This document shows positions 1-64,000 of a stretch of DNA of 64,000 nucleotides, piece after piece (position 1 is the stretch's first letter; every line of letters starts with the position of its first letter). Source of the stretch: Pseudomonas putida (lineage in GTDB: Bacteria > Pseudomonadota > Gammaproteobacteria > Pseudomonadales > Pseudomonadaceae); contig NZ_CP016634.1 of assembly GCF_002741075.1 (NCBI RefSeq), positions 5,260,501 to 5,324,500 on the forward strand, read 5' to 3'. The position numbers and the translations under genes were made by a program. The notes below the pieces were generated by a model that was not told the origin of the DNA, made no database searches, and saw nothing but the letters and a program-made list of their open reading frames with translations.

Positions 1-195
1 CCCAAGCAGCACGAACAGCAACTCCTCGTCACGCAATGCCGGTCGCCCACCCAGGCGCTCACGCAAATCGTCCCAGCCCTCAAGACGCAGGCGACGGTCC
101 ATGGCCTGGCCAAGCAGGGCCCCGAGCAACGCACCGGGAATGCTGGCCACGGCGAAACCGGCACCGGCACCTATCAATGTGCTTGGCCACCACAT
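1..195 (-). CDS. djlA: DjlA-type DnaJ-like membrane co-chaperone (partial, N-terminus only)
   Basis: Only the first 65 codons lie in the window; the gene runs off the left edge. The visible protein begins MWWPSTLIGAGAGFAVASIP and has one glycine/alanine-rich membrane segment (about residues 6-27) followed by a basic stretch (MDRRLRL). This is the N-terminal anchor arrangement of DjlA, an inner-membrane J-domain partner of DnaK. The TerB-like and J domains are not visible. The ATG follows the murU stop by one base, so it is the distal gene of amgK-murU-djlA. The family call rests on this N-terminus and on the usual Pseudomonas gene order. Confidence 0.7.
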   Translation of the reverse strand, partial: MWWPSTLIGAGAGFAVASIPGALLGALLGQAMDRRLRLEGWDDLRERLGGRPALRDEELLFVLLG

Positions 196-196
196 C

Positions 197-1884
<1,688 letters not shown>

Positions 1885-2014
1885 TACAAGGGTCTCCGAC
1901 GGCCCTAGCCGTCAAGCGGGTCATGCTTTATTATCCAGCATCTTTTTCAGACCATCGAGAGGCGTGCGGCCCCACACGCGGGCAGATGGCACGCAGGAAG
2001 CCCGGACTAATAAG

Positions 2015-4831
2015 ATGGCATTGAAATCCCCCGCGTTTCGTAGAAAGTTTCCGTTGTTGGTGACTGGCGGTCTGCTGGCCCTGCAACCTCTGGCCACGTC
2101 CTACGTGGTGGCAGCCGAGCAGTTCGACTGCCAAGTGTCCGCCTCCGGTGGTTGGGACTGCAAGCCCAAGACCACGGTCAGCAACCTCCCTCCACGCCCA
2201 GTGCATGAAGGCGCCGCGCTGAGCTCAGGCGGTGACGCCCAGGTCGCCGAGACCGACGCCGATGGCGAACCCAAGCCGGTGCTGGTCACCGAAAGCAAAG
2301 GCCGTGGTCTGAAATCGCGTAGCGAAGACTACAGCCACCTTGACTGGGTTCCCCGCGAGAAACTCACCGCCGCCCAATTGGCCGAGACCGGTCCGTACTG
2401 CGGTGGCGCGTACATCGAGCCGTCGCGTCCGGGCATGGACGACACCACGCCCAAGGACGAAGCACCGACCTACCTGAACGCCAAGGTCTCCCGCTATCAG
2501 CAGGAGCAGCAGATCGCCACCCTCGCTGGTGACGTGGTCATGCGCCAAGGCAGCATGCAGGTCCAGGCCGACGAGGCCAACCTGTACCAGGCCGAGAACC
2601 GCGGCGAGCTCAAGGGCAACGTCAAGCTGCGCGACAATGGCTCGCTGGTCGTCGGCGACCAGGCCGAGATCCAGCTGGACACCGGCGAGGCCAAGGTCGA
2701 CAACGCCGAATACGTGATGCACAAGTCGCACATTCGCGGCAACGCGCTGTACGCCAAGCGTGGCGAAAACGCCATCATCCGCCTCAAGGACGGTACCTAC
2801 ACCACCTGTGAGCCGGGCAGCAACGCATGGCAGCTCAAGGGCAACAACATCACCCTGAACCCAGCCACCGGCTTCGGTACCGCGACCAACGTCACCCTGC
2901 GGGTCAAGGATTTCCCGGTGTTCTATACACCGTACATCTACTTCCCGATCGACGACCGTCGCCAGTCCGGCTTCCTGCCGCCGTCGTTCAGCACCAGCAG
3001 CGACAACGGTTTCATGCTGGTCACGCCGTACTACTTCAACCTGGCGCCGAACTACGACGCCACGTTGTACCCGCGCTACATGGCCAAACGCGGGCTCTTG
3101 ATGGAAGGCGAGTTCCGCTACCTCACCAAATCCAGCGAAGGCCAGCTCGGTGCTGCGTACCTGAACGACAAGAACGACGATCGTAAAGAGCAGACCGACT
3201 ACAAAGAACAACGCTGGATGTACAACTGGCAACACAAGGGCGGGCTGGATTCGCGCTTGATGAGCGAGGTGGACTACACCGACATCAGCGACCCGTTCTA
3301 CTTCCAGGACCTGGAAACCGGTCAGATTGGTGTTGAAAGCCGGGATGTGGTTAACCAGCAGGGTGCGCTTACCTATCGGGGTGACAGTTACCAGGCGCGG
3401 TTGAATCTACATGCGTATGAAATGGCCACGCTGTCGCGGGTCACGCCATACGACAAACTGCCGCAAGTCACCTTCAACGGCCTGCTGCCCTATCATCCGG
3501 GCGGGTTCGACTTCAGCTATCAGACCGAGGCGGTGCGCTTCGATCGTGACCTGAAGAACGACTTCGTGCTCAACGAAGATGGCCTGCCGGACACCTCCGC
3601 AGGTGCTCCAGGCCGACGCCTCGACCAGAACGTCTTCGGCCTTGCGCGCGCCAATGGCACCCGCCTGAACGCCGCGCCAGCCATCAGCTTGCCGATGGAA
3701 GCCAGCTATGGGTTCCTCAAGCCGAAGCTGAAGTACGTCTATACGCACTACGACCTCGACCTGGACAACAAGGGCAAGACCGACCTTGCCAATGCCAGCC
3801 CGGAAACACGTGATTTGCGCGGTGACTTCTCCAGCACCCAGAACCGCAGCGTTCCAGTCTTCAGCGTCGACAGCGGCCTGTACTTCGACCGCAACACCCA
3901 GTGGTTCGGCAAGAACTACCGCCAGACCCTCGAACCGCGTCTGTTCTACCTCTACGTCCCGTACGAGGACCAGAAAGACATCCCGGTCTTCGACACTGGC
4001 GAGACCTACTTCAACTACGCCTCGCTGTTCCGCGACAACCGCTTCAGCGGCTCCGACCGCATCGGCGACGAGAACAAGCTGTCGCTGGGCGTGACCAACC
4101 GCTGGATCGAGGAAAACGGCTTCGAGCGCCAGCGCTTCAGCGTCGGCCAGGCCCTGTACTTCCGCGATCGCAAGGTGCAGATGCCGGGCATCGACTGGCG
4201 CACCCGTGCCGACTCGCAGGCAGACGTATCGCCTTACGCCCTGGAATACCAGTACGCCTTCAACCGCGACTGGCGCTTCAACTCCGACTACAACTGGGAC
4301 CCGGACAGCCGCAAGCCTCGCTCCGGCAGCGCCATGTTCCACTACCAGCCGGAAGACAACCCGAACAAGGTCATCAACGCAGGCTACCGCTACCGCAACG
4401 ACCTGGTTCGCTACGATTCGCTCACCGGCACCTGGCAGGTGGGTGGTGGCGACTACGGCACCCCGGGTAGCCCGAACTACGTCAAGGACTACTACAAGAT
4501 CCAGCAGCACGACTTCTCGGTCATCTGGCCGATCGTTCCTCAGTGGAGCGTGATCGGTCGCTGGCAGCATGACTACAACCGCAACCGCACCCTGGAAGCC
4601 ATGGGCGGTTTCGAGTACGACAACTGCTGCTGGAAGCTGCGCCTGATCAACCGTTACTGGATCGACTACGACGACTTCAGCCAGGCACTGCCGCAAAACG
4701 AGAAGGGCGACCACGGCGTCTTCCTGCAAATCGTCCTCAAAGGCCTCGGCGGCGTTGTGGGCAACAAGGTCGAGACGTTCCTCGACGAAGGCATTCAAGG
4801 TTACCGTACACGTGAAGACCAAGCTTATTGA
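2015..4831 (+). CDS. lptD: LPS-assembly outer-membrane protein LptD
   Basis: LptD (Imp/OstA, 938 residues) forms with the lipoprotein LptE the outer-membrane translocon that inserts lipopolysaccharide in the outer leaflet. The ATG at 2015 gives a basic N-terminus, a hydrophobic core and a signal cleavage site after YVVAA, leaving mature EQFDC. An OstA/LptA-like jellyroll lies at about residues 150-300 ([20 protein letters not shown]), followed by a long beta-barrel rich in aromatic strands. The cysteines expected for the inter-domain disulfides are present: EQFDC, CEPGS and the CC pair in [10 protein letters not shown]. An in-frame ATG at 1964 would bury the signal peptide and was rejected. 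The stop overlaps surA by 20 bp. Confidence 0.97.
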
Positions 4832-6131
4832 TCGCCTGCGCCCGCTGCTGCTGGGCGCTGTATTGCTGAGTGGCGCGGTGCATGCCGCGGTACAACCCCT
4901 AGACCGCGTGGTGGCCATCGTCGACAACGACGTGGTCATGCAAAGCCAGCTGGACCAGCGCATCCGCGAAGTACAGCAGACCATCGCCAAGCGCGGCGGT
5001 GGTGTACCGCCGGCGGGCGCCCTGGAGCAGCAGGTACTGGAGCGCCTGATCGTCGAGAACCTGCAACTGCAGATCGGCGAGCGTTCCGGTATCCGCATCA
5101 CCGACGAAGAACTCAACCAGGCCATCGGCACCATTGCCCAGCGCAACGGCATGAGCCTTGATCAGTTCCGTGCCGCCCTGGCCCACGATGGCCTGTCGTT
5201 CGACGACGCCCGTGACCAGGTCAAGCGCGAGATGATCATCAGCCGCGTGCGCCAGCGCCGGGTGGCCGAGCGCATCCAGGTCTCGGAGCAGGAGGTGAAG
5301 AACTACCTGAACTCGGACCTGGGCAAGATGCAGCTGTCCGAAGAGTACCGTCTGGCCAACATCCTGATCCCGACCCCGGAAAGCGCCAACTCCGAGGCCA
5401 TTCAGGCGGCCGCCCGCCAAGCCGGAGACGTTTACCAGCAGCTCAAGCAAGGTGCGGACTTCGGCCAGATGGCCATCGCCCGTTCCGCCAGCGAGAACGC
5501 CCTGGAAGGCGGCGAGATGGGCTGGCGTAAAGCCGGCCAACTGCCACCTGATTTCGCCAAGATGCTGAGCAGCATGGCCGACGGCGACATCACCCAGCCG
5601 ATCCGCATCCCCAACGGCTTCATCATCCTCAAGCTCGAGGAAAAGCGCGGGGGCAATGCCAGCGTGCTGCGCGACGAAGTCCATGTGCGCCACATCCTGA
5701 TCAAGCCAAGCGAGATCCGCAGCGATGCGGCTACCAAGCAACTGGCCGAGCGTCTGTACGAGCGCATCAAGAACGGCGAAGACTTCGGCGAACTGGCCAA
5801 GAGCTTCTCGGAAGACCCAGGTTCGGCCCTCAACGGCGGCGACCTCAACTGGGTCGACCCCAACAGCCTGGTACCTGAGTTCCGCGAGCAGATGGCCAAT
5901 GCGCCCCAGGGCGAAGTGACCCGTCCGTTCCGCACCCAGTACGGCTGGCACGTGCTGGAAGTACTGGGCCGCCGCGCCACCGACAGCACCGAGCAAGCGC
6001 GCGAACAGCAGGCCCTGAGCGTGCTGCGCAACCGCAAGTACGATGAAGAGCTGCAGACCTGGCTGCGTCAGATCCGCGACGAAGCCTACGTAGAAATCAA
6101 GCTGCCTGGCGCTGACCAGGCTGCCCAGTGA
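4812..6131 (+). CDS. surA: Periplasmic chaperone and peptidyl-prolyl isomerase SurA
   Basis: SurA (439 residues) escorts unfolded outer-membrane proteins, LptD among them, through the periplasm. I chose the GTG at 4812, inside the end of lptD. It gives [20 protein letters not shown], a compact signal peptide cleaved after GAVHA. An N-terminal SurA chaperone domain (about 26-150) is followed by two parvulin rotamase domains: roughly 175-275 ([13 protein letters not shown]) and 285-385 ([12 protein letters not shown], ending in GWHVLEVLG). The overlap with lptD suggests translational coupling between the chaperone and its client. Confidence 0.96.
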
Positions 6132-7117
6132 AGCCCCTGCGCTTCGCCGTCACGCCCGGCGAGCCGGCCGGCATAGGTCCCGACCTGTGCCTGCTGCTGG
6201 CCGCCGAGGCCCAGCCCCATCCCCTGATCGCCATCACCAGCCGTGACCTGCTCGCCGAGCGGGCCACGCAGTTGGGGCTGTCCGTCACCCTGCTGCCGGT
6301 CACCCAAGGCGCCTGGCCCGACCAGCCCGCCCCCGCCGGCAGCCTGTACGTCTGGGATACGCCACTGGCCGCTGCGGTAGTGCCTGGACAGTTGGACAAG
6401 GCCAATGCTGCCTTCGTGCTGCAGACCCTGACACGCGCAGGCCAAGGGTGCCTGGATGGGCATTTCGCCGGCATGATCACTGCGCCTGTGCACAAGGGCG
6501 TGATCAACGAAAGCGGCATCGCCTTCTCCGGCCATACCGAATTCCTGGCTGACCTCACCCACACCACCCAGGTGGTGATGATGCTGGCCACCCATGGCTT
6601 GCGCGTGGCCCTGGTGACCACTCACCTGCCCCTGCGCGACGTCGCCGACGCCATCACCGCCGAGCGCCTGGAGCGGGTCACGCGGATCCTGCATGCTGAC
6701 CTGCGTGACAAGTTCGGCATCGCCCAGCCCCGCATCCTGGTCTGCGGCCTCAACCCGCATGCCGGCGAAGGCGGCCATCTGGGCCGCGAAGAAATCGACA
6801 TCATCGAGCCTGCCTTGCAGCGCCTGCGCAGCCAAGGCATGGACCTGCGCGGTCCGCTGCCGGCCGATACCCTGTTTACCCCCAAATATCTGGAGCACTG
6901 CGACGCGGTGCTGGCGATGTACCATGACCAAGGCCTACCGGTGCTCAAGTACAAAGGCTTTGGCGCTGCGGTCAACGTGACCCTGGGCCTGCCGATCATC
7001 CGCACCTCGGTCGACCACGGCACCGCCCTGGACCTGGCCGGCAGCGGCAAGGTCGACACCGGCAGCCTGCGGGTCGCCCTGGAAACCGCCTACCAGATGG
7101 CCGAGAACCGACCATGA
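6128..7117 (+). CDS. pdxA: 4-hydroxythreonine-4-phosphate dehydrogenase PdxA
   Basis: PdxA (329 residues) oxidises 4-phosphohydroxy-L-threonine in the DXP-dependent pyridoxal-phosphate pathway, using NAD and a divalent metal. Family motifs are present: [13 protein letters not shown] at the start, [13 protein letters not shown] and SGHTEFLA in the middle, [14 protein letters not shown], and [16 protein letters not shown], which contains a metal-ligand histidine. The start is GTG at 6128, sharing bases with the surA TGA, so translation is probably coupled. The stop overlaps the ksgA start as ATGA. Confidence 0.96.
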
Positions 7118-7920
7118 ACGAGCAATACCAACACCGGGCGCGCAAGCGCTTTGGCCAGAACTTCCTGCATGACGCGGGCATCATCGACCGCATTCTGCGC
7201 GCTATCAACGCCAAGCCCGGTGAACACCTGCTGGAAATCGGCCCGGGCCAGGGCGCCCTGACCGAAGGCCTGCTGAGCAGCGGCGCCCAACTGGACGTCG
7301 TCGAACTGGACAAGGACCTGGTGCCGATCCTCCAGCACAAGTTCGCCGGCCGCGACAATTTCCGCCTGCACCAAGGCGACGCCCTGAAGTTCGACTTCAA
7401 CCAGCTGGGCGTGCCTGCGCGCAGCCTCAAGGTGGTGGGCAACCTGCCCTACAACATCTCCACGCCGTTGATTTTTCACCTGCTGGACCATGCCAACCTG
7501 ATCCGCGACATGCACTTCATGCTGCAAAAGGAAGTGGTCGAGCGTCTTGCCGCCGGCCCAGGTGGCGGTGACTGGGGCCGCCTGTCGATCATGGTTCAGT
7601 ACCACTGCCGCGTGGAACACCTGTTCAACGTCGGCCCCGGCGCCTTCAATCCACCACCGAAAGTGGACTCGGCCATCGTCCGACTGGTGCCGCACGAGAC
7701 CCTGCCACACCCGGCCAAGGATCCGCGCCTGCTCGAACGCGTCGTCCGCGAAGCCTTCAACCAGCGCCGCAAGACCCTGCGCAATACCCTCAAGGGCCTG
7801 CTCGACAGCCAGGCCATCGAAGCCGCGGGCGTCGATGGCAGCCTGCGCCCGGAACAACTGGACCTGGCAGCGTTCGTACGCCTGGCCGACAAGCTGGCCG
7901 AACAGCCAAGCGCCAGCTGA
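7114..7920 (+). CDS. ksgA: 16S rRNA dimethyladenosine transferase KsgA/RsmA
   Basis: KsgA (268 residues) dimethylates the two adjacent adenines in the 3' hairpin of 16S rRNA using SAM, a late checkpoint of 30S assembly. The N-terminus has [10 protein letters not shown]; the SAM loop [15 protein letters not shown] lies at about 40-54; motif IV is [11 protein letters not shown], with the NLPY signature of adenine-N6 dimethylases. The C-terminal helical domain contains [15 protein letters not shown]. Overlaps pdxA by four bases (ATGA). Confidence 0.97.
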
Positions 7921-7936
7921 GGACGCCTTACTGTCA

Positions 7937-7963
7937 CCTGTCGTGGGATAAACCCGCGACAGG
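7937..7963. repeat. REP-like hairpin between ksgA and apaG
   Basis: An 11-bp inverted repeat (7937-7947 with 7953-7963, one G-T wobble) encloses ATAAA. Its core GGGATAAACCCGC resembles the short palindromic repeats common in P. putida intergenic DNA. No T-tract follows, so it is more likely a REP element or mRNA-stability hairpin than a terminator. Confidence 0.6.
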
Positions 7964-8075
7964 GCCGGGAATGTCTACAAGCGACGCCAAGCCCGACACA
8001 ACTGGCCTACGCCCCCATCCATGGCCTAGACTGCAACCATTGCAGTATTTGCGTCCGCTCGTCCAAGGCCTTTGC

Positions 8076-8456
8076 ATGTCAGACCCCCGCTACCAGATCG
8101 ACGTCAGCGTCGTGACCCGTTACCTCAAAGAACAATCCGATCCCGACAACGACCGCTTTGCCTTCGCCTACACCATCACAGTGCAGAACAACGGCACGCT
8201 CAAGGCCCGGCTACTTTCGCGCCACTGGCTGATCACCAATGGTGACGGAGAAGTCGAAGAGGTTCGTGGAGCAGGCGTGGTCGGCCAACAGCCGCTCATC
8301 GAGCCTGGCGACAGCCACACCTACAGCAGCGGGGCGGTGCTCACGACCCGCGTCGGTACCATGCAGGGCAGCTACCAGATGTTCGCCGAGGACGGCAAAC
8401 ACTTCGACGCCCCCATCGCGCCGTTCCGCCTGGCCGTACCTGGAGCACTGCACTGA
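8076..8456 (+). CDS. apaG: ApaG, DUF525 domain protein
   Basis: ApaG (126 residues) is a single fibronectin-III-like DUF525 domain whose biochemical role is not settled; it is habitually paired with apaH. The ATG at 8076 gives [17 protein letters not shown], the usual N-terminus; a longer in-frame start at 7971 would run through the intergenic hairpin region. Conserved motifs include [35 protein letters not shown] and [11 protein letters not shown]. Its TGA shares one base with the apaH ATG. Confidence 0.93.
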
Positions 8457-9295
8457 TGGCGGTGTACGCGGTCGGCGACCTGCAGGGCTGTCTGCAGCCA
8501 CTCAAGTGCCTGCTCGAACGCGTGCACTTCAACCCAGCGGTGGACCGTCTGTGGCTGGTGGGCGACCTGGTCAACCGCGGCCCAGAGTCACTCGAGACCC
8601 TGCGCTTTCTTTATTCGATCCGCCAATCGCTGGTGTGCGTACTGGGCAACCATGACCTGCACCTGCTGGCGGCCTGGAACAACGTCGAGCGCCTGAAGAA
8701 GAGCGATACCCTGCGCGAGATCATCGAAGCGCCAGACGCCGACCAGTTGTTCGACTGGCTGCGTCAGCAAAAGCTGCTGCACTATGACGAGTCGCGCGGC
8801 ATCGCCATGGTCCATGCCGGTATCCCGCCCCAGTGGACCCTGGGCAAGGCCCTCGAACTGGCGGCCGAGGTGGAGGAAGTGCTGCGCGATGACACCCGCC
8901 TGAAGCTCTACCTCGATGGCATGTACGGCAACGAGCCGAACAAGTGGAGCAAGAACCTGACCGGCGTCGAACGCCTGCGGGTGATCACCAACTACTTCAC
9001 CCGCATGCGCTTCTGTACCGCCGAGGGCAAGCTCGATCTGAAGAGCAAGGAAGGTCTGGATACCGCTCCCAAGGGCTACAAGCCCTGGTTCGCCCACAAG
9101 GACCGACGCTCACGTCATGTGAAGATCATCTTTGGCCATTGGGCCGCTCTGGAAGGGCGTGTCGATGTCCCAGACGTCATCGGCCTGGACACCGGCTGTG
9201 TATGGGGTGGCGCCATGACCCTGTACAACGTCGACAGCGGCGAATTCCACCGCTGCGAGTGCGCCGACGACGGCACCCCACGCCAACCGGCATAA
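8456..9295 (+). CDS. apaH: Bis(5'-nucleosyl)-tetraphosphatase (symmetrical) ApaH
   Basis: ApaH (279 residues) hydrolyses Ap4A to two ADP and removes Np4 caps from RNA, limiting alarmone build-up under stress. It is a calcineurin-like metallophosphoesterase with all metal motifs: [10 protein letters not shown] at residue 7, [12 protein letters not shown] near 36, LGNHDLHLL near 62, then HAGIPP and FGHWAALEG. ksgA-apaG-apaH is a long-known gene order in gammaproteobacteria. It overlaps apaG by one base and is followed after 40 bp by glpE. Confidence 0.96.
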
Positions 9296-9335
9296 CCGAC
9301 TAGACTTAACGATCAGCCCCGAAGGAAACCGCCCC

Positions 9336-9665
9336 ATGAGCGAATTCAAACGCATCCCTCCCGAGCAGGCCCAGGCCTTGCGTGAGCAAGGTGCGGTGGT
9401 CGTCGACATTCGCGACCCACAGGCTTTTGCCGCCGGCCATATCAGCGGCGCCACACATCTGGATAACCATTCGGTCGCGGAGTTCATCCGCAATGCCGAC
9501 CTCGATGCACCGACCCTCGTGGTCTGCTACCACGGCAACTCCAGCCAGAGCGCGGCGGCCTATCTGGCGGGCCAGGGCTTTTCCGAGGTGTACAGCCTCG
9601 ACGGCGGCTTCGAGCTGTGGCGCAACACCTACCCGGCCGAAACCGCTCAAGGCGGCGCCGAATAA
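9336..9665 (+). CDS. glpE: Thiosulfate sulfurtransferase GlpE (single-domain rhodanese)
   Basis: A 109-residue single rhodanese domain that transfers sulfane sulfur from thiosulfate to cyanide or dithiols. The N-terminus carries the family's alanine/glutamine-rich helix ([21 protein letters not shown]), and the active-site loop is [16 protein letters not shown], with the catalytic cysteine near residue 65. A clear ribosome-binding site (GAAGGAAA) precedes the ATG. Last gene of the lptD-to-glpE run. Confidence 0.92.
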
Positions 9666-9950
9666 TTTTTTTCATTTTCCCGCAGCCCGCGCCACGTGCG
9701 GGCTTGGGCCTTTCCTGACGAACGGTCGTGAGTATCTTCTCGGCCTCGCGCCCTTGACCTCCCGTATAACCAACTATCCTTAAGCCCAGGCCATCCAAAA
9801 AAGGGGAGAGCCGGTACACCGGCGTGCGGGTCATCGGTAGCGTTTCTACGGGTGTTCTGGGGGGTATACAGCAATCGGCCAGCCCGGTTGCATGCCAGCA
9901 TCATGCTGACTGATCCGGCGTCGGCTCCACGTATCGAGCGAGGTGACGTC
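9666..9950. other. Intergenic region glpE-prkA
   Basis: 285 bp without a convincing gene. It holds a short GC-rich hairpin at 9684-9704 (AGCCCGC/GCGGGCT arms) that lacks a downstream T-run, a candidate stationary-phase promoter at 9774-9784, and a roughly 160-base leader before prkA containing a small palindrome (CCGGTACACCGG) near 9813. Confidence 0.6.
9754..9784 (+). promoter_or_regulatory. Candidate sigma-S-type promoter for prkA-yeaH-spoVR
   Basis: CTATCCTTAAG at 9774-9784 differs by one base from the CTATACTTAA extended -10 favoured by RpoS. A TTGACC at 9754-9759 lies 15 bases upstream of TATCCT. The orthologous E. coli yeaGH genes are RpoS-dependent, which fits. Predicted from sequence only. 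Confidence 0.4.
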
Positions 9951-11873
9951 ATGAGCATTTTTAGCCACTTCCAACAACGTTTCGAGTCAACCCGCCAGGA
10001 AGAATTCTCGCTGCAGGAGTACCTCGAGCTGTGCAAAGAGGATCGCAGTGCCTATGCATCGGCGGCCGAACGGCTGTTGCTGGCCATCGGCGAACCAGAG
10101 CTGGTCGATACCTCAACGAACTCCAGGCTGTCGCGAATCTTCTCCAACAAGGTGATCCGCCGCTATCCGGCCTTTGCCGACTTCCACGGCATGGAAGAAT
10201 GCATCGACCAGATCGTCTCCTACTTCCGCCATGCCGCACAGGGCCTGGAGGAGAAGAAACAGATCCTGTACCTGCTGGGCCCGGTGGGGGGTGGTAAATC
10301 GTCCCTGGCCGAGAAACTCAAGCAGCTCATGGAGAAGGTCCCCTTCTACGCCATCAAAGGCTCTCCGGTGTTCGAATCGCCCCTGGGGCTGTTCAACGCC
10401 AGCGAGGACGGTGCCATTCTCGAAGAAGAATTCGGCATCCCGCGCCGCTACCTGAACACCATCATGTCCCCCTGGGCTACCAAGCGCCTGCAGGAATTCG
10501 GCGGCGATATCTCCAAGTTCCGGGTGGTCAAGCTCTACCCCTCCATCCTCAACCAGATCGCCATCGCCAAGACCGAACCCGGCGATGAGAACAACCAGGA
10601 CATCTCTGCGCTGGTCGGCAAGGTGGATATCCGCAAGCTCGAGGAATTCCCGCAGAACGACGCCGATGCCTACAGCTACTCGGGCGCGCTGTGCCGGGCG
10701 AACCAGGGCCTGATGGAGTTCGTCGAGATGTTCAAGGCGCCGATCAAGGTCCTGCACCCACTGCTCACCGCCACCCAGGAAGGCAACTACAACAGCACCG
10801 AAGGCCTCGGCGCGATCCCCTACTCCGGGATCCTGCTGGCCCACTCCAACGAATCGGAGTGGCACACCTTCCGCAACAACAAGAACAACGAGGCGTTCAT
10901 CGACCGGATCTACATCGTCAAGGTGCCGTACTGCCTGCGCGTCAGCGACGAAGTGAAGATCTACGACAAGCTGCTGATCAACAGCTCGCTGGCCAAGGCG
11001 CACTGCGCACCGGACACCCTGAAGATGCTTGCTCAGTTCACCGTGCTGTCGCGCTTGAAGGAGCCTGAGAACTCCAACATCTATTCGAAGATGCGTGTCT
11101 ACGACGGCGAGAATCTCAAGGATACCGATCCGAAGGCCAAGTCGATCCAGGAATATCGCGACGCGGCCGGTGTCGATGAAGGCATGAACGGCCTGTCGAC
11201 CCGGTTCGCCTTCAAGATCCTCTCCAAGGTGTTCAACTTCGATCCGCATGAAATCGCCGCCAACCCGGTGCACCTGCTCTATGTGCTCGAACAGCAAATC
11301 GAACAGGAGCAGTTCCCGGCCGAAGTACGCGAGCGCTACCTGCGCTATCTCAAGGAATACCTGGCGCCGCGCTACATCGAGTTCATCGGCAAGGAAATCC
11401 AGACCGCCTATCTCGAGTCCTACAGCGAGTACGGCCAGAACATTTTCGACCGCTATGTGCTGTACGCCGACTTCTGGATTCAGGACCAGGAATACCGCGA
11501 TCCGGAAACCGGCGAGATCCTCAACCGCATCGCTCTCAACGAAGAGCTGGAGAAGATCGAGAAGCCGGCGGGCATCAGCAACCCGAAAGACTTCCGCAAC
11601 GAGATCGTCAACTTCGTGCTACGGGCCCGAGCCAACAACAACGGCAAGAATCCGAGCTGGCTGAGCTACGAGAAACTGCGCGTGGTGATCGAGAAGAAAA
11701 TGTTCTCCAACACCGAAGACCTGCTGCCGGTCATCAGCTTCAACGCCAAGGCCAGCAAGGAGGATCAACAGAAACACAACGACTTCGTCACCCGGATGGT
11801 GGAACGTGGCTACACCGACAAACAGGTTCGCCTGCTGTCGGAATGGTATCTGCGGGTCAGGAAATCGCAATAA
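9951..11873 (+). CDS. prkA: PrkA family serine protein kinase (YeaG)
   Basis: A 640-residue PrkA protein: an N-terminal AAA+ ATPase domain with a variant Walker A (LLGPVGGGKSSLAEKL, about residues 105-120) and a C-terminal kinase-like domain. E. coli YeaG and Bacillus PrkA are linked to stress, nitrogen starvation and sporulation; the substrates are poorly defined. The ATG at 9951 (MSIFSHFQQRFE) sits behind GAGGTGAC; in-frame codons upstream lie in the leader and lack family similarity. It heads prkA-yeaH-spoVR, a trio kept together in many proteobacteria. Confidence 0.93.
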   Translation: MSIFSHFQQRFESTRQEEFSLQEYLELCKEDRSAYASAAERLLLAIGEPELVDTSTNSRLSRIFSNKVIRRYPAFADFHGMEECIDQIVSYFRHAAQGLEEKKQILYLLGPVGGGKSSLAEKLKQLMEKVPFYAIKGSPVFESPLGLFNASEDGAILEEEFGIPRRYLNTIMSPWATKRLQEFGGDISKFRVVKLYPSILNQIAIAKTEPGDENNQDISALVGKVDIRKLEEFPQNDADAYSYSGALCRANQGLMEFVEMFKAPIKVLHPLLTATQEGNYNSTEGLGAIPYSGILLAHSNESEWHTFRNNKNNEAFIDRIYIVKVPYCLRVSDEVKIYDKLLINSSLAKAHCAPDTLKMLAQFTVLSRLKEPENSNIYSKMRVYDGENLKDTDPKAKSIQEYRDAAGVDEGMNGLSTRFAFKILSKVFNFDPHEIAANPVHLLYVLEQQIEQEQFPAEVRERYLRYLKEYLAPRYIEFIGKEIQTAYLESYSEYGQNIFDRYVLYADFWIQDQEYRDPETGEILNRIALNEELEKIEKPAGISNPKDFRNEIVNFVLRARANNNGKNPSWLSYEKLRVVIEKKMFSNTEDLLPVISFNAKASKEDQQKHNDFVTRMVERGYTDKQVRLLSEWYLRVRKSQ

Positions 11874-12013
11874 GGCGGCAAGCGACAAGCCGCACGCTGC
11901 AAGCTGTTCGGCGCAGGGCTCAGGCTCGCGTCCCAGCTTGCGGCAGCGGTGGCTGCTCATTCTTGCAGCTTGAAGCTTGAGGCTTGCGGCTGCATCCAGT
12001 CACCGGAGGGACC
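11874..12013. repeat. Intergenic inverted-repeat cluster between prkA and yeaH
   Basis: 140 bp built largely of variants of GCTTGCAGCTTGAAGCTTG and its complement: AAGCCGCACGCTGCAAGCTG near 11887-11906 faces CAGCTTGAAGCTTGAGGCTTGCGGC near 11966-11990. Transcribed, it should fold into a long imperfect hairpin. Such AGCTTG-rich repeats recur between Pseudomonas genes. It could lower yeaH-spoVR expression relative to prkA or stabilise the prkA mRNA end. Confidence 0.6.
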
Positions 12014-13285
12014 ATGAGCTACGTAATCGACCGACGCCTGAACGGCAAGAACAAGAGCACGGTCAACCGCCAACGCTTCTTGCGGCGGTACCGTGAGCAC
12101 ATCAAGAAAGCCGTCGAAGAGGCCGTGAGCCGCCGCTCCATCATGGACATGGAGCATGGCGAGCAGATCAGCATTCCGGGTCGTGATATCGACGAACCCG
12201 TGCTGCACCATGGTCGTGGCGGCAAACAGACCATCATCCATCCCGGCAACAAAGAATTCACCGCAGGCGAGCACATCCCCCGGCCACAGGGCGGCGGAGG
12301 GGGTGGCGGACGCGGCAAGGCCGGCAACTCCGGGGAGGGCATGGATGATTTCGTGTTCCAGATCACCCAGGAAGAGTTCCTCGAATTCATGTTCGAGGAC
12401 TTGGAGCTGCCCAACCTGGTCAAACGTCACCTGACCGGCGCCGACACCTTCAAGACCGTGCGCGCCGGCATCGCCAACGAGGGCAACCCCTCGCGCATCA
12501 ACATCGTGCGCACCCTGCGCTCGGCACACGCCAGGCGCATCGCCCTGACCGGCAGCAGCCGCGCCCTGCTGCGCGAAGCCCAGGCAGAACTCGCCCGCCT
12601 GACAGTCGAGGAGCCGGACAACTTCACGGATATCCAGGCGACGGAAGCCGAGATCGAACGCCTGAAGGCGCGCATCAACCGCCTGCCCTTCCTCGACACC
12701 TTCGACCTTAAATACAACCTGCTGGTCAAACAGCCCAACCCCAGCTCCAAGGCCGTGATGTTCTGCCTGATGGACGTCTCCGGCTCCATGACCCAGGCCA
12801 CCAAGGACATCGCCAAGCGGTTCTTCATCCTCCTTTACCTCTTCCTCAAGCGGAACTACGACCGCATCGAGGTGGTGTTCATTCGCCACCACACCAGCGC
12901 GCGCGAAGTGGACGAGGAAGAGTTCTTCTATTCCCGTGAAACCGGCGGCACCATCGTCTCCAGCGCACTCAAGCTGATGCAGGAGATCATGGCCGAACGC
13001 TACCCGGCCAGCGATTGGAACATCTACGCCGCCCAAGCCTCGGACGGCGACAACTGGAACGACGACTCACCGATCTGCCGCGAGATCCTCTCCAAGCAGA
13101 TCATGCCGCATGTGCAGTACTACACTTACGTCGAGATCACCCCTCGCGAGCATCAGGCGCTGTGGTACGAATACGAGCGCATCGGCGAGGCATTCCCAGA
13201 TACCTTTGCCCAGCAGCAGTTGGTATCGGCCGGAGACATCTACCCGGTCTTCCGTGAACTCTTCCAGCGCAGGTTAGCCACATGA
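12014..13285 (+). CDS. yeaH: UPF0229 protein YeaH (VWA-like domain)
   Basis: A 423-residue UPF0229 protein. The C-terminal half contains [15 protein letters not shown] (about residues 252-266), the DxSxS metal-ion-dependent adhesion site of a von Willebrand factor A-like domain. The N-terminus is basic, and a glycine tract ([12 protein letters not shown], about 96-107) links it to the rest. Molecular function is unknown; E. coli yeaH is co-expressed with the yeaG kinase. The start at 12014 ([16 protein letters not shown]) follows GGAGGGACC. The stop overlaps the spoVR ATG (ATGA). Confidence 0.92.
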
Positions 13286-14850
13286 CCGCCAGAGAGCAGA
13301 GACGCCAACCCATTTCCACCGGGTCCGAGTGGACGTTCGAGCTGATCCAGGCCTATGACCGCGAAATCAGCCGCTTGGCCGAGCGTTACGCCCTGGACAC
13401 CTACCCCAACCAGATCGAGGTGATCACCGCCGAGCAGATGATGGATGCCTATGCTTCCGTCGGCATGCCGCTGGGCTATCACCATTGGTCCTACGGCAAG
13501 CAGTTCCTCAGTACGGAGAAGTCATACAGCCGCGGCCAGATGGGCCTGGCCTACGAGATCGTGATCAACTCCGACCCGTGCATCGCCTATCTGATGGAAG
13601 AGAACACCATGTGCATGCAGGCACTGGTGATCGCCCACGCCTGCTATGGCCACAACAGCTTCTTCAAGGGCAACTACCTGTTCCGCACCTGGACAGACGC
13701 CAGCTCGATCATTGACTACCTGGTGTTCGCCAAGCAGTACATCGCTCAGTGCGAGGAGCGCCATGGCATCGATGCCGTCGAAGACCTCATCGACTCCTGC
13801 CATGCTCTCATGAACTATGGCGTCGACCGCTACAAACGCCCCTACCCTATCTCCGCCGAGGAAGAACGCCGCCGGCAGAAGGAACGCGAGGAGCACTTGC
13901 AACGCCAGATCAACGACCTGTGGCGAACCATTCCCAAGGGGTCGGAAAAAGGCAACGAGCGCGATGATGTGCGCTTCCCCGCCGAACCGCAGGAAAACAT
14001 CCTCTATTTCATCGAAAAACACGCGCCCCTGCTTGAGCCCTGGCAGCGCGAAGTGGTGCGCATCGTGCGCAAGATCGCCCAGTACTTTTATCCACAGCGC
14101 CAGACCCAGGTCATGAACGAAGGGTGGGCGACGTTCTGGCACTACACCCTGATGAACGACCTGTACGATGAAGGCCTGGTGACCGAAGGCTTCATGATGG
14201 AGTTCTTGCAGTCGCACACCAGCGTGGTGTTCCAGCCGGGCTTCGACAGCCCTTACTACAGCGGCATCAACCCCTATGCCCTGGGCTTTGCCATGTACAC
14301 GGACATCCGTCGCATGTGCGAAAACCCTACGGAAGAAGATCGACGCTGGTTCCCTGACATTGCCGGTAGCGACTGGCTTTCCACCCTCAAGTTCGCCATG
14401 AGCAGCTTCAAGGATGAAAGCTTCATCCTGCAGTACCTCTCGCCCAAGGTGATGCGTGACCTCAAGCTGTTCAGCATCCTCGATGACGACCAACGCGACG
14501 ACCTGCTGGTACCGGCGATCCACGACGAAGCAGGCTACCGGATCATCCGTGAACAACTGGCCGCCCAGTACAACCTGGGCAATCGCGAACCCAACGTGCA
14601 GATCTGGAGCATCGACCGCCGTGGCGATCGCTCCCTGACCCTGCGCCACCAACAACACAATCGCAAACCGCTGGGCGACTCTACCGAAGAGGTGCTCAAG
14701 CACCTGCATCGCCTGTGGGGCTTCGATATCCACCTGGAAACCGTGCAAGGCGACCAGGTGATGAAAACCCATCACATGCCGCCCCGAGGCGACCAGAGCG
14801 AAGCAGGCGAATACGGTCGCATGGACCTGGCGGTGGTCCACCACCTCTGA
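13282..14850 (+). CDS. spoVR: SpoVR family protein (YcgB-like)
   Basis: A 522-residue SpoVR/YcgB protein, named for a Bacillus protein needed for spore cortex formation; in non-sporulating Pseudomonas its activity is undefined. Conserved stretches include [20 protein letters not shown] at the start, YHHWSYGK near 70, [14 protein letters not shown] near 120 and [21 protein letters not shown] near 278, the last rich in potential metal ligands. Translationally coupled to yeaH by ATGA. The kinase-VWA-SpoVR trio probably acts in one stress pathway; that is inference from conserved order. Confidence 0.92.
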
Positions 14851-14855
14851 GAGCC

Positions 14856-14901
14856 ACCTCCGTGACTGCCGACAGGTTATCCTGTCGGCAGTCACGGAGG
14901 T
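14856..14901 (+). promoter_or_regulatory. Perfect 21-bp hairpin covering the cca ribosome-binding site
   Basis: Bases 14856-14876 are the exact reverse complement of 14881-14901, with a TTAT loop at 14877-14880. The right arm ends in CACGGAGGT, which supplies the Shine-Dalgarno sequence six bases before the cca ATG at 14907. There is no T-run, so it is not a standard terminator. If it forms in the mRNA it would hide the ribosome-binding site. Confidence 0.75.
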
Positions 14902-14906
14902 TCTAC

Positions 14907-16031
14907 ATGCAGATCTACAAAGTCGGTGGCGCGGTGCGCGACCGCCTGCTCGGGCGCCCGGTCAGCGATATCGACTGGCTGGTGGTCGGCGCCACGGTCG
15001 AACAGATGCAGGCCCTGGGCTATCGCCCGGTCGGGGCCGATTTCCCAGTATTCATCCATCCACGCACGGGCGAGGAATACGCCTTGGCCCGTACCGAACG
15101 CAAGAGCGGGCGGGGCTATGGCGGTTTCACCTTCCATGCCAGCCCTGAGGTGACGCTCGAAGAGGACTTGATCCGTCGGGACCTCACCATCAATGCCATG
15201 GCCGAAGATGAACAGGGCAACCTGTACGACCCCTACCATGGCAAGACTGACTTGGATCTTCGCCTATTGCGTCACGTTTCCCCGGCATTCGCCGAAGATC
15301 CCCTGCGCGTGCTGCGCGTGGCCCGCTTCGCCGCCCGCTATGCGCCGCTGGGCTTCCATGTCGCCGACGAAACGCTCGAACTGATGCGCCAGATCAGCGC
15401 ATCGGGCGAGTTACAGGCGCTGACCGCTGAGCGCAGCTGGAAGGAAATCGAACGGGCGCTGATGGAAGATCAACCGCAAGTGTTCATCCAGGTGCTACGT
15501 GAATGCGGCGCCCTGAGGATACTGATGCCGGAGGTGGACGCGCTGCTGGACCAACGGCAAAGTCGCACCCTGCAAGCGCTGGAGCAAGCAGCCCGCGCGC
15601 AGCAGCCGCTCAATGTGCGCTGGGCCTGCCTGCTGCATGAGCTTGTTGACCTGAACCAGGCCAAGGCACTCAACCAGCGTTTCAAGGCGCCCCGGGAATG
15701 TCAGGAACTGGCCCTGCTGGTCGTGGAATGCCAGGCCCTGTGCCATGGCGCCCTGCAACTGAACGCTGCCCACTTGCTGGAATTGCTGCAGAAGTTCGAC
15801 GTCTATCGGCGCCCCCAGCGTTTGGAGGATTTCATTGCCGCCTGCCAGGCGCTAGCGCTCAGCCGAGGCGAACAGGTCTATCCACAGGCCGACTACCTGC
15901 GCGGCGCGGCGGCGGTGGCCAAGGCGGTTGATGTGAAGGCGTTGGTGGAAAAAGGCCTGACCGGGCAGGCACTGGGCGAGGCACTGAAGGAAGCGCGGCT
16001 GGCGGCACTCGGGGCCTACATGCAACGCTGA
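14907..16031 (+). CDS. cca: CCA-adding tRNA nucleotidyltransferase
   Basis: A class II nucleotidyltransferase (374 residues) that builds or repairs the 3' CCA of tRNAs. Motifs: [22 protein letters not shown] (residues 7-28; metal aspartates in DIDW), [10 protein letters not shown] near 91 and [16 protein letters not shown] near 130. The ATG at 14907 ([12 protein letters not shown]) is the family start; an in-frame ATG at 14715 lies inside spoVR and would read through the hairpin. Shorter than E. coli Cca (412 residues); where that enzyme has an HD phosphohydrolase motif, this protein reads LLHELVD, so the HD activity is probably absent. Confidence 0.94.
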
Positions 16032-16038
16032 GTTGCTT

Positions 16039-16068
16039 GCTGTGTGAGCGGGCTTGCGCTCACACAGC
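16039..16068. repeat. Perfect inverted repeat between convergent cca and folK
   Basis: A 12-bp perfect inverted repeat (16039-16050 with 16057-16068) around GGCTTG, with the core TGTGTGAGCG. It sits between two convergent gene ends and has no T-tract on either side. REP-like element or weak bidirectional terminator. Confidence 0.6.
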
Positions 16069-16083
16069 GGGGTGCGGCACGCG

Positions 16084-16593
16084 CTACCGGGGCGTCAATT
16101 GCAACCCGCGCCACTCGAACGGAACAGGCGCCAGCACTTGATCGATACGGGCCTCCTGCCACAGCTGAGCCATGCTCTTGCCCTCACCAGGATGCACCAA
16201 CTCAGGCGCAATCAACGACAGGGGCCACAGCACGAAGGCGTTCTTGAGGATTTCAGCCCGCGGCAACACCAGGCCGTTGAACGTCCCCAATAAGTCGTCG
16301 TACATCAACACGTCGATATCCAGCGGCAGGCCCTTGCGCTCGGGCGCATAGCGGCCGTTGTCCGCCTCGATGAACTTCAGCCGGCGGTCCAACTCCAGCA
16401 ACGGCAGGTCGGTCTTACCGGTCACCACCAGGTTGTAGAAAGGCCCGCTCTTGATGCCTACCGCCTGGCTCTCGAACACTGGCGAGCAATGCATGTCCTG
16501 CAGACAGCCCGCCAGGGCATCGAGACCGGCGCACAGGTGCGCCTGCCGGTCGATGTTGCTGCCAAGGCCCAGGTAAACCGTGCTCAAAGACAT
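16084..16593 (-). CDS. folK: 2-amino-4-hydroxy-6-hydroxymethyldihydropteridine pyrophosphokinase FolK
   Basis: FolK (169 residues) transfers pyrophosphate from ATP to 6-hydroxymethyl-dihydropterin in folate synthesis. The start at 16593 gives [20 protein letters not shown], the classic GLGSN nucleotide motif; ERKGLPLDIDVLMYDDL (about 85-101) carries the metal-binding aspartates and VLPRAEILKNAFVLWPL the C-terminal signature. The usual GPRTLDLD is here KGLPLDID, so this may be a divergent second copy next to folB. It overlaps folB by about 10 bp. Confidence 0.88.
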   Translation of the reverse strand: MSLSTVYLGLGSNIDRQAHLCAGLDALAGCLQDMHCSPVFESQAVGIKSGPFYNLVVTGKTDLPLLELDRRLKFIEADNGRYAPERKGLPLDIDVLMYDDLLGTFNGLVLPRAEILKNAFVLWPLSLIAPELVHPGEGKSMAQLWQEARIDQVLAPVPFEWRGLQLTPR

Positions 16594-16940
16594 CCGCGCT
16601 CGATCTCCACGCCAACACCGCCGCGGGCCGCCGGCACGGCGCCCGGCTTGGTCAGCTTCAGGCGTACCCAAGGGATGTTGAACTCATCCATCAGCACCGC
16701 AACCAGGCGTTCGGCGAAGGTTTCCACCAGTTCGTAACGGGCCTGCTCGGCGAACGCCTGGATACGCGCACTCACACTGGCATAGTCCAGGGCCAGGTTC
16801 AGGTCGTCACCTGCCGCCGCCGGGCGGTTGTCCCAGGCGAAACTCAGGTCCAGGCGCAGGCACTGGCGAATATCCCGCTCCCAGTCATAGGCACCGATGA
16901 CGGTATCGACTTCCAGGCCTTCGATGAACACTCTGTCCAA
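16584..16940 (-). CDS. folB: Dihydroneopterin aldolase FolB
   Basis: FolB (118 residues) cleaves dihydroneopterin to the pterin substrate of FolK. The protein starts [21 protein letters not shown], with the family's IGAYDWER motif, and continues with [11 protein letters not shown] and [12 protein letters not shown], which carries the active-site glutamate region. The best start is TTG at 16940, preceded at the right distance by GGAGAG; a TTG eight codons upstream has no ribosome-binding site. Operon with folK, divergent from plsY. Confidence 0.9.
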
Positions 16941-17014
16941 GCACTTCTCTCCACAGCACGACAAGGGCGACTGGCGCCGTTAGAATCAAGGCGTCCTCGC
17001 CCGGAATAGTTAGC

Positions 17015-17584
17015 ATGTTTTGGTTATTGGCGCTGCTTGCCTACCTGCTCGGCTCTCTGTCCTTCGCCATCGTCCTCAGCCGCCTCAGCGGCAGCCCGGA
17101 CCCGCGCTCCAGCGGTTCAGGCAATGCCGGCGCTACCAACATGCTACGCCTGGCGGGCCGCAAGCTGGCGATCCTGACCCTGCTGGGCGACCTGTGCAAG
17201 GGGCTGTTGCCCGTGCTGCTCGCCCAACTGGCCGGCCTCGGCTTGCAAGAGCAAGCCTGGATCGGCCTTTGCGCGGTCATCGGCCATCTGTTCCCGCTGT
17301 ATTTCTGCTTCAAGGGCGGCAAGGGTGTGGCCACCGCGGCCGGCATGCTCATGGGCCTCTACTTCCCTGCTGCCTTGCTGGCCATTGCCGCCTGGCTGCT
17401 GACCTTCTACCTCACCCGCACCAGCTCCCTCGCTGCCTTGATTGCCACACCATTGACGCTGCCATTGCTGGCGTGGCGCGAGCCCGAGGCACTACTGCCA
17501 ATCACCGTGCTTACGGTACTCATCGTCTGGCGCCACCGCAGCAATCTACGCGACCTGTTTGCCGGGCGCGAACGACATTTCTGA
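17015..17584 (+). CDS. plsY: Glycerol-3-phosphate acyltransferase PlsY
   Basis: PlsY (189 residues) acylates glycerol-3-phosphate from acyl-phosphate, the first step of phospholipid synthesis in the PlsX/PlsY route. It is an integral inner-membrane protein with about five hydrophobic segments. The three cytoplasmic motifs are visible: [20 protein letters not shown] (about 25-45), [12 protein letters not shown] (about 104-115), and a C-terminal stretch rich in arginine. Divergent from folB across 75 bp; convergent with tsaD 25 bp downstream. Confidence 0.93.
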
Positions 17585-17609
17585 ATAGTCTGCCCGGCAA
17601 TACCTCACC

Positions 17610-18635
17610 TCACACAGCCGACAACTGCTCCATCGGCCAGCGCGCTTGCACGCTGATCGCCAGATCCTGACGTTGTCCGGCCAGCAGCCGCTGGCAACCG
17701 GCATAGGCGATCATCGCGCCGTTGTCAGTGCAGAACTGGGGCCGCGCGTAGTAAACGTTGCCATGAAGACTGGCGAGCATGGTTTCCAGGGAGGCGCGCA
17801 GGGCCTTGTTGGCACTCACGCCGCCGGCGATCACCAGACGCTTGAGGCCCGTTTGCTTGAGTGCGCGCTTGCACTTGATCGTCAATGTCTCGACCACCGC
17901 CTGCTGGAACGCCAGCGAAAGGTCGCAACGGGTCTGCTCGCTGTCATCGCCCGCGTCTCGGCATTGCTGCCAGGTATTCAGGGCGAAGGTCTTCAGCCCA
18001 CTGAAACTGAATTCCAGGCCCGGACGATCGGTCATCGGCCGCGGGAACACGAAACGCCCCGGCGCGCCTTTCTCGGCCAGGCGAGCGATTTCCGGGCCGC
18101 CGGGGTAGTTCAGCCCGATCAGCTTGGCCGTCTTGTCGAACGCCTCGCCTGCCGCATCGTCCAGGCTTTCGCCGAGCAGCTCGTATTGGCCGATGCCATC
18201 GACCCGTACCAGCTGGGTATGGCCGCCAGAAACCAACAAGGCGACGAACGGGAACTGTGGCGGGGTTTCTTCCAACATGGGCGCCAGCAAATGGCCTTCC
18301 ATGTGATGCACGCCGATCGCCGGGATGTCCCACGCGAACGCCAGCGCCTGGGCGCAGGAAGCCCCCACCAGCAGGGCGCCGACCAGGCCGGGGCCTGCGG
18401 TGTAGGCAATCGCGTCGATCTCGGTGGCAACGCAGTCGGCCTCGGCCAGCACCTGGCGGATCAACGGCAGCATGCGTTTGACGTGATCACGCGAGGCCAG
18501 CTCAGGCACAACGCCGCCATAGACGCGGTGCAAGTCAATCTGACTGAACAGTGCGTCGGCCAAAAGGCCGCGTTCGCTGTCATATAATGCGACGCCGGTT
18601 TCGTCGCAGGATGTTTCCAATCCCAGTACTAGCAT
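17610..18635 (-). CDS. tsaD: tRNA N6-adenosine threonylcarbamoyltransferase TsaD
   Basis: TsaD (341 residues) transfers the threonylcarbamoyl group to A37 of ANN-decoding tRNAs, with TsaB, TsaE and TsaC-made TC-AMP. ASKHA-fold signatures: [16 protein letters not shown] at the start, the metal-binding HMEGH (about residue 111), [13 protein letters not shown] and a C-terminal [12 protein letters not shown]. The start at 18635 gives [13 protein letters not shown]. It lies divergent from rpsU, a gene order widespread in gammaproteobacteria. Confidence 0.96.
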
Positions 18636-18722
18636 GGGTCCGTGCCTTGTCGAGGCTGAATTCGAAGGCGCGCATGATAGTCCTCGTGCCCCATGCCGAC
18701 CAGCGGTTTTCGATCAGAGGCT

Positions 18723-18751
18723 TTGCATTCCGGCCAGCTAAGGGTTAACAT
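18723..18751 (+). promoter_or_regulatory. Candidate sigma-70 promoter of the rpsU-dnaG-rpoD operon
   Basis: TTGCAT (18723-18728) and TAACAT (18746-18751) are separated by 17 bases, about 90 bp before the rpsU ATG in the tsaD-rpsU divergent region. The match to TTGACA/TATAAT is moderate. Confidence 0.3.
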
Positions 18752-18841
18752 CCGCAACCCTTGAAAACCGACGTTCTCCAGCACACCTTTTTGTTTTGCC
18801 AGGAGCACGTCTACCCCGGTAATGAATGAAGGTAGCCCTGG

Positions 18842-19057
18842 ATGCCAGCCGTCAAAGTTAAAGAGAACGAACCCTTCGACGTAGCTCTGCGTCGTTTCAA
18901 GCGCTCCTGCGAAAAAGCCGGTGTACTGGCTGAAGTTCGTAGCCGCGAGTTTTATGAGAAGCCGACCGCCGAGCGCAAGCGCAAAGCTGCTGCCGCTGTA
19001 AAGCGTCACGCCAAGAAGGTTCAGCGCGAACAGCGCCGCGCCGTTCGTCTGTACTAA
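18842..19057 (+). CDS. rpsU: 30S ribosomal protein S21
   Basis: S21 (71 residues) is a small basic 30S protein near the anti-Shine-Dalgarno region, needed for efficient initiation on natural mRNAs. The sequence is typical: [20 protein letters not shown] at the start and a lysine/arginine-rich helix ending RAVRLY. First gene of the macromolecular synthesis operon rpsU-dnaG-rpoD. Confidence 0.98.
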
Positions 19058-19342
19058 TACAGACGTTCTACGCAAAGCTTCTGCCCCGCCCGGCCCTGTG
19101 CCGGGTTGATGGCAGCGGTTGTTTCAAACCTCAGGCTTACGCCCGAGGTGCCCCTTGCAACAACTTCGGGGCAACCTGCCTGAACACGTCAGAGCTGGTC
19201 TTCGACCAGTCGTGCACGTCCTGACTGACGAGCCCTCCGTGGCTGACGAGCACATTTTTCCTCACACTTCCCGCACCGCACTACTCGCCCCGAACCCGCG
19301 CGTAGCGATTAGACTTGCCAGTTGCCAGATGACGAGACTGCC
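19058..19342 (+). terminator. rpsU-dnaG intercistronic region with attenuator-like hairpins
   Basis: 285 bp without a gene. Three hairpins can be read: CCCGGC/GCCGGG at 19089-19105, CCTCaGGC/GCCcGAGG at 19129-19148 and CTGGTC/GACCAG at 19195-19209. In E. coli a partial terminator lies between rpsU and dnaG and keeps primase low relative to S21; these hairpins could act similarly. None has a strong T-run, so processing or partial attenuation is more likely than full termination. Confidence 0.45.
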
Positions 19343-21325
19343 ATGGCCGGGCTGATTCCCCAAAGCTTCATCGACGACCTCCTCAACCGCACCGACATCG
19401 TCGACGTGGTGAGTTCGCGCGTCCAACTGAAGAAAACCGGTAAGAATCTCTCCGCCTGCTGCCCGTTCCACAAGGAGAAAAGCCCCTCCTTTACCGTCAG
19501 CCCCGACAAGCAGTTCTATTATTGCTTCGGCTGCGGCGCCGGTGGCAACGCGCTCGGTTTCGTCATGGACCACGACAACCTGGACTTTCCCCAGGCCGTG
19601 GAGGAACTAGCCCGCGCTGCGGGCATGGAAGTGCCACGAGAGGAAGGCCGACGCGGACAGAAGCCCCGCCAGCCCACCGACTCACCGCTCTACCCGCTGC
19701 TCGAAGCCGCTGCCGAGTTCTATCGCCAGGCGTTGCGTGCTCACCCGACCCGCAAAGCGGCTGTGGACTACCTCAAGGGCCGGGGCCTATCGGGCGAGAT
19801 CGCCCGCGACTTCGGCCTGGGCTTCGCACCACCGGGCTGGGACAATCTGCTCAAACACCTGGGTGCCGACAGCCTGCAACAGAAAGTGATGATCGACGCA
19901 GGCCTGTTGATCGAAAACGCCGAGAGCGGCAAGCGCTACGACCGCTTCCGCGACCGGGTGATGTTTCCAATCCGCGACAGCCGCGGCAGAGTCATCGCCT
20001 TTGGCGGACGGGTCCTGGGTGATGACAAGCCCAAGTACCTGAACTCCCCGGAAACCCCAGTCTTCCACAAAGGCCAAGAGCTCTACGGCCTGTTCGAAGC
20101 ACGAAAGCACAACCGAAACCTCGATGAGATCATCGTGGTAGAGGGCTATATGGACGTCATCGCCCTGGCCCAGCAAGGCCTGCGCAACGCGGTGGCAACA
20201 CTCGGCACCGCGACCAGCGAAGAGCATCTCAAGCGCCTGTTTCGCGTGGTACCGAGTGTCCTGTTCTGCTTCGACGGCGACCAGGCAGGCCGCAAAGCCG
20301 CCTGGCGCGCCCTGGAGTCCACCCTGGCCAGCCTGCAGGACGGGCGCAGGGCGCGCTTTCTGTTTCTCCCCGAAGGTGAAGACCCGGACAGCCTGGTCCG
20401 CGCCGAAGGCACCGACGCCTTCATGGCTCGCATCAATCAGCATGCCCAGCCGCTGGCGGACTACTTCTTCGAGCAATTGAGCAACGAGGCAGACCCTCGC
20501 TCGCTGGAAGGCAAGGCGCACATGGCTACATTGGCCGCACCGCTGATCGAGAAGATCCCGGGCGCCAACTTGCGTCAGCTCATGCGCAATCGCTTGAAGG
20601 AAATCACCGGCCTCGACCCTCAGCAGGTCGAGCAATTGGCACAACACGCGCCAGCGCCCAGCGTGCCTGACTACGACCCAGGCTATGACTATGACGCCAT
20701 GGCCAGCTACACCCCTGACTACAGCGATGCGCATCAGCCCGACTACGCGCCCGCCCAGCAGGAACAGCGGCCATGGACGCCGAACAAGGGTGCAAAGAAA
20801 CCGTGGGATGGCAAGCCCTGGGACAAGAAAGGCGGCAAACCTTGGCAACGTGACGGCCAGCGTGGCGAAGCGCCGCCGCGCGTCCCTGCGCCGGTCGAGC
20901 CACCGACCCTGTCGGCCCTGCGCACCCTGCTGCATTACCCGCTGCTGGCCAGAAAGGTGGAAGATGCCAGCCATTTTGCCGACGAAGAGCACCTCTACAG
21001 CCAACTGCTGGTGGCCCTGATCGAAGCCGCACAGAAGAATCCTAAGCTAAGCTCAATGCAGTTGATCGCACGTTGGCACGGCACCGAACAAGGCCGCCTG
21101 TTGCGGGCCCTGGCGGAAAAGGAATGGCTGATCGATGCCGACAACCTTGAACAACAGTTTTTCGACACTATAACTAGCTTGTCCGCCCGCCAACGCGAGC
21201 GCAGCCTGGAACATCTGCTCAGGAAAGCACGTCAAAGCGAGTTGAGCACCGAGGAAAAATCGCAGCTCCTCGCCCTGCTGAGCCGGAATGTTCCCGCACA
21301 AACCCCGACCTCATCTGGCGCGTGA
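19343..21325 (+). CDS. dnaG: DNA primase DnaG
   Basis: DnaG (660 residues) makes the RNA primers for replication. The start at 19343 gives MAGLIPQSFIDDLLNRTDIV. An N-terminal zinc finger uses CCPFHKEKSPSF and YYCFGCGAGG (about 40-65). The TOPRIM catalytic core includes IVVEGYMDVIALAQQG (about 264-279) and FDGDQAG (about 310). After residue 430 comes a linker rich in D, Y, P and Q (DYDPGYDYDAMASYTPDYSD) and then in K, P and W, typical of Pseudomonas primases, before the C-terminal helicase-binding domain. Confidence 0.97.
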   Translation: MAGLIPQSFIDDLLNRTDIVDVVSSRVQLKKTGKNLSACCPFHKEKSPSFTVSPDKQFYYCFGCGAGGNALGFVMDHDNLDFPQAVEELARAAGMEVPREEGRRGQKPRQPTDSPLYPLLEAAAEFYRQALRAHPTRKAAVDYLKGRGLSGEIARDFGLGFAPPGWDNLLKHLGADSLQQKVMIDAGLLIENAESGKRYDRFRDRVMFPIRDSRGRVIAFGGRVLGDDKPKYLNSPETPVFHKGQELYGLFEARKHNRNLDEIIVVEGYMDVIALAQQGLRNAVATLGTATSEEHLKRLFRVVPSVLFCFDGDQAGRKAAWRALESTLASLQDGRRARFLFLPEGEDPDSLVRAEGTDAFMARINQHAQPLADYFFEQLSNEADPRSLEGKAHMATLAAPLIEKIPGANLRQLMRNRLKEITGLDPQQVEQLAQHAPAPSVPDYDPGYDYDAMASYTPDYSDAHQPDYAPAQQEQRPWTPNKGAKKPWDGKPWDKKGGKPWQRDGQRGEAPPRVPAPVEPPTLSALRTLLHYPLLARKVEDASHFADEEHLYSQLLVALIEAAQKNPKLSSMQLIARWHGTEQGRLLRALAEKEWLIDADNLEQQFFDTITSLSARQRERSLEHLLRKARQSELSTEEKSQLLALLSRNVPAQTPTSSGA

Positions 21326-21339
21326 GGTCCATGCTCGGG

Positions 21340-21345
21340 TATAAT
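21340..21345 (+). promoter_or_regulatory. Candidate -10 element of an internal rpoD promoter
   Basis: A perfect TATAAT lies 48 bp before the rpoD ATG, just after the dnaG stop. No good -35 is visible at 16-18 bases. Internal rpoD promoters (heat-shock type in E. coli) are known within this operon. Confidence 0.3.
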
Positions 21346-21392
21346 CCTCGGCTTGTTTTTTGCCCGCCAAGACCTTCAGTGGATAGGGTGTT

Positions 21393-23246
<1,854 letters not shown>

Positions 23247-23250
23247 TGAG

Positions 23251-23280
23251 AAACCCCGGCCCAGGCCGGGGTTTTTCTTT
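23251..23280 (+). terminator. Intrinsic terminator after rpoD
   Basis: A ten-base arm (23251-23260, AAACCCCGGC) and its complement (23265-23274) flank a CCAG loop, followed by TTCTTTT. It starts four bases after the rpoD stop. Confidence 0.9.
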
Positions 23281-23372
23281 TCAGGCAAGTGACAATCCTT
23301 GACACGATCGCCTCTCCCCTCACCCATTGCACGTCTACACTCGAAGTCAGACCACCTGAATGAGAGGCCGCT

Positions 23373-26300
23373 ATGTCCTTTGTGCCGGCCCTTCTGTTGC
23401 TGATTCTGCTTGTGTGGCACACAACGGCCGGCGCCCTGACCCTGACCGATGAAGAAAAGTCCTGGCTCAGCGCTCACACAAATCTGCGCCTGGGCGTCGA
23501 CGCCTCCTGGCCGCCCTTCGAGTTTCGCGACCAGGACGGCCGTTACCAGGGATTGGCCGCCGATTACATCAGCCTGATCCAGGAACGTCTGGGCATATCG
23601 CTCAAGCCGATCGAGCCCAGCAACTGGACCGAGGTACTCCAGCAGGCGAAGGAAAACCGGCTCGACGTGCTTCCAGGCATCATGTCGACCCCGGAACGTC
23701 AGAAATACCTCGCCTTCACCCGCCCCTACCTCGACTTCCCTATTGTCATCCTGGCCCACAAAGGGGGGCCGCAACCCCGTACCCTGGAAGACCTTTACGG
23801 GTTGAAAGTGGCCGTGGTGGAGAACTACGCACCCCATGAACTGCTGCGCACCCAACACCCGGACCTGAACCTGGTGGCGCTGCCCAACGTCAGCTCCTCC
23901 CTCCAGGCCCTGGCGACAGATGAAGTGGACGCAGTGGTCGGCGACCTCGCCTCGAGCATCTGGGCCTTGCGTCAACTCAAGCTCGATGGCTTGTACGTCA
24001 GCGGTGAGACGCCCTACCGCTATCAACTGGCCATGGCCGTCCAGAAGGACAACAAGATTCTGGTCGGCATTCTCGACAAGGTCATGGCCGACATGACCGC
24101 GGCAGAAATCAGCCGCATCCAGCAACGCTGGGTCGGCAACGTGGTCGATCAACGGTCGTTCTGGAACGACATGCTGCTCTACGGGCTGCCTGCGGTTCTG
24201 CTGCTGCTTGCCGGACTGGCGGTAGTCATCCGCATCAATCGCCGCCTGAGTTCGGAGATTTCCCGGCGCATCGCCCTCGAACAGGAGCTGCGCAGCAGCG
24301 AGTATCACTACCGCAGCCTGGTCGAAAGCCTGTCCGCCATCGCCTGGGAGGCTGATGCCAACGACTTCACCTACAGCTACGTCTCCCCCCATGCCGAAGA
24401 CCTCCTCGGCTACCCGTTGAGCGATTGGCTGCGGCCGGGCTTCTGGCGCAGCATACTGCACCCTGAAGATGCGCTCTGGGCTCAGGCCTATTGCGACAGC
24501 GAAACCGCCGCCGGGCGTGACCACAGCCTCGACTACCGGGTAATCCGCGCCGACGGTCACGCCCTCTGGGTGCGCAATATCGTCAGCATGATCGAGCATG
24601 GCCACCGCCCCTTGCTGCGGGGCTTGATGATCGACATCAGCGAAACCAAACGCACTGAAGACGCCCTGCGCCTGTCGGAGCAGAAGTTTGCCTCGGTGTT
24701 CCAGCAATGCCCGGACATCCTGGTGATCGCCCGCCACAGCGACGGCTGTCTGCTGGAGGTCAACGAAGCCTTCGAGGAACAGATCGGCCTGAGTCCCGGA
24801 CAGGTGATCGGTCGAACCACGACTGAACTGGACCTGTGGGCTGTGACCGGCGCAGGCCCAGCCCTGCTCGAACGCCTGCAGCAAGGCGGCATACGCAACC
24901 TGGAAATGAGCTTTCGCCGCAGCAACGGTCAGGTGTTCACGGGCCTGACTTCTGCCGAGACCTTCGACCTCGATGGCACCCGCGCCATGGTCGTGGCGGT
25001 ACGCGACATCAGCCAACTGAAAGAAACCCAGCAGCAATTGCAGACCTCCGAGGAAAAATTCGCCAAGGCCTTCCATGCCTCACCCGACGGCTTGCTGTTG
25101 TCGCGCCAGAGCGACGGTTTGTTGCTCGAAGTGAACGAAGGGTTTTGTCGCCTGACCGGCTACGACATCAATCCAGCTCTGGACCAGACCTCCCTGGACC
25201 TGGGCATCTGGGTCGACCTCAACGAACGCAAGCGCCTGATCGAGCAACTGCAACGCGACGGTTTCGTGCGGGACTTCAGTTGTCATATCCGACGCAGTGA
25301 CGGGCAGATCCGTCTGTGTGAGCTGTCTGCAAGACCGCTGCCAATAGAAAGCACCGACTGCATGCTGACCATCGCCCGGGACATCACTGAGCGCCACCTG
25401 ATGCAGGAAAAACTCCAACTGGCCGCCACCGTGTTCGAGAACACCGCCGAAGGCGTGCTGATCACCGATCCCGACCAGCACATCAGCGCGGTCAACCGCG
25501 CCTTCAGCGAGATCACCGGCTACAGCGAGATCGAAGCCCTTGGGCAAACCCCGCGCCTGCTCGCCTCCGGCCAGCACGACAGCGCCTTCTATGCCGCCAT
25601 GTGGCATCAGTTGACTGCCGAAGGGCATTGGCAAGGCGAGATCTACAACAAGCGCAAGAATGGCGAGTTCTATCCCGGCTGGCTGACCATCAGCGCGGTG
25701 CGCAATCGCGAGCACGAAATCACTCACTTCGTGGCCGTTTTCGCCGACATATCCAGCCTCAAGCTCGCCCAAGCCAAGCTCGACTACCAGGCTCATCACG
25801 ACCCGCTCACGGGTCTGCCCAACCGTGCACTGTTCGAAAAACGCCTGCAGGCCGCCCTCACTTGCACACAGGTGGCCAACCGCCAAGGCGCGGTGTTGTT
25901 CCTTGATCTGGATCGTTTCAAGCACATCAACGACAGCCTCGGCCACCCGGTCGGCGATCTGCTGCTAAGAGGCATCGCCCAGCGCCTCAAAGAGCAGGTC
26001 CGTGACTTGGACACCGTGGCGCGGCTGGGCGGCGATGAATTCATCATCCTTCTGCCGGGCCTGCATCGTCCAAGCGATGCCAGCGCCATCGCCAATAAAT
26101 TGCTGGCCTGCTTCCACGCCCCGTTCGAGGCCGGGGAACATGAGTTCTTCACAAGCGCCAGTATCGGCATCAGCCTTTATCCACAGGACGGCACCGATGT
26201 CGCCAATCTGATCCGCAACGCCGACGCGGCCATGTACCGCTCCAAGGCCAAGGGCCGCAACCGGGTCGAGGCCTATACCCGCGACCTGACCGCCCAGGCC

Positions 26301-27116
26301 AGCGAGCGCATCGCCCTGGAACATGAACTGCGCCGCGCCATCGAGCGCAACGAAATGAGCTTGTGCTTCCAACCCAAGTTCAGTCTCAAGACCCAGAACC
26401 TTGTCGGTGCCGAGGCCTTGATCCGCTGGCGTCATCCCACTCTTGGCGACGTCCCACCAGAGCAGTTCATCCACCTGGCTGAAGAGAACGGCACCATCTT
26501 ACAGTTGGGCGATTGGGTACTGGAGCAGGCCTGCCGGCAGATGTACGCCTGGAAGAACACCTACGCGCCGTTCGGCCCCTTGTCGATCAACCTCGCCGGC
26601 GCTCAGCTGCGCCAGCCCAACCTGGCCAGACGCATCGAATACCTGCTCAAGACCTACCAGCTCAAGGCCGGGGATTTACAGCTGGAAATCACCGAGAACT
26701 TCATCATGAGCCAGGCCGAGGAAGCCTTGGCCATCCTTCACCAGCTAAAGGCACTGGGTGTGCAACTGGCCATCGACGACTTCGGCACCGGCTATTCGTC
26801 CTTGAGCTACCTGAAACGCCTGCCCTTGGACATTCTCAAGATTGACCAGTCATTCATTCGCGGCCTGCCCAACGATCCTCATGATGTCGCCATCACCCGC
26901 GCGATCATCGCCCTGGGGCGCAGTATGCAGCTGACCATCATTGCCGAAGGCGTGGAGAACCAGGCGCAGCAAAACTTCCTCGCCTGCGAAGGTTGCGAGC
27001 AGATCCAGGGCTACATCGTCAGCCTGCCTCTGCCGCCAGAGGAATTCGCCGCCACCTTCCTTCGCATAGCACTATCAGATCTTTCAGATGGCACCCACCT
27101 CAAACCCTCGTTATAA
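23373..27116 (+). CDS. Sensor diguanylate cyclase/phosphodiesterase (SBP-PAS-GGDEF-EAL)
   Basis: A 1247-residue inner-membrane c-di-GMP protein. A signal segment is followed by a periplasmic solute-binding domain of family 3 (about 24-250; LTLTDEEKSWLSAHTNLRLG), a transmembrane helix (about 265-285), about four PAS/PAC repeats (295-800), a GGDEF domain with intact GGDEF (about 885) and an EAL domain with EALIRWRHP (about 1013) plus DDFGTGYSSLSYLKRLP. Both catalytic signatures are intact, so cyclase, esterase or both are possible. The SBP domain suggests sensing of an amino-acid-like ligand; the ligand is unknown. Stand-alone gene. Confidence 0.92.
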   Translation: MSFVPALLLLILLVWHTTAGALTLTDEEKSWLSAHTNLRLGVDASWPPFEFRDQDGRYQGLAADYISLIQERLGISLKPIEPSNWTEVLQQAKENRLDVLPGIMSTPERQKYLAFTRPYLDFPIVILAHKGGPQPRTLEDLYGLKVAVVENYAPHELLRTQHPDLNLVALPNVSSSLQALATDEVDAVVGDLASSIWALRQLKLDGLYVSGETPYRYQLAMAVQKDNKILVGILDKVMADMTAAEISRIQQRWVGNVVDQRSFWNDMLLYGLPAVLLLLAGLAVVIRINRRLSSEISRRIALEQELRSSEYHYRSLVESLSAIAWEADANDFTYSYVSPHAEDLLGYPLSDWLRPGFWRSILHPEDALWAQAYCDSETAAGRDHSLDYRVIRADGHALWVRNIVSMIEHGHRPLLRGLMIDISETKRTEDALRLSEQKFASVFQQCPDILVIARHSDGCLLEVNEAFEEQIGLSPGQVIGRTTTELDLWAVTGAGPALLERLQQGGIRNLEMSFRRSNGQVFTGLTSAETFDLDGTRAMVVAVRDISQLKETQQQLQTSEEKFAKAFHASPDGLLLSRQSDGLLLEVNEGFCRLTGYDINPALDQTSLDLGIWVDLNERKRLIEQLQRDGFVRDFSCHIRRSDGQIRLCELSARPLPIESTDCMLTIARDITERHLMQEKLQLAATVFENTAEGVLITDPDQHISAVNRAFSEITGYSEIEALGQTPRLLASGQHDSAFYAAMWHQLTAEGHWQGEIYNKRKNGEFYPGWLTISAVRNREHEITHFVAVFADISSLKLAQAKLDYQAHHDPLTGLPNRALFEKRLQAALTCTQVANRQGAVLFLDLDRFKHINDSLGHPVGDLLLRGIAQRLKEQVRDLDTVARLGGDEFIILLPGLHRPSDASAIANKLLACFHAPFEAGEHEFFTSASIGISLYPQDGTDVANLIRNADAAMYRSKAKGRNRVEAYTRDLTAQASERIALEHELRRAIERNEMSLCFQPKFSLKTQNLVGAEALIRWRHPTLGDVPPEQFIHLAEENGTILQLGDWVLEQACRQMYAWKNTYAPFGPLSINLAGAQLRQPNLARRIEYLLKTYQLKAGDLQLEITENFIMSQAEEALAILHQLKALGVQLAIDDFGTGYSSLSYLKRLPLDILKIDQSFIRGLPNDPHDVAITRAIIALGRSMQLTIIAEGVENQAQQNFLACEGCEQIQGYIVSLPLPPEEFAATFLRIALSDLSDGTHLKPSL

Positions 27117-27131
27117 TCCCGCCCACCTCTG

Positions 27132-27208
27132 GGGCCTATAGCTCAGTTGGTTAGAGCAGAGGACTCATAATCCTTTGGTCCACGGTTCGAGTCCGTGTGG
27201 GCCCACCA
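27132..27208 (+). tRNA. tRNA with CAT anticodon, probably tRNA-Ile2 (lysidine-modified)
   Basis: A 77-nt tRNA with an encoded CCA. The acceptor stem GGGCCTA pairs with TGGGCCC (one wobble); the D-loop contains AGCTCAGTTGGTTAGAGC; the anticodon loop CTCATAA (27164-27170) has anticodon CAT; the T-arm carries GGTTCGAGTCC. Anticodon CAT could mean Met or minor Ile. The ACTCATAAT context and overall likeness to E. coli ileX favour the Ile2 species, whose C34 is modified by TilS to read AUA. Confidence 0.9.
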
Positions 27209-27216
27209 GATACGAC

Positions 27217-27241
27217 AAAGCCGCGCATTGCGCGGCTTTTT
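27217..27241 (+). terminator. Intrinsic terminator after the tRNA
   Basis: AAAGCCGCGC (27217-27226) and GCGCGGCTTT (27230-27239) with an ATT loop, followed by more Ts. It lies nine bases after the tRNA 3' end. Confidence 0.9.
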
Positions 27242-27313
27242 GCTGTCTGGGCGATTGGCTGGATTTCCCAAGATTATGTAACATCGACCTGCCTACCAGA
27301 TGGAACTACGCGC

Positions 27314-28090
27314 ATGCTTGCAGTCACCCCCAGCCCAACGTCTTCCCTTCGGGAATTTGGGGCCTGCCGAAATATCGCAGAAGGGGCAGTCATAATCCTG
27401 GCATCAGGGGCATCGGCGAAAAACTTCCCGATCACCGAATTCGCCCATATCCCAGTCATCGCAATGAATGGCTCGATCACGCTATTGAGTGAGGCCGGTA
27501 TACACCCGTTCTTCTATGTATGCTCCGATAAGGGATTCGCGCGCCAGCAACCGGAACTCTTCGCCTTGGCGATGGAGAAGAGCCAACGGGTAGCGATTTG
27601 GCAAGACCAGTACGAACGTCTCCAACGGCAGCCGACGGGCGAAGTATATTTCCTGAAAAAGGCCAGGAATCTCACGTTCCTTCAGCGCATGGTAGACAAT
27701 GATCCGGTACTGATCCGTAATCGCAACAGCCTCAACAAGCGCGTGCGCTCCCTCGGTTTCAGCAAGGATCTCGAACACGGCTATTTCGATGCCCGAACAG
27801 TCGCATACCTTGCGCTACAGATCGCGTATCACCTGGGCTTCTCGCGCGTGTTTCTGCTGGGAGTAGACTTGCATCAAGCCGTGGCCCGCTTTTATGAAAA
27901 TGACGACTCGCGTAAATCGCCATGCGGCTTGGACCAGTATTTCGAAGGCCGGATCCTGCCCTCTTTTGAGCTGGCCGCCCGCCAAGTGGTCAACGAGCAG
28001 TTTCAGGTCTACAACCTTTCGGCCAACTCCAGAATCCCGCACGACGTCATCCCGAAGATCAGTATCGAGGCATTCAGGTCAATGGTCTGA
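27314..28090 (+). CDS. Putative LPS core biosynthesis protein (WaaZ/DUF115-like)
   Basis: A 258-residue protein I only partly recognise. It has an N-terminal GAVIILASGASAKNFPITEF, then VIAMNGSITLLSEAGIHPFFYVCSD and a C-terminal FSRVFLLGVDL. This Rossmann-like pattern fits DUF115/WaaZ-type proteins linked to LPS core or surface glycan synthesis. There is no signal peptide. The ATG at 27314 is the first plausible start after the tRNA terminator; the frame is also open back into the tRNA, which cannot be coding. GC content is clearly below the neighbours. It converges with the acetyltransferase gene at 28109. The function is a tentative family inference. Confidence 0.6.
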   Translation: MLAVTPSPTSSLREFGACRNIAEGAVIILASGASAKNFPITEFAHIPVIAMNGSITLLSEAGIHPFFYVCSDKGFARQQPELFALAMEKSQRVAIWQDQYERLQRQPTGEVYFLKKARNLTFLQRMVDNDPVLIRNRNSLNKRVRSLGFSKDLEHGYFDARTVAYLALQIAYHLGFSRVFLLGVDLHQAVARFYENDDSRKSPCGLDQYFEGRILPSFELAARQVVNEQFQVYNLSANSRIPHDVIPKISIEAFRSMV

Positions 28091-28108
28091 CGTCTCGAAA
28101 CGGCCCGC

Positions 28109-28657
28109 TCATCTCTCGATCAGAACACCACTTCGCTGCGTGTAGTAAGTGCAATTGGCGGGCACACTTTTATTGACCAACGACATCGCGCCGATGGTCA
28201 CGTTGTCGCCAATGGAAAGCGTGTCGCCAATGATGCAACTGTTGGCACCGATGCTCACATTGTCACCAATTTCCAACTGATAGCGCTCAAGGCCAAGCGT
28301 TTTGATGCCAATGGTACTGTTCTGCCGAATGAACAGGTTCCGGCCGATACGGGCATAGCCGCTGATGACGACTCCCGGCAAATGGGCAATACGCATGCCG
28401 GGGCCGATGGTAGCGTCCAGACTTATGTCGACTGCATACTTGAGGTTCAAACGCTGATTGAGCCGCCGGGCATAGGCGGCGCGAAGCCCTTTCTTCTGGT
28501 GCAGGTATTGAGCGAAGCGAAACCATAACAAGTAGCGCAACTTATTATTTCTACGCGCACGCCTGAGAATATTGAAAAACAAACTGACACGGCGTCCTGG
28601 CTTTTTCTTGTTGGACACTTCCGCACGCCAGCACTCCAGCAACTCTTCAAAACTCAC
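28109..28657 (-). CDS. Hexapeptide-repeat O-acetyltransferase (serine acetyltransferase-like)
   Basis: A 182-residue left-handed beta-helix acyltransferase. The N-terminal third is basic and helical (SLFFNILRRARRNNKLRYLL). From about residue 78 hexapeptide repeats follow: ISLDATIGPGMRIAHLPGVV, IGRNLFIRQNSTIG, IGDNVSIGANSCIIGD and IGDNVTIGAMSLVNKSVP. This resembles the catalytic half of CysE, but small CysE-like enzymes also acetylate sugars. Next to the WaaZ-like gene, LPS or glycan O-acetylation is more likely than cysteine synthesis; this is inference. Low GC like its neighbour. Confidence 0.75.
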   Translation of the reverse strand: MSFEELLECWRAEVSNKKKPGRRVSLFFNILRRARRNNKLRYLLWFRFAQYLHQKKGLRAAYARRLNQRLNLKYAVDISLDATIGPGMRIAHLPGVVISGYARIGRNLFIRQNSTIGIKTLGLERYQLEIGDNVSIGANSCIIGDTLSIGDNVTIGAMSLVNKSVPANCTYYTQRSGVLIER

Positions 28658-28814
28658 GTTCAGCCCCGCTCGACCATTTCAATATCCACCCCTAACCGCC
28701 GACTGCTGGTCAGCATAGCGGCTGCGCTCTTATGATAACAGGCGGCCCAGGCAGGCATCTTCCTCCTGCACAGCATTCCCACCACGCTGGACCGTCTATT
28801 CAAAGAGATCCGCC

Positions 28815-29276
28815 ATGCCCGACGCCCGCTCCATCACCCTCGACGAAATCGACCGCCAGCTGATCTCCCTGCTGCAGATCAATGCCCGGGAAAGCGTCGC
28901 TACCCTCGCCCGGCACTTGGGCATTGCCCGTACCACCGTCAACTCCCGCCTGGAGCGGCTGGAGAAGAGCAAGATCATCACCGGCTACGGTGTTCGTCTG
29001 GGACAACGGATGCTCGGAGGTGGTCTGCAAGCCTATGTGGGCATCAAGGCACAGCCGCGCTCAGGCAAGGACATCGTGCGGCGCCTGAGCGCCATGGGGC
29101 AAGTGCAGCAGTTGTGCGCGGTCAGTGGCGAATTCGATTATGTGGCATGGCTGAGCAGCGACTCGCCGGAGCAACTCGACCAGTTGCTCGATCAAATCGG
29201 CAGCCTGGAAGGCGTCGAGAAAACCACCACCTCCATCATTCTCAGCAACAAGGTCGACCGGGGCCAACCGGGCTGA
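28815..29276 (+). CDS. Lrp/AsnC family transcriptional regulator
   Basis: A 153-residue Lrp/AsnC regulator: N-terminal helix-turn-helix (SVATLARHLGIARTTVNSRLERLEKSKIITGYGV, about 24-57) and a C-terminal RAM ligand-binding domain ending LEGVEKTTTSIILSNKVDRG. This family usually forms octamers that respond to amino acids. It lies 207 bp upstream of davBA in the same orientation, so control of lysine catabolism is the obvious hypothesis. A TATGAT at 28731-28736 could be its -10. Confidence 0.9.
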   Translation: MPDARSITLDEIDRQLISLLQINARESVATLARHLGIARTTVNSRLERLEKSKIITGYGVRLGQRMLGGGLQAYVGIKAQPRSGKDIVRRLSAMGQVQQLCAVSGEFDYVAWLSSDSPEQLDQLLDQIGSLEGVEKTTTSIILSNKVDRGQPG

Positions 29277-29434
29277 TCATTCAGCCTCGAAACGAAAGCG
29301 TGTTGCCGCCGGCGAAAGACTTTCGTCACTCTGTATGTTACAGCACTCATTAAGACGATGATTTTCACATAACGACGCCACTCTGCATCTTAATTACGAA
29401 CGTCCCGCTTCATAAAATGGCCTCCAGACATTTT

Positions 29435-29441
29435 CTATACT
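29435..29441 (+). promoter_or_regulatory. Candidate -10 element of the davBA promoter (CTATACT)
   Basis: CTATACT at 29435-29441 exactly matches the RpoS-preferred extended -10, 42 bases before the davB ATG. No TTGACA-like -35 lies at the right distance (TAAAAT at 29413-29418), which also fits sigma-S use. Confidence 0.45.
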
Positions 29442-29483
29442 CAGGCTCCGCCTTCTGCGTAGCCTCCCTGGCAAGGTCATCAC

Positions 29484-31166
29484 ATGAACAAGAAAAACCG
29501 CCACCCCGTCGACGGCAAGAAACCTGTCACCATCTTCGGCCCAGACTTCCCCTTTGGCTTTGACGACTGGCTGGAACACCCGGCCGGCCTGGGCAGCATC
29601 CCAGCCGAGCGTCATGGCGAAGAAGTGGCGATCGTCGGTGGCGGGATTGCAGGTCTGGTGGCGGCCTACGAGTTGATGAAGCTGGGCTTGAAGCCCGTGG
29701 TGTACGAAGCCTCGAAGCTGGGCGGTCGCCTGCGTTCGCAGACCTTCAACGGCACCGACGGTATCGTCGCCGAACTCGGTGGCATGCGCTTCCCGGTGTC
29801 TTCCACGGCGTTCTATCACTACGTCGACAAGCTGGGACTGGAAACCAAGCCCTTCCCGAACCCACTGACTCCCGCCTCCGGCAGCACGGTCATCGACCTG
29901 GAAGGCCAGACCTACTACGCCGAAAAGATCTCGGACCTGCCGGCCCTGTTCCAGGAAGTGGCCGATGCCTGGGCCGACGCACTGGAGAGCGGCGCCCAGT
30001 TCAGCGAGATCCAGCAAGCCATTCGTGACCGCGATGTTCCGCGTCTGAAAGAGCTGTGGAACACCCTGGTTCCCCTGTGGGACGACCGCACCTTCTACGA
30101 TTTCGTCGCCACTTCGCGCTCCTTCGCCAAGCTCAGCTTCCAGCACCGCGAGGTCTTTGGCCAAGTCGGTTTCGGCACCGGTGGCTGGGACTCGGACTTC
30201 CCCAACTCGATGCTGGAAATCTTCCGCGTGGTGATGACCAACTGTGACGACCACCAGCACCTGGTGGTCGGCGGTGTCGAGCAAGTGCCGCAGGGCATCT
30301 GGCGTCACGTGCCCGAGCGCTGCGCCCACTGGCCAGCCGGCACCAGCCTGAGCTCGCTGCATGGCGGCGCGCCACGCGGAGGGGTCACACGCATCCATCG
30401 CGCGGCCGATGGCAGCTTGGCAGTCACCGACACCTGGGGCGATACCCGCAACTACGCCGCGGTGCTCGCCACCTGCCAGACCTGGCTGCTGACCACCCAG
30501 ATCGACTGCGAGGAGTCGCTGTTCTCGCAAAAGATGTGGATGGCCCTGGACCGTACCCGCTACATGCAATCGTCGAAGACCTTCGTCATGGTCGACCGGC
30601 CGTTCTGGAAGGACAAAGACCCGGAAACCGGCCGCGACCTGATGAGCATGACGCTCACCGACCGCCTGACCCGTGGCACCTACTTGTTCGACAACGGCGA
30701 CGACAAGCCGGGCGTCATCTGCCTGTCCTACGCGTGGATGAGCGACGCCTTGAAGATGCTGCCGCACCCGACCGAAAAACGTGTGCAGCTGGCCCTCGAC
30801 GCCCTGAAGAAAATCTACCCAAAAACCGATATTGCCGGACACATCATCGGCGATCCGATCACTATCTCCTGGGAAGCGGACCCTTACTTCCTCGGCGCCT
30901 TCAAGGGCGCCTTGCCTGGGCACTACCGCTACAACCAGCGTATGTACGCACACTTCATGCAGCAGGACATGCCTACCGAGCAGCGCGGCATCTTCATTGC
31001 CGGCGACGACGTGTCCTGGACCCCAGCCTGGGTGGAAGGCGCCGTGCAGACATCGCTGAACGCGGTGTGGGGTATCATGAACCACTTCGGTGGCAAGACC
31101 CATCCTGAAAACCCGGGGCCAGGCGATGTCTTCCATGACCTCGGCCCGATCGCCCTGCCGGACTGA
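29484..31166 (+). CDS. davB: L-lysine 2-monooxygenase DavB
   Basis: A 560-residue FAD-dependent amine-oxidase-fold enzyme that converts L-lysine to 5-aminopentanamide with O2. The dinucleotide-binding motif AIVGGGIAGLVAAYELMKLG lies at about 49-68, followed by GGRLRSQTF and the GGMRFP segment that binds the flavin. The C-terminal FAD region ends GIFIAGDDVSWTPAWVEGAV. It resembles tryptophan 2-monooxygenases, but the davA partner next door fixes the lysine assignment. The ATG follows AAGG by eight bases. DavA starts 14 bp downstream, so one operon. Confidence 0.93.
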   Translation: MNKKNRHPVDGKKPVTIFGPDFPFGFDDWLEHPAGLGSIPAERHGEEVAIVGGGIAGLVAAYELMKLGLKPVVYEASKLGGRLRSQTFNGTDGIVAELGGMRFPVSSTAFYHYVDKLGLETKPFPNPLTPASGSTVIDLEGQTYYAEKISDLPALFQEVADAWADALESGAQFSEIQQAIRDRDVPRLKELWNTLVPLWDDRTFYDFVATSRSFAKLSFQHREVFGQVGFGTGGWDSDFPNSMLEIFRVVMTNCDDHQHLVVGGVEQVPQGIWRHVPERCAHWPAGTSLSSLHGGAPRGGVTRIHRAADGSLAVTDTWGDTRNYAAVLATCQTWLLTTQIDCEESLFSQKMWMALDRTRYMQSSKTFVMVDRPFWKDKDPETGRDLMSMTLTDRLTRGTYLFDNGDDKPGVICLSYAWMSDALKMLPHPTEKRVQLALDALKKIYPKTDIAGHIIGDPITISWEADPYFLGAFKGALPGHYRYNQRMYAHFMQQDMPTEQRGIFIAGDDVSWTPAWVEGAVQTSLNAVWGIMNHFGGKTHPENPGPGDVFHDLGPIALPD

Positions 31167-31180
31167 CACGAGGAGACACC

Positions 31181-31975
31181 ATGCGCATCGCCCTGTACCA
31201 AGGCGCGCCAAGGCCACTGGACGTACCCGGCAACCTCGAGCGCCTGCAGCAGCAGGCGCAACTGGCCGCCGCCAGCGGTGCGCAGTTGCTGGTGTGCCCG
31301 GAGATGTTCCTGACTGGCTACAACATCGGCCTGGGCGCTGTACAGCGCCTGGCCGAGCCGAACGACGGCCCGTCAGCCATGAGCGTGGTCGACATCGCCC
31401 AGTCCCATCGCATCGCCATTGCCTATGGCTACCCAGAGCGAGGCGAGGATGGCGCGCTCTACAACAGCGTGCAGTTGATCGACAGCCACGGCCGCAGCCT
31501 GTGCAACTACCGCAAGACGCACCTGTTCGGCGAACTGGATCGCTCGATGTTCAGCCCGGGCCCTGATCACTTCCCGGTGGTCGAACTGGATGGCTGGAAG
31601 CTCGGCATGCTGATCTGCTACGACATCGAGTTCCCGGAGAACGCCCGGCGCCTGGCGCTGGACGGCGCCGAATTGATCCTGGTACCCACGGCCAACATGA
31701 CGCCCTACGACTTCACCTGTCAGGTCACGGTGCGCTCACGGGCCCAGGAGAATCAGTGCTACCTCGTCTACGCCAATTATTGCGGGGCCGAGGATGAGAT
31801 CCAGTACTGCGGCCAGAGCAGCATCATCGCCCCAGACGGGCGCTTTATGGCGATGGCCGGGCGAGAGGAGTGCCAGCTGGTGGCGGACCTTGACCACGCG
31901 CAGTTGGTGCAAGGGCGCAAGGCATTTCCCTACCTGACCGACTTGCGCTGCGAGCTCCATCTACGTAACGCCTGA
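31181..31975 (+). CDS. davA: 5-aminopentanamidase (delta-aminovaleramidase) DavA
   Basis: A 264-residue nitrilase-superfamily amidase that hydrolyses 5-aminopentanamide to 5-aminovalerate and ammonia. The catalytic triad is visible: Glu41 in CPEMFLTGY, Lys112 in YRKTHLFGELD and Cys146 in MLICYDIEFPE. Strong ribosome-binding site (GAGGAGA). With DavB it completes the first two steps of the P. putida aminovalerate route; davDT, which carry it to glutarate, are not in this window. A GGGCCGC/GCGGCCC hairpin (31985-32001) follows and may end the transcript. Confidence 0.94.
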   Translation: MRIALYQGAPRPLDVPGNLERLQQQAQLAAASGAQLLVCPEMFLTGYNIGLGAVQRLAEPNDGPSAMSVVDIAQSHRIAIAYGYPERGEDGALYNSVQLIDSHGRSLCNYRKTHLFGELDRSMFSPGPDHFPVVELDGWKLGMLICYDIEFPENARRLALDGAELILVPTANMTPYDFTCQVTVRSRAQENQCYLVYANYCGAEDEIQYCGQSSIIAPDGRFMAMAGREECQLVADLDHAQLVQGRKAFPYLTDLRCELHLRNA

Positions 31976-32059
31976 AACGCGTTGGGGCCGCGTCGCGGCC
32001 CTATCGCGGGACAACCGATCAGGGGCGGTCAGGTCTCGCAAATGCGTTAGGATTACCCC

Positions 32060-34378
32060 ATGCCTGACGCCACTCGCCACCTCACGCTCCCCAATGGCCT
32101 GCAGCTTACCCTGCGCCATGCCCCGCATCTCAAACGCGCTGCCGCGGCCATCCGGGTGCATGCCGGCAGCCATGACGCTCCGGCGAAATGGCCGGGACTT
32201 GCGCACTTTCTCGAACACCTGTTCTTCCTCGGCACCGAACGTTTTCCCCTGGCAGACGGCCTGATGCGCTACGTGCAAGGCCTGGGTGGCCAGGTCAACG
32301 CCAGCACCCGTGAACGCACCACCGATTTCTTCTTCGAAGTCCCACCCCACGCATTGGCCGGAGGTCTGGAGCGTCTGTGCCAGATGCTGGCCGAGCCGGA
32401 TCTGAGCATCGAACGCCAACGCCGTGAGCGGGAAGTGATTCACGCAGAGTTCATCGCCTGGTCGCGCAACCTGCAAGCCCAACGGCAGTTCGCTCTGCTG
32501 CAGCGCGTGCCCCCGGGGCATCCGCTGCGCGGTTTCCACGCCGGCAATCGATACACCCTGGCCATCCAGGCACCCGCATTCCAGTTGGCGCTGCGCCAGT
32601 TCCATCAGCGCTTCTACCAGGGCGGACAAATGGCACTCAGCCTGTGCGGGCCACAGTCGCTGGACGATCTTCAATCCTTGGGCATGCGCTTTGGCCAGTT
32701 GCTCGCCACTGGCGAAGCTGTCTCGCAGGCTGTGCCACCGGCGCTTTTACAGCGTGCACAGCCAGCGCCTGTGCGGATCGATGATCGCCTGGACCTGCTA
32801 TTCGCCCACGAGCACCTGCCCCAAGGCGCCGAACCGGCCCTGGAATTGCTGCTCGCCTGCCTGAGCGACAACCGACCCGGCGGCTGGCTGGCCTATCTGC
32901 GCCAGCGCGGCTGGCTGCGCAGCTTCAAGGCCGAGCCCCTTTACGCCCATGCCGGGCAGTTGCTTTGGGCTGCCCAACTGCAAGTCAGCGAAGACGCCTC
33001 GCCAACCGAGATCCTGACCGCACTCTATGGCTGGCTGGGTTTTCTGCGCCAAGCCGATCACAGGGCCTTGAACCGCGAGCATGCCCACTTGCAGCAACGT
33101 CGCGCACAGGCCGCCAGTGCCTTGGAACTGGCGCGCCGGGATAGCACGGGCCAGCCTTTGCGCCAGCTCGATGAGACAGGACTAGAAGCCCTGCGGGCGC
33201 TGCTGAACAGCCTGCCGGTCCACAACCAAGGCCATTGGCAACTGCCGCCTGCCGAGCCGCTTTTGCTGCCAACACTTCCCCAACATGCGCAGACACCACT
33301 GCCTGTGAATCTGACGATCAGCTACAGCCTGCCAACTGCACGCCGATTCGCTGCCCTCTATCTGCGCTGGCAGGTCGCCTCCCCCTTGGGCCAACGCTTC
33401 CAAGCAGTGCTTGAGCACTCGATGCGCCCCTTGGTCGAGCGCGCCGAGCGGGCGTCGGTCCAGTTGGATTTCAGTACTGTCGGCACAAGCTGGCAATTGC
33501 GTTGCACAGGCGCACCAGAAGCCGTGATACGCCTGCTCTACGAAGCGCTCGCGCAGCTACGCCAACCCGCCATGGACGATTGGCAGTCCGCGCCAGCGCC
33601 CAAGCCTGCGCTGATACCGATCCGCGCCCTGCTCCAGGCACTGCCCGAGGCGATCCGCCGTGACAAACCTCAACCCTCCGATCACCGTACGCTGGACCAA
33701 GCCTTGCTTGACTCGACATGGCAAACAGCGCGCTGGCAGGGCTTGGCGGTGGGTTTTACCGATGCCGGACAATCAGCCCTGGCTGACGCGCTGCAAGGCA
33801 TGATGGGCAGGCCTGCCCCGCGCCACAGGCCGCCATCGCCCGAAGGTCGCCGTTGGCATGCGCTCCAGCCCTCAGGCAGCGAACAGGCACTGTTGCTGTT
33901 CTGTCCATTGCCCGCCCAGCAGCAAGCCGCCGGACGCCTGCTTGCCCATCTGTTGCAAGGCCCGTTTTACCAGCGGCTGCGTGTCGAATTGCAATTGGGC
34001 TATGCCGTGTTCAGTGCCTTTCGTCAGGTCGAGGGGCTCGGTGGCCTGCTCTTCGGCGTGCAATCGCCCCACGCCAGCCATGCACAGATCCTCAGCCATC
34101 TCTTGCACCTGCTGGCGCAGGACCTGCTGCTCGATCCACACGCCCGCGAGGCGCTCGCCGCTCAACTCGATGAACGCGCCATGAACAATGCCGAGGTCGC
34201 AGAGTGGGCATGGCAGACGTACCTGGCGATGGAAAGCGATGATCTTGCCGCGCTGAGACGGTCTATCCTGATGACAGAGCAAACGCATCTGGATCAGCTC
34301 AGGCATCACCTGCTGACAGCCGAGCATGGCTGGCTGTGCCTGGCCAATGCCCCGGCGCCGGATGCCCATTGGCACTGA
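32060..34378 (+). CDS. pqqF: PqqF, M16 zinc metallopeptidase of PQQ biosynthesis
   Basis: A 772-residue inverzincin (pitrilysin family) peptidase. The zinc motif HxxEH is H49-F-L-E-H53, with the downstream glutamate in the REREVIHAEF segment. N- and C-terminal M16 halves are present; the second lacks the metal site, as usual. PqqF is thought to help trim the modified PqqA peptide to release the Glu-Tyr product. It lies upstream of pqqA, as in P. putida. Cytoplasmic or periplasmic location cannot be judged; no signal peptide is seen. Confidence 0.92.
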   Translation: MPDATRHLTLPNGLQLTLRHAPHLKRAAAAIRVHAGSHDAPAKWPGLAHFLEHLFFLGTERFPLADGLMRYVQGLGGQVNASTRERTTDFFFEVPPHALAGGLERLCQMLAEPDLSIERQRREREVIHAEFIAWSRNLQAQRQFALLQRVPPGHPLRGFHAGNRYTLAIQAPAFQLALRQFHQRFYQGGQMALSLCGPQSLDDLQSLGMRFGQLLATGEAVSQAVPPALLQRAQPAPVRIDDRLDLLFAHEHLPQGAEPALELLLACLSDNRPGGWLAYLRQRGWLRSFKAEPLYAHAGQLLWAAQLQVSEDASPTEILTALYGWLGFLRQADHRALNREHAHLQQRRAQAASALELARRDSTGQPLRQLDETGLEALRALLNSLPVHNQGHWQLPPAEPLLLPTLPQHAQTPLPVNLTISYSLPTARRFAALYLRWQVASPLGQRFQAVLEHSMRPLVERAERASVQLDFSTVGTSWQLRCTGAPEAVIRLLYEALAQLRQPAMDDWQSAPAPKPALIPIRALLQALPEAIRRDKPQPSDHRTLDQALLDSTWQTARWQGLAVGFTDAGQSALADALQGMMGRPAPRHRPPSPEGRRWHALQPSGSEQALLLFCPLPAQQQAAGRLLAHLLQGPFYQRLRVELQLGYAVFSAFRQVEGLGGLLFGVQSPHASHAQILSHLLHLLAQDLLLDPHAREALAAQLDERAMNNAEVAEWAWQTYLAMESDDLAALRRSILMTEQTHLDQLRHHLLTAEHGWLCLANAPAPDAHWH

Positions 34379-34545
34379 ACACATTCGGATTGTTACGCAG
34401 AGTGCAATGGCACTTTTCGAATAATTAACCTTTCAGTACAAATTTTTCTTGTAAGATAGCGCAATCTCAGCCAATGGAACCTCCTTTCCCAGGCGGCGCC
34501 AAACAAGTAGCTGACCCCCAAACCTCATCCAGAAGGAGAACGTCC

Positions 34546-34617
34546 ATGTGGACCAAACCTGCTTACACTGACCTGCGTATCGGCTTCGAAGTGACCATGT
34601 ACTTCGCCAACCGCTAA
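34546..34617 (+). CDS. pqqA: PqqA, PQQ precursor peptide (23 residues)
   Basis: A 23-codon gene encoding [20 protein letters not shown] followed by ANR. PQQ is built from the Glu and Tyr in the conserved E-V-T-M-Y motif, here Glu16 and Tyr20, which PqqE cross-links. A strong ribosome-binding site (GAAGGAGAA) lies before the ATG. A TAAGAT at 34452-34457 is a possible -10. The hairpin that follows probably allows much more pqqA than pqqB-E mRNA. Confidence 0.97.
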
Positions 34618-34633
34618 GCATCGCTGCAATTCG

Positions 34634-34666
34634 ACGCCTCGGCCCGCCGGGGCGTTCGCGTTTTTT
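34634..34666 (+). terminator. Attenuator-like hairpin between pqqA and pqqB
   Basis: A 9-bp GC-rich stem (34634-34642 with 34647-34655, one G-T pair) with a four-base loop is followed after five bases by TTTTTT (34661-34666), between the pqqA stop and the pqqB ATG. Probably a leaky intrinsic terminator. Confidence 0.75.
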
Positions 34667-34695
34667 GGCAACGGTTTTTCGGATAGAGAGCAGCC

Positions 34696-35607
34696 ATGTA
34701 CATCCAGATTCTAGGCTCGGCCGCCGGCGGCGGGTTTCCCCAGTGGAACTGCAACTGCGCCAACTGCAAGGGCTACCGCGACGGCACCTTGCGCGCCACG
34801 GCGCGTACCCAGTCATCCATCGCGCTGTCGGACGATGGCGAGCACTGGATTCTGTGCAATGCCTCGCCGGACATCCGCGCCCAGCTCCAGGCCTTCGCGC
34901 CGATGCAGCCGGCCCGCGCATTGCGCGATACCGGCATCGACGCCATCGTCCTGCTCGACAGCCAGATCGACCACACCACCGGCCTGCTCAGCCTGCGCGA
35001 AGGCTGCCCGCACCCGGTCTGGTGCACCGAGATGGTCCACCAGGACCTGACCACTGGTTTTCCGCTGTTCAATATGCTCAGCCACTGGAATGGCGGCTTG
35101 GAGTGGAACCGTATCGAGCTTGAGGGCAGTTTCGTCATCCCGGCCTGCCCGAACCTCAGGTTTACCCCCTTCCCTTTGCGCAGCGCTGCACCGCCCTACT
35201 CACCGCACCGCTTCGACCCGCATCCAGGCGACAACCTCGGCCTGCTGGTCGAGGACCTGCGTACCGGCGGCAAGCTGTTCTATGCCCCGGGCCTTGGCCA
35301 GGTCGACGCCCCGTTGCTGAAGATGATGCACGGCGCCGACTGCCTGCTGGTCGACGGCACCCTGTGGGAGGATGATGAAATGCAGCGCCGCGGTGTCGGC
35401 ACCCGCACCGGCCGCGAGATGGGCCACCTGGCGCAGAACGGCCCCGGTGGCATGCTCGAGGTGCTGGATGGCTTCTCGCGTCAGCGCAAGGTGCTCATCC
35501 ACATCAACAACACCAACCCGATTCTCGATGAAGACTCACCCGAACGGGCCGAGGTCCAGCGCCGTGGCGTGGAAGTCGCCTTCGACGGCATGAGCATCGA
35601 GCTATAA
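34696..35607 (+). CDS. pqqB: PqqB, metallo-beta-lactamase-fold PQQ biosynthesis protein
   Basis: A 303-residue metallo-beta-lactamase-fold protein, proposed to hydroxylate the tyrosine moiety of the Glu-Tyr intermediate. It begins [20 protein letters not shown], with the zinc-site cysteines in NCNCANCKG, then [16 protein letters not shown] (a variant of the HxHxDH motif) and ends [17 protein letters not shown]-like repeat separates it from pqqC. Confidence 0.95.
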
Positions 35608-35620
35608 CGGGGCTGCGCGG

Positions 35621-35659
35621 CCCTCTGTAGGAGCAGGTTTACCCGTTCCTACAGGGGGC
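35621..35659. repeat. REP-like palindrome between pqqB and pqqC
   Basis: CTGTAGGA (35625-35632) and TCCTACAG (35647-35654) are perfect inverted arms, extendable outward by three G-C pairs past a wobble. The middle reads GCAGGTTTACCCGT, close to the GCGGGTTTACCCGC core of P. putida REP elements. Confidence 0.75.
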
Positions 35660-35696
35660 GAAGTCAGCCGCCAGTGCGTTCTATGGGAGTCAATTG

Positions 35697-36452
35697 ATGA
35701 ACGATGCACCCCCCATGTCCCCTGCCGAGTTCGAGCAGGCCCTGCGCGCCAAGGGCGCCTACTACCACATCCACCACCCCTACCACGTGGCGATGTACGA
35801 AGGCCGTGCCACCCGCGAGCAGATCCAGGGCTGGGTGGCCAACCGCTTCTACTACCAGGTCAACATCCCGATGAAGGATGCGGCGATCCTGGCCAACTGC
35901 CCGGACCGCGAAGTGCGCCGCGAGTGGATCCAGCGCCTGCTCGACCATGATGGCGCCCCGGGCGAGGACGGCGGGATCGAAGCGTGGCTGCGCCTGGGCC
36001 AAGCCGTGGGCCTGGACCCGGACCAATTGCGTTCACAGGAACTGGTACTGCCCGGCGTACGCTTTGCCGTGGATGCCTACGTCAACTTCGCCCGCCGCGC
36101 CAGTTGGCAGGAGGCCGCCAGCAGCTCGCTGACCGAGCTGTTCGCCCCGCAGATCCACCAGTCGCGCCTGGACAGCTGGCCCACGCACTACCCTTGGATC
36201 GACCCGGCCGGCTACGAGTACTTCCGCACCCGCCTGGGCCAGGCCCGGCGCGACGTGGAGCACGGCCTGTCGATCACCCTGCAGCACTACACGACCCGCG
36301 AAGGGCAGGAGCGCATGCTGGAGATCCTGCAATTCAAGCTGGATATCCTCTGGAGCATGCTCGATGCCATGAGCATGGCCTATGAACTGAACCGCCCGCC
36401 CTACCACACCGTCACAAGTGAGCGGGTCTGGCACAAGGGGATCGCCCTATGA
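35697..36452 (+). CDS. pqqC: PqqC, pyrroloquinoline-quinone synthase
   Basis: PqqC (251 residues) is the cofactor-free oxidase that closes the ring and oxidises AHQQ to PQQ. It is an all-helical TenA-like protein; typical segments are [34 protein letters not shown] and [20 protein letters not shown], which contain active-site histidines, arginine and tyrosine. The ATG at 35697 is best (GGGAG upstream); a TTG directly before it is also possible. The stop overlaps pqqD by ATGA. Confidence 0.96.
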
Positions 36453-36724
36453 GTTTCGACCGCACGCAAGTCCCCGCCTGGCGTCCGGGCTATCGTTTCC
36501 AGTACGAGCCTGCGCAGAAAGGCCATGTCCTGCTGTACCCCGAGGGCATGATCAAGCTCAATGAAAGCGCCGGCCTGATCGGTGCGCTGATCGACGGTGA
36601 GCGCGATGTGGCGGCGATCATCGCCGAGCTTGAGCGGCAGTTCCCCGGTGTCCCGGAAGTGGCCGACGACATCGAGCAGTTCATGGAGGTGGCCCGTGCC
36701 GAACACTGGATCGTCCTCGCCTGA
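36449..36724 (+). CDS. pqqD: PqqD, PqqA peptide chaperone
   Basis: A 91-residue RiPP recognition element that binds PqqA and presents it to PqqE. The sequence has the family pattern [42 protein letters not shown] and a C-terminal helix [18 protein letters not shown]. Coupled to pqqC (ATGA) and overlapping the pqqE start by 29 bp, so PqqD and PqqE are probably made together. Confidence 0.95.
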
Positions 36725-37856
36725 GGTACCGGCCAAACCCGAAGTCGGCCTGCCGCTGTGGCTGCTCGCCGAGCTGACCTACCGCTGCCCACTGCAATGC
36801 CCGTACTGCTCCAACCCGCTGGACTTCGCCGCACAGGGCCAGGAGCTCACCACCGAGCAGTGGTTCCGGGTGATGGCCGAGGCCCGCGAACTGGGTGCGG
36901 CCCAATTGGGCTTCTCCGGTGGCGAGCCGCTGGTGCGCCAGGATCTGGCCGAGCTGATCGGCGAGGCCCGGCGCCTGGGCTACTACACCAACCTGATCAC
37001 CTCCGGCATCGGACTGACCGAACAGAAGATCGCAGACTTCCGCCAGGCCGGCCTGGACCATATCCAGATCAGCTTCCAGGCCAGCGACGAGCAGGTGAAC
37101 AACCTGCTGGCCGGCTCGAAGAAAGCCTTCGCCCAGAAACTCGAGATGGCCCGGGCGGTGAAAGCCCATGGCTACCCGATGGTGCTCAACTTCGTCACCC
37201 ACCGGCACAACATCGACAAGATCGAGCGCATCATCGAGCTGTGCATCGCCCTGGAGGCGGACTTCGTCGAACTCGCCACCTGCCAGTTCTACGGCTGGGC
37301 GCACTTGAACCGCCTGGGCCTACTGCCAACCCGTGAACAATTGGAGCGGGCCGAGCGCATCACCAATATGTACCGCGACAAGCTCAAGGCCGCCGGCAAT
37401 CCGTGCAAACTGATCTTCGTCACCCCGGACTACTACGAGGAGCGTCCCAAGGCCTGCATGAACGGCTGGGGCAGCCTGTTCCTGACCATCACGCCCGACG
37501 GCACCGCGTTGCCGTGCCATGGCGCGCGTCAGCTGCCGGTGCGCTTCCCCAACGTGCGCGACCACGACCTGCGGCACATCTGGTACGACTCCTTCGGCTT
37601 CAACCGCTTCCGTGGCTACGATTGGATGCCAGAGCCCTGCCGCTCGTGCGGCGAAAAGGAAAAGGACTTCGGCGGCTGCCGTTGCCAGGCCTTCATGCTC
37701 ACAGGCGATGCCAGCAACGCCGACCCGGTGTGCGCCAAATCCCCCGAACACGGCATCATTCTCAAGGCCCGTGAAGAAGCGCAAACCGCCCAGTTGACCA
37801 TCGAAGAGATGACCTTCCGCAATGAGCGCAATTCCCGAATCATCACCCGCGGCTGA
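36696..37856 (+). CDS. pqqE: PqqE, radical SAM PqqA cross-linking enzyme
   Basis: A 386-residue radical SAM enzyme that forms the C-C bond between Glu and Tyr of PqqA, the first step of PQQ synthesis. The SAM [4Fe-4S] motif is Cys31-Cys35-Cys38 ([10 protein letters not shown]). The C-terminal SPASM region has [18 protein letters not shown] and [18 protein letters not shown] for auxiliary clusters. The start is most likely GTG at 36696, with GGAGG six bases upstream, inside pqqD; an ATG at 36597 would read pqqD sequence out of frame. Confidence 0.94.
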
Positions 37857-39654
37857 CTTCAGCGCGGCCCAGGCGGTCGCTGCCAGCACCGATTTCGCCG
37901 AACTGAAGGTCGGTGCCAGCGGCGTGTTCTGGAACGAGTTCCGCCCCGCCGATGGCGCCTGCCGTCTCTGGCACTGGCGCAATGAGCAGGCCCACTGCCT
38001 GACGCCAGACGGTTTCAGCGCGCGCAGCCGCGTCTATGAATACGGCGGCGGCAGTTTCTGCCTCGGCGGCGACGGCGTGGTCTTCGTCAATGAGGCGGAC
38101 CAGCAGCTCTATACCCAGGCCCTCGATGGCGCCCCACCGCGCCCGTTGACCCAAGACCGGCAGTGCCGCTACGGCGATGTGCTATGGCATGAGGGGTGGG
38201 TGCTGGCGGTCGAGGAGCAGCATGGCAGGTCGGTCGAACACCGGCTCGTGGCCATCGGGCCAGAGGGCCGCGAGGTGTTGGCCGAAGGGGCGGACTTCTA
38301 TGCCTCGCCCACCCTCAGCGAAGACGGACAGCGCCTGGCCTGGATCGAGTGGGACCGCCCCGCGCAGCCCTGGACCCGCACCCGCCTGATGTGCCGGGCG
38401 CGCGGCAGTGATGGCCACTGGGGGGCGGCGCTCTGCCTGGCAGGCGACGGCGAGCAGGCCGTGTCGCTTCAGCAACCACGTTTCGATGCCCGGGGCCTGC
38501 TTCATTGCCTCTCTGACTTCAACGGCTTCTGGCAGCCCTGGGGTGAACTCGATGGCCGTTGGCAAGCCTTGCCCGCCGCAGCCGCTGATCATGCCGCCGC
38601 ACCTTGGCAACTGGGTGCCAGCACTTGGCTACCAACGGGCCCGCAGGCGTACCTGGCCAGTTGGTTCGAAGATGGGTTCGGGCTCTTGGGGCTGTACGAC
38701 GAAGACGGTCAGGTCCAGCGTTTGGGGCACGAATACACGCGCTTTCGCAGCCTCGCCCTGGATGCCGGGCATGTCTACGCCATCGCCGCCTCGCCCCTGA
38801 ACCCACCGGCTGTCGTTGCCTTCGACCGGCACACCGGCCAGAGCAGGGTGCTGGCGGGCGGTGGGCTTGCGCTGCCTGCCGAGCGGATCAGTCGCCCGCG
38901 TCCGCTCCACTACCCCAGTGGCGAGGGCCAGGCCCACGGGTTCTTCTACCCCGCAATCGGCGCCAAAGACCCTTCACCGCTGGTGGTGTTCATCCATGGT
39001 GGACCGACCTCGGCCTGCTACCCGGTGTTCGATGCACGTATCCAGTACTGGGCCCAGCGCGGCTTCGCCGTGGCCGACCTCAACTACCGCGGCAGCACCG
39101 GCTATGGCCGCGCCTATCGCCAGGCGCTGCACCACAACTGGGGCGAACTCGATGTGCAGGATGCCTGCGCCGCCGTCGAGCATCTGGCCACGCTCGGCCT
39201 GATCGACCCGCGCCAGGCTTTCATCCGCGGCGGCAGTGCCGGGGGCTACACCACACTCTGCGCCCTGGCCTTTCATGACGTGTTCCGAGCAGGCGCGAGC
39301 CTCTACGGGGTCAGCGACCCGGTCGCCCTCGACCAGGCCACCCACAAGTTCGAAGGCGACTACCTGGGATGGCTGATCGGTGATCCGCAACGCGACCACG
39401 AACGCTACCGCCAGCGCACGCCATTGCTGCATGCTGAGCGGATCAAGGTGCCGGTGATCTTCTTCCAGGGCGAGCTGGACGCCGTGGTGGTACCCGAGCA
39501 GACCCGCGCCATGCTGGCCGCCCTCAAGGCCAACGGCATCGCAGCCGAGGGGCACTTCTATGCCGGTGAGCGGCATGGGCTGCGCAAGGCGCAGAACCTG
39601 GCGCACGCCCTGGAAGCAGAATGGAAATTCTATTGCCGGGTACTGGGGCGATAG
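37822..39654 (+). CDS. pqqH: S9 family prolyl-oligopeptidase-type peptidase linked to PQQ genes
   Basis: A 610-residue protein with a beta-propeller-like N-terminal two-thirds and a C-terminal alpha/beta hydrolase domain. The likely catalytic triad is Ser472 (GGSAGGY), Asp553 ([11 protein letters not shown]) and His585 (GERHGLRK). The gene overlaps pqqE by 35 bp, so it belongs to the operon; P. aeruginosa has an equivalent called pqqH after pqqE. It may process PqqA-derived peptides. That role is inference. The start lacks a strong ribosome-binding site, consistent with coupling. Confidence 0.85.
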
Positions 39655-39734
39655 ACATCGGAGGTCTTTACGAGTGAGGCCGCGTCCACAGGACTGGCGA
39701 TACCCCCTGTCGGTACGGGCCCACCCGTGAAGTG

Positions 39735-39893
39735 TCAGCGCTTGGCGATGATGTACACCGCATGCACGATGCCCGGAATGTAGCCCAGCAACGTCAATAG
39801 GATGTTCAGCCAGAACGCGCCGCCGAACCCGACCTGGAGGAACACGCCCAGCGGCGGCAGGATGATGGCGATGATGATGCGGATGAAATCCAT
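39735..39893 (-). CDS. YqaE/Pmp3 family small membrane protein
   Basis: A 52-residue protein with two transmembrane helices: MDFIRIIIAIILPPLGVFLQ and ILLTLLGYIPGIVHAVYIIA, the hallmark PPLGVFLQ and IPGIVHAVYII motifs of the Pmp3/YqaE (UPF0057) family. Relatives affect membrane potential under salt or cold stress. The ATG at 39893 has CAGGAGAG upstream; longer in-frame starts lack the family pattern. Confidence 0.92.
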   Translation of the reverse strand: MDFIRIIIAIILPPLGVFLQVGFGGAFWLNILLTLLGYIPGIVHAVYIIAKR

Positions 39894-39966
39894 GGTTGTC
39901 TCTCCTGGAAGGGTTTCAAAAGAGACTAGCTGCACCGCGTCAGGGTTCCACGGCCAAGCGCCAGGC

Positions 39967-40006
39967 AAAAAAAACGCCCCGAGCCAAAAACTGCTGGCCA
40001 AGGGCG
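39967..40006 (-). terminator. Intrinsic terminator of the class III aminotransferase gene
   Basis: Read on the minus strand, an imperfect stem (CGCCC.TGGC with GCCA.GGGCG) is followed by eight Ts (39974-39967). It lies about 50 bases after the aminotransferase stop. Confidence 0.65.
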
Positions 40007-40057
40007 ATGCGCAGGAACGCGAGACGGTTCGTTGAAATTCGTGTCGCCGGGGGTCGG

Positions 40058-41335
40058 TCAGGCCGACACCTCGCGGCGACTGTGTTGCTGGGCATGCAGG
40101 CGGGCAAAAGCGCGGGCCAAGCGCAGGAGCATCTCGTCGATGTTGCCCTTGCTCACAGTCAGCGCTGGCGAGAAACGCACCACATCGGCCTGCGGCGCAT
40201 TGAGCAGCAGTCCCTCATGCAGCGCTGCCTCGACCAGCTCACGAGCCAGGTCCTCGTGCAACTGCAGCGCCCAGAGCAGCCCTTGGCCACGCACTTCGCC
40301 CTGCCCATAGCGACCGGCCAGGCGGCTGAGGCCTTCGCGCAGATGCCGGCCGCTGTCCTGCACCTGTTCGAAGAAGCCTGGCTCCAGCACGGTCTCAAGG
40401 ACGGCAAGGCCGGCCGCGCTCATCAGCGCGTTGCCGTGATGGCTCCCCTCAAGCTCCCCCGGTTCGGCGCAGCATGCACTGCCCCGGGCCAGCAATGCCG
40501 CAAGTGGCACGCCGCCACCCAGGCCTTTGCCCAAGGTGATGATGTCGGCGCGTACGCCATAGGTCTGCTCGGCGAGCAAGGCGCCACAACGGCCGATGCC
40601 CGTCTGCACTTCGTCGAGAATCAGCAGGATGCCCAGCTCGCGGCACAAGCGCTCGACCCCTTGCAGATACTCACGAGTCGCCGGGATTACCCCCGCTTCG
40701 CCCTGGATCGGCTCGAGCATGATCGCCACGGTGCGCGAATCCACGGCCGCGTGCAGAGCGGCCAGGTCGTTGAACGGCACCTTGCTGAAACCTGGCAGGC
40801 CGGGCTCACAGCGGTTGCAGGGCAGCGGGTCGGAGGCCGACAGCGCACCCAGGCTGCGCCCATGGCAGGCCTGATTGGCGGTGATGATGTGATAGGCGCC
40901 GTTGCGGTGCAGTTGACCCCATTTGCGCGCCAGCTTGATGGCGCCCTCACAGGCTTCGGCGCCGCTGTTGAGCAGGTAGGCCTGATCGCTGCCGGTGCTC
41001 TGACAGAGGCGATCGACCAGGCTCAGCAAACCACGGCTGTGGAACCCTGCACCTGGGTTGATCAACGCCTGGGCCTGGTTGCCCAGCGCCTTGACCAGCA
41101 CGCTGGGGCTGTGTCCCAGGCTGTTGACGGCGCAGCCCTGGGTGAAGTCCAGGTACGCGTGCCCCTGGTTGTCCCACAGCCAGGAGCCCTGCCCCCGCAC
41201 GAAGACCTGAGGTGCCCGCTCGGCGCTGGGCATCAGCCGCTCGCGAGACGGCTCCGAAGGCACCGGCGCGCTCACCGGAGCAGGCTTGGGCTCGGCAGCG
41301 GCAGGGGCCGAACGGCGCAGGTTGAACAGGTTCAT
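40058..41335 (-). CDS. Class III PLP-dependent aminotransferase (acetylornithine aminotransferase-like)
   Basis: A 425-residue fold-type I aminotransferase. Family signatures are AYLDFTQGCAVNSLGHS, LLNSGAEACEGAIKLAR, LILDEVQTGIGRCG and the PLP-lysine in ITLGKGLGGGVPLAA (Lys270). It resembles ArgD but has a proline/alanine-rich N-terminal extension of about 40 residues, so the in vivo substrate (acetylornithine or another omega-amino compound) is uncertain. The start at 41335 (MNLFNLRRSA) is favoured; a frame open further upstream lacks similarity. Divergent from a LysR gene, a likely regulator. Confidence 0.85.
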   Translation of the reverse strand: MNLFNLRRSAPAAAEPKPAPVSAPVPSEPSRERLMPSAERAPQVFVRGQGSWLWDNQGHAYLDFTQGCAVNSLGHSPSVLVKALGNQAQALINPGAGFHSRGLLSLVDRLCQSTGSDQAYLLNSGAEACEGAIKLARKWGQLHRNGAYHIITANQACHGRSLGALSASDPLPCNRCEPGLPGFSKVPFNDLAALHAAVDSRTVAIMLEPIQGEAGVIPATREYLQGVERLCRELGILLILDEVQTGIGRCGALLAEQTYGVRADIITLGKGLGGGVPLAALLARGSACCAEPGELEGSHHGNALMSAAGLAVLETVLEPGFFEQVQDSGRHLREGLSRLAGRYGQGEVRGQGLLWALQLHEDLARELVEAALHEGLLLNAPQADVVRFSPALTVSKGNIDEMLLRLARAFARLHAQQHSRREVSA

Positions 41336-41523
41336 CGGGGCTCCAGCCAATCTTGGGCAGGGTTGGCAGCGGTTTATTTTGCCGTGCCTATCAAAAGTGT
41401 TTTTCTCCGAGGGTAACAATCGGCTTTATGAGCGCTGTAACCCGTTGGAATACGGCGATAGACTAGGCTTCCAGCCGGCCTACGGCCATTCCGTTTTTCC
41501 AGCTTTTTCGATAAGTAAACCTT

Positions 41524-42447
41524 ATGGATTTTCGCCAACTGCGCTATTTCGTCGCGGTGTACGAAGAAGGCCATGTGGGCAGGGCCGCCGAGCGCCTTTC
41601 ACTGTCCCAGCCTGCGTTGTCACAGCAGATTCGCCAACTCGAACACAGCCTCGACCTGAGCCTGTTCGAGCGCAGCAACAAGCGCCTGCTGCCGACACTC
41701 GCCGCCCATACGCTGTACAACCATGCCCTGCCCTTGCTCGACGGCCTGCAGCGTGCCCATGACGCAATGCGCAACTTCAAGGGCCAGTCCCTGCGCACAC
41801 TGGCCATAGGCGTGCTGCAGACCGTACGCCCTAGCTTGGTGCCGCAGTTGCTGGAGCGCGTGCGCAGGGCTCAACCGCACTTGGTGGTGCAGATCTACGA
41901 GCTGTCGGGCCTGGAAATCGAGCGGCGCCTGCTCAATGGCGGTCTGGATATCGGCATCAGTTACCTGCCGCCGCGCCAGCCGGGCTTACATGGGTTATTG
42001 CTGTACGAAGATGAGCTTCAATTGGTCATCCCCAATAGCCACCCGCTGAAGGACTTCAAGAAAGTCTCGTTGCGCCAGGCGGCGGAGCTGCCCATGTTGA
42101 TGCTCGGAGAAGAATTTCAGATCCGTCAGATCTGGCAGGCGCAATTGGCGAGCCTGGGGCGTAGGCCGCAGGTGCAGGCGGAGATGAACAACATGGCGGG
42201 GATTCTCGACAGCCTGGCGCACACCGCCTTGGCGACCATCCTGCCCGGCCGGGCAAAGGATGCGGCCGAAGACGACCAGGACTTGTTATGGAAACCTCTG
42301 AGTGAGCCGCGGGTGCCGCTGAAGGTCGGGCTGGTGTTCCGCGATGCCCAGCGCCAGCAGGCCTCGGTGGAGCTTCTGCGTACGTTGCTGGAGGAAGAGA
42401 CCGACGCCCGTCTGCCGGGCGTTTCGCCCTTGGACGTGCTTGGCTGA
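41524..42447 (+). CDS. LysR family transcriptional regulator
   Basis: A 307-residue LysR-type regulator: MDFRQLRYFVAVYEEGHVGR followed by AAERLSLSQPALSQQIRQLEHSL, the winged helix-turn-helix at about 18-45, then a co-inducer-binding domain from about 90. It lies divergent from the class III aminotransferase across 188 bp, the usual layout when a LysR protein controls its neighbour. The inducer is unknown. A terminator follows 17 bp after the stop. Confidence 0.92.
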   Translation: MDFRQLRYFVAVYEEGHVGRAAERLSLSQPALSQQIRQLEHSLDLSLFERSNKRLLPTLAAHTLYNHALPLLDGLQRAHDAMRNFKGQSLRTLAIGVLQTVRPSLVPQLLERVRRAQPHLVVQIYELSGLEIERRLLNGGLDIGISYLPPRQPGLHGLLLYEDELQLVIPNSHPLKDFKKVSLRQAAELPMLMLGEEFQIRQIWQAQLASLGRRPQVQAEMNNMAGILDSLAHTALATILPGRAKDAAEDDQDLLWKPLSEPRVPLKVGLVFRDAQRQQASVELLRTLLEEETDARLPGVSPLDVLG

Positions 42448-42464
42448 AAAACGAGCGGACAAAG

Positions 42465-42488
42465 AAAACCCCGCCGAAGCGGGGTTTT
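42465..42488 (+). terminator. Intrinsic terminator after the LysR gene
   Basis: AAAACCCCGC (42465-42474), CGAA tetraloop, GCGGGGTTTT (42479-42488). Confidence 0.9.
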
Positions 42489-42703
42489 CCAGACTGTTTC
42501 CCTTGACGTCCCTATCGCCCCGCCACCCTGGCAGGAAATCCTACGTTGTCCCTGTTCTGTCCATTGCGCATCCTGCGCTACGTCCATGTGGTAAAGATTA
42601 GCCGTGGATCCAATTTCAGAAAAGAGGAAAAAAGCCACCACGTCGTGTAAGAAATCACTTACACAAAAGTCTCGAAAGACGACACGCCGTGGAATCGCAC
42701 CCG

Positions 42704-42754
42704 AAAAAAAGCCCGTCCCTACGCAGCCAACGATGACCGTGTAGGAGCGGGCTT
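42704..42754 (-). terminator. REP-like terminator of the 42771 acyl-CoA dehydrogenase gene
   Basis: On the minus strand a stem (42754-42741 with 42722-42709, one mismatch and one wobble) with the core AAGCCCGCTCCTACAC is followed by TTTTTTT (42710-42704). The sequence is that of a P. putida REP half, here used as a terminator. Confidence 0.75.
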
Positions 42755-42770
42755 ACAACCTAGCGTCGTA

Positions 42771-44549
42771 TCAGAACTGCGCGGCGTCGAGCAGATACAA
42801 CGTCTCGCTTCCGGCCTTCACCGACGCCACCAGCGAATCCACGCGCGGCAGCAAACGGGCGAAATAGAAACGTGCAGTGCCAAGCTTGGCGTCATAGAAC
42901 GCCTCGTCTCCGTCGCCAGCCCGCGCAGCGCGTGCCATCAAGGCCCACATGTAGCCATAGGCCACGTAACCGAACGCCTGCAGGTACTCCACCGAGGCCG
43001 CGCCAATCTCGTTGGGATTGCCCTTGGCCTGCTCCATCACCCATTCAGTCAGACCGTCGAGTTGCTCGAGCGCGGCGGCCAGTGGCTGGGTGAACTCACC
43101 CAGCTCGGCGCCAGCGCTGGCAATGAACTGGCGGATCTCATCGGAGAACAGCCGGTAGAACGCGCCGCCGCTGCCCACCACCTTGCGCCCCATCAGGTCC
43201 AGGGCCTGGATGCCGTTGGTGCCTTCGTAGATCTGGGTGATGCGCACATCGCGTACCAGTTGCTCCTGCCCCCACTCGCGAATGTAACCGTGGCCGCCAA
43301 ACACCTGCTGGCCGTGCACGGTGCACTCAAGGCCCAGGTCGGTGAGGAAGGCCTTGGCCACGGGTGTCAGCAACGCCACCAGCTCTTCGCTGCGCTTGCG
43401 CGTAGCGGCGTCTTCACTGTACTTGGCGCTGTCCAGTTGCAGCGCGACATAGGTGGAGAAGGCACGGCCCCCTTCGATAAGCGCCTTCATGGTCAGCAGC
43501 ATGCGACGGACGTCCGGGTGGACGATGATCGGGTCAGCGGCCTTGTCCTTGGCCTGCGGGCCGGTCGGTGCCCGGCTCTGCAGGCGCTCGCGGGCGTACT
43601 CGACGGCGTTCTGGTAGGAGCGCTCGGCCGAAGCCAGGCCCTGAATACCTACGCCCAGACGTTCGTAGTTCATCATGATGAACATGGCCGCCAGGCCCTT
43701 GTTCGGCTCACCTACCAGGTAGCCGGTGGCGTCATCGAAGTTCATCACGCAGGTGGCCGAGGCCTGGATGCCCATCTTGTGCTCGATCGAGCCACAGGTG
43801 ACCGGGTTGCGCGCGCCCAGGGCGCCATCCTCGTTGACCAGGAACTTGGGCACCAGGAACAGCGAGATACCTTTAGGGCCGGCTGGTGCATCCGGCAGCT
43901 TGGCCAGCACCAGGTGGATGACGTTCTCGGTCAGGTCATGCTCGCCGCCGGTGATGAAGATCTTGGTGCCGCTGACCTTGTAGCTGCCGTCGGCCTGAGG
44001 CTCGGCCTTGGTGCGGATGATCCCGAGGTCGGTACCGGCATGGGGCTCGGTCAGGCACATGGAGCCCGCCCAGACACCGGCATACATGTTGGGCAGGTAC
44101 TTTTCCTTAAGGGCCTCGCTGGCGTGGGCGTTGATCGACAGGCAGGCACCTGCGGTCAGCATCGGGTACAGGCCAAAGGCAAGGCTTGAGGCGTTGACCA
44201 TCTCTTCGACCTGCGCCGAAATGGCTTTGGGCATGCCCATGCCACCAAACAGCGGGTCGCCACCCACGCCCACCCAACCGCCTTCGGCGTAGGTCTTGTA
44301 GGCCTCGATGAAGCCAGCCGGCGTGCGCACGGCGCCGTTGTCCCAATGACAGCCTTCTTCGTCGCCGCTACGGCTGAGCGGGGCGATGGTCTTGCCGGTG
44401 ACCTTGCCCGCTTCTTCCAGCACGGCCATGGCGGTTTCCTGATCGACCGCCTCGGCCAAGGCCGGCAGTTGCGACCAGAGCTTGGCCACCTCGAAGACTT
44501 CATTCAGAACGAAACGCATGTCGCGCAGCGGCGCTTTGTACTCAGCCAT
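42771..44549 (-). CDS. Acyl-CoA dehydrogenase (large, FadE-like)
   Basis: A 592-residue flavin acyl-CoA dehydrogenase, longer than the usual 380-residue short-chain enzymes. It starts [20 protein letters not shown]; the FAD-binding segment includes MCLTEPHAGTDLGIIRTKAE and SGTKIFITGGEHDLTENVIH; YEGTNGIQALDLMGRKVV is the C-terminal flavin-dimer motif. Such proteins oxidise medium or long-chain acyl-CoA in beta-oxidation. It is a clear paralogue of the gene at 46230-48035; only a GGDEF gene separates them on the same strand. Confidence 0.93.
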   Translation of the reverse strand: MAEYKAPLRDMRFVLNEVFEVAKLWSQLPALAEAVDQETAMAVLEEAGKVTGKTIAPLSRSGDEEGCHWDNGAVRTPAGFIEAYKTYAEGGWVGVGGDPLFGGMGMPKAISAQVEEMVNASSLAFGLYPMLTAGACLSINAHASEALKEKYLPNMYAGVWAGSMCLTEPHAGTDLGIIRTKAEPQADGSYKVSGTKIFITGGEHDLTENVIHLVLAKLPDAPAGPKGISLFLVPKFLVNEDGALGARNPVTCGSIEHKMGIQASATCVMNFDDATGYLVGEPNKGLAAMFIMMNYERLGVGIQGLASAERSYQNAVEYARERLQSRAPTGPQAKDKAADPIIVHPDVRRMLLTMKALIEGGRAFSTYVALQLDSAKYSEDAATRKRSEELVALLTPVAKAFLTDLGLECTVHGQQVFGGHGYIREWGQEQLVRDVRITQIYEGTNGIQALDLMGRKVVGSGGAFYRLFSDEIRQFIASAGAELGEFTQPLAAALEQLDGLTEWVMEQAKGNPNEIGAASVEYLQAFGYVAYGYMWALMARAARAGDGDEAFYDAKLGTARFYFARLLPRVDSLVASVKAGSETLYLLDAAQF

Positions 44550-44680
44550 GACAACCTCTCGCTATCAGGTCGGGGCGATCCCACGGGACCGCGACACTAG
44601 GTGAAAGCCAGTGTAACCGAACAACTTTTACGAGACATAGGGTCATCATGCGACCGAGTGGCCACTTAAAGTCACGCAAC

Positions 44681-46003
44681 TCATGACGCCATACGAACCG
44701 CCCCGCGTCGGGAATGCTGCCCGAAAACCATGACGCAGTTACGACCGGCACCCTTGGCGCTATAGAGCGCCTGGTCGGCGGACTTGAGCACTTCATCGGG
44801 CGAACGATGCTCCACCTGACGCTCCGCGACACCAATACTGATGGTTACCGACACCGTGCTGCCCGCGCTCCCGGCGCGGCGCTGACGCCCGGTCGAATCG
44901 TCCTGTGGACGGCTGTTCTGGTCACGCAGCTGGATCGCATAGTTGGCAATCATTTCCCGCACCGCTTCCAGGTGCGGCATGCACTCCTCGGCCGTCTTGC
45001 CGGCAAAGACCAAGGCGAACTCTTCCCCACCATAGCGATAGGCACGCCCTCCACCGGTGACGCGCCCCAACCGACTGGCGACCAGACGCAACACCTGGTC
45101 ACCGACATCGTGGCCATGGGTGTCGTTGAATTTCTTGAAGTGGTCCACGTCGGTCATGGCGATCACGTAGTTACGCCCCAACCGCTGCATGCGCTCATTC
45201 AGCGCGCGGCGCCCCGGCAGGCCGGTCAGCTCATCGCGAAAGGCCATCTGATAGGCCTCATGGGACACCGCTGCGGCAATCATCAGCATGACCTGGCTGC
45301 ACATGATATTGAGGGTGAACGGCAGGATGAACGTCTTGGGCAGCATCCAAAAGATACCGATCAGGCCGATGATCTGCGCCGCATGCAAGGGCCGCGGCTG
45401 GCGCAGATACTGCACCACCAAGAGAATGAACATGCCTAGGAACAGCGGGTAGGCCAGCTGGATAAGGCTCATCCATTGACCATGCAGCGATGGCCAACGG
45501 ATTTCCGCCAACCAGCTCAGCAGCGCCTGGGGGAAACTTTGCTCCAACGCCAGCGCCACACTGCCGACGGCGAACAGCACAGCGAAGCGGGCGAGCAGGT
45601 CCTGGGCCAGGTGAGTGCGCTCCTGCCAGGCCGCGAACAGCCCGAACAGAATGGGCAACAGCAGGCAGACCAAATGGAACACGACCGCAGCATCTTCCCG
45701 GACTCGGCCATTGTCGCGGTAGAAATCGGTCTGCGTGTCGAGCAGGAAATAGGCGATGTACACCGTGACCATCAAGAACAGCTCGCGCTGACGACGGTAC
45801 ACGGCGCAATAGGCTCCCCCGAGTAACAACACCAATGTCGGCAGTACATTGAACAGGGAAGTGAAGAAGACGCTGAGGTCTCTCACATAGGCTGCCGCCA
45901 GCCCTGACAGCAACAGAAACAACGAGGGCAGGAAATGGCTCGCGCGTACAGCGGATAAACGAAACAAAAGGCAATCTCCGACCCGGCAGATCAATAATAG
46001 CAT
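44681..46003 (-). CDS. Membrane-bound diguanylate cyclase (GGDEF)
   Basis: A 440-residue protein: six or seven hydrophobic segments in the first 245 residues form a membrane sensor region, followed by a GGDEF domain with an intact GGEEF signature (about residues 326-330, AYRYGGEEFALVF). The substrate-site motif DVDHFKKFNDTHGHDVGD lies at about 290-307. No EAL domain. A linker (QLRDQNSRPQDDSTGRQRRA) interrupts the end of the cyclase domain, as in several Pseudomonas cyclases. It is predicted to make c-di-GMP; the stimulus is unknown. Confidence 0.9.
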   Translation of the reverse strand: MLLLICRVGDCLLFRLSAVRASHFLPSLFLLLSGLAAAYVRDLSVFFTSLFNVLPTLVLLLGGAYCAVYRRQRELFLMVTVYIAYFLLDTQTDFYRDNGRVREDAAVVFHLVCLLLPILFGLFAAWQERTHLAQDLLARFAVLFAVGSVALALEQSFPQALLSWLAEIRWPSLHGQWMSLIQLAYPLFLGMFILLVVQYLRQPRPLHAAQIIGLIGIFWMLPKTFILPFTLNIMCSQVMLMIAAAVSHEAYQMAFRDELTGLPGRRALNERMQRLGRNYVIAMTDVDHFKKFNDTHGHDVGDQVLRLVASRLGRVTGGGRAYRYGGEEFALVFAGKTAEECMPHLEAVREMIANYAIQLRDQNSRPQDDSTGRQRRAGSAGSTVSVTISIGVAERQVEHRSPDEVLKSADQALYSAKGAGRNCVMVFGQHSRRGAVRMAS

Positions 46004-46179
46004 TGTGCCTCTACTTCATCGGCAGCGCACATGAATAGATGAATACATCGGGCGATCTGTGCAGACGGGAACTGTGTCCGGGCATGTCGGATAGCGGGTC
46101 GTCAGGACTCGCTGTAATGGCGCCTGCCCGTGAAAGGGCCTGGACAGGCAATACCCGCTGGGTTGGTACGCGGGCATAA

Positions 46180-46213
46180 AAAAACCGCCTGCCGGTGAAG
46201 GCAGGCGGTTTTT
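46180..46213 (-). terminator. Strong terminator after the 46230 acyl-CoA dehydrogenase gene
   Basis: A perfect 14-bp stem (46180-46193 with 46200-46213) with a six-base loop, ending in A/T runs on both sides so it can act in either direction. It lies 17 bases after the stop codon and so isolates this gene from the GGDEF gene. Confidence 0.92.
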
Positions 46214-46229
46214 CAGGCTACTGCTTGGC

Positions 46230-48035
46230 TCAGCAGGACAGACCGAAGTCTTCTTCCTTCATGGCCATCAGGTTGCCCGCGCCGGACAGCATTGCTGCCA
46301 CGTGTGCACGGGTACGCGGCAGAATACGCTGGAAGTAGAAGCGCGCGGTTTGCAGCTTGGCGGTGTAGAACGCCTCTTCGCTGGTGCCGGCTGCCAGCTT
46401 CTCGGCGGCCAGGCGGGCGATGTCGGCCCAGAAGTAGGCCAGGCAGGCGTAGCCGGAGTACATCAGGTAGTCCACCGAGGCGGCACCGACTTCTTCACGG
46501 TCTTTCATCGCGGCCATGCCCACTTTCATGGTCAGCTCGCCCCATTCCTTGTTCAGCGCTGCCAGTGGCTCGACGAACTCCTTGACGGCTTCGTTGCCTT
46601 CCTGGGCCTGGCAGAACTTGTGCACGATCTTGGTGAAGCCTTTGAGTGCCTCACCTTGGGTCATCAGCACCTTGCGACCGAGCAGGTCCAGCGCCTGGAT
46701 ACCGGTGGTGCCTTCATAGAGCATGGAGATACGGCTGTCGCGCACGTTCTGCTCCATGCCCCATTCGGCGATGAAGCCGTGGCCACCGTAGATCTGCACA
46801 CCGTGGTTGGCGGCTTCGAAGCCGACTTCGGTCATGAAGGCCTTGGCGATCGGGGTCATGAAGGCCAGCAGGGCGTCGGCTTTCTTGCGCTCTTCCTCGT
46901 CCTGGCTGTACTTGACGATGTCCACCTGTTTGGCGGTGAAGTAGACCATGGCGCGGTTGCCTTCGGCGAAGGCCTTCATGGTCAGCAGCATGCGACGAAC
47001 ATCTGGGTGCACGATGATCGGGTCGGCGGCTTTTTCCGGGGCCTTAGGACCGGTCAGCGAACGCATCTGCAGACGCTCGCGGGCGTATTTCAAGCCGCCC
47101 TGGAACGCCACCTCGGCATGGGCCAGGCCCTGCAGCGCAGTGCCCAGGCGAGCGGTGTTCATGAAGGTGAACATGCAGTTCAGGCCCTTGTTGGCAGGGC
47201 CGATCAAGAAGCCGGTGGCGCCGTCGAAGTTCATCACGCAGGTAGCGTTGCCGTGGATACCCATCTTGTGCTCGAGGGAGCCACAGCTCACGGCGTTGCG
47301 CTCGCCCACACCACCTTCGGCGTTGGGCAGGAACTTCGGCACGATGAACAGCGAGATGCCCTTGGTGCCCGCCGGGGCATCGGGCAAGCGGGCCAGGACG
47401 ATATGGACGATGTTGTCGGCCATGTCGTGTTCGCCAGCGGAAATGAAGATCTTGGTGCCGGAGACCTTGTAGGAACCATCCGCCTGAGGCTCGGCCTTGG
47501 TACGCAGCATGCCCAGATCGGTGCCGCAGTGCGGCTCGGTGAGGCACATGGTGCCAGTCCACTCACCGGTCACCAGCTTGGTCAGGTAGGTGTGCTGCTG
47601 CTCGGCGGTGCCATGGGCAGACAGGGTGTTCATGGCGCCATGGGAGAGGCCAGGGTACATGCCCCAGGACCAGTTGGACTCACCGACCATTTCGCTGATG
47701 GCAAGGCCCAGGGACTCCGGCAGGCCTTGGCCGCCGTGTTCGACGTCATGCGCCAGGCTTGGCCAGCCGCCTTCTACGAACTGCTGGTAGGCCTCTTTGA
47801 AACCGGTGGGGGTCTTAACGCCCGACTCGCTCCAGGTGCAGCCTTCCAGGTCACCGACGCGGTTCAGCGGAGCCAGTACCTGTTCACAGAATTTCGCGCC
47901 TTCCTCGAGGATCGCGTCGACCATGTCGGGCGTGGCGTCCTGGCAACCCGGCAGGCTCTGATAATGCGCCTCGTAGCCGAGCAACTCGTCACGAACGAAG
48001 CGAATATCACGCAAGGGGGCTTTGTATTCAGGCAT
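46230..48035 (-). CDS. Acyl-CoA dehydrogenase (large, FadE-like), PsrA-box-associated
   Basis: A 601-residue acyl-CoA dehydrogenase, paralogous to the one at 42771-44549: [20 protein letters not shown] at the start, [40 protein letters not shown] and [18 protein letters not shown]. The ATG at 48035 matches the paralogue's start; an in-frame start 16 codons upstream was rejected. Likely role: first oxidation of medium/long-chain acyl-CoA. Two palindromes of PsrA type lie about 70-100 bp upstream, suggesting induction by fatty acids. Confidence 0.94.
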
Positions 48036-48332
48036 AGCGATGAACCTCTGTGATGAGTCCAGTGAAGAGACCGCAGATACCAACCAGCTCTTGGCGGCTT
48101 TCGGTCAAACAGTTGTTTGAAACTTACGTTTAGCTCAGCCCAATGTCAAGGATGGACCATCGTTCCATTTACGCCGCGAAACATGACATAAACGCCATCG
48201 GCTCAGATAACGGCGCAGCCGCGGATTTACCCGCGAACAGGGCTATGCAGACAACGGAGTGTCTGACCTCAGAAAATCAGCGTGCAAGACCACCGCTCCA
48301 CAAGGAGTCTAGGCGGTACGTGAGGGGTTGGA
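48036..48332. other. Intergenic region upstream of the 46230 acyl-CoA dehydrogenase gene
   Basis: 297 bp. It contains two PsrA-like palindromes (48106-48132). From about 48150 to 48332 I see no gene or clear signal. The 98-residue gene at 48333-48629 ends at its right border. Confidence 0.6.
48106..48132. promoter_or_regulatory. Tandem PsrA-type operator sites
   Basis: CAAAC-AGTT-GTTTG (48106-48119) fully matches the published PsrA pattern C/GAAAC-N2-4-GTTTG/C. GAAAC-TTAC-GTTTA (48119-48132) overlaps it by one base and misses only the last position. PsrA is a TetR-type repressor that releases DNA when bound to long-chain fatty acids. Confidence 0.65.
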
Positions 48333-48629
48333 TCAGGCGTAGGTATCGATGAACCGGCCAAGCATTTCGTCCGAGGCCTTGGCGACTTTCACGCCCAGTG
48401 CGACTTCATGCTTGCCCAGCGCCAACTCGACGGTGCTGGTGGCCATGTCCATCTGCTGGCTGCGATCGACCGCGCGCAAGCGCTCGGCCTGATAGTCGCT
48501 GGACTGGCTGGTGGCGGCACGCTCGACGGTGCTGCTGGCGATTTGACTGGCGGCTTGGTCGACTCGGTTCTGCCCGGCCTGGATAGCGCCAAGGCCCGCG
48601 TAATAGGCAGTACTACCGGTGATTTCCAT
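48333..48629 (-). CDS. Conserved hypothetical 98-residue protein
   Basis: I do not recognise a characterised function. It starts MEITGSTAYYAGLGAIQAGQ, has an alanine/glutamine/serine-rich helical middle with frequent small residues, and ends GRFIDTYA. The pattern of an N-terminal G-x-x-A-x-x-x-G segment and a long amphipathic helix is loosely like flagellar rod or hook-type helices; databases sometimes label such proteins as PQQ-related without support. The ATG at 48629 has TTTGGAGT upstream. Same strand as the bio operon, but 117 bp from bioD. Confidence 0.75.
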   Translation of the reverse strand: MEITGSTAYYAGLGAIQAGQNRVDQAASQIASSTVERAATSQSSDYQAERLRAVDRSQQMDMATSTVELALGKHEVALGVKVAKASDEMLGRFIDTYA

Positions 48630-48746
48630 GTCAGGACTCCAAAGACGCAGGATGCAAGGTCAGGCTTATTAAAGCAGCCGATCGCGCAAAAGGCCCGTTT
48701 AAATACCTAATAGCCTTGTGCCACTCAATAGACAATATTGTCGGTT

Positions 48747-49427
48747 TCAATCCAGCAGATCCAGATGCAGGTGCTCCGCCACCGCCTCGGCCGTGGCCTG
48801 CTTGAGCCTGGGTACCCGCCCTAGGCAAGGGGCCGGCAACCGCTCGGCGAGGCTTGCGAGATTTTCTTCCAGGCGCGAGGTCCTAGGATCGACGATGTTG
48901 GCCACCCAACCTGCCAGTTGCAGCCCATCACGGGCGATCGCTTCCGCGCTCAACAGCGCGTGGTTGATGCAGCCCAGGCGCACACCCACCACCAGGATCA
49001 CCGGCAGCTTCAAGGCGATGGCCAAGTCCGACAGGTTGGCATGCGCAGACAACGGCACCCGCCAGCCCCCCGCGCCTTCCACAAGGGTGAAGTCGGCGCC
49101 TTGGGCCAGTATGTGATGCATGGCCGTCAGCAGCACGGGGACGTCCAGGCTGACACCCGCCTCCCGCGCAGCCACATGAGGCGCGATGGCCGGCTCGAAT
49201 GCGAACGGGTTGACCTGTTCATAAGGCAGCTTCACCGAACTCTCGGCGATCAGCGCCAACGCGTCGGCGTTGCGCAGGCCCTTGCCCCCCACTGTACAAC
49301 CAGACGCCACCGGCTTGGCGCCCAGGGTGCTCAAACCCTCCAGACGCGCGGCGTGCAACAGCCCGGCGGCGATGGTGGTCTTGCCGACATCGGTGTCGGT
49401 GCCAGCGATGAAATAGGCCTGGCTCAT
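48747..49427 (-). CDS. bioD: Dethiobiotin synthetase BioD
   Basis: BioD (226 residues) closes the ureido ring of dethiobiotin from DAPA, CO2 and ATP. The P-loop GTDTDVGKTT is at residues 9-18; KPVASGC and VEGAGGWRVPL follow as in the family. The start at 49427 (MSQAYFIAG) is preferred over an ATG four codons upstream that would overlap bioC. Last gene of bioB-F-H-C-D. Confidence 0.96.
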   Translation of the reverse strand: MSQAYFIAGTDTDVGKTTIAAGLLHAARLEGLSTLGAKPVASGCTVGGKGLRNADALALIAESSVKLPYEQVNPFAFEPAIAPHVAAREAGVSLDVPVLLTAMHHILAQGADFTLVEGAGGWRVPLSAHANLSDLAIALKLPVILVVGVRLGCINHALLSAEAIARDGLQLAGWVANIVDPRTSRLEENLASLAERLPAPCLGRVPRLKQATAEAVAEHLHLDLLD

Positions 49428-49428
49428 C

Positions 49429-50253
49429 TCATGCCTCATCTGCCAAGGGGTTGCGCAGCACGCCGTAGACCACCTGGTAGGTGGCCGGCAGGCCCTCGGG
49501 CTGGCGGAAGCCTTCGTAGGCCTGCAACAAGCCCTGCATCCGCGCCCGCCCGGTCAGGCCCGAAGGCCGCCCAGGGTTGAGGTTGTGCGCCCCCAAGGCC
49601 TTGAGCTCGTGGGTCAGGCTGCGCACGTCCGGGTAATGCAGTACATGCGGGCGACGCTCCAGGCCCAGCACCTGCAGCCCACTTTGGCTACAGAGTCGCT
49701 GGTAGTCCTCGAAGCGTCGGAAGCGATTGACGTGAACCAGGCCGTCTACCGCCTGCCAACTGGCGCGCAACTCATCCAGGGTGCCGACGCATAGACTACT
49801 GAACGCCAGCACGCCGCCTGGACGCAGCACACGGCGGGCTTCGCTCAGCACACTGCCAAACTGGTCGCACCATTGCACCGCAAGGCTCGAGAACACCAAA
49901 TCCACACTTCCATCGCGCAGCGGTAGCCGTTCTGCATCGCCGGCAACGTGGTGACGCGCACCGCCCTGTTCACGGGCATGGCGCAGCATGCCTTCGGCGA
50001 TGTCCACCGCCACACCGGTCGCCGCGCTGAAGCGCTCGGCCAGCGCACGGCTGAAATGCCCGGTGCCACTGCCAAGATCGAGCCAGTGCGCAGGCTGCAG
50101 ATCGGCAGGGAGCTGGTCGAGCAGCGCCAGGCCCACCGCCCGCTGCAGGGCCGCCACGCTGTCGTAGCTGGCCGCGGCGCGGGAGAACGAGGCCGCCACC
50201 TGGCGCTTGTCCGGCAGGGTGCCGGGCAGGGTCGGACGGGAAAGATCAGTCAT
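49429..50253 (-). CDS. bioC: Malonyl-[ACP] O-methyltransferase BioC
   Basis: BioC (274 residues) methylates malonyl-ACP/CoA so that fatty acid synthesis can elongate it to the pimeloyl chain. The SAM motif is [19 protein letters not shown] (about 58-76); other family segments are [16 protein letters not shown] near the N-terminus and FSSLAVQWC. The start at 50253 has GAGAG at good spacing; an ATG four codons upstream does not. It overlaps bioH by 8 bp. Confidence 0.94.
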
Positions 50254-50977
50254 CGCCACTCTCATGCAGGAAACTCTTGATGCCCGCCGCCAGCTCCTGT
50301 GGATATTCCAGCAGGAAGGCGTGGGAACTGTCTTCGACCAGGCCGACTTCCACGTCAGGCAACAGCTCGCTCAAGGCCTTGGCTGCCTCCGCCGGTACCA
50401 GCGCATCGCTGCCGGCGAACAGGTGCAACTGAGGCCCGCCGTATTGCTCCAAGGCGTTGCGGGTATCCAGCTTGGCCAAGACTTCCAGCCCTGTGGCCAG
50501 GTAAAGCGGATCGGTGTCCGGCACGCCGACACCCAATTGGCGCAGCAGCGTGCGCGGCATCTGCGCGCCATCGCTGCACAGGCTGCGGAACCGCTTGAGG
50601 GTCACCTGGGGGTGGCTGCGACATCCATCGAGAAAGGTGCCGAAGGTGTCTACCGCCATGCCGTGGGGCCAGTCGAGACGTTGGACGAAGCTCGGGTTGC
50701 TGCCGAGCGTCACCAGGCCACAGCAGTGATCGCCGCGCTTGTGCGCCAGCGCACTGGCGAGCATGCCGCCGAACGACCAGCCGCCCAGCCAGCTGTCGGT
50801 GGGCAGCTTGCGGTCGAGGTAGTCGACCCAGGCCTGGACATCGTCATCGGCAAGCTCCGGCAGCGGCATCAGCTCGACCTGCAGACGCGAATCCTGGGCC
50901 CTGAGACTTGCTGCCAGTGGCTCCAGTGCAGCGGTGCCCAGGCCCCAGCCGGGCAAGAGGATCAGTCGGTTACGCAT
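50246..50977 (-). CDS. bioH: Pimeloyl-[ACP] methyl ester esterase BioH
   Basis: BioH (243 residues), an alpha/beta hydrolase that removes the methyl group once the pimeloyl chain is complete. The nucleophile is Ser68 in GGWSFGG; the Asp lies in AGSDALVP and the His in [10 protein letters not shown]. The start at 50977 gives [15 protein letters not shown] and overlaps the bioF end by 8 bp. Its place inside the bio operon supports BioH over a generic esterase. Confidence 0.93.
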
Positions 50978-52142
50978 CGGCGGACTCCAGCAGTGGGTAA
51001 CACTCGGCCAATGCATTCAACAATAGCTGGACCTGGGCCTCGCTGTGGGCTGCACTCAAGGTCACGCGCAGGCGGGCGCTGCCGGCGGGAACAGTCGGCG
51101 GGCGGATCGCGGTCACCAGCAATCCCCGCTCGCGCAGCATCCGCGACAACTGCAGGGCGCGCGCGCTGTCGCCGATCAGGATCGGCTGGATCGCGGTCGG
51201 GCTGTCCATCAGCGCCAAGCCAATCTGCTCGGTGCCCTCGCGGAACTGGCGGATCAACGCCGCCAGGTGCTCGCGACGCCACGTCTCGCGGCGCAGCAGC
51301 TCCAGGCTCTTGAGCGTGGCGCAGGCCAGCGCCGGCGGCTGACTGGTGGTGTAGATATAAGGGCGGGCGAACTGCACCAACGCTTCGATGAGCTCCTCGC
51401 TGCCAGCCACGAAAGCGCCAGCGGTGCCGCAGGCTTTGCCCAGGGTGCCGATCAGCACCGGGACGTCCTCCACGCCGAGCCCGAAATGCTCGACGATGCC
51501 GCCACCGTGGGCCCCGAGCGTGCCCAGACCATGGGCGTCATCGACCATCAGCCAGGCGTCACGGGCGCGGGCGGCCTTGGCCAGCGCGGGCAGGTCGGCC
51601 AGGTCGCCATCCATGCTGAACACGCCATCGGTGACCACCAGGGTATTGCCGCTCGCCTTTTCCAGGCGGCTGGCCAGGCTCACGGGGTCGTTGTGCAAGT
51701 AGCGGCTGAAGCGCGCGCCACTGAGCAGACCGCCATCGAGCAGCGAGGCATGATTGAGACGATCCTGCAGCACGGTGTCGCCCTGCCCCACCAATGCGGT
51801 GATGGCGCCGAGGTTGGCCATATAGCCGGTGGAAAACAGCAGCGCACGTGGGCGCCCGGTCAGCTCGGCCAGGGCTTCTTCCACCTGGTGATGAGGCGTG
51901 CTATGGCCGACCACCAGGTGCGAGGCGCCCCCGCCCACACCCCAGCGCTCGGCACCTGCACGCCAGGCGGCGATCACTTCGGGGTGGTTGGCCAGACCCA
52001 GGTAATCGTTGCTGCAGAAGGCCAGCAGCGGCTGGCCGTCGACCACGACTTCCGGCCCCTGGGGGCTTTCCAGCAACGGCCGCTGCCGGTATAGGTCCGC
52101 GGCGCGCCGTTCGGCCAGGCGCGCCGCCAGGTCGAAGGCCAT
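50970..52142 (-). CDS. bioF: 8-amino-7-oxononanoate synthase BioF
   Basis: BioF (390 residues), a PLP alpha-oxoamine synthase that condenses pimeloyl-ACP with alanine. Motifs include [55 protein letters not shown] and the PLP-lysine in [13 protein letters not shown]. The ATG at 52142 ([20 protein letters not shown]) lies directly after bioB; the open frame upstream of it lies in bioB. Confidence 0.96.
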
Positions 52143-52143
52143 G

Positions 52144-53202
52144 TCAGGCCTGTGCTGCGTCGTAGAACAGCTCGCTGCTGCGTTGCTCGACCAACGCCTG
52201 CTCGATGGCCGCCTGGTGCACTTCATCGGCGTGCTCTTCACGCGCTTCGGGCTGGATGCCGAGACGGGCGAACAGTTGCATGTCCTTGTCGGCTTGCGGG
52301 TTGGCGGTGGTCAGCAGCTTCTCACCGTAGAAGATCGAGTTGGCGCCAGCCATGAACGCCAGGGCCTGCATCTGTTCGTTCATCTGTTCGCGGCCGGCAG
52401 AGAGGCGCACATGGGACTTGGGCATCAGGATGCGTGCTACCGCCAGCATACGGATGAAGTCGAACGGGTCGACGTCTTCTTCTTCGGCCAGCGGCGTACC
52501 GGCAACTTTGACCAGCATGTTGATCGGCACCGACTCCGGGTGCTCCGGCAGGTTGGCCAATTGGATCAGCAGGCCTGCACGATCATCGAGCGACTCACCC
52601 ATGCCCAGGATGCCGCCGGAGCAGATCTTCATTCCGGCATCGCGCACATAAGCCAGGGTCTGCAAACGCTCGCCGTAGGTGCGGGTGGTGATGATGCTGC
52701 CGTAGAACTCCGGCGAGGTATCCAGGTTGTGGTTGTAGTAGTCCAGGCCGGCTTCGGCCAGGGCCTTGGTCTGCTCCTGGTCGAGCTTGCCGAGGGTCAT
52801 GCAGGTTTCCAGACCCATGGCCTTGACGCCTTTGACCATCTCCAGCACGTACGGCATGTCCTTGGCCGAGGGGTGTTTCCAGGCAGCGCCCATGCAGAAG
52901 CGGGTCGAGCCGATGGCTTTGGCCCGAGCGGCCTCTTCCAGCACCTTCTGCACTTCCATCAGTTTCTGTTTTTCCAACCCGGTGTTGTAGTGACCGGACT
53001 GCGGACAATATTTGCAATCTTCCGGGCAGGCACCGGTCTTGATCGACAGCAGCGTAGAGACCTGCACACGGTTGGGGTCGAAGTGGGCGCGATGCACGGT
53101 CTGCGCCTGGAACAGCAAATCATTGAACGGCTGTTGGAACAGAGCTTTGACCTCGGCCAGGGACCAGTCGTGACGTGTTGTTGCAGTTGTGCTGGCGCTC
53201 AT
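52144..53202 (-). CDS. bioB: Biotin synthase BioB
   Basis: BioB (352 residues), a radical SAM enzyme that inserts sulfur in dethiobiotin. The [4Fe-4S] ligands are Cys59, Cys63 and Cys66 (CPEDCKYC); [25 protein letters not shown] and [16 protein letters not shown] are conserved. The start at 53202 gives [13 protein letters not shown] with AAGGAAACGCC upstream. First gene of the bio operon; a BirA-type operator covers its putative -35 region. Confidence 0.97.
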
Positions 53203-53292
53203 TGGCGTTTCCTTGTTTAGGCTCTTGCTGGCGCCGGGACAGGAACAGCCCGCCAGCGCATCACGGATAGCTCGCATACTCAGGGAAGGCCC

Positions 53293-54030
53293 ATGAACTG
53301 TCAACCACTCGCGAAATACCTGGTTTACAAGTGTACAAATATTAGTCAGCACTGTTTGCTTTGCGACGAACCCACTGACCTGGCCTACCCTCTGTGTACC
53401 GAATGCGAGCACGCGCTGCCGTGGCTGGATGATCACTGCACCCGCTGCGCGCTGCCGCTGCCCATGGCCGATTTGACCTGCGCTCAGTGCAGCCGCCGCA
53501 CACCGGCCTTCGACCAGGTTGTGGCACCTTGGTATTTCGGTTTTCCCATCGACACGCTGGTGAGCCGGTTCAAGCATCACAGCCAATGGCCACTCGGTCG
53601 GTTGATGGCGCGATTGCTGGGTCAGGCGCTACTGCATCGCTTCGCCGAAGGCTTGGCAAAACCTGACCAGTTGTTGCCTGTGCCCCTGACTGCCCGTCGA
53701 CTGCGCCGACGAGGCTTCAATCAGGCGGCCTTGCTGGCGAAATGGCTGGGCGTACAGACGGGCATTCCCTGCAACGAGCAGTTGTTGCGACGGACGCTCG
53801 ACACCCCTGCCCAACAAACCCTCGGCGCCAAGGCCCGTCGACGCAACCTGCGCCAGGCATTCGGGCTTGTGTCCGATGCGCGGCTCGACGGCCTGCACCT
53901 GGCTGTCGTCGATGATGTCCTGACCACCGGCGCTACCGCCCAGGCCATCGCCGCGCTGCTGCGCAGGGCCGGTGCCCGTCAGGTCGATGTGTATTGCCTG
54001 GCGCGCACGCCCAAGCCAGGCCAGGTGTGA
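53293..54030 (+). CDS. ComF family phosphoribosyltransferase-like protein
   Basis: A 245-residue ComF-like protein: N-terminal zinc-binding cysteines (CLLCDE at 21-26, LCTEC, CTRC, CAQC) and a C-terminal PRTase fold with [24 protein letters not shown] and the phosphoribosyl motif [16 protein letters not shown]. Relatives (ComF, GntX) are tied to DNA uptake or gluconate use; the reaction is unknown. Divergent from bioB. Its ATG at 53293 lies just before the BirA box, so the operator overlaps its first codons. Confidence 0.88.
53298..53330 (-). promoter_or_regulatory. BirA operator overlapping the bioB promoter
   Basis: On the minus strand: TTGTAAACC (53330-53322), 15 bases, GGTTGACAG (53306-53298). 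The consensus BirA box is TTGTAAACC-N14/15-GGTTTACAA, so one half is perfect and the other matches 7 of 9. The second half contains a perfect -35, TTGACA (53304-53299), so BirA-biotinoyl-AMP binding would block bioB transcription. Confidence 0.85.
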
Positions 54031-54155
54031 GGGCCACATCGCCGACACCTTCGCGGGGAAACCCGCACCCGCAGTTGCAATGCAGCCACCTTGTCTTGAC
54101 TTGCCAGCAGGCCAACGGCACCGTCTGAGCATCTTCACCGAGACCGACGCCTGCC

Positions 54156-54920
54156 ATGTCCCTACCTGCCCTGCTCACCCAGCACATCGCCCGTCGTCCC
54201 CAGCGCATCGCCTTGCTCCAGCATGTCGCCGAACAAGGCTCGATCACCCGCGCAGCCAAGGCCGCCGGCATCAGCTACAAAGCGGCCTGGGACGCCATCG
54301 ATGAGCTCAACAACCTGGCCACCCAGCCGCTGGTGGAGCGCAGCACGGGAGGTCGCGGAGGTGGCGGCGCACGCCTGTCGGTCGAAGGTGAACGGGTATT
54401 GCGCTTGTATCAACGCCTGCAGACCCTGCAGGCACAGCTGCTGGAAGCCGCCGAAGACAGCAGCGACCTGGACCTGCTCGGCCGCCTGATGCTGCGCACC
54501 AGCGCGCGCAACCAACTGCAAGGACGTATCAGCGGGTTGCGCCGCGAAGGGCGGCATGACCGCGTCAGCCTGAACCTGGGCAGCGGGCTGCAGATCGAAG
54601 CGCTGATCACCCGCGGCAGTACCGAACGCCTGGAGCTGGCGCTCGATACCACGGTGGTCGCGCTGCTCAAGGCCGGTTGGGTGCAGCTACTGGTCGCGTC
54701 CGACCCGGTCGAAGCGGGGAGCAATTGCCTGAAGGCGACCGTCGAACATGTACTGGCCGACGACGATGGGCCCAGCGAAGTGCGGCTGGTCCTGGGCAAC
54801 GGGCAGACCTTGTGCGCCTTTGCCGAAGTGGACTGGCTGGCACAGCACCAGGTGCAGACCGGTAGCACAGTGCGGGTGCAGTTCCATCCGTCCTATGTGC
54901 TGCTCGGGGTGCCGGTGTAA
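54156..54920 (+). CDS. modE: ModE-like molybdate-responsive regulator
   Basis: A 254-residue ModE-type regulator: N-terminal winged helix (IALLQHVAEQGSITRAAKAA, then GISYKAAWDAIDELNNLATQ; about 18-75) with the glycine stretch TGGRGGGGARLS, followed by two TOBE/MOP molybdate-binding repeats (about 122-185 and 190-254). ModE-molybdate usually represses modABC; no mod transport genes are in this window. The ATG at 54156 is the first strong start. Confidence 0.85.
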   Translation: MSLPALLTQHIARRPQRIALLQHVAEQGSITRAAKAAGISYKAAWDAIDELNNLATQPLVERSTGGRGGGGARLSVEGERVLRLYQRLQTLQAQLLEAAEDSSDLDLLGRLMLRTSARNQLQGRISGLRREGRHDRVSLNLGSGLQIEALITRGSTERLELALDTTVVALLKAGWVQLLVASDPVEAGSNCLKATVEHVLADDDGPSEVRLVLGNGQTLCAFAEVDWLAQHQVQTGSTVRVQFHPSYVLLGVPV

Positions 54921-55008
54921 CGGAGCCGCTCCTACACGGGCCGGGCGCGGCCGCTGGGCAACCTGCGGTACCATGGCACCTTATCCTGCCGCCGTGCCCG
55001 GAGCCTTC

Positions 55009-55983
55009 ATGTCCCACCCCTTCGATACCCTCACACCCGACCTGGTCCTGGACGCCGTGGAAAGCCTGGGCTTTCTCAGCGATGCCCGGGTGCTTGCCCT
55101 CAACAGCTATGAGAACCGGGTCTATCAGGTAGGTATCGAAGGCGCGCAACCGCTGATCGCCAAGTTCTACCGGCCCGGGCGCTGGACGGACGACGCCATC
55201 CTCGAGGAACACCGCTTCAGCGCCGAACTGGCCGAATGCGACGTCCCAGTGGTAGCCCCCCTGCTGCACGAAGGTCGCAGCCTGTTCGAACATCAGGGCT
55301 TTCGCTTCACGCTGTTTCCACGCCGCGGTGGTCACGCCCCGGAGCCGGGCAACCTCGATCAGCTCTACCGCCTGGGCCAATTACTCGGTCGCCTGCACGC
55401 GGTAGGCGCTGCCCGTCCTTTCGAGCATCGCGAAGCCCTGGCGGTGGATAACTTCGGACACGCCTCGCTGCAAACCTTGCTCGACGGCAATTTCGTGCCC
55501 AACGAATTGCGACCGGCGTTCGAGTCCGTGGCCCGCGACCTGTTGCAACGGGTCGAGCGCCTCTATGCCCGCACCCCACATGAGGTGATCCGCCTGCACG
55601 GCGATTGCCATCCAGGCAATCTGATGTACCGCGACGAGGCCTTCCATATCGTCGATCTGGATGACTGCCGCATGGGCCCTGCCGTCCAGGACCTGTGGAT
55701 GATGCTCGCCGGCAGCCGCGAAGAGCGCATGGGGCAGTTGGCGGAGCTGATCGATGGCTATAACGAATTCCACGACTTCGACCCACGCCAGCTGGCCTTG
55801 ATCGAACCCTTGCGCGCCCTGCGTCAGTTGCACTACAGCGCCTGGCTGGCAAGGCGCTGGGACGATCCGGCGTTCCCACCGAGCTTCCCCTGGTTCGGCC
55901 AGCCGCGCTACTGGGGCGACCAGATCCTCGCCCTGCGCGAACAGATCGCTGCACTCGATGAAGAACCACTGAAATTGTTTTAG
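55009..55983 (+). CDS. srkA: Stress response kinase SrkA (YihE/RdoA)
   Basis: A 324-residue Ser/Thr kinase with an APH-like fold, linked in E. coli to protection from stress-induced death. Signatures: NSYENRVYQVGIEGAQPLIA (about 29-48), FYRPGRWTDDAILEEHRF, the catalytic loop LHGDCHPGNLMY and the metal-binding VDLDDCRMGP. The ATG at 55009 (MSHPFDTLTPDLVLDAVESL) is chosen; in-frame starts upstream lie in the modE-like gene. Confidence 0.92.
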   Translation: MSHPFDTLTPDLVLDAVESLGFLSDARVLALNSYENRVYQVGIEGAQPLIAKFYRPGRWTDDAILEEHRFSAELAECDVPVVAPLLHEGRSLFEHQGFRFTLFPRRGGHAPEPGNLDQLYRLGQLLGRLHAVGAARPFEHREALAVDNFGHASLQTLLDGNFVPNELRPAFESVARDLLQRVERLYARTPHEVIRLHGDCHPGNLMYRDEAFHIVDLDDCRMGPAVQDLWMMLAGSREERMGQLAELIDGYNEFHDFDPRQLALIEPLRALRQLHYSAWLARRWDDPAFPPSFPWFGQPRYWGDQILALREQIAALDEEPLKLF

Positions 55984-56046
55984 AAGCGATAGGCGGTCTG
56001 TCTACAATAGGCGTGCAGTATTTAGCTACCTAAGCAAGGAATCTCC

Positions 56047-56934
56047 ATGCACGCCGCCAACCCGCGCCGCGGGTATATCCTGGGCCTGAGCGCCTACATC
56101 ATCTGGGGACTGTTCCCCCTGTACTTCAAAGCCATCCAGAGCGTCCCGGCGGTGGAGATCATCGTTCACCGGATACTCTGGTCGGCGCTGTTCGGCTCGC
56201 TTCTGTTGCTGGTCTGGAAGCACCCGGGCTGGTGGCGCGAACTGCGTGAAAACCCGCGCCGCCTGGGCATCCTGGCCCTGAGCGGGGCATTGATCGCTGG
56301 CAACTGGCTGACCTACGTGTGGTCGGTGAATAACGGTCGCATGCTCGAAGCTAGCCTGGGTTACTACATCAATCCGTTGGTGAACGTCCTGCTGGGCATG
56401 CTGTTGCTCGGTGAGCACCTGCGTCGGTTGCAATGGCTCGCGGTGGGCCTGGCAGCGGTGGGTGTGGCTCAGCAGGTGTGGCAGGTCGGCAGCTTGCCTT
56501 GGGTATCGCTGGTATTGGCGTTGTCGTTCGGCTTCTATGGCCTTATCCGCAAGCAGGCACCGGTGGCGGCCCTGCCTGGCCTGGTGGTGGAAACCTGGAT
56601 GCTGGTGCCCCTGGCCGCCGGTTGGTTGCTTCTCAACCCAGAGGCGAGCAGTGCTCAAGCTAGCTTCTACACCGGCAGCGAAGCTCTCTGGCTAATAGCA
56701 GCCGGGCCGGTCACCCTGATCCCGCTGGTGTGCTTCAACGCCGCCGCGCGCCACCTGCCCTACACCACCCTGGGCTTCCTTCAGTACTTGGCACCGACGC
56801 TGGTCCTGCTACAGGCGGTGCTGCTGTTCGGTGAACACCTGTCGTCGAGCACCTTGCTGGCATTCGTCTTCATCTGGGCAGGCCTGGCTCTCTACAGCGT
56901 CGATGCCTGGCTGAGCCTGCGCAAGCGAGCCTGA
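56047..56934 (+). CDS. rarD: EamA-family transporter RarD
   Basis: A 295-residue inner-membrane protein with about ten hydrophobic helices: two EamA repeats, starting RRGYILGLSAYIIWGLFPLY. Family motifs include ILWSALFG, GNWLTYVWSVNNGRMLEASL and YINPLVNVLLGMLLLGEHL. Members are DMT-superfamily exporters; RarD is named for chloramphenicol sensitivity in P. aeruginosa, and the natural substrate is unknown. The start at 56047 has AAGGAATC upstream. Confidence 0.9.
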   Translation: MHAANPRRGYILGLSAYIIWGLFPLYFKAIQSVPAVEIIVHRILWSALFGSLLLLVWKHPGWWRELRENPRRLGILALSGALIAGNWLTYVWSVNNGRMLEASLGYYINPLVNVLLGMLLLGEHLRRLQWLAVGLAAVGVAQQVWQVGSLPWVSLVLALSFGFYGLIRKQAPVAALPGLVVETWMLVPLAAGWLLLNPEASSAQASFYTGSEALWLIAAGPVTLIPLVCFNAAARHLPYTTLGFLQYLAPTLVLLQAVLLFGEHLSSSTLLAFVFIWAGLALYSVDAWLSLRKRA

Positions 56935-57172
56935 TCAAAAAACAATCAAATCCTTGCAGGCCATGTGTGCCGTGGTCTGCAGCGATATCTCCAAAGGTTA
57001 TCCACACCCTCGTCCCCGTGCTTTGTGCACAACGCCTTGATATCTGGACATTTTTTGCTCAAATCCAGGGAGGCCCCGGCAGGCTTGGGCTACAGCGGTA
57101 CGCCCCCAGGTTATCCACAGCGCCGCCCCCATGAATCTGGGATAACCCTTCCACGGGATTACCCGCCAGCAT
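56935..57172. other. rarD-gcvR intergenic region with two DnaA-box 9-mers
   Basis: 238 bp between convergent rarD and gcvR. TTATCCACA, the perfect DnaA-box 9-mer, occurs at 56998-57006 and 57111-57119 in the same orientation. TTGTGCACAA near 57023 is a self-complementary 10-mer. No gene is visible. It is not an origin: there is no dnaA/dnaN context and no AT-rich unwinding element. Confidence 0.5.
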
Positions 57173-57691
57173 TCACTCCTCTGGTCGCAGCTTCAACTCG
57201 ACCATCAGATCATCCGCCAGGCTTTCCAACCGTCGCTGCAGGTCATCCAGCGACAGCGTCAACGGCAGTGCCAGCAATGCATCAGCGCAGAACAGCGGCT
57301 CGCTGCTCATCGGCGCCGGACGCACCTCGGTGGTGAAGCGCTCCAGGTTGACGCCCTGCTCGGCCAGCAACCGGGTGATATCACGCACGATCCCCGGCCG
57401 GTCGTTACCCACCAGCTCCATGGCGATCGGTTTCCAGGTACAAGAGGGCTCGATGCCGCTCTCGGCGATCAACACGCGGATGTCATGGTTTGAAAGCTTG
57501 TGCAGCGCCTCCACCAGGTCGTCATAGGACTCAGCCGGCACCGCCACGCGCAAGATACCGGCAAATTGCCCGGCCATCCGCGACATGCGACTCTCCAGCC
57601 AGTTACCGTTATGCTCGGCAATGCATTGAGCGATACGCTCGACCTGCCCGGCTTTATCGGGGGCGATCACTGTCAGTACGAGATGGTCCAC
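57173..57691 (-). CDS. gcvR: Glycine cleavage system transcriptional repressor-like protein GcvR
   Basis: A 172-residue protein of two ACT domains: MDHLVLTVIAPDKAGQVERI at 1-20, and the second at about 92-165 (MELVGNDRPGIVRDITRLLA). In E. coli, GcvR binds glycine and blocks the activator GcvA. No DNA-binding domain is present. Divergent from glcB across a 462-bp region. Confidence 0.88.
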   Translation of the reverse strand: MDHLVLTVIAPDKAGQVERIAQCIAEHNGNWLESRMSRMAGQFAGILRVAVPAESYDDLVEALHKLSNHDIRVLIAESGIEPSCTWKPIAMELVGNDRPGIVRDITRLLAEQGVNLERFTTEVRPAPMSSEPLFCADALLALPLTLSLDDLQRRLESLADDLMVELKLRPEE

Positions 57692-58153
57692 GGGCCGCTC
57701 CTGAGCTCTGCTGTTGGGTCTTGGACACCGCTGCGCGCGGCGAAATACGGGGACATCGCCTCAGTATAGGCAAGGCGCGGCAACCTGCCGCAGGGCGGTT
57801 CGCACAACGAATCGTGTACTGTTTCAAGATTTATCTGGAACAATCCACCTGTTTTTTGCGAACATATCCACTCCCAGCGTGACCATACGCGACCGATTGG
57901 TCGCACAACGACGCTTTTAGTCTGATTTTCACCTGCCTACTGCCTCATGTAGTATGCCTCGGTGCGGACTACAAAACGTCGTTTGGATGTCTGCCAAGGC
58001 GCCTGTGAAAATACGCAACCCGCCCGCCAGCCCGTCTGGCGAGCCGCACCCAGCCGCGCTCATATCACGAGGGCAAGTACTGGTGCCGTGTTTAGAGAAG
58101 CGCTACAGGCTTAATACAGAAGAGCGAAATAGCTGAGCAGAGTGAGGCAAGCA
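57692..58153. other. gcvR-glcB divergent intergenic region
   Basis: 462 bp with no convincing gene. It contains a perfect palindrome at 57889-57904 (listed separately), a possible promoter (TTTTCA at 57926-57931, TAGTAT at 57950-57955), and then about 190 bases of untranslated leader before glcB, including a CGCCAG/CTGGCG hairpin at 58025-58041. The glcB ribosome-binding site GAGG is at 58144-58147. Confidence 0.6.
57889..57904. promoter_or_regulatory. Palindromic operator-like site GCGACC-GATT-GGTCGC
   Basis: A perfect 6-bp inverted repeat with a GATT spacer, between gcvR and glcB. The GACC..GGTC symmetry is reminiscent of GntR/FadR-type operators (core GGTC/GACC), including those of glycolate and lactate regulators. 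It lies about 60 bases upstream of the candidate -10. No regulator gene is adjacent. Confidence 0.4.
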
Positions 58154-60331
58154 ATGACTGGATACGTTCAAGTCGGTGGCCTTCAGGTCGCCAAGGTCCT
58201 GTACGACTTCGTCAACAACGAAGCCATGCCAGGTACCGGCATCGTCGCCGAGCAGTTCTGGGCGGGTGCGGAAAAGATCATCAACGACCTCGCTCCAAAG
58301 AACAAAGCCCTGCTCGCCAAGCGCGACGAACTGCAAGCCAAGATCGATGCCTGGCACCAGGCACGTAAAGGCCAGGCCCATGACGCCGTGGCCTACAAGA
58401 GCTTCCTCCAGGAAATCGGCTACCTGCTGCCACAAGCCGACGATTTCCAGGCCACCACCGAGAACGTGGACGAAGAAATCGCCCACATGGCCGGCCCACA
58501 ACTGGTCGTGCCGGTGATGAATGCCCGCTTCGCCCTGAACGCCGCCAATGCCCGTTGGGGTTCGTTGTATGACGCACTCTACGGCACCGATGCCATCAGC
58601 GATGAAGGCGGCGCCGAGAAAGGCCAGGGCTATAACCCTGTCCGTGGCAACAAGGTCATCGCCTTCGGCCGCGCCTTCCTCGACGAAGCCGCGCCGCTGG
58701 CCGCTGGTTCCCACGTGGACTCCACCGGTTACCGCATCGACGGCGGCAAGCTGATCGTCGCCCTCAAGGGCGGCAGCAACAGCGGCCTGCGCGATGACGC
58801 CCAGCTGATCGGCTGGCGTGGTGACGCAAGCGCCCCGACCGCCATCCTGCTCAAGCACAACGGCCTGCACTTCGAGATCCAGTTCGACGCCAGCACCCCG
58901 GTCGGCAGCACCGACGCCGCCGGCGTGAAAGACATCCTGATGGAATCGGCACTGACCACCATCATGGACTGCGAAGACTCCGTCGCCGCTGTCGATGCCG
59001 ACGACAAAGTCGTGGTCTACCGCAACTGGCTGGGCCTGATGAAAGGCGACCTGTCCGAAAGCGTGACCAAAGGCGGCAAGACCTTCACCCGCACCATGAA
59101 CCCTGACCGCGAGTACACCGCAGCCGCCGGTGGCACCGTCACCCTGCACGGTCGTTCGCTGCTGTTCGTGCGCAACGTCGGTCACTTGATGACCAACCCG
59201 GCGATCCTCGATGCCCAAGGCAACGAGATTCCCGAAGGTATCCAGGACGGCCTGTTCACCAACCTGATCGCCCTGCACAACCTCAAGGGCAACACCAGCC
59301 GCAAGAACACCCGCACCGGCAGCGTCTACATCGTCAAGCCGAAGATGCACGGCCCAGAGGAAGTGGCGTTCGCCGCCGAAATCTTCAGCCGCGTCGAAGA
59401 CCTGCTGGGCATGAAGCGCAACACTGTCAAGGTCGGCATCATGGACGAGGAGCGTCGTACCACGATCAACCTCAAGTCCTGCATCAAGGCCGCCGCCGAG
59501 CGCGTGGTGTTCATCAACACCGGCTTCCTCGACCGCACCGGTGACGAAATCCACACGTCCATGGAAGCCGGCGCCGTAGTGCGCAAAGGCGCCATGAAGA
59601 ACGAGAAGTGGATCGGCGCCTACGAAAACAACAACGTCGACATCGGCCTGGCCACCGGCCTGCAAGGCCGTGCCCAGATCGGCAAGGGCATGTGGGCCAT
59701 GCCGGACCTGATGGCCGCCATGCTCGAGCAGAAGATCGCTCACCCACTGGCCGGTGCCAACACCGCCTGGGTACCGTCGCCGACCGCCGCCACCCTGCAC
59801 GCCCTGCACTACCACAAGGTCAATGTGCAGGAGCGTCAGCGCGAGCTGGCCAAGCGCGCGCCGGCTTCGGTCGACGACATCCTGGCCATCCCACTGGCGG
59901 CCGACACCAACTGGTCGGACGAAGAGATCCGCAACGAGTTGGACAACAATGCCCAGGGCATCCTGGGTTACGTGGTCCGCTGGATCGACCAGGGCGTGGG
60001 TTGCTCCAAAGTGCCGGACATCAACGATGTCGGCCTGATGGAAGACCGCGCCACCCTGCGCATCTCCGCCCAGCTGCTGGCCAACTGGCTGCGTCATGGC
60101 ATCGTCAGCCAGGAGCAGATCATGGAAAGCCTCAAGCGCATGGCCGCAGTGGTCGACAAGCAGAACGCCGGGGATTCTCAGTACCGCCCGATGGCACCGA
60201 ACTTCGATGACAACATCGCGTTCCAGGCCGCTATCGAGTTGGTCGTCGAAGGCACCAAGCAGCCGAACGGCTACACCGAGCCAGTGCTGCACCGCCGCCG
60301 CCGCGAGTTCAAGGCGCGCAACGGGCTGTAA
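58154..60331 (+). CDS. glcB: Malate synthase G
   Basis: GlcB (725 residues) condenses glyoxylate with acetyl-CoA to malate in glyoxylate and glycolate use. The monomeric isoform G sequence is clear: [20 protein letters not shown] at the start, [20 protein letters not shown], the active-site segment [32 protein letters not shown] and a C-terminal [15 protein letters not shown]. The ATG at 58154 (GAGG six bases upstream) is better than the GTG four codons earlier. Confidence 0.97.
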
Positions 60332-60335
60332 AACC

Positions 60336-60361
60336 ATTGGGGCCGCTCTGCGGCCCCCAAT
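60336..60361. terminator. Hairpin between convergent glcB and the receiver gene
   Basis: A stem with one bulge (60336-60346 with 60350-60361) and a TCT loop. There is no T-run, so termination would be weak. Confidence 0.5.
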
Positions 60362-60364
60362 GCG

Positions 60365-60808
60365 TTACCCGATCCCCAACTCCTTCCTCACCAGCTCAAG
60401 CAACCTGTCCAGGTTCACCGGCTTGAGCAGAAAATCCACCACCCCCAGGTGCATCACGTCCACCGCCTCCTTCACATCGGTGTCGCCCGACACCACGATG
60501 ATCGAGAGGGCCGCGCACTGGGATTCGCGCACCTGCCGAATCAGTTCCAGCCCGTCCTTGGGCTCCATGCGCAGGTCGGTGATCATCAGGCCGATGTTAG
60601 CCCTGCGCTTGAGCAGGCCCATCGCCGCCTGGGCACCGTCAGCGGTGAGGCAGTCGATGCCCTTGGACTTGAGGTAAACGCACAACGCTTCGCGGTTCGC
60701 GACATCGTCGTCCACCACCAGCACCCTTTGCGCAGGGGCCGGCGGAGCGGTCAGCGTGGCCAATGCCTCGCGCTCGTCGTCACTCAGGATGTCGTCATGC
60801 TCGGCCAT
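60365..60808 (-). CDS. Stand-alone response regulator receiver protein
   Basis: A 147-residue CheY-like protein with a 28-residue N-terminal leader and no output domain. The receiver begins QRVLVVDDDVANREALCVYL; the phosphoacceptor aspartate lies in LMITDLRMEPKDG; the conserved lysine is in DFLLKPVN. No histidine kinase is adjacent. The ATG at 60808 was chosen because the ATG two codons upstream has GACGAG too close. Its partner is unknown. Confidence 0.88.
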   Translation of the reverse strand: MAEHDDILSDDEREALATLTAPPAPAQRVLVVDDDVANREALCVYLKSKGIDCLTADGAQAAMGLLKRRANIGLMITDLRMEPKDGLELIRQVRESQCAALSIIVVSGDTDVKEAVDVMHLGVVDFLLKPVNLDRLLELVRKELGIG

Positions 60809-61028
60809 GGTCATCTCGTCAAAAAAATCCCGTTCTACCAGTTCAGACCGCAAAACAACGCTATGCAAGGCACCTTTCGTCGTCTATTTGACACCCAGGC
60901 GCCTTCCAGGCAGGACACGTCGCACCTTATAGACTTACGTCCAATGGGCACCGCAGGGCCGGCGACCGACCATGGAGCCTTAGAACAACAGGGCCTGCGC
61001 CTAGTGCCCCCTACATGCGGTCAGTTCC

Positions 61029-62966
61029 ATGAGCAAGAAGGACGCCTACAGCCAGGCCGGCAGAACGGCAGTGCTGCAGAACATCCAGGGTACCCTGCAG
61101 TTCCTGCAGCGTTTCCCGCCGTTCAACCAGATGGAGCCCAGCCACCTGGCCTACCTGGTGGAGCAGTGCCAGCTGCGCTTCTACGCCAGCGGCGAGAGCA
61201 TCATCAAGCCGGCCGACGGCCCGGTCGAACACTTCTACATCGTCAAGCAAGGCCGAGTGGTCGGCGAGCGCCAGCACGTCACCAAGCCGGGCATGGAAAC
61301 CACCTTCGAGATCGCCAGCGGCGAGTGCTTCCCCCTGGCGGCACTGCTGGGCGAACGGGCCACGCGCACCGAGCACCTGGCCGGTGAGGACACTTTCTGC
61401 CTGCAACTGAACAAGAGCGCGTTCATCCGCGTGTTCTCGTTGTCCGAGCCGTTTCGCGATTTCGCCCTGCGGGGCGTCAGCAGCCTGCTCGACCAAGTCA
61501 ACCAGCAAGTGCGCCAGCGCGCCGTGGAAACCCTGGGCACCCAGTACTCTCTCAACACGCCGCTGGGCGAGCTGGCCATGCGTCACCCGGTGGTCTGCGC
61601 GCCGGACACGCCCTTGCGCGAAGCCGTGGGGCTGATGCACGAGCAACAGGTCGGCAGCATCGTCATCATTGACCCACAGCGCTTCCCCATCGGCATCTTC
61701 ACCCTGCGCGACCTGCGCCAGGTGGTGGCCGACGCCAGCGCCGAGCTGACCGCGCCGATCGAGCGCTACATGACGGCCAAGCCGTTCTACCTCAGCCCTC
61801 AGGCCAGCGCATTCGACGCCGCCATGGCCATGACCGAACGGCATATCGCCCACGTCTGCCTGGTGGACAACCAACGCCTGTGCGGCGTGGTCTCCGAGCG
61901 CGACCTGTTCTCTCTGCAACGGGTCGACCTGGTGCCCCTGGCCCGCACCATCCGCCATGCCCCACGCCTGGAGAACCTGGTGTCGCTGCGCGGCGAAATC
62001 GGCCAGTTGGTCGAACGCATGCTCGCCCACGGTGCCTCTTCGACACAGATCACCCAGATCATCACCCTGCTCAACGACCATACCGTGTGCCGGGTGATCG
62101 AGCTGGCCCTGGCTGAGCGAGGCGACCCGGGTGTGCCGTTCAGCTGGCTGTGCTTTGGCAGCGAAGGCCGCCGCGAGCAGACCCTACACACCGACCAAGA
62201 CAACGGCATTCTCTTCGAAGCCAACGACGCCACCGAGGCCGAGGCGATCCGCGCACGTCTGTTGCCGCTGGCCCAGTACATCAACCAGTGCCTGGCCCAG
62301 TGCGGCTTCACCCTGTGCAAGGGCAATGTCATGGCCGGCAACCCCGAACTGTGCCTGTCACGCAGTGAATGGGCGCAGCGCTTCGCCGGCTTCATCCGTG
62401 AGGCCAGCCCCGAAAACCTGCTGGGTTCGAGCATCTACTTCGACCTGCGGGTGGTCTGGGGCGACGAACAGGGCTGCGAACAATTGCGCCGAGGGATTCT
62501 TGAGCAGGTCGCCGACAACCGCATCTTCCAGCGCATGATGGCCGACAACGCCCTGCGCCAACGCCCACCGGTAGGGCGTCTGCGCGAGTTCGTGCTGACT
62601 CGCCAGGGCGACGACAAGGCCGCGACCCTCGACCTCAAGGTCCAGGGCCTGACCCCCTTCGTCGATGGCGCTCGCCTGCTGGCACTGGCCAACGGCATCA
62701 AGGCCTGCAACACCCTGGAACGTCTGCGTCATCTGGTCGCCCGGGGCATCATCGAGCCGCTGGACGGCGCTGCCTATGAAGAGGCCTACCACTTCATCCA
62801 GCAAACCCGCATGCAACAGCACCAGCGCCAGAGCCGCGACAACCTGCCCTATTCCAACCGGCTCGACCCGGACAGCCTCAACCACCTGGATCGACGCATC
62901 CTGCGTGAGTCCCTGCGCCAGGCCCAGCGCCTGCAAAGCAGCCTGGCCCTGCGGTATCAGCTATGA
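61029..62966 (+). CDS. cNMP-binding / CBS / DUF294 nucleotidyltransferase-like protein
   Basis: A 645-residue multidomain protein: cyclic-nucleotide-binding domain (about 20-135; FYASGESIIKPADGPVEHFY), two CBS domains (about 175-290; MRHPVVCAPDTPLREAVGLM), a DUF294 putative nucleotidyltransferase domain with GSEGRREQTLHTDQDNGILF (about 376-395; the G-S..D-x-D pattern of pol-beta-type enzymes) and a helical C-terminal DUF294_C domain. This resembles GlnD-like regulatory nucleotidyltransferases, but substrate and target are unknown. The next gene starts inside its stop codon (ATGA). Confidence 0.88.
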   Translation: MSKKDAYSQAGRTAVLQNIQGTLQFLQRFPPFNQMEPSHLAYLVEQCQLRFYASGESIIKPADGPVEHFYIVKQGRVVGERQHVTKPGMETTFEIASGECFPLAALLGERATRTEHLAGEDTFCLQLNKSAFIRVFSLSEPFRDFALRGVSSLLDQVNQQVRQRAVETLGTQYSLNTPLGELAMRHPVVCAPDTPLREAVGLMHEQQVGSIVIIDPQRFPIGIFTLRDLRQVVADASAELTAPIERYMTAKPFYLSPQASAFDAAMAMTERHIAHVCLVDNQRLCGVVSERDLFSLQRVDLVPLARTIRHAPRLENLVSLRGEIGQLVERMLAHGASSTQITQIITLLNDHTVCRVIELALAERGDPGVPFSWLCFGSEGRREQTLHTDQDNGILFEANDATEAEAIRARLLPLAQYINQCLAQCGFTLCKGNVMAGNPELCLSRSEWAQRFAGFIREASPENLLGSSIYFDLRVVWGDEQGCEQLRRGILEQVADNRIFQRMMADNALRQRPPVGRLREFVLTRQGDDKAATLDLKVQGLTPFVDGARLLALANGIKACNTLERLRHLVARGIIEPLDGAAYEEAYHFIQQTRMQQHQRQSRDNLPYSNRLDPDSLNHLDRRILRESLRQAQRLQSSLALRYQL

Positions 62967-63676
62967 GCCTGTTCGCCTGGCTGCGACCGGCTCCGCTGGC
63001 ACTGAACGACGAGCTACGCCAGCGCATTGCACGCCTGCCCAAGACAGCACCGACACTGAGCGTGCTGTCGTTGCGCGAGCAGCGTTGGGTGGTGCTGGAT
63101 CTGGAAACCAGCGGCCTGAACGTCAACCGTGACCAAGTACTGTCGATCGGTGCAGTGGCCATCGAGGATGGCGCTATCGATTTTCGCCAGCAGTTCGAAC
63201 GTACCCTGCATCGGCCGGCGCAGAAGACCAATTCCAGCGTCCTGATCCACGGCCTGGGCCCCAGTGCCCTGGCCGCCGGCTGCGACCCAGCCACCGCCCT
63301 GCTCGATTTGCTGGACTTCATCGGCGACAGCCCCGTGCTGGCCTTCCACGCGCCCTTCGACCAGCGCATGCTGGCCCGGGCCTTGAAGGACAGCCTCGGC
63401 TATCGCCTGCAACACCCGTTCTTCGATGTGGCCGAGATGGCCCCGATGCTCAACCCCGACACCGTGCTGCGCGAAGCCAGCCTGGACGATTGGATCGCCC
63501 GCTTCGGCCTGCATGCCGAAGAACGCCACCACGCCAGCGCCGACGCCTTGGTGACTGCAGAACTTGCGCTCATTCTGCTCAGCCAGGCCCGCCGCCAACA
63601 GCTCGACAGCCCTCTGCAACTGAACCTGCGTCTGCAGCAGTGGCGTCGGCGCAAGACGCAGCAATACAGCCTGTAG
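62963..63676 (+). CDS. DEDDh 3'-5' exonuclease (DnaQ/PolC-epsilon-like)
   Basis: A 237-residue exonuclease of the DnaQ superfamily: VVLDLETSGLN (Asp46, Glu48; ExoI), HAPFDQRML (ExoII aspartate) and HHASADALVTAEL (ExoIII HxxxxD), the full DEDDh set. It lacks the clamp-binding and alpha-binding tail of DnaQ epsilon, so it is probably a stand-alone DNA or RNA exonuclease. The start overlaps the preceding gene by ATGA, a conserved pair of unknown joint function. Confidence 0.9.
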   Translation: MSLFAWLRPAPLALNDELRQRIARLPKTAPTLSVLSLREQRWVVLDLETSGLNVNRDQVLSIGAVAIEDGAIDFRQQFERTLHRPAQKTNSSVLIHGLGPSALAAGCDPATALLDLLDFIGDSPVLAFHAPFDQRMLARALKDSLGYRLQHPFFDVAEMAPMLNPDTVLREASLDDWIARFGLHAEERHHASADALVTAELALILLSQARRQQLDSPLQLNLRLQQWRRRKTQQYSL

Positions 63677-63806
63677 TCCTTCGCGCCATCTCCGATCAAT
63701 GCGCTTGCATCGGCCCCCGTGAGCCCGCCGAGGTTTTCACGGACAAATCCGCTCGCACAATCCGATAAGCGTCAATTGCACCTGATGTCCTCGCTCTGTC
63801 ACAATC

Positions 63807-63825
63807 GCGAATAATTATCGTTAGT
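63807..63825 (+). promoter_or_regulatory. Fur-box-like site upstream of the ECF sigma gene
   Basis: GCGAATAATTATCGTTAGT matches the 19-bp Fur consensus GATAATGATAATCATTATC at 12 positions, including the central AT-rich core. It lies 28 bp before the putative sigma-factor start, a usual place for Fur control of iron-uptake sigma genes. Confidence 0.5.
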
Positions 63826-63852
63826 TAACGCATTCTTTTCGGGGGACGCTTC

Positions 63853-64000
63853 TTGTCGTCTGCGCAGAGCCCACATGCCCGGTTGCTGGGTACGTTGTAC
63901 CGCGACCATCGCACCTGGCTGCTGGCCTGGCTGCAACGCAGCACAGCCTGCCGTCAGCGTGCCGAAGACCTGAGCCAGGACACCTTCGTGCGCCTGCTCG
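63853..64000 (+). CDS. ECF sigma factor, FecI-like (partial, N-terminus)
   Basis: The first 49 codons of a sigma-70 family member cut by the window edge. From TTG at 63853, with GGGGGA six bases upstream, it reads SSAQSPHARLLGTLYRDHRT and then WLLAWLQRSTACRQRAEDLS and QDTFVRLL, the region 2 pattern (Y-x-x-H..W, AEDLSQDTFVRL) of FecI-type ECF sigma factors. Such genes are usually followed by a FecR anti-sigma and a TonB receptor for a siderophore, not visible here. Confidence 0.85.
   Translation, partial: MSSAQSPHARLLGTLYRDHRTWLLAWLQRSTACRQRAEDLSQDTFVRLL

Follow-up and report, generated by a model that had tools for sequence, protein, structure and literature searches.

Why does the gene for the CCA-adding enzyme of Pseudomonas putida carry its ribosome-binding site inside one arm of a perfect palindrome? 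The window (the whole 64-kb stretch of DNA that was analysed) contains spoVR at 13282..14850 on the + strand (NCBIfam PRK11767, 937.8 bits; Pfam SpoVR). It is the last gene of prkA-yeaH-spoVR, in which prkA for the PrkA kinase lies at 9951-11873 and yeaH, with a DUF444 match, at 12014-13285; the starts of these two genes were assigned in this analysis. The next gene on the + strand is cca (14907..16031), which encodes a CCA-adding enzyme of 374 amino acids (NCBIfam PRK10885, 518.6 bits against a cut-off of 451). Between the two genes, also on the + strand, a gap of 5 nt after the end of spoVR at 14850 is followed by the 5′ arm ACCTCCGTGACTGCCGACAGG (14856..14876) with an anti-Shine-Dalgarno CCTCC at 14857-14861, the loop TTAT (14877..14880), and the 3′ arm (14881..14901) with the Shine-Dalgarno (SD) sequence GGAGG at 14896-14900. 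A spacer beyond the stem (14902..14906) leads from the SD to the ATG at 14907. The cca genes of the window clade are about 28-44 codons shorter than those of the fluorescens type (about 1083-1134 versus 1200-1218 nt, as judged from match spans).

The initial annotation had described two exactly complementary 21-base arms around a TTAT loop with the GGAGG of cca in the 3′ arm, and this was confirmed at 21/21 pairs. Only two of the 18 inverted repeats listed in the window, with arms at most 60 nt apart, are perfect, namely the 21-nt cca hairpin and one with arms of 14 nt. The latter, a perfect 14-bp inverted repeat at 46180-46213 with A- and T-runs (AAAAACCGCCTGCC/GGCAGGCGGTTTTT), looks by eye like an ordinary bidirectional terminator. 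The predicted stability of the 91-nt hairpin region is -55.2 kcal/mol, against -25.4 +/- 3.3 for 200 dinucleotide shuffles (z = -8.9), none of which was as low; the stem was scored at -47.1 kcal/mol over 78 nt. An RNA thermometer, which the initial annotation had called less likely, was rejected because the stem is too stable. A known Rfam element was likewise rejected; nothing reached the gathering cut-off between 13000 and 17000, where the best score was 24.9 bits against a required 60 (the miRNA family MIR2629).

Is the palindrome a copy of a repeat family? Within the window, a 20-base pattern for the arm, allowing up to 3 mismatches, matched the two arms only. In the 5.85-Mb genome, a DNA search found the hairpin locus in single copy, the second match being the palindrome itself on the opposite strand. 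A covariance model run on both strands of the genome returned the cca locus alone, with 150 of 4417 first-look candidates scored. A 14-mer core with up to 2 mismatches gave 83 genomic matches versus 64 for the reversed-pattern control, and the pattern CCTCC...TATnnT...GGAGG gave 7 versus 5. These 7 comprise cca, five identical copies resembling an insertion-sequence end, and one other match; no second gene with the cca-type architecture was found by this pattern search in the genome. The five copies lie near 1180045, 1689182, 1898701, 3887755 and 3926207 (L321, L322, L324, L325 and L326) and share an identical 43-bp stretch (CCTCC...TATCCT...GGAGG) with one common and one differing flank, by eye an insertion-sequence end. 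At L321, an ORF of 163 amino acids that looks like a transposase OrfA lies 16 nt away on the opposite strand. A REP or mobile repeat was rejected on the genomic copy number of one.

I then compared the junction across the genus. The region was matched in 149/149 genomes, including that of the window itself; 143 junctions, 135 of them distinct, were analysed computationally and the remaining 6 were read by eye. A junction was called long when the predicted fold pairs at least 4 of the 5 SD bases with sequence upstream of a hexamer TATnCT, and mini when the SD is paired with bases lying between TATnCT and the SD. Among the 143 junctions, 119 are long, 12 are mini, and 12 are neither, several of the last being long stems that end short of the SD. 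The mini class mostly pairs TATCCTCCG...CGGAGG or TATCCTCTG...GGAGG. Judging from the predicted folds, the mini hairpin is a second way of hiding the SD.

Compensatory changes were counted in two clade-wise alignments, those of the window clade and of a second clade. In the 23 sequences of the window clade, 8 pairs changed on both sides (4.5 in shuffles; 2/500 as high), with 33 two-sided cells (13.8 in shuffles; 0/500 as high). The 50 sequences of the second clade have 6 two-sided pairs (4.0 in shuffles; 34/500 as high) and 46 two-sided cells (18.4 in shuffles; 0/500 as high). These letter shuffles ignore relatedness, and related sequences may exceed them even without structure. In both clades, the number of paired cells and the covariation score are far above those of versions in which the partner was slid by 1-3 columns. 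Coding DNA from the 80 best of 541 confirmed matches, named loci that are all near relatives, was also used for a quick tree. Assignment of the loci to a register went by pairing score, a choice that favours pairing; nine fitted neither register and were left out. Among window-type loci (39), a change on both sides that preserves the pair occurs on 14 branches, as against 0-2 in six slid controls; one-sided changes preserve the pair 32 times and break it 42 times, and 4 two-sided changes break it. For the second type (32 loci), the tree gives 20 one-sided changes that preserve a pair, 3 breaks, and no change on both sides.

The pairing is not uniform along the stem. Within the 23 window-clade sequences, alignment pair 6-46 is unpaired in 11, pair 4-48 in 8, and pair 3-49 in 14. 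Since these pairs of the SD region are so often open, the upper stem is kept better than full anti-SD pairing. RNAalifold predicted only 4 pairs, none from the stem, in a mixed alignment of 65 sequences, because the MAFFT alignment did not bring the 5′ arms of the various clades into the same register. The arm sequences change together, and selection therefore keeps the structure rather than a fixed DNA motif. These comparisons make a solid case that the hairpin is selected as an RNA structure and not as a repeat. The initial annotation had offered selection or a mobile/REP-type origin as explanations and had suggested comparing the spoVR-cca junction within Pseudomonas and looking for further genomic copies of the arms. 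The comparison yielded compensatory changes in two clades, in favour of selection; the search for copies led to no unrelated loci but to the cca locus alone, so that the REP part was not upheld.

What does the stem do to the SD? The cost of opening the SD was computed for RNA reading through from spoVR and for a predicted transcript of cca itself, which would start inside the 3′ arm. Over the 135 distinct junctions, the cost averages 10.0 kcal/mol for the read-through RNA; it is 2.2 for the predicted transcript of cca itself and 4.5 when the upstream sequence is shuffled (20 shuffles per junction). The read-through value is higher than the own-transcript value in 131/135 junctions and reaches at least 6 kcal/mol in 110/135, while only 77/135 exceed all 20 of their own shuffles. 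In the window, the SD costs 9.3 kcal/mol to open in the read-through RNA. The predicted start region, placed by spacing alone at 14889..14892 on the + strand, would give a leader of 15-18 nt devoid of the 5′ arm, in which opening the SD would cost 4.0 kcal/mol with a start at 14889, 14890, or 14891 and 1.7 with one at 14892. Among 34 genes of the window, the highest SD opening was 7.88, below the 9.28 of cca, in a comparison for which crude start calling apparently misplaced cca and which is not counted as proof.

The hexamer is the most constant part of the junction. TAT(C/T/G)CT is present in 149/149 junctions of the genus (143 analysed and 6 by eye), including those without a long hairpin; for comparison, an exact GGAGG is found in 119/135 distinct junctions. 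The variants among the 143 are TATCCT (115), TATTCT (17), and TATGCT (11), and all 143 have the T, A, and final T that are fixed in a sigma-70 -10 element. In these junctions, the hexamer lies at -26 to -34 from the ATG, typically about 28 nt, and in one of the six genomes read by eye it is about 41 nt from the matched ATG. TATnCT is also present in 80/80 of the named loci used for the tree, which cover the closest relatives only. In the window, TATCCT (14878..14883, + strand) lies in the loop and the start of the 3′ arm. The hexamer is exposed in the loop of the long class, and its end is partly in the stem of the mini class; since it is kept there despite the stem context, it behaves as a DNA element. 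TATnCT resembles the -10 box of a promoter belonging to cca, and its position suggests that the transcript of cca starts inside the 3′ arm. Base counts by column over the 143 junctions revealed no conserved -35 box or TGn extended -10, and a promoter scan of 14400-15300 found none.

Does the hexamer extend beyond the genus? A search of the family found cca in 119/119 genomes, and 50 loci from 19 genera were read. In 14/19 genera, one locus or more has TATnCT within 48 nt, though its presence in genera g13 and g18 may be due to chance. TATnCT is replaced by TATCCC in 10/10 loci of genus g9; for genera g3, g5, g7, and g19, the 1-3 loci that were read contain neither hexamer. The cca leaders of genus g9 (L269, L270, L273, L274, L276, L278, L280, L284, L285, and L286) finish with GAAGCTATCCCC(C)AGAACAGGAGACAGCTTCATG; their SD, judged by eye, lies within a short stem of a different kind.

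The neighbourhood of spoVR is linked to the trait. A strong long hairpin was found in 99/121 distinct junctions with spoVR at most 110 nt away, in contrast to 0/14 of those in which spoVR lies farther away or is absent from the fetched stretch, a contrast of counts that ignore relatedness. In three of these 14, a mini hairpin conceals the SD (opening at least 6 kcal/mol). The prkA gene of Rhizobium etli heads a co-transcribed set of three, the other two encoding a von Willebrand-domain protein and a SpoVR-like protein; this operon is strongly induced at growth arrest, and yeaG of Escherichia coli is within the RpoS regulon (PMC3188799). By analogy, the prkA-yeaH-spoVR genes of Pseudomonas may behave like those stress-type operons. 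Do their transcripts reach cca? The gene PA0584 of P. aeruginosa is, I assume, cca. PA0588-PA0584 is treated as one transcribed unit in a review (PMC4001013). On that assumption prkA RNA would reach cca in P. aeruginosa, and read-through from spoVR into cca is likely. Such a unit can also reflect ordinary operon membership of cca.

The reading that I lean towards, as a somewhat probable one, is that the hairpin insulates cca from spoVR read-through while a promoter of its own lies in the loop. Read-through RNA from spoVR would carry both arms, the 5′ arm would pair with the SD of cca, and little Cca would be made from such RNA; in species with a T-run after the stem, the stem would probably terminate the RNA as well. 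Transcription of cca itself would depend on the putative -10 box in and beside the loop and start inside the 3′ arm, giving a short mRNA that lacks the 5′ arm and has a more accessible SD. A housekeeping gene would be kept apart in this way from an operon that is of a stress type in other bacteria. If read-through is abundant enough in P. putida, the hairpin would be expected to affect the level of Cca. Weighing against this reading are the lack of a conserved -35 box or extended -10, the pair-breaking changes on the tree, the imperfect pairing of the SD region in relatives within the window clade, the 58 of 135 junctions that fail to exceed all of their shuffles, the cost of about 4 kcal/mol that the window SD would keep if transcription began at 14889-14891, and the possibility that cca is an ordinary operon member in P. 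aeruginosa. The initial annotation had proposed that the hairpin restrains Cca translation. This would hold for spoVR-derived RNA, in which the SD is predicted to be occluded, but probably not as a general restraint, as TATnCT points to a separate start in the 3′ arm. Among the observations that the initial annotation had listed as speaking against its own proposal is transcription that begins at the stem or beyond it; the start predicted here would be such a case, and the hairpin would then act on read-through RNA only. Neither the likely promoter in the loop nor the T-run of related species had been visible to the initial annotation.

Several other explanations have to be weighed against insulation. 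The hairpin might be an intrinsic terminator or a 3′-end stabiliser of the prkA-yeaH-spoVR mRNA, its overlap with the SD of cca being mere compaction. A run of 5-6 T is indeed found within 8 nt after GGAGG, directly past the stem, in 89/101 long-class junctions outside the window clade, where it forms the SD-ATG spacer, and in most of these genomes the stem is plausibly an intrinsic terminator as well. Some stutzeri-like junctions (L127 of G118, L108, and L109) instead carry a separate terminator-like hairpin with a T-rich end, only a few bases ahead of TATCCT; any cca promoter beyond that hairpin would be confined to the last 30-40 nt or so before the gene. In the window clade, however, a run of 5 T is found in 0/23 sequences and the stem is kept. 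In the window, GGAGG is followed by TTCTACAT (14901-14908, + strand), 8 nt with 4 T but no T-run, and no terminator was found by a scan of 14400-15300. Because compensatory changes persist in this clade without the T-run, termination alone does not explain the stem there. SD occlusion also recurs in the form of the mini hairpins. As a full explanation, termination or stabilisation is unlikely.

Another explanation is translational coupling, in which ribosomes ending at the spoVR stop would open the base of the stem and tie the synthesis of Cca to that of SpoVR, much as the initial annotation had suggested when it named ribosomes arriving from spoVR as a means of relief. The 5-nt gap makes this possible in the window, the distance from the spoVR stop to the anti-SD is at most 13 nt in 99/118 measured long-class junctions (81 at 9-13 nt and 18 at 7 nt or less), and the single transcribed unit of P. 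aeruginosa would suit it. On the other hand, 14 of the 15 long-class genomes whose anti-SD lies 15-57 nt past the spoVR stop keep an opening cost of at least 8 kcal/mol, which argues that coupling to spoVR translation is not the conserved feature, and the invariant TATnCT is left unexplained. Four further long-class junctions with gaps above 100 nt have weak stems (2.4-4.9). Coupling was rejected as the conserved function and is a rather improbable rival that retains a place in the window clade. It is improbable, too, that the loop or stem serves as a site for a regulator or nuclease (an RNA-binding protein, RNase III, or RNase E) with TATnCT as an RNA motif. The exposed hexamer of the long class would fit such a role, and RNase III could plausibly cleave a long perfect stem, but the mini class changes the RNA context of the hexamer while its sequence stays constant. 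The RNase E consensus is RN/WUU, and base counts around the hexamer show that it is not kept, so an RNase E consensus in the loop was rejected. A REP-like or mobile palindrome, or a recent functionless product of template switching, is hardly credible. A single event can produce a perfect 21-bp palindrome, and the stems of many relatives are imperfect; against this stand the single genomic copy and the presence, in 119/143 junctions, of hairpins that share the position but differ in sequence, with compensatory changes.

Insulation may also be part of a wider scheme, which I put forward tentatively as something short of probable. One palindrome would combine a terminator, a translational block, and a promoter, with the -10 box in the loop, the SD in the 3′ arm, and the T-run as the SD-ATG spacer. 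Across Pseudomonas, it would shift between a transcriptional insulator with the T-run and a purely translational one in the window clade, and to the mini form, whose -10 box would supply part of the anti-SD (TATCCTCC). What would this mean for the cell? Bacterial genes are closely packed, and transcription leaks between neighbouring operons. If the reading of the junction as an insulator is true, a conserved chromosomal element of 46 bases would keep such leakage from altering the level of an important tRNA enzyme, leaving a housekeeping function independent of a stress operon. Its history can be traced over about 150 genomes and would show how terminators and translational blocks may replace one another, and RNA reads across such genes need not imply protein.

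How does the junction compare with known systems? In the open-access literature, judged by titles and the openings of abstracts, no description of the spoVR-cca junction was found. In IS10 and IS50, transcripts from outside fold and hide the start site of the transposase. Passages of PMC4265352 and PMC8450116 contain no description of this read-through protection. In IS200, one stem-loop terminates incoming transcripts and another hides the ribosome-binding site (PMC3196728, citing earlier work), whereas a single stem appears to do both jobs at cca. Unlike these elements, the cca hairpin is not mobile, is single-copy, and sits at the same junction across Pseudomonas. With RNA thermometers, riboswitches, and ribosomal-protein operators it shares an SD held in a stem, but this stem is very stable, and neither a ligand-binding motif nor an Rfam match at the cut-off was recognised. 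With intrinsic terminators it shares the GC-rich stem and, in most long-class relatives outside the window clade, the T-run, but here the SD and the likely -10 box of the downstream gene both lie within the hairpin, and the window copy has no T-run. The closest likeness is to gene e and I-TevI of phage T4, in which a helix conceals the SD of the longer early transcripts and late promoters sited at the 5′ strand of this helix yield an mRNA that lacks that strand and is translated (PMC3014915). At cca, the SD is likewise paired in the predicted fold of the long transcript, and the -10-like TATnCT stands where a promoter could give a transcript without the 5′ arm. The differences are that cca is a chromosomal housekeeping gene, that its putative promoter has a -10-like box in the loop and no clear -35, and that many species have a T-run. 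If confirmed, the junction would extend a design of phages and transposons to a bacterial housekeeping gene.
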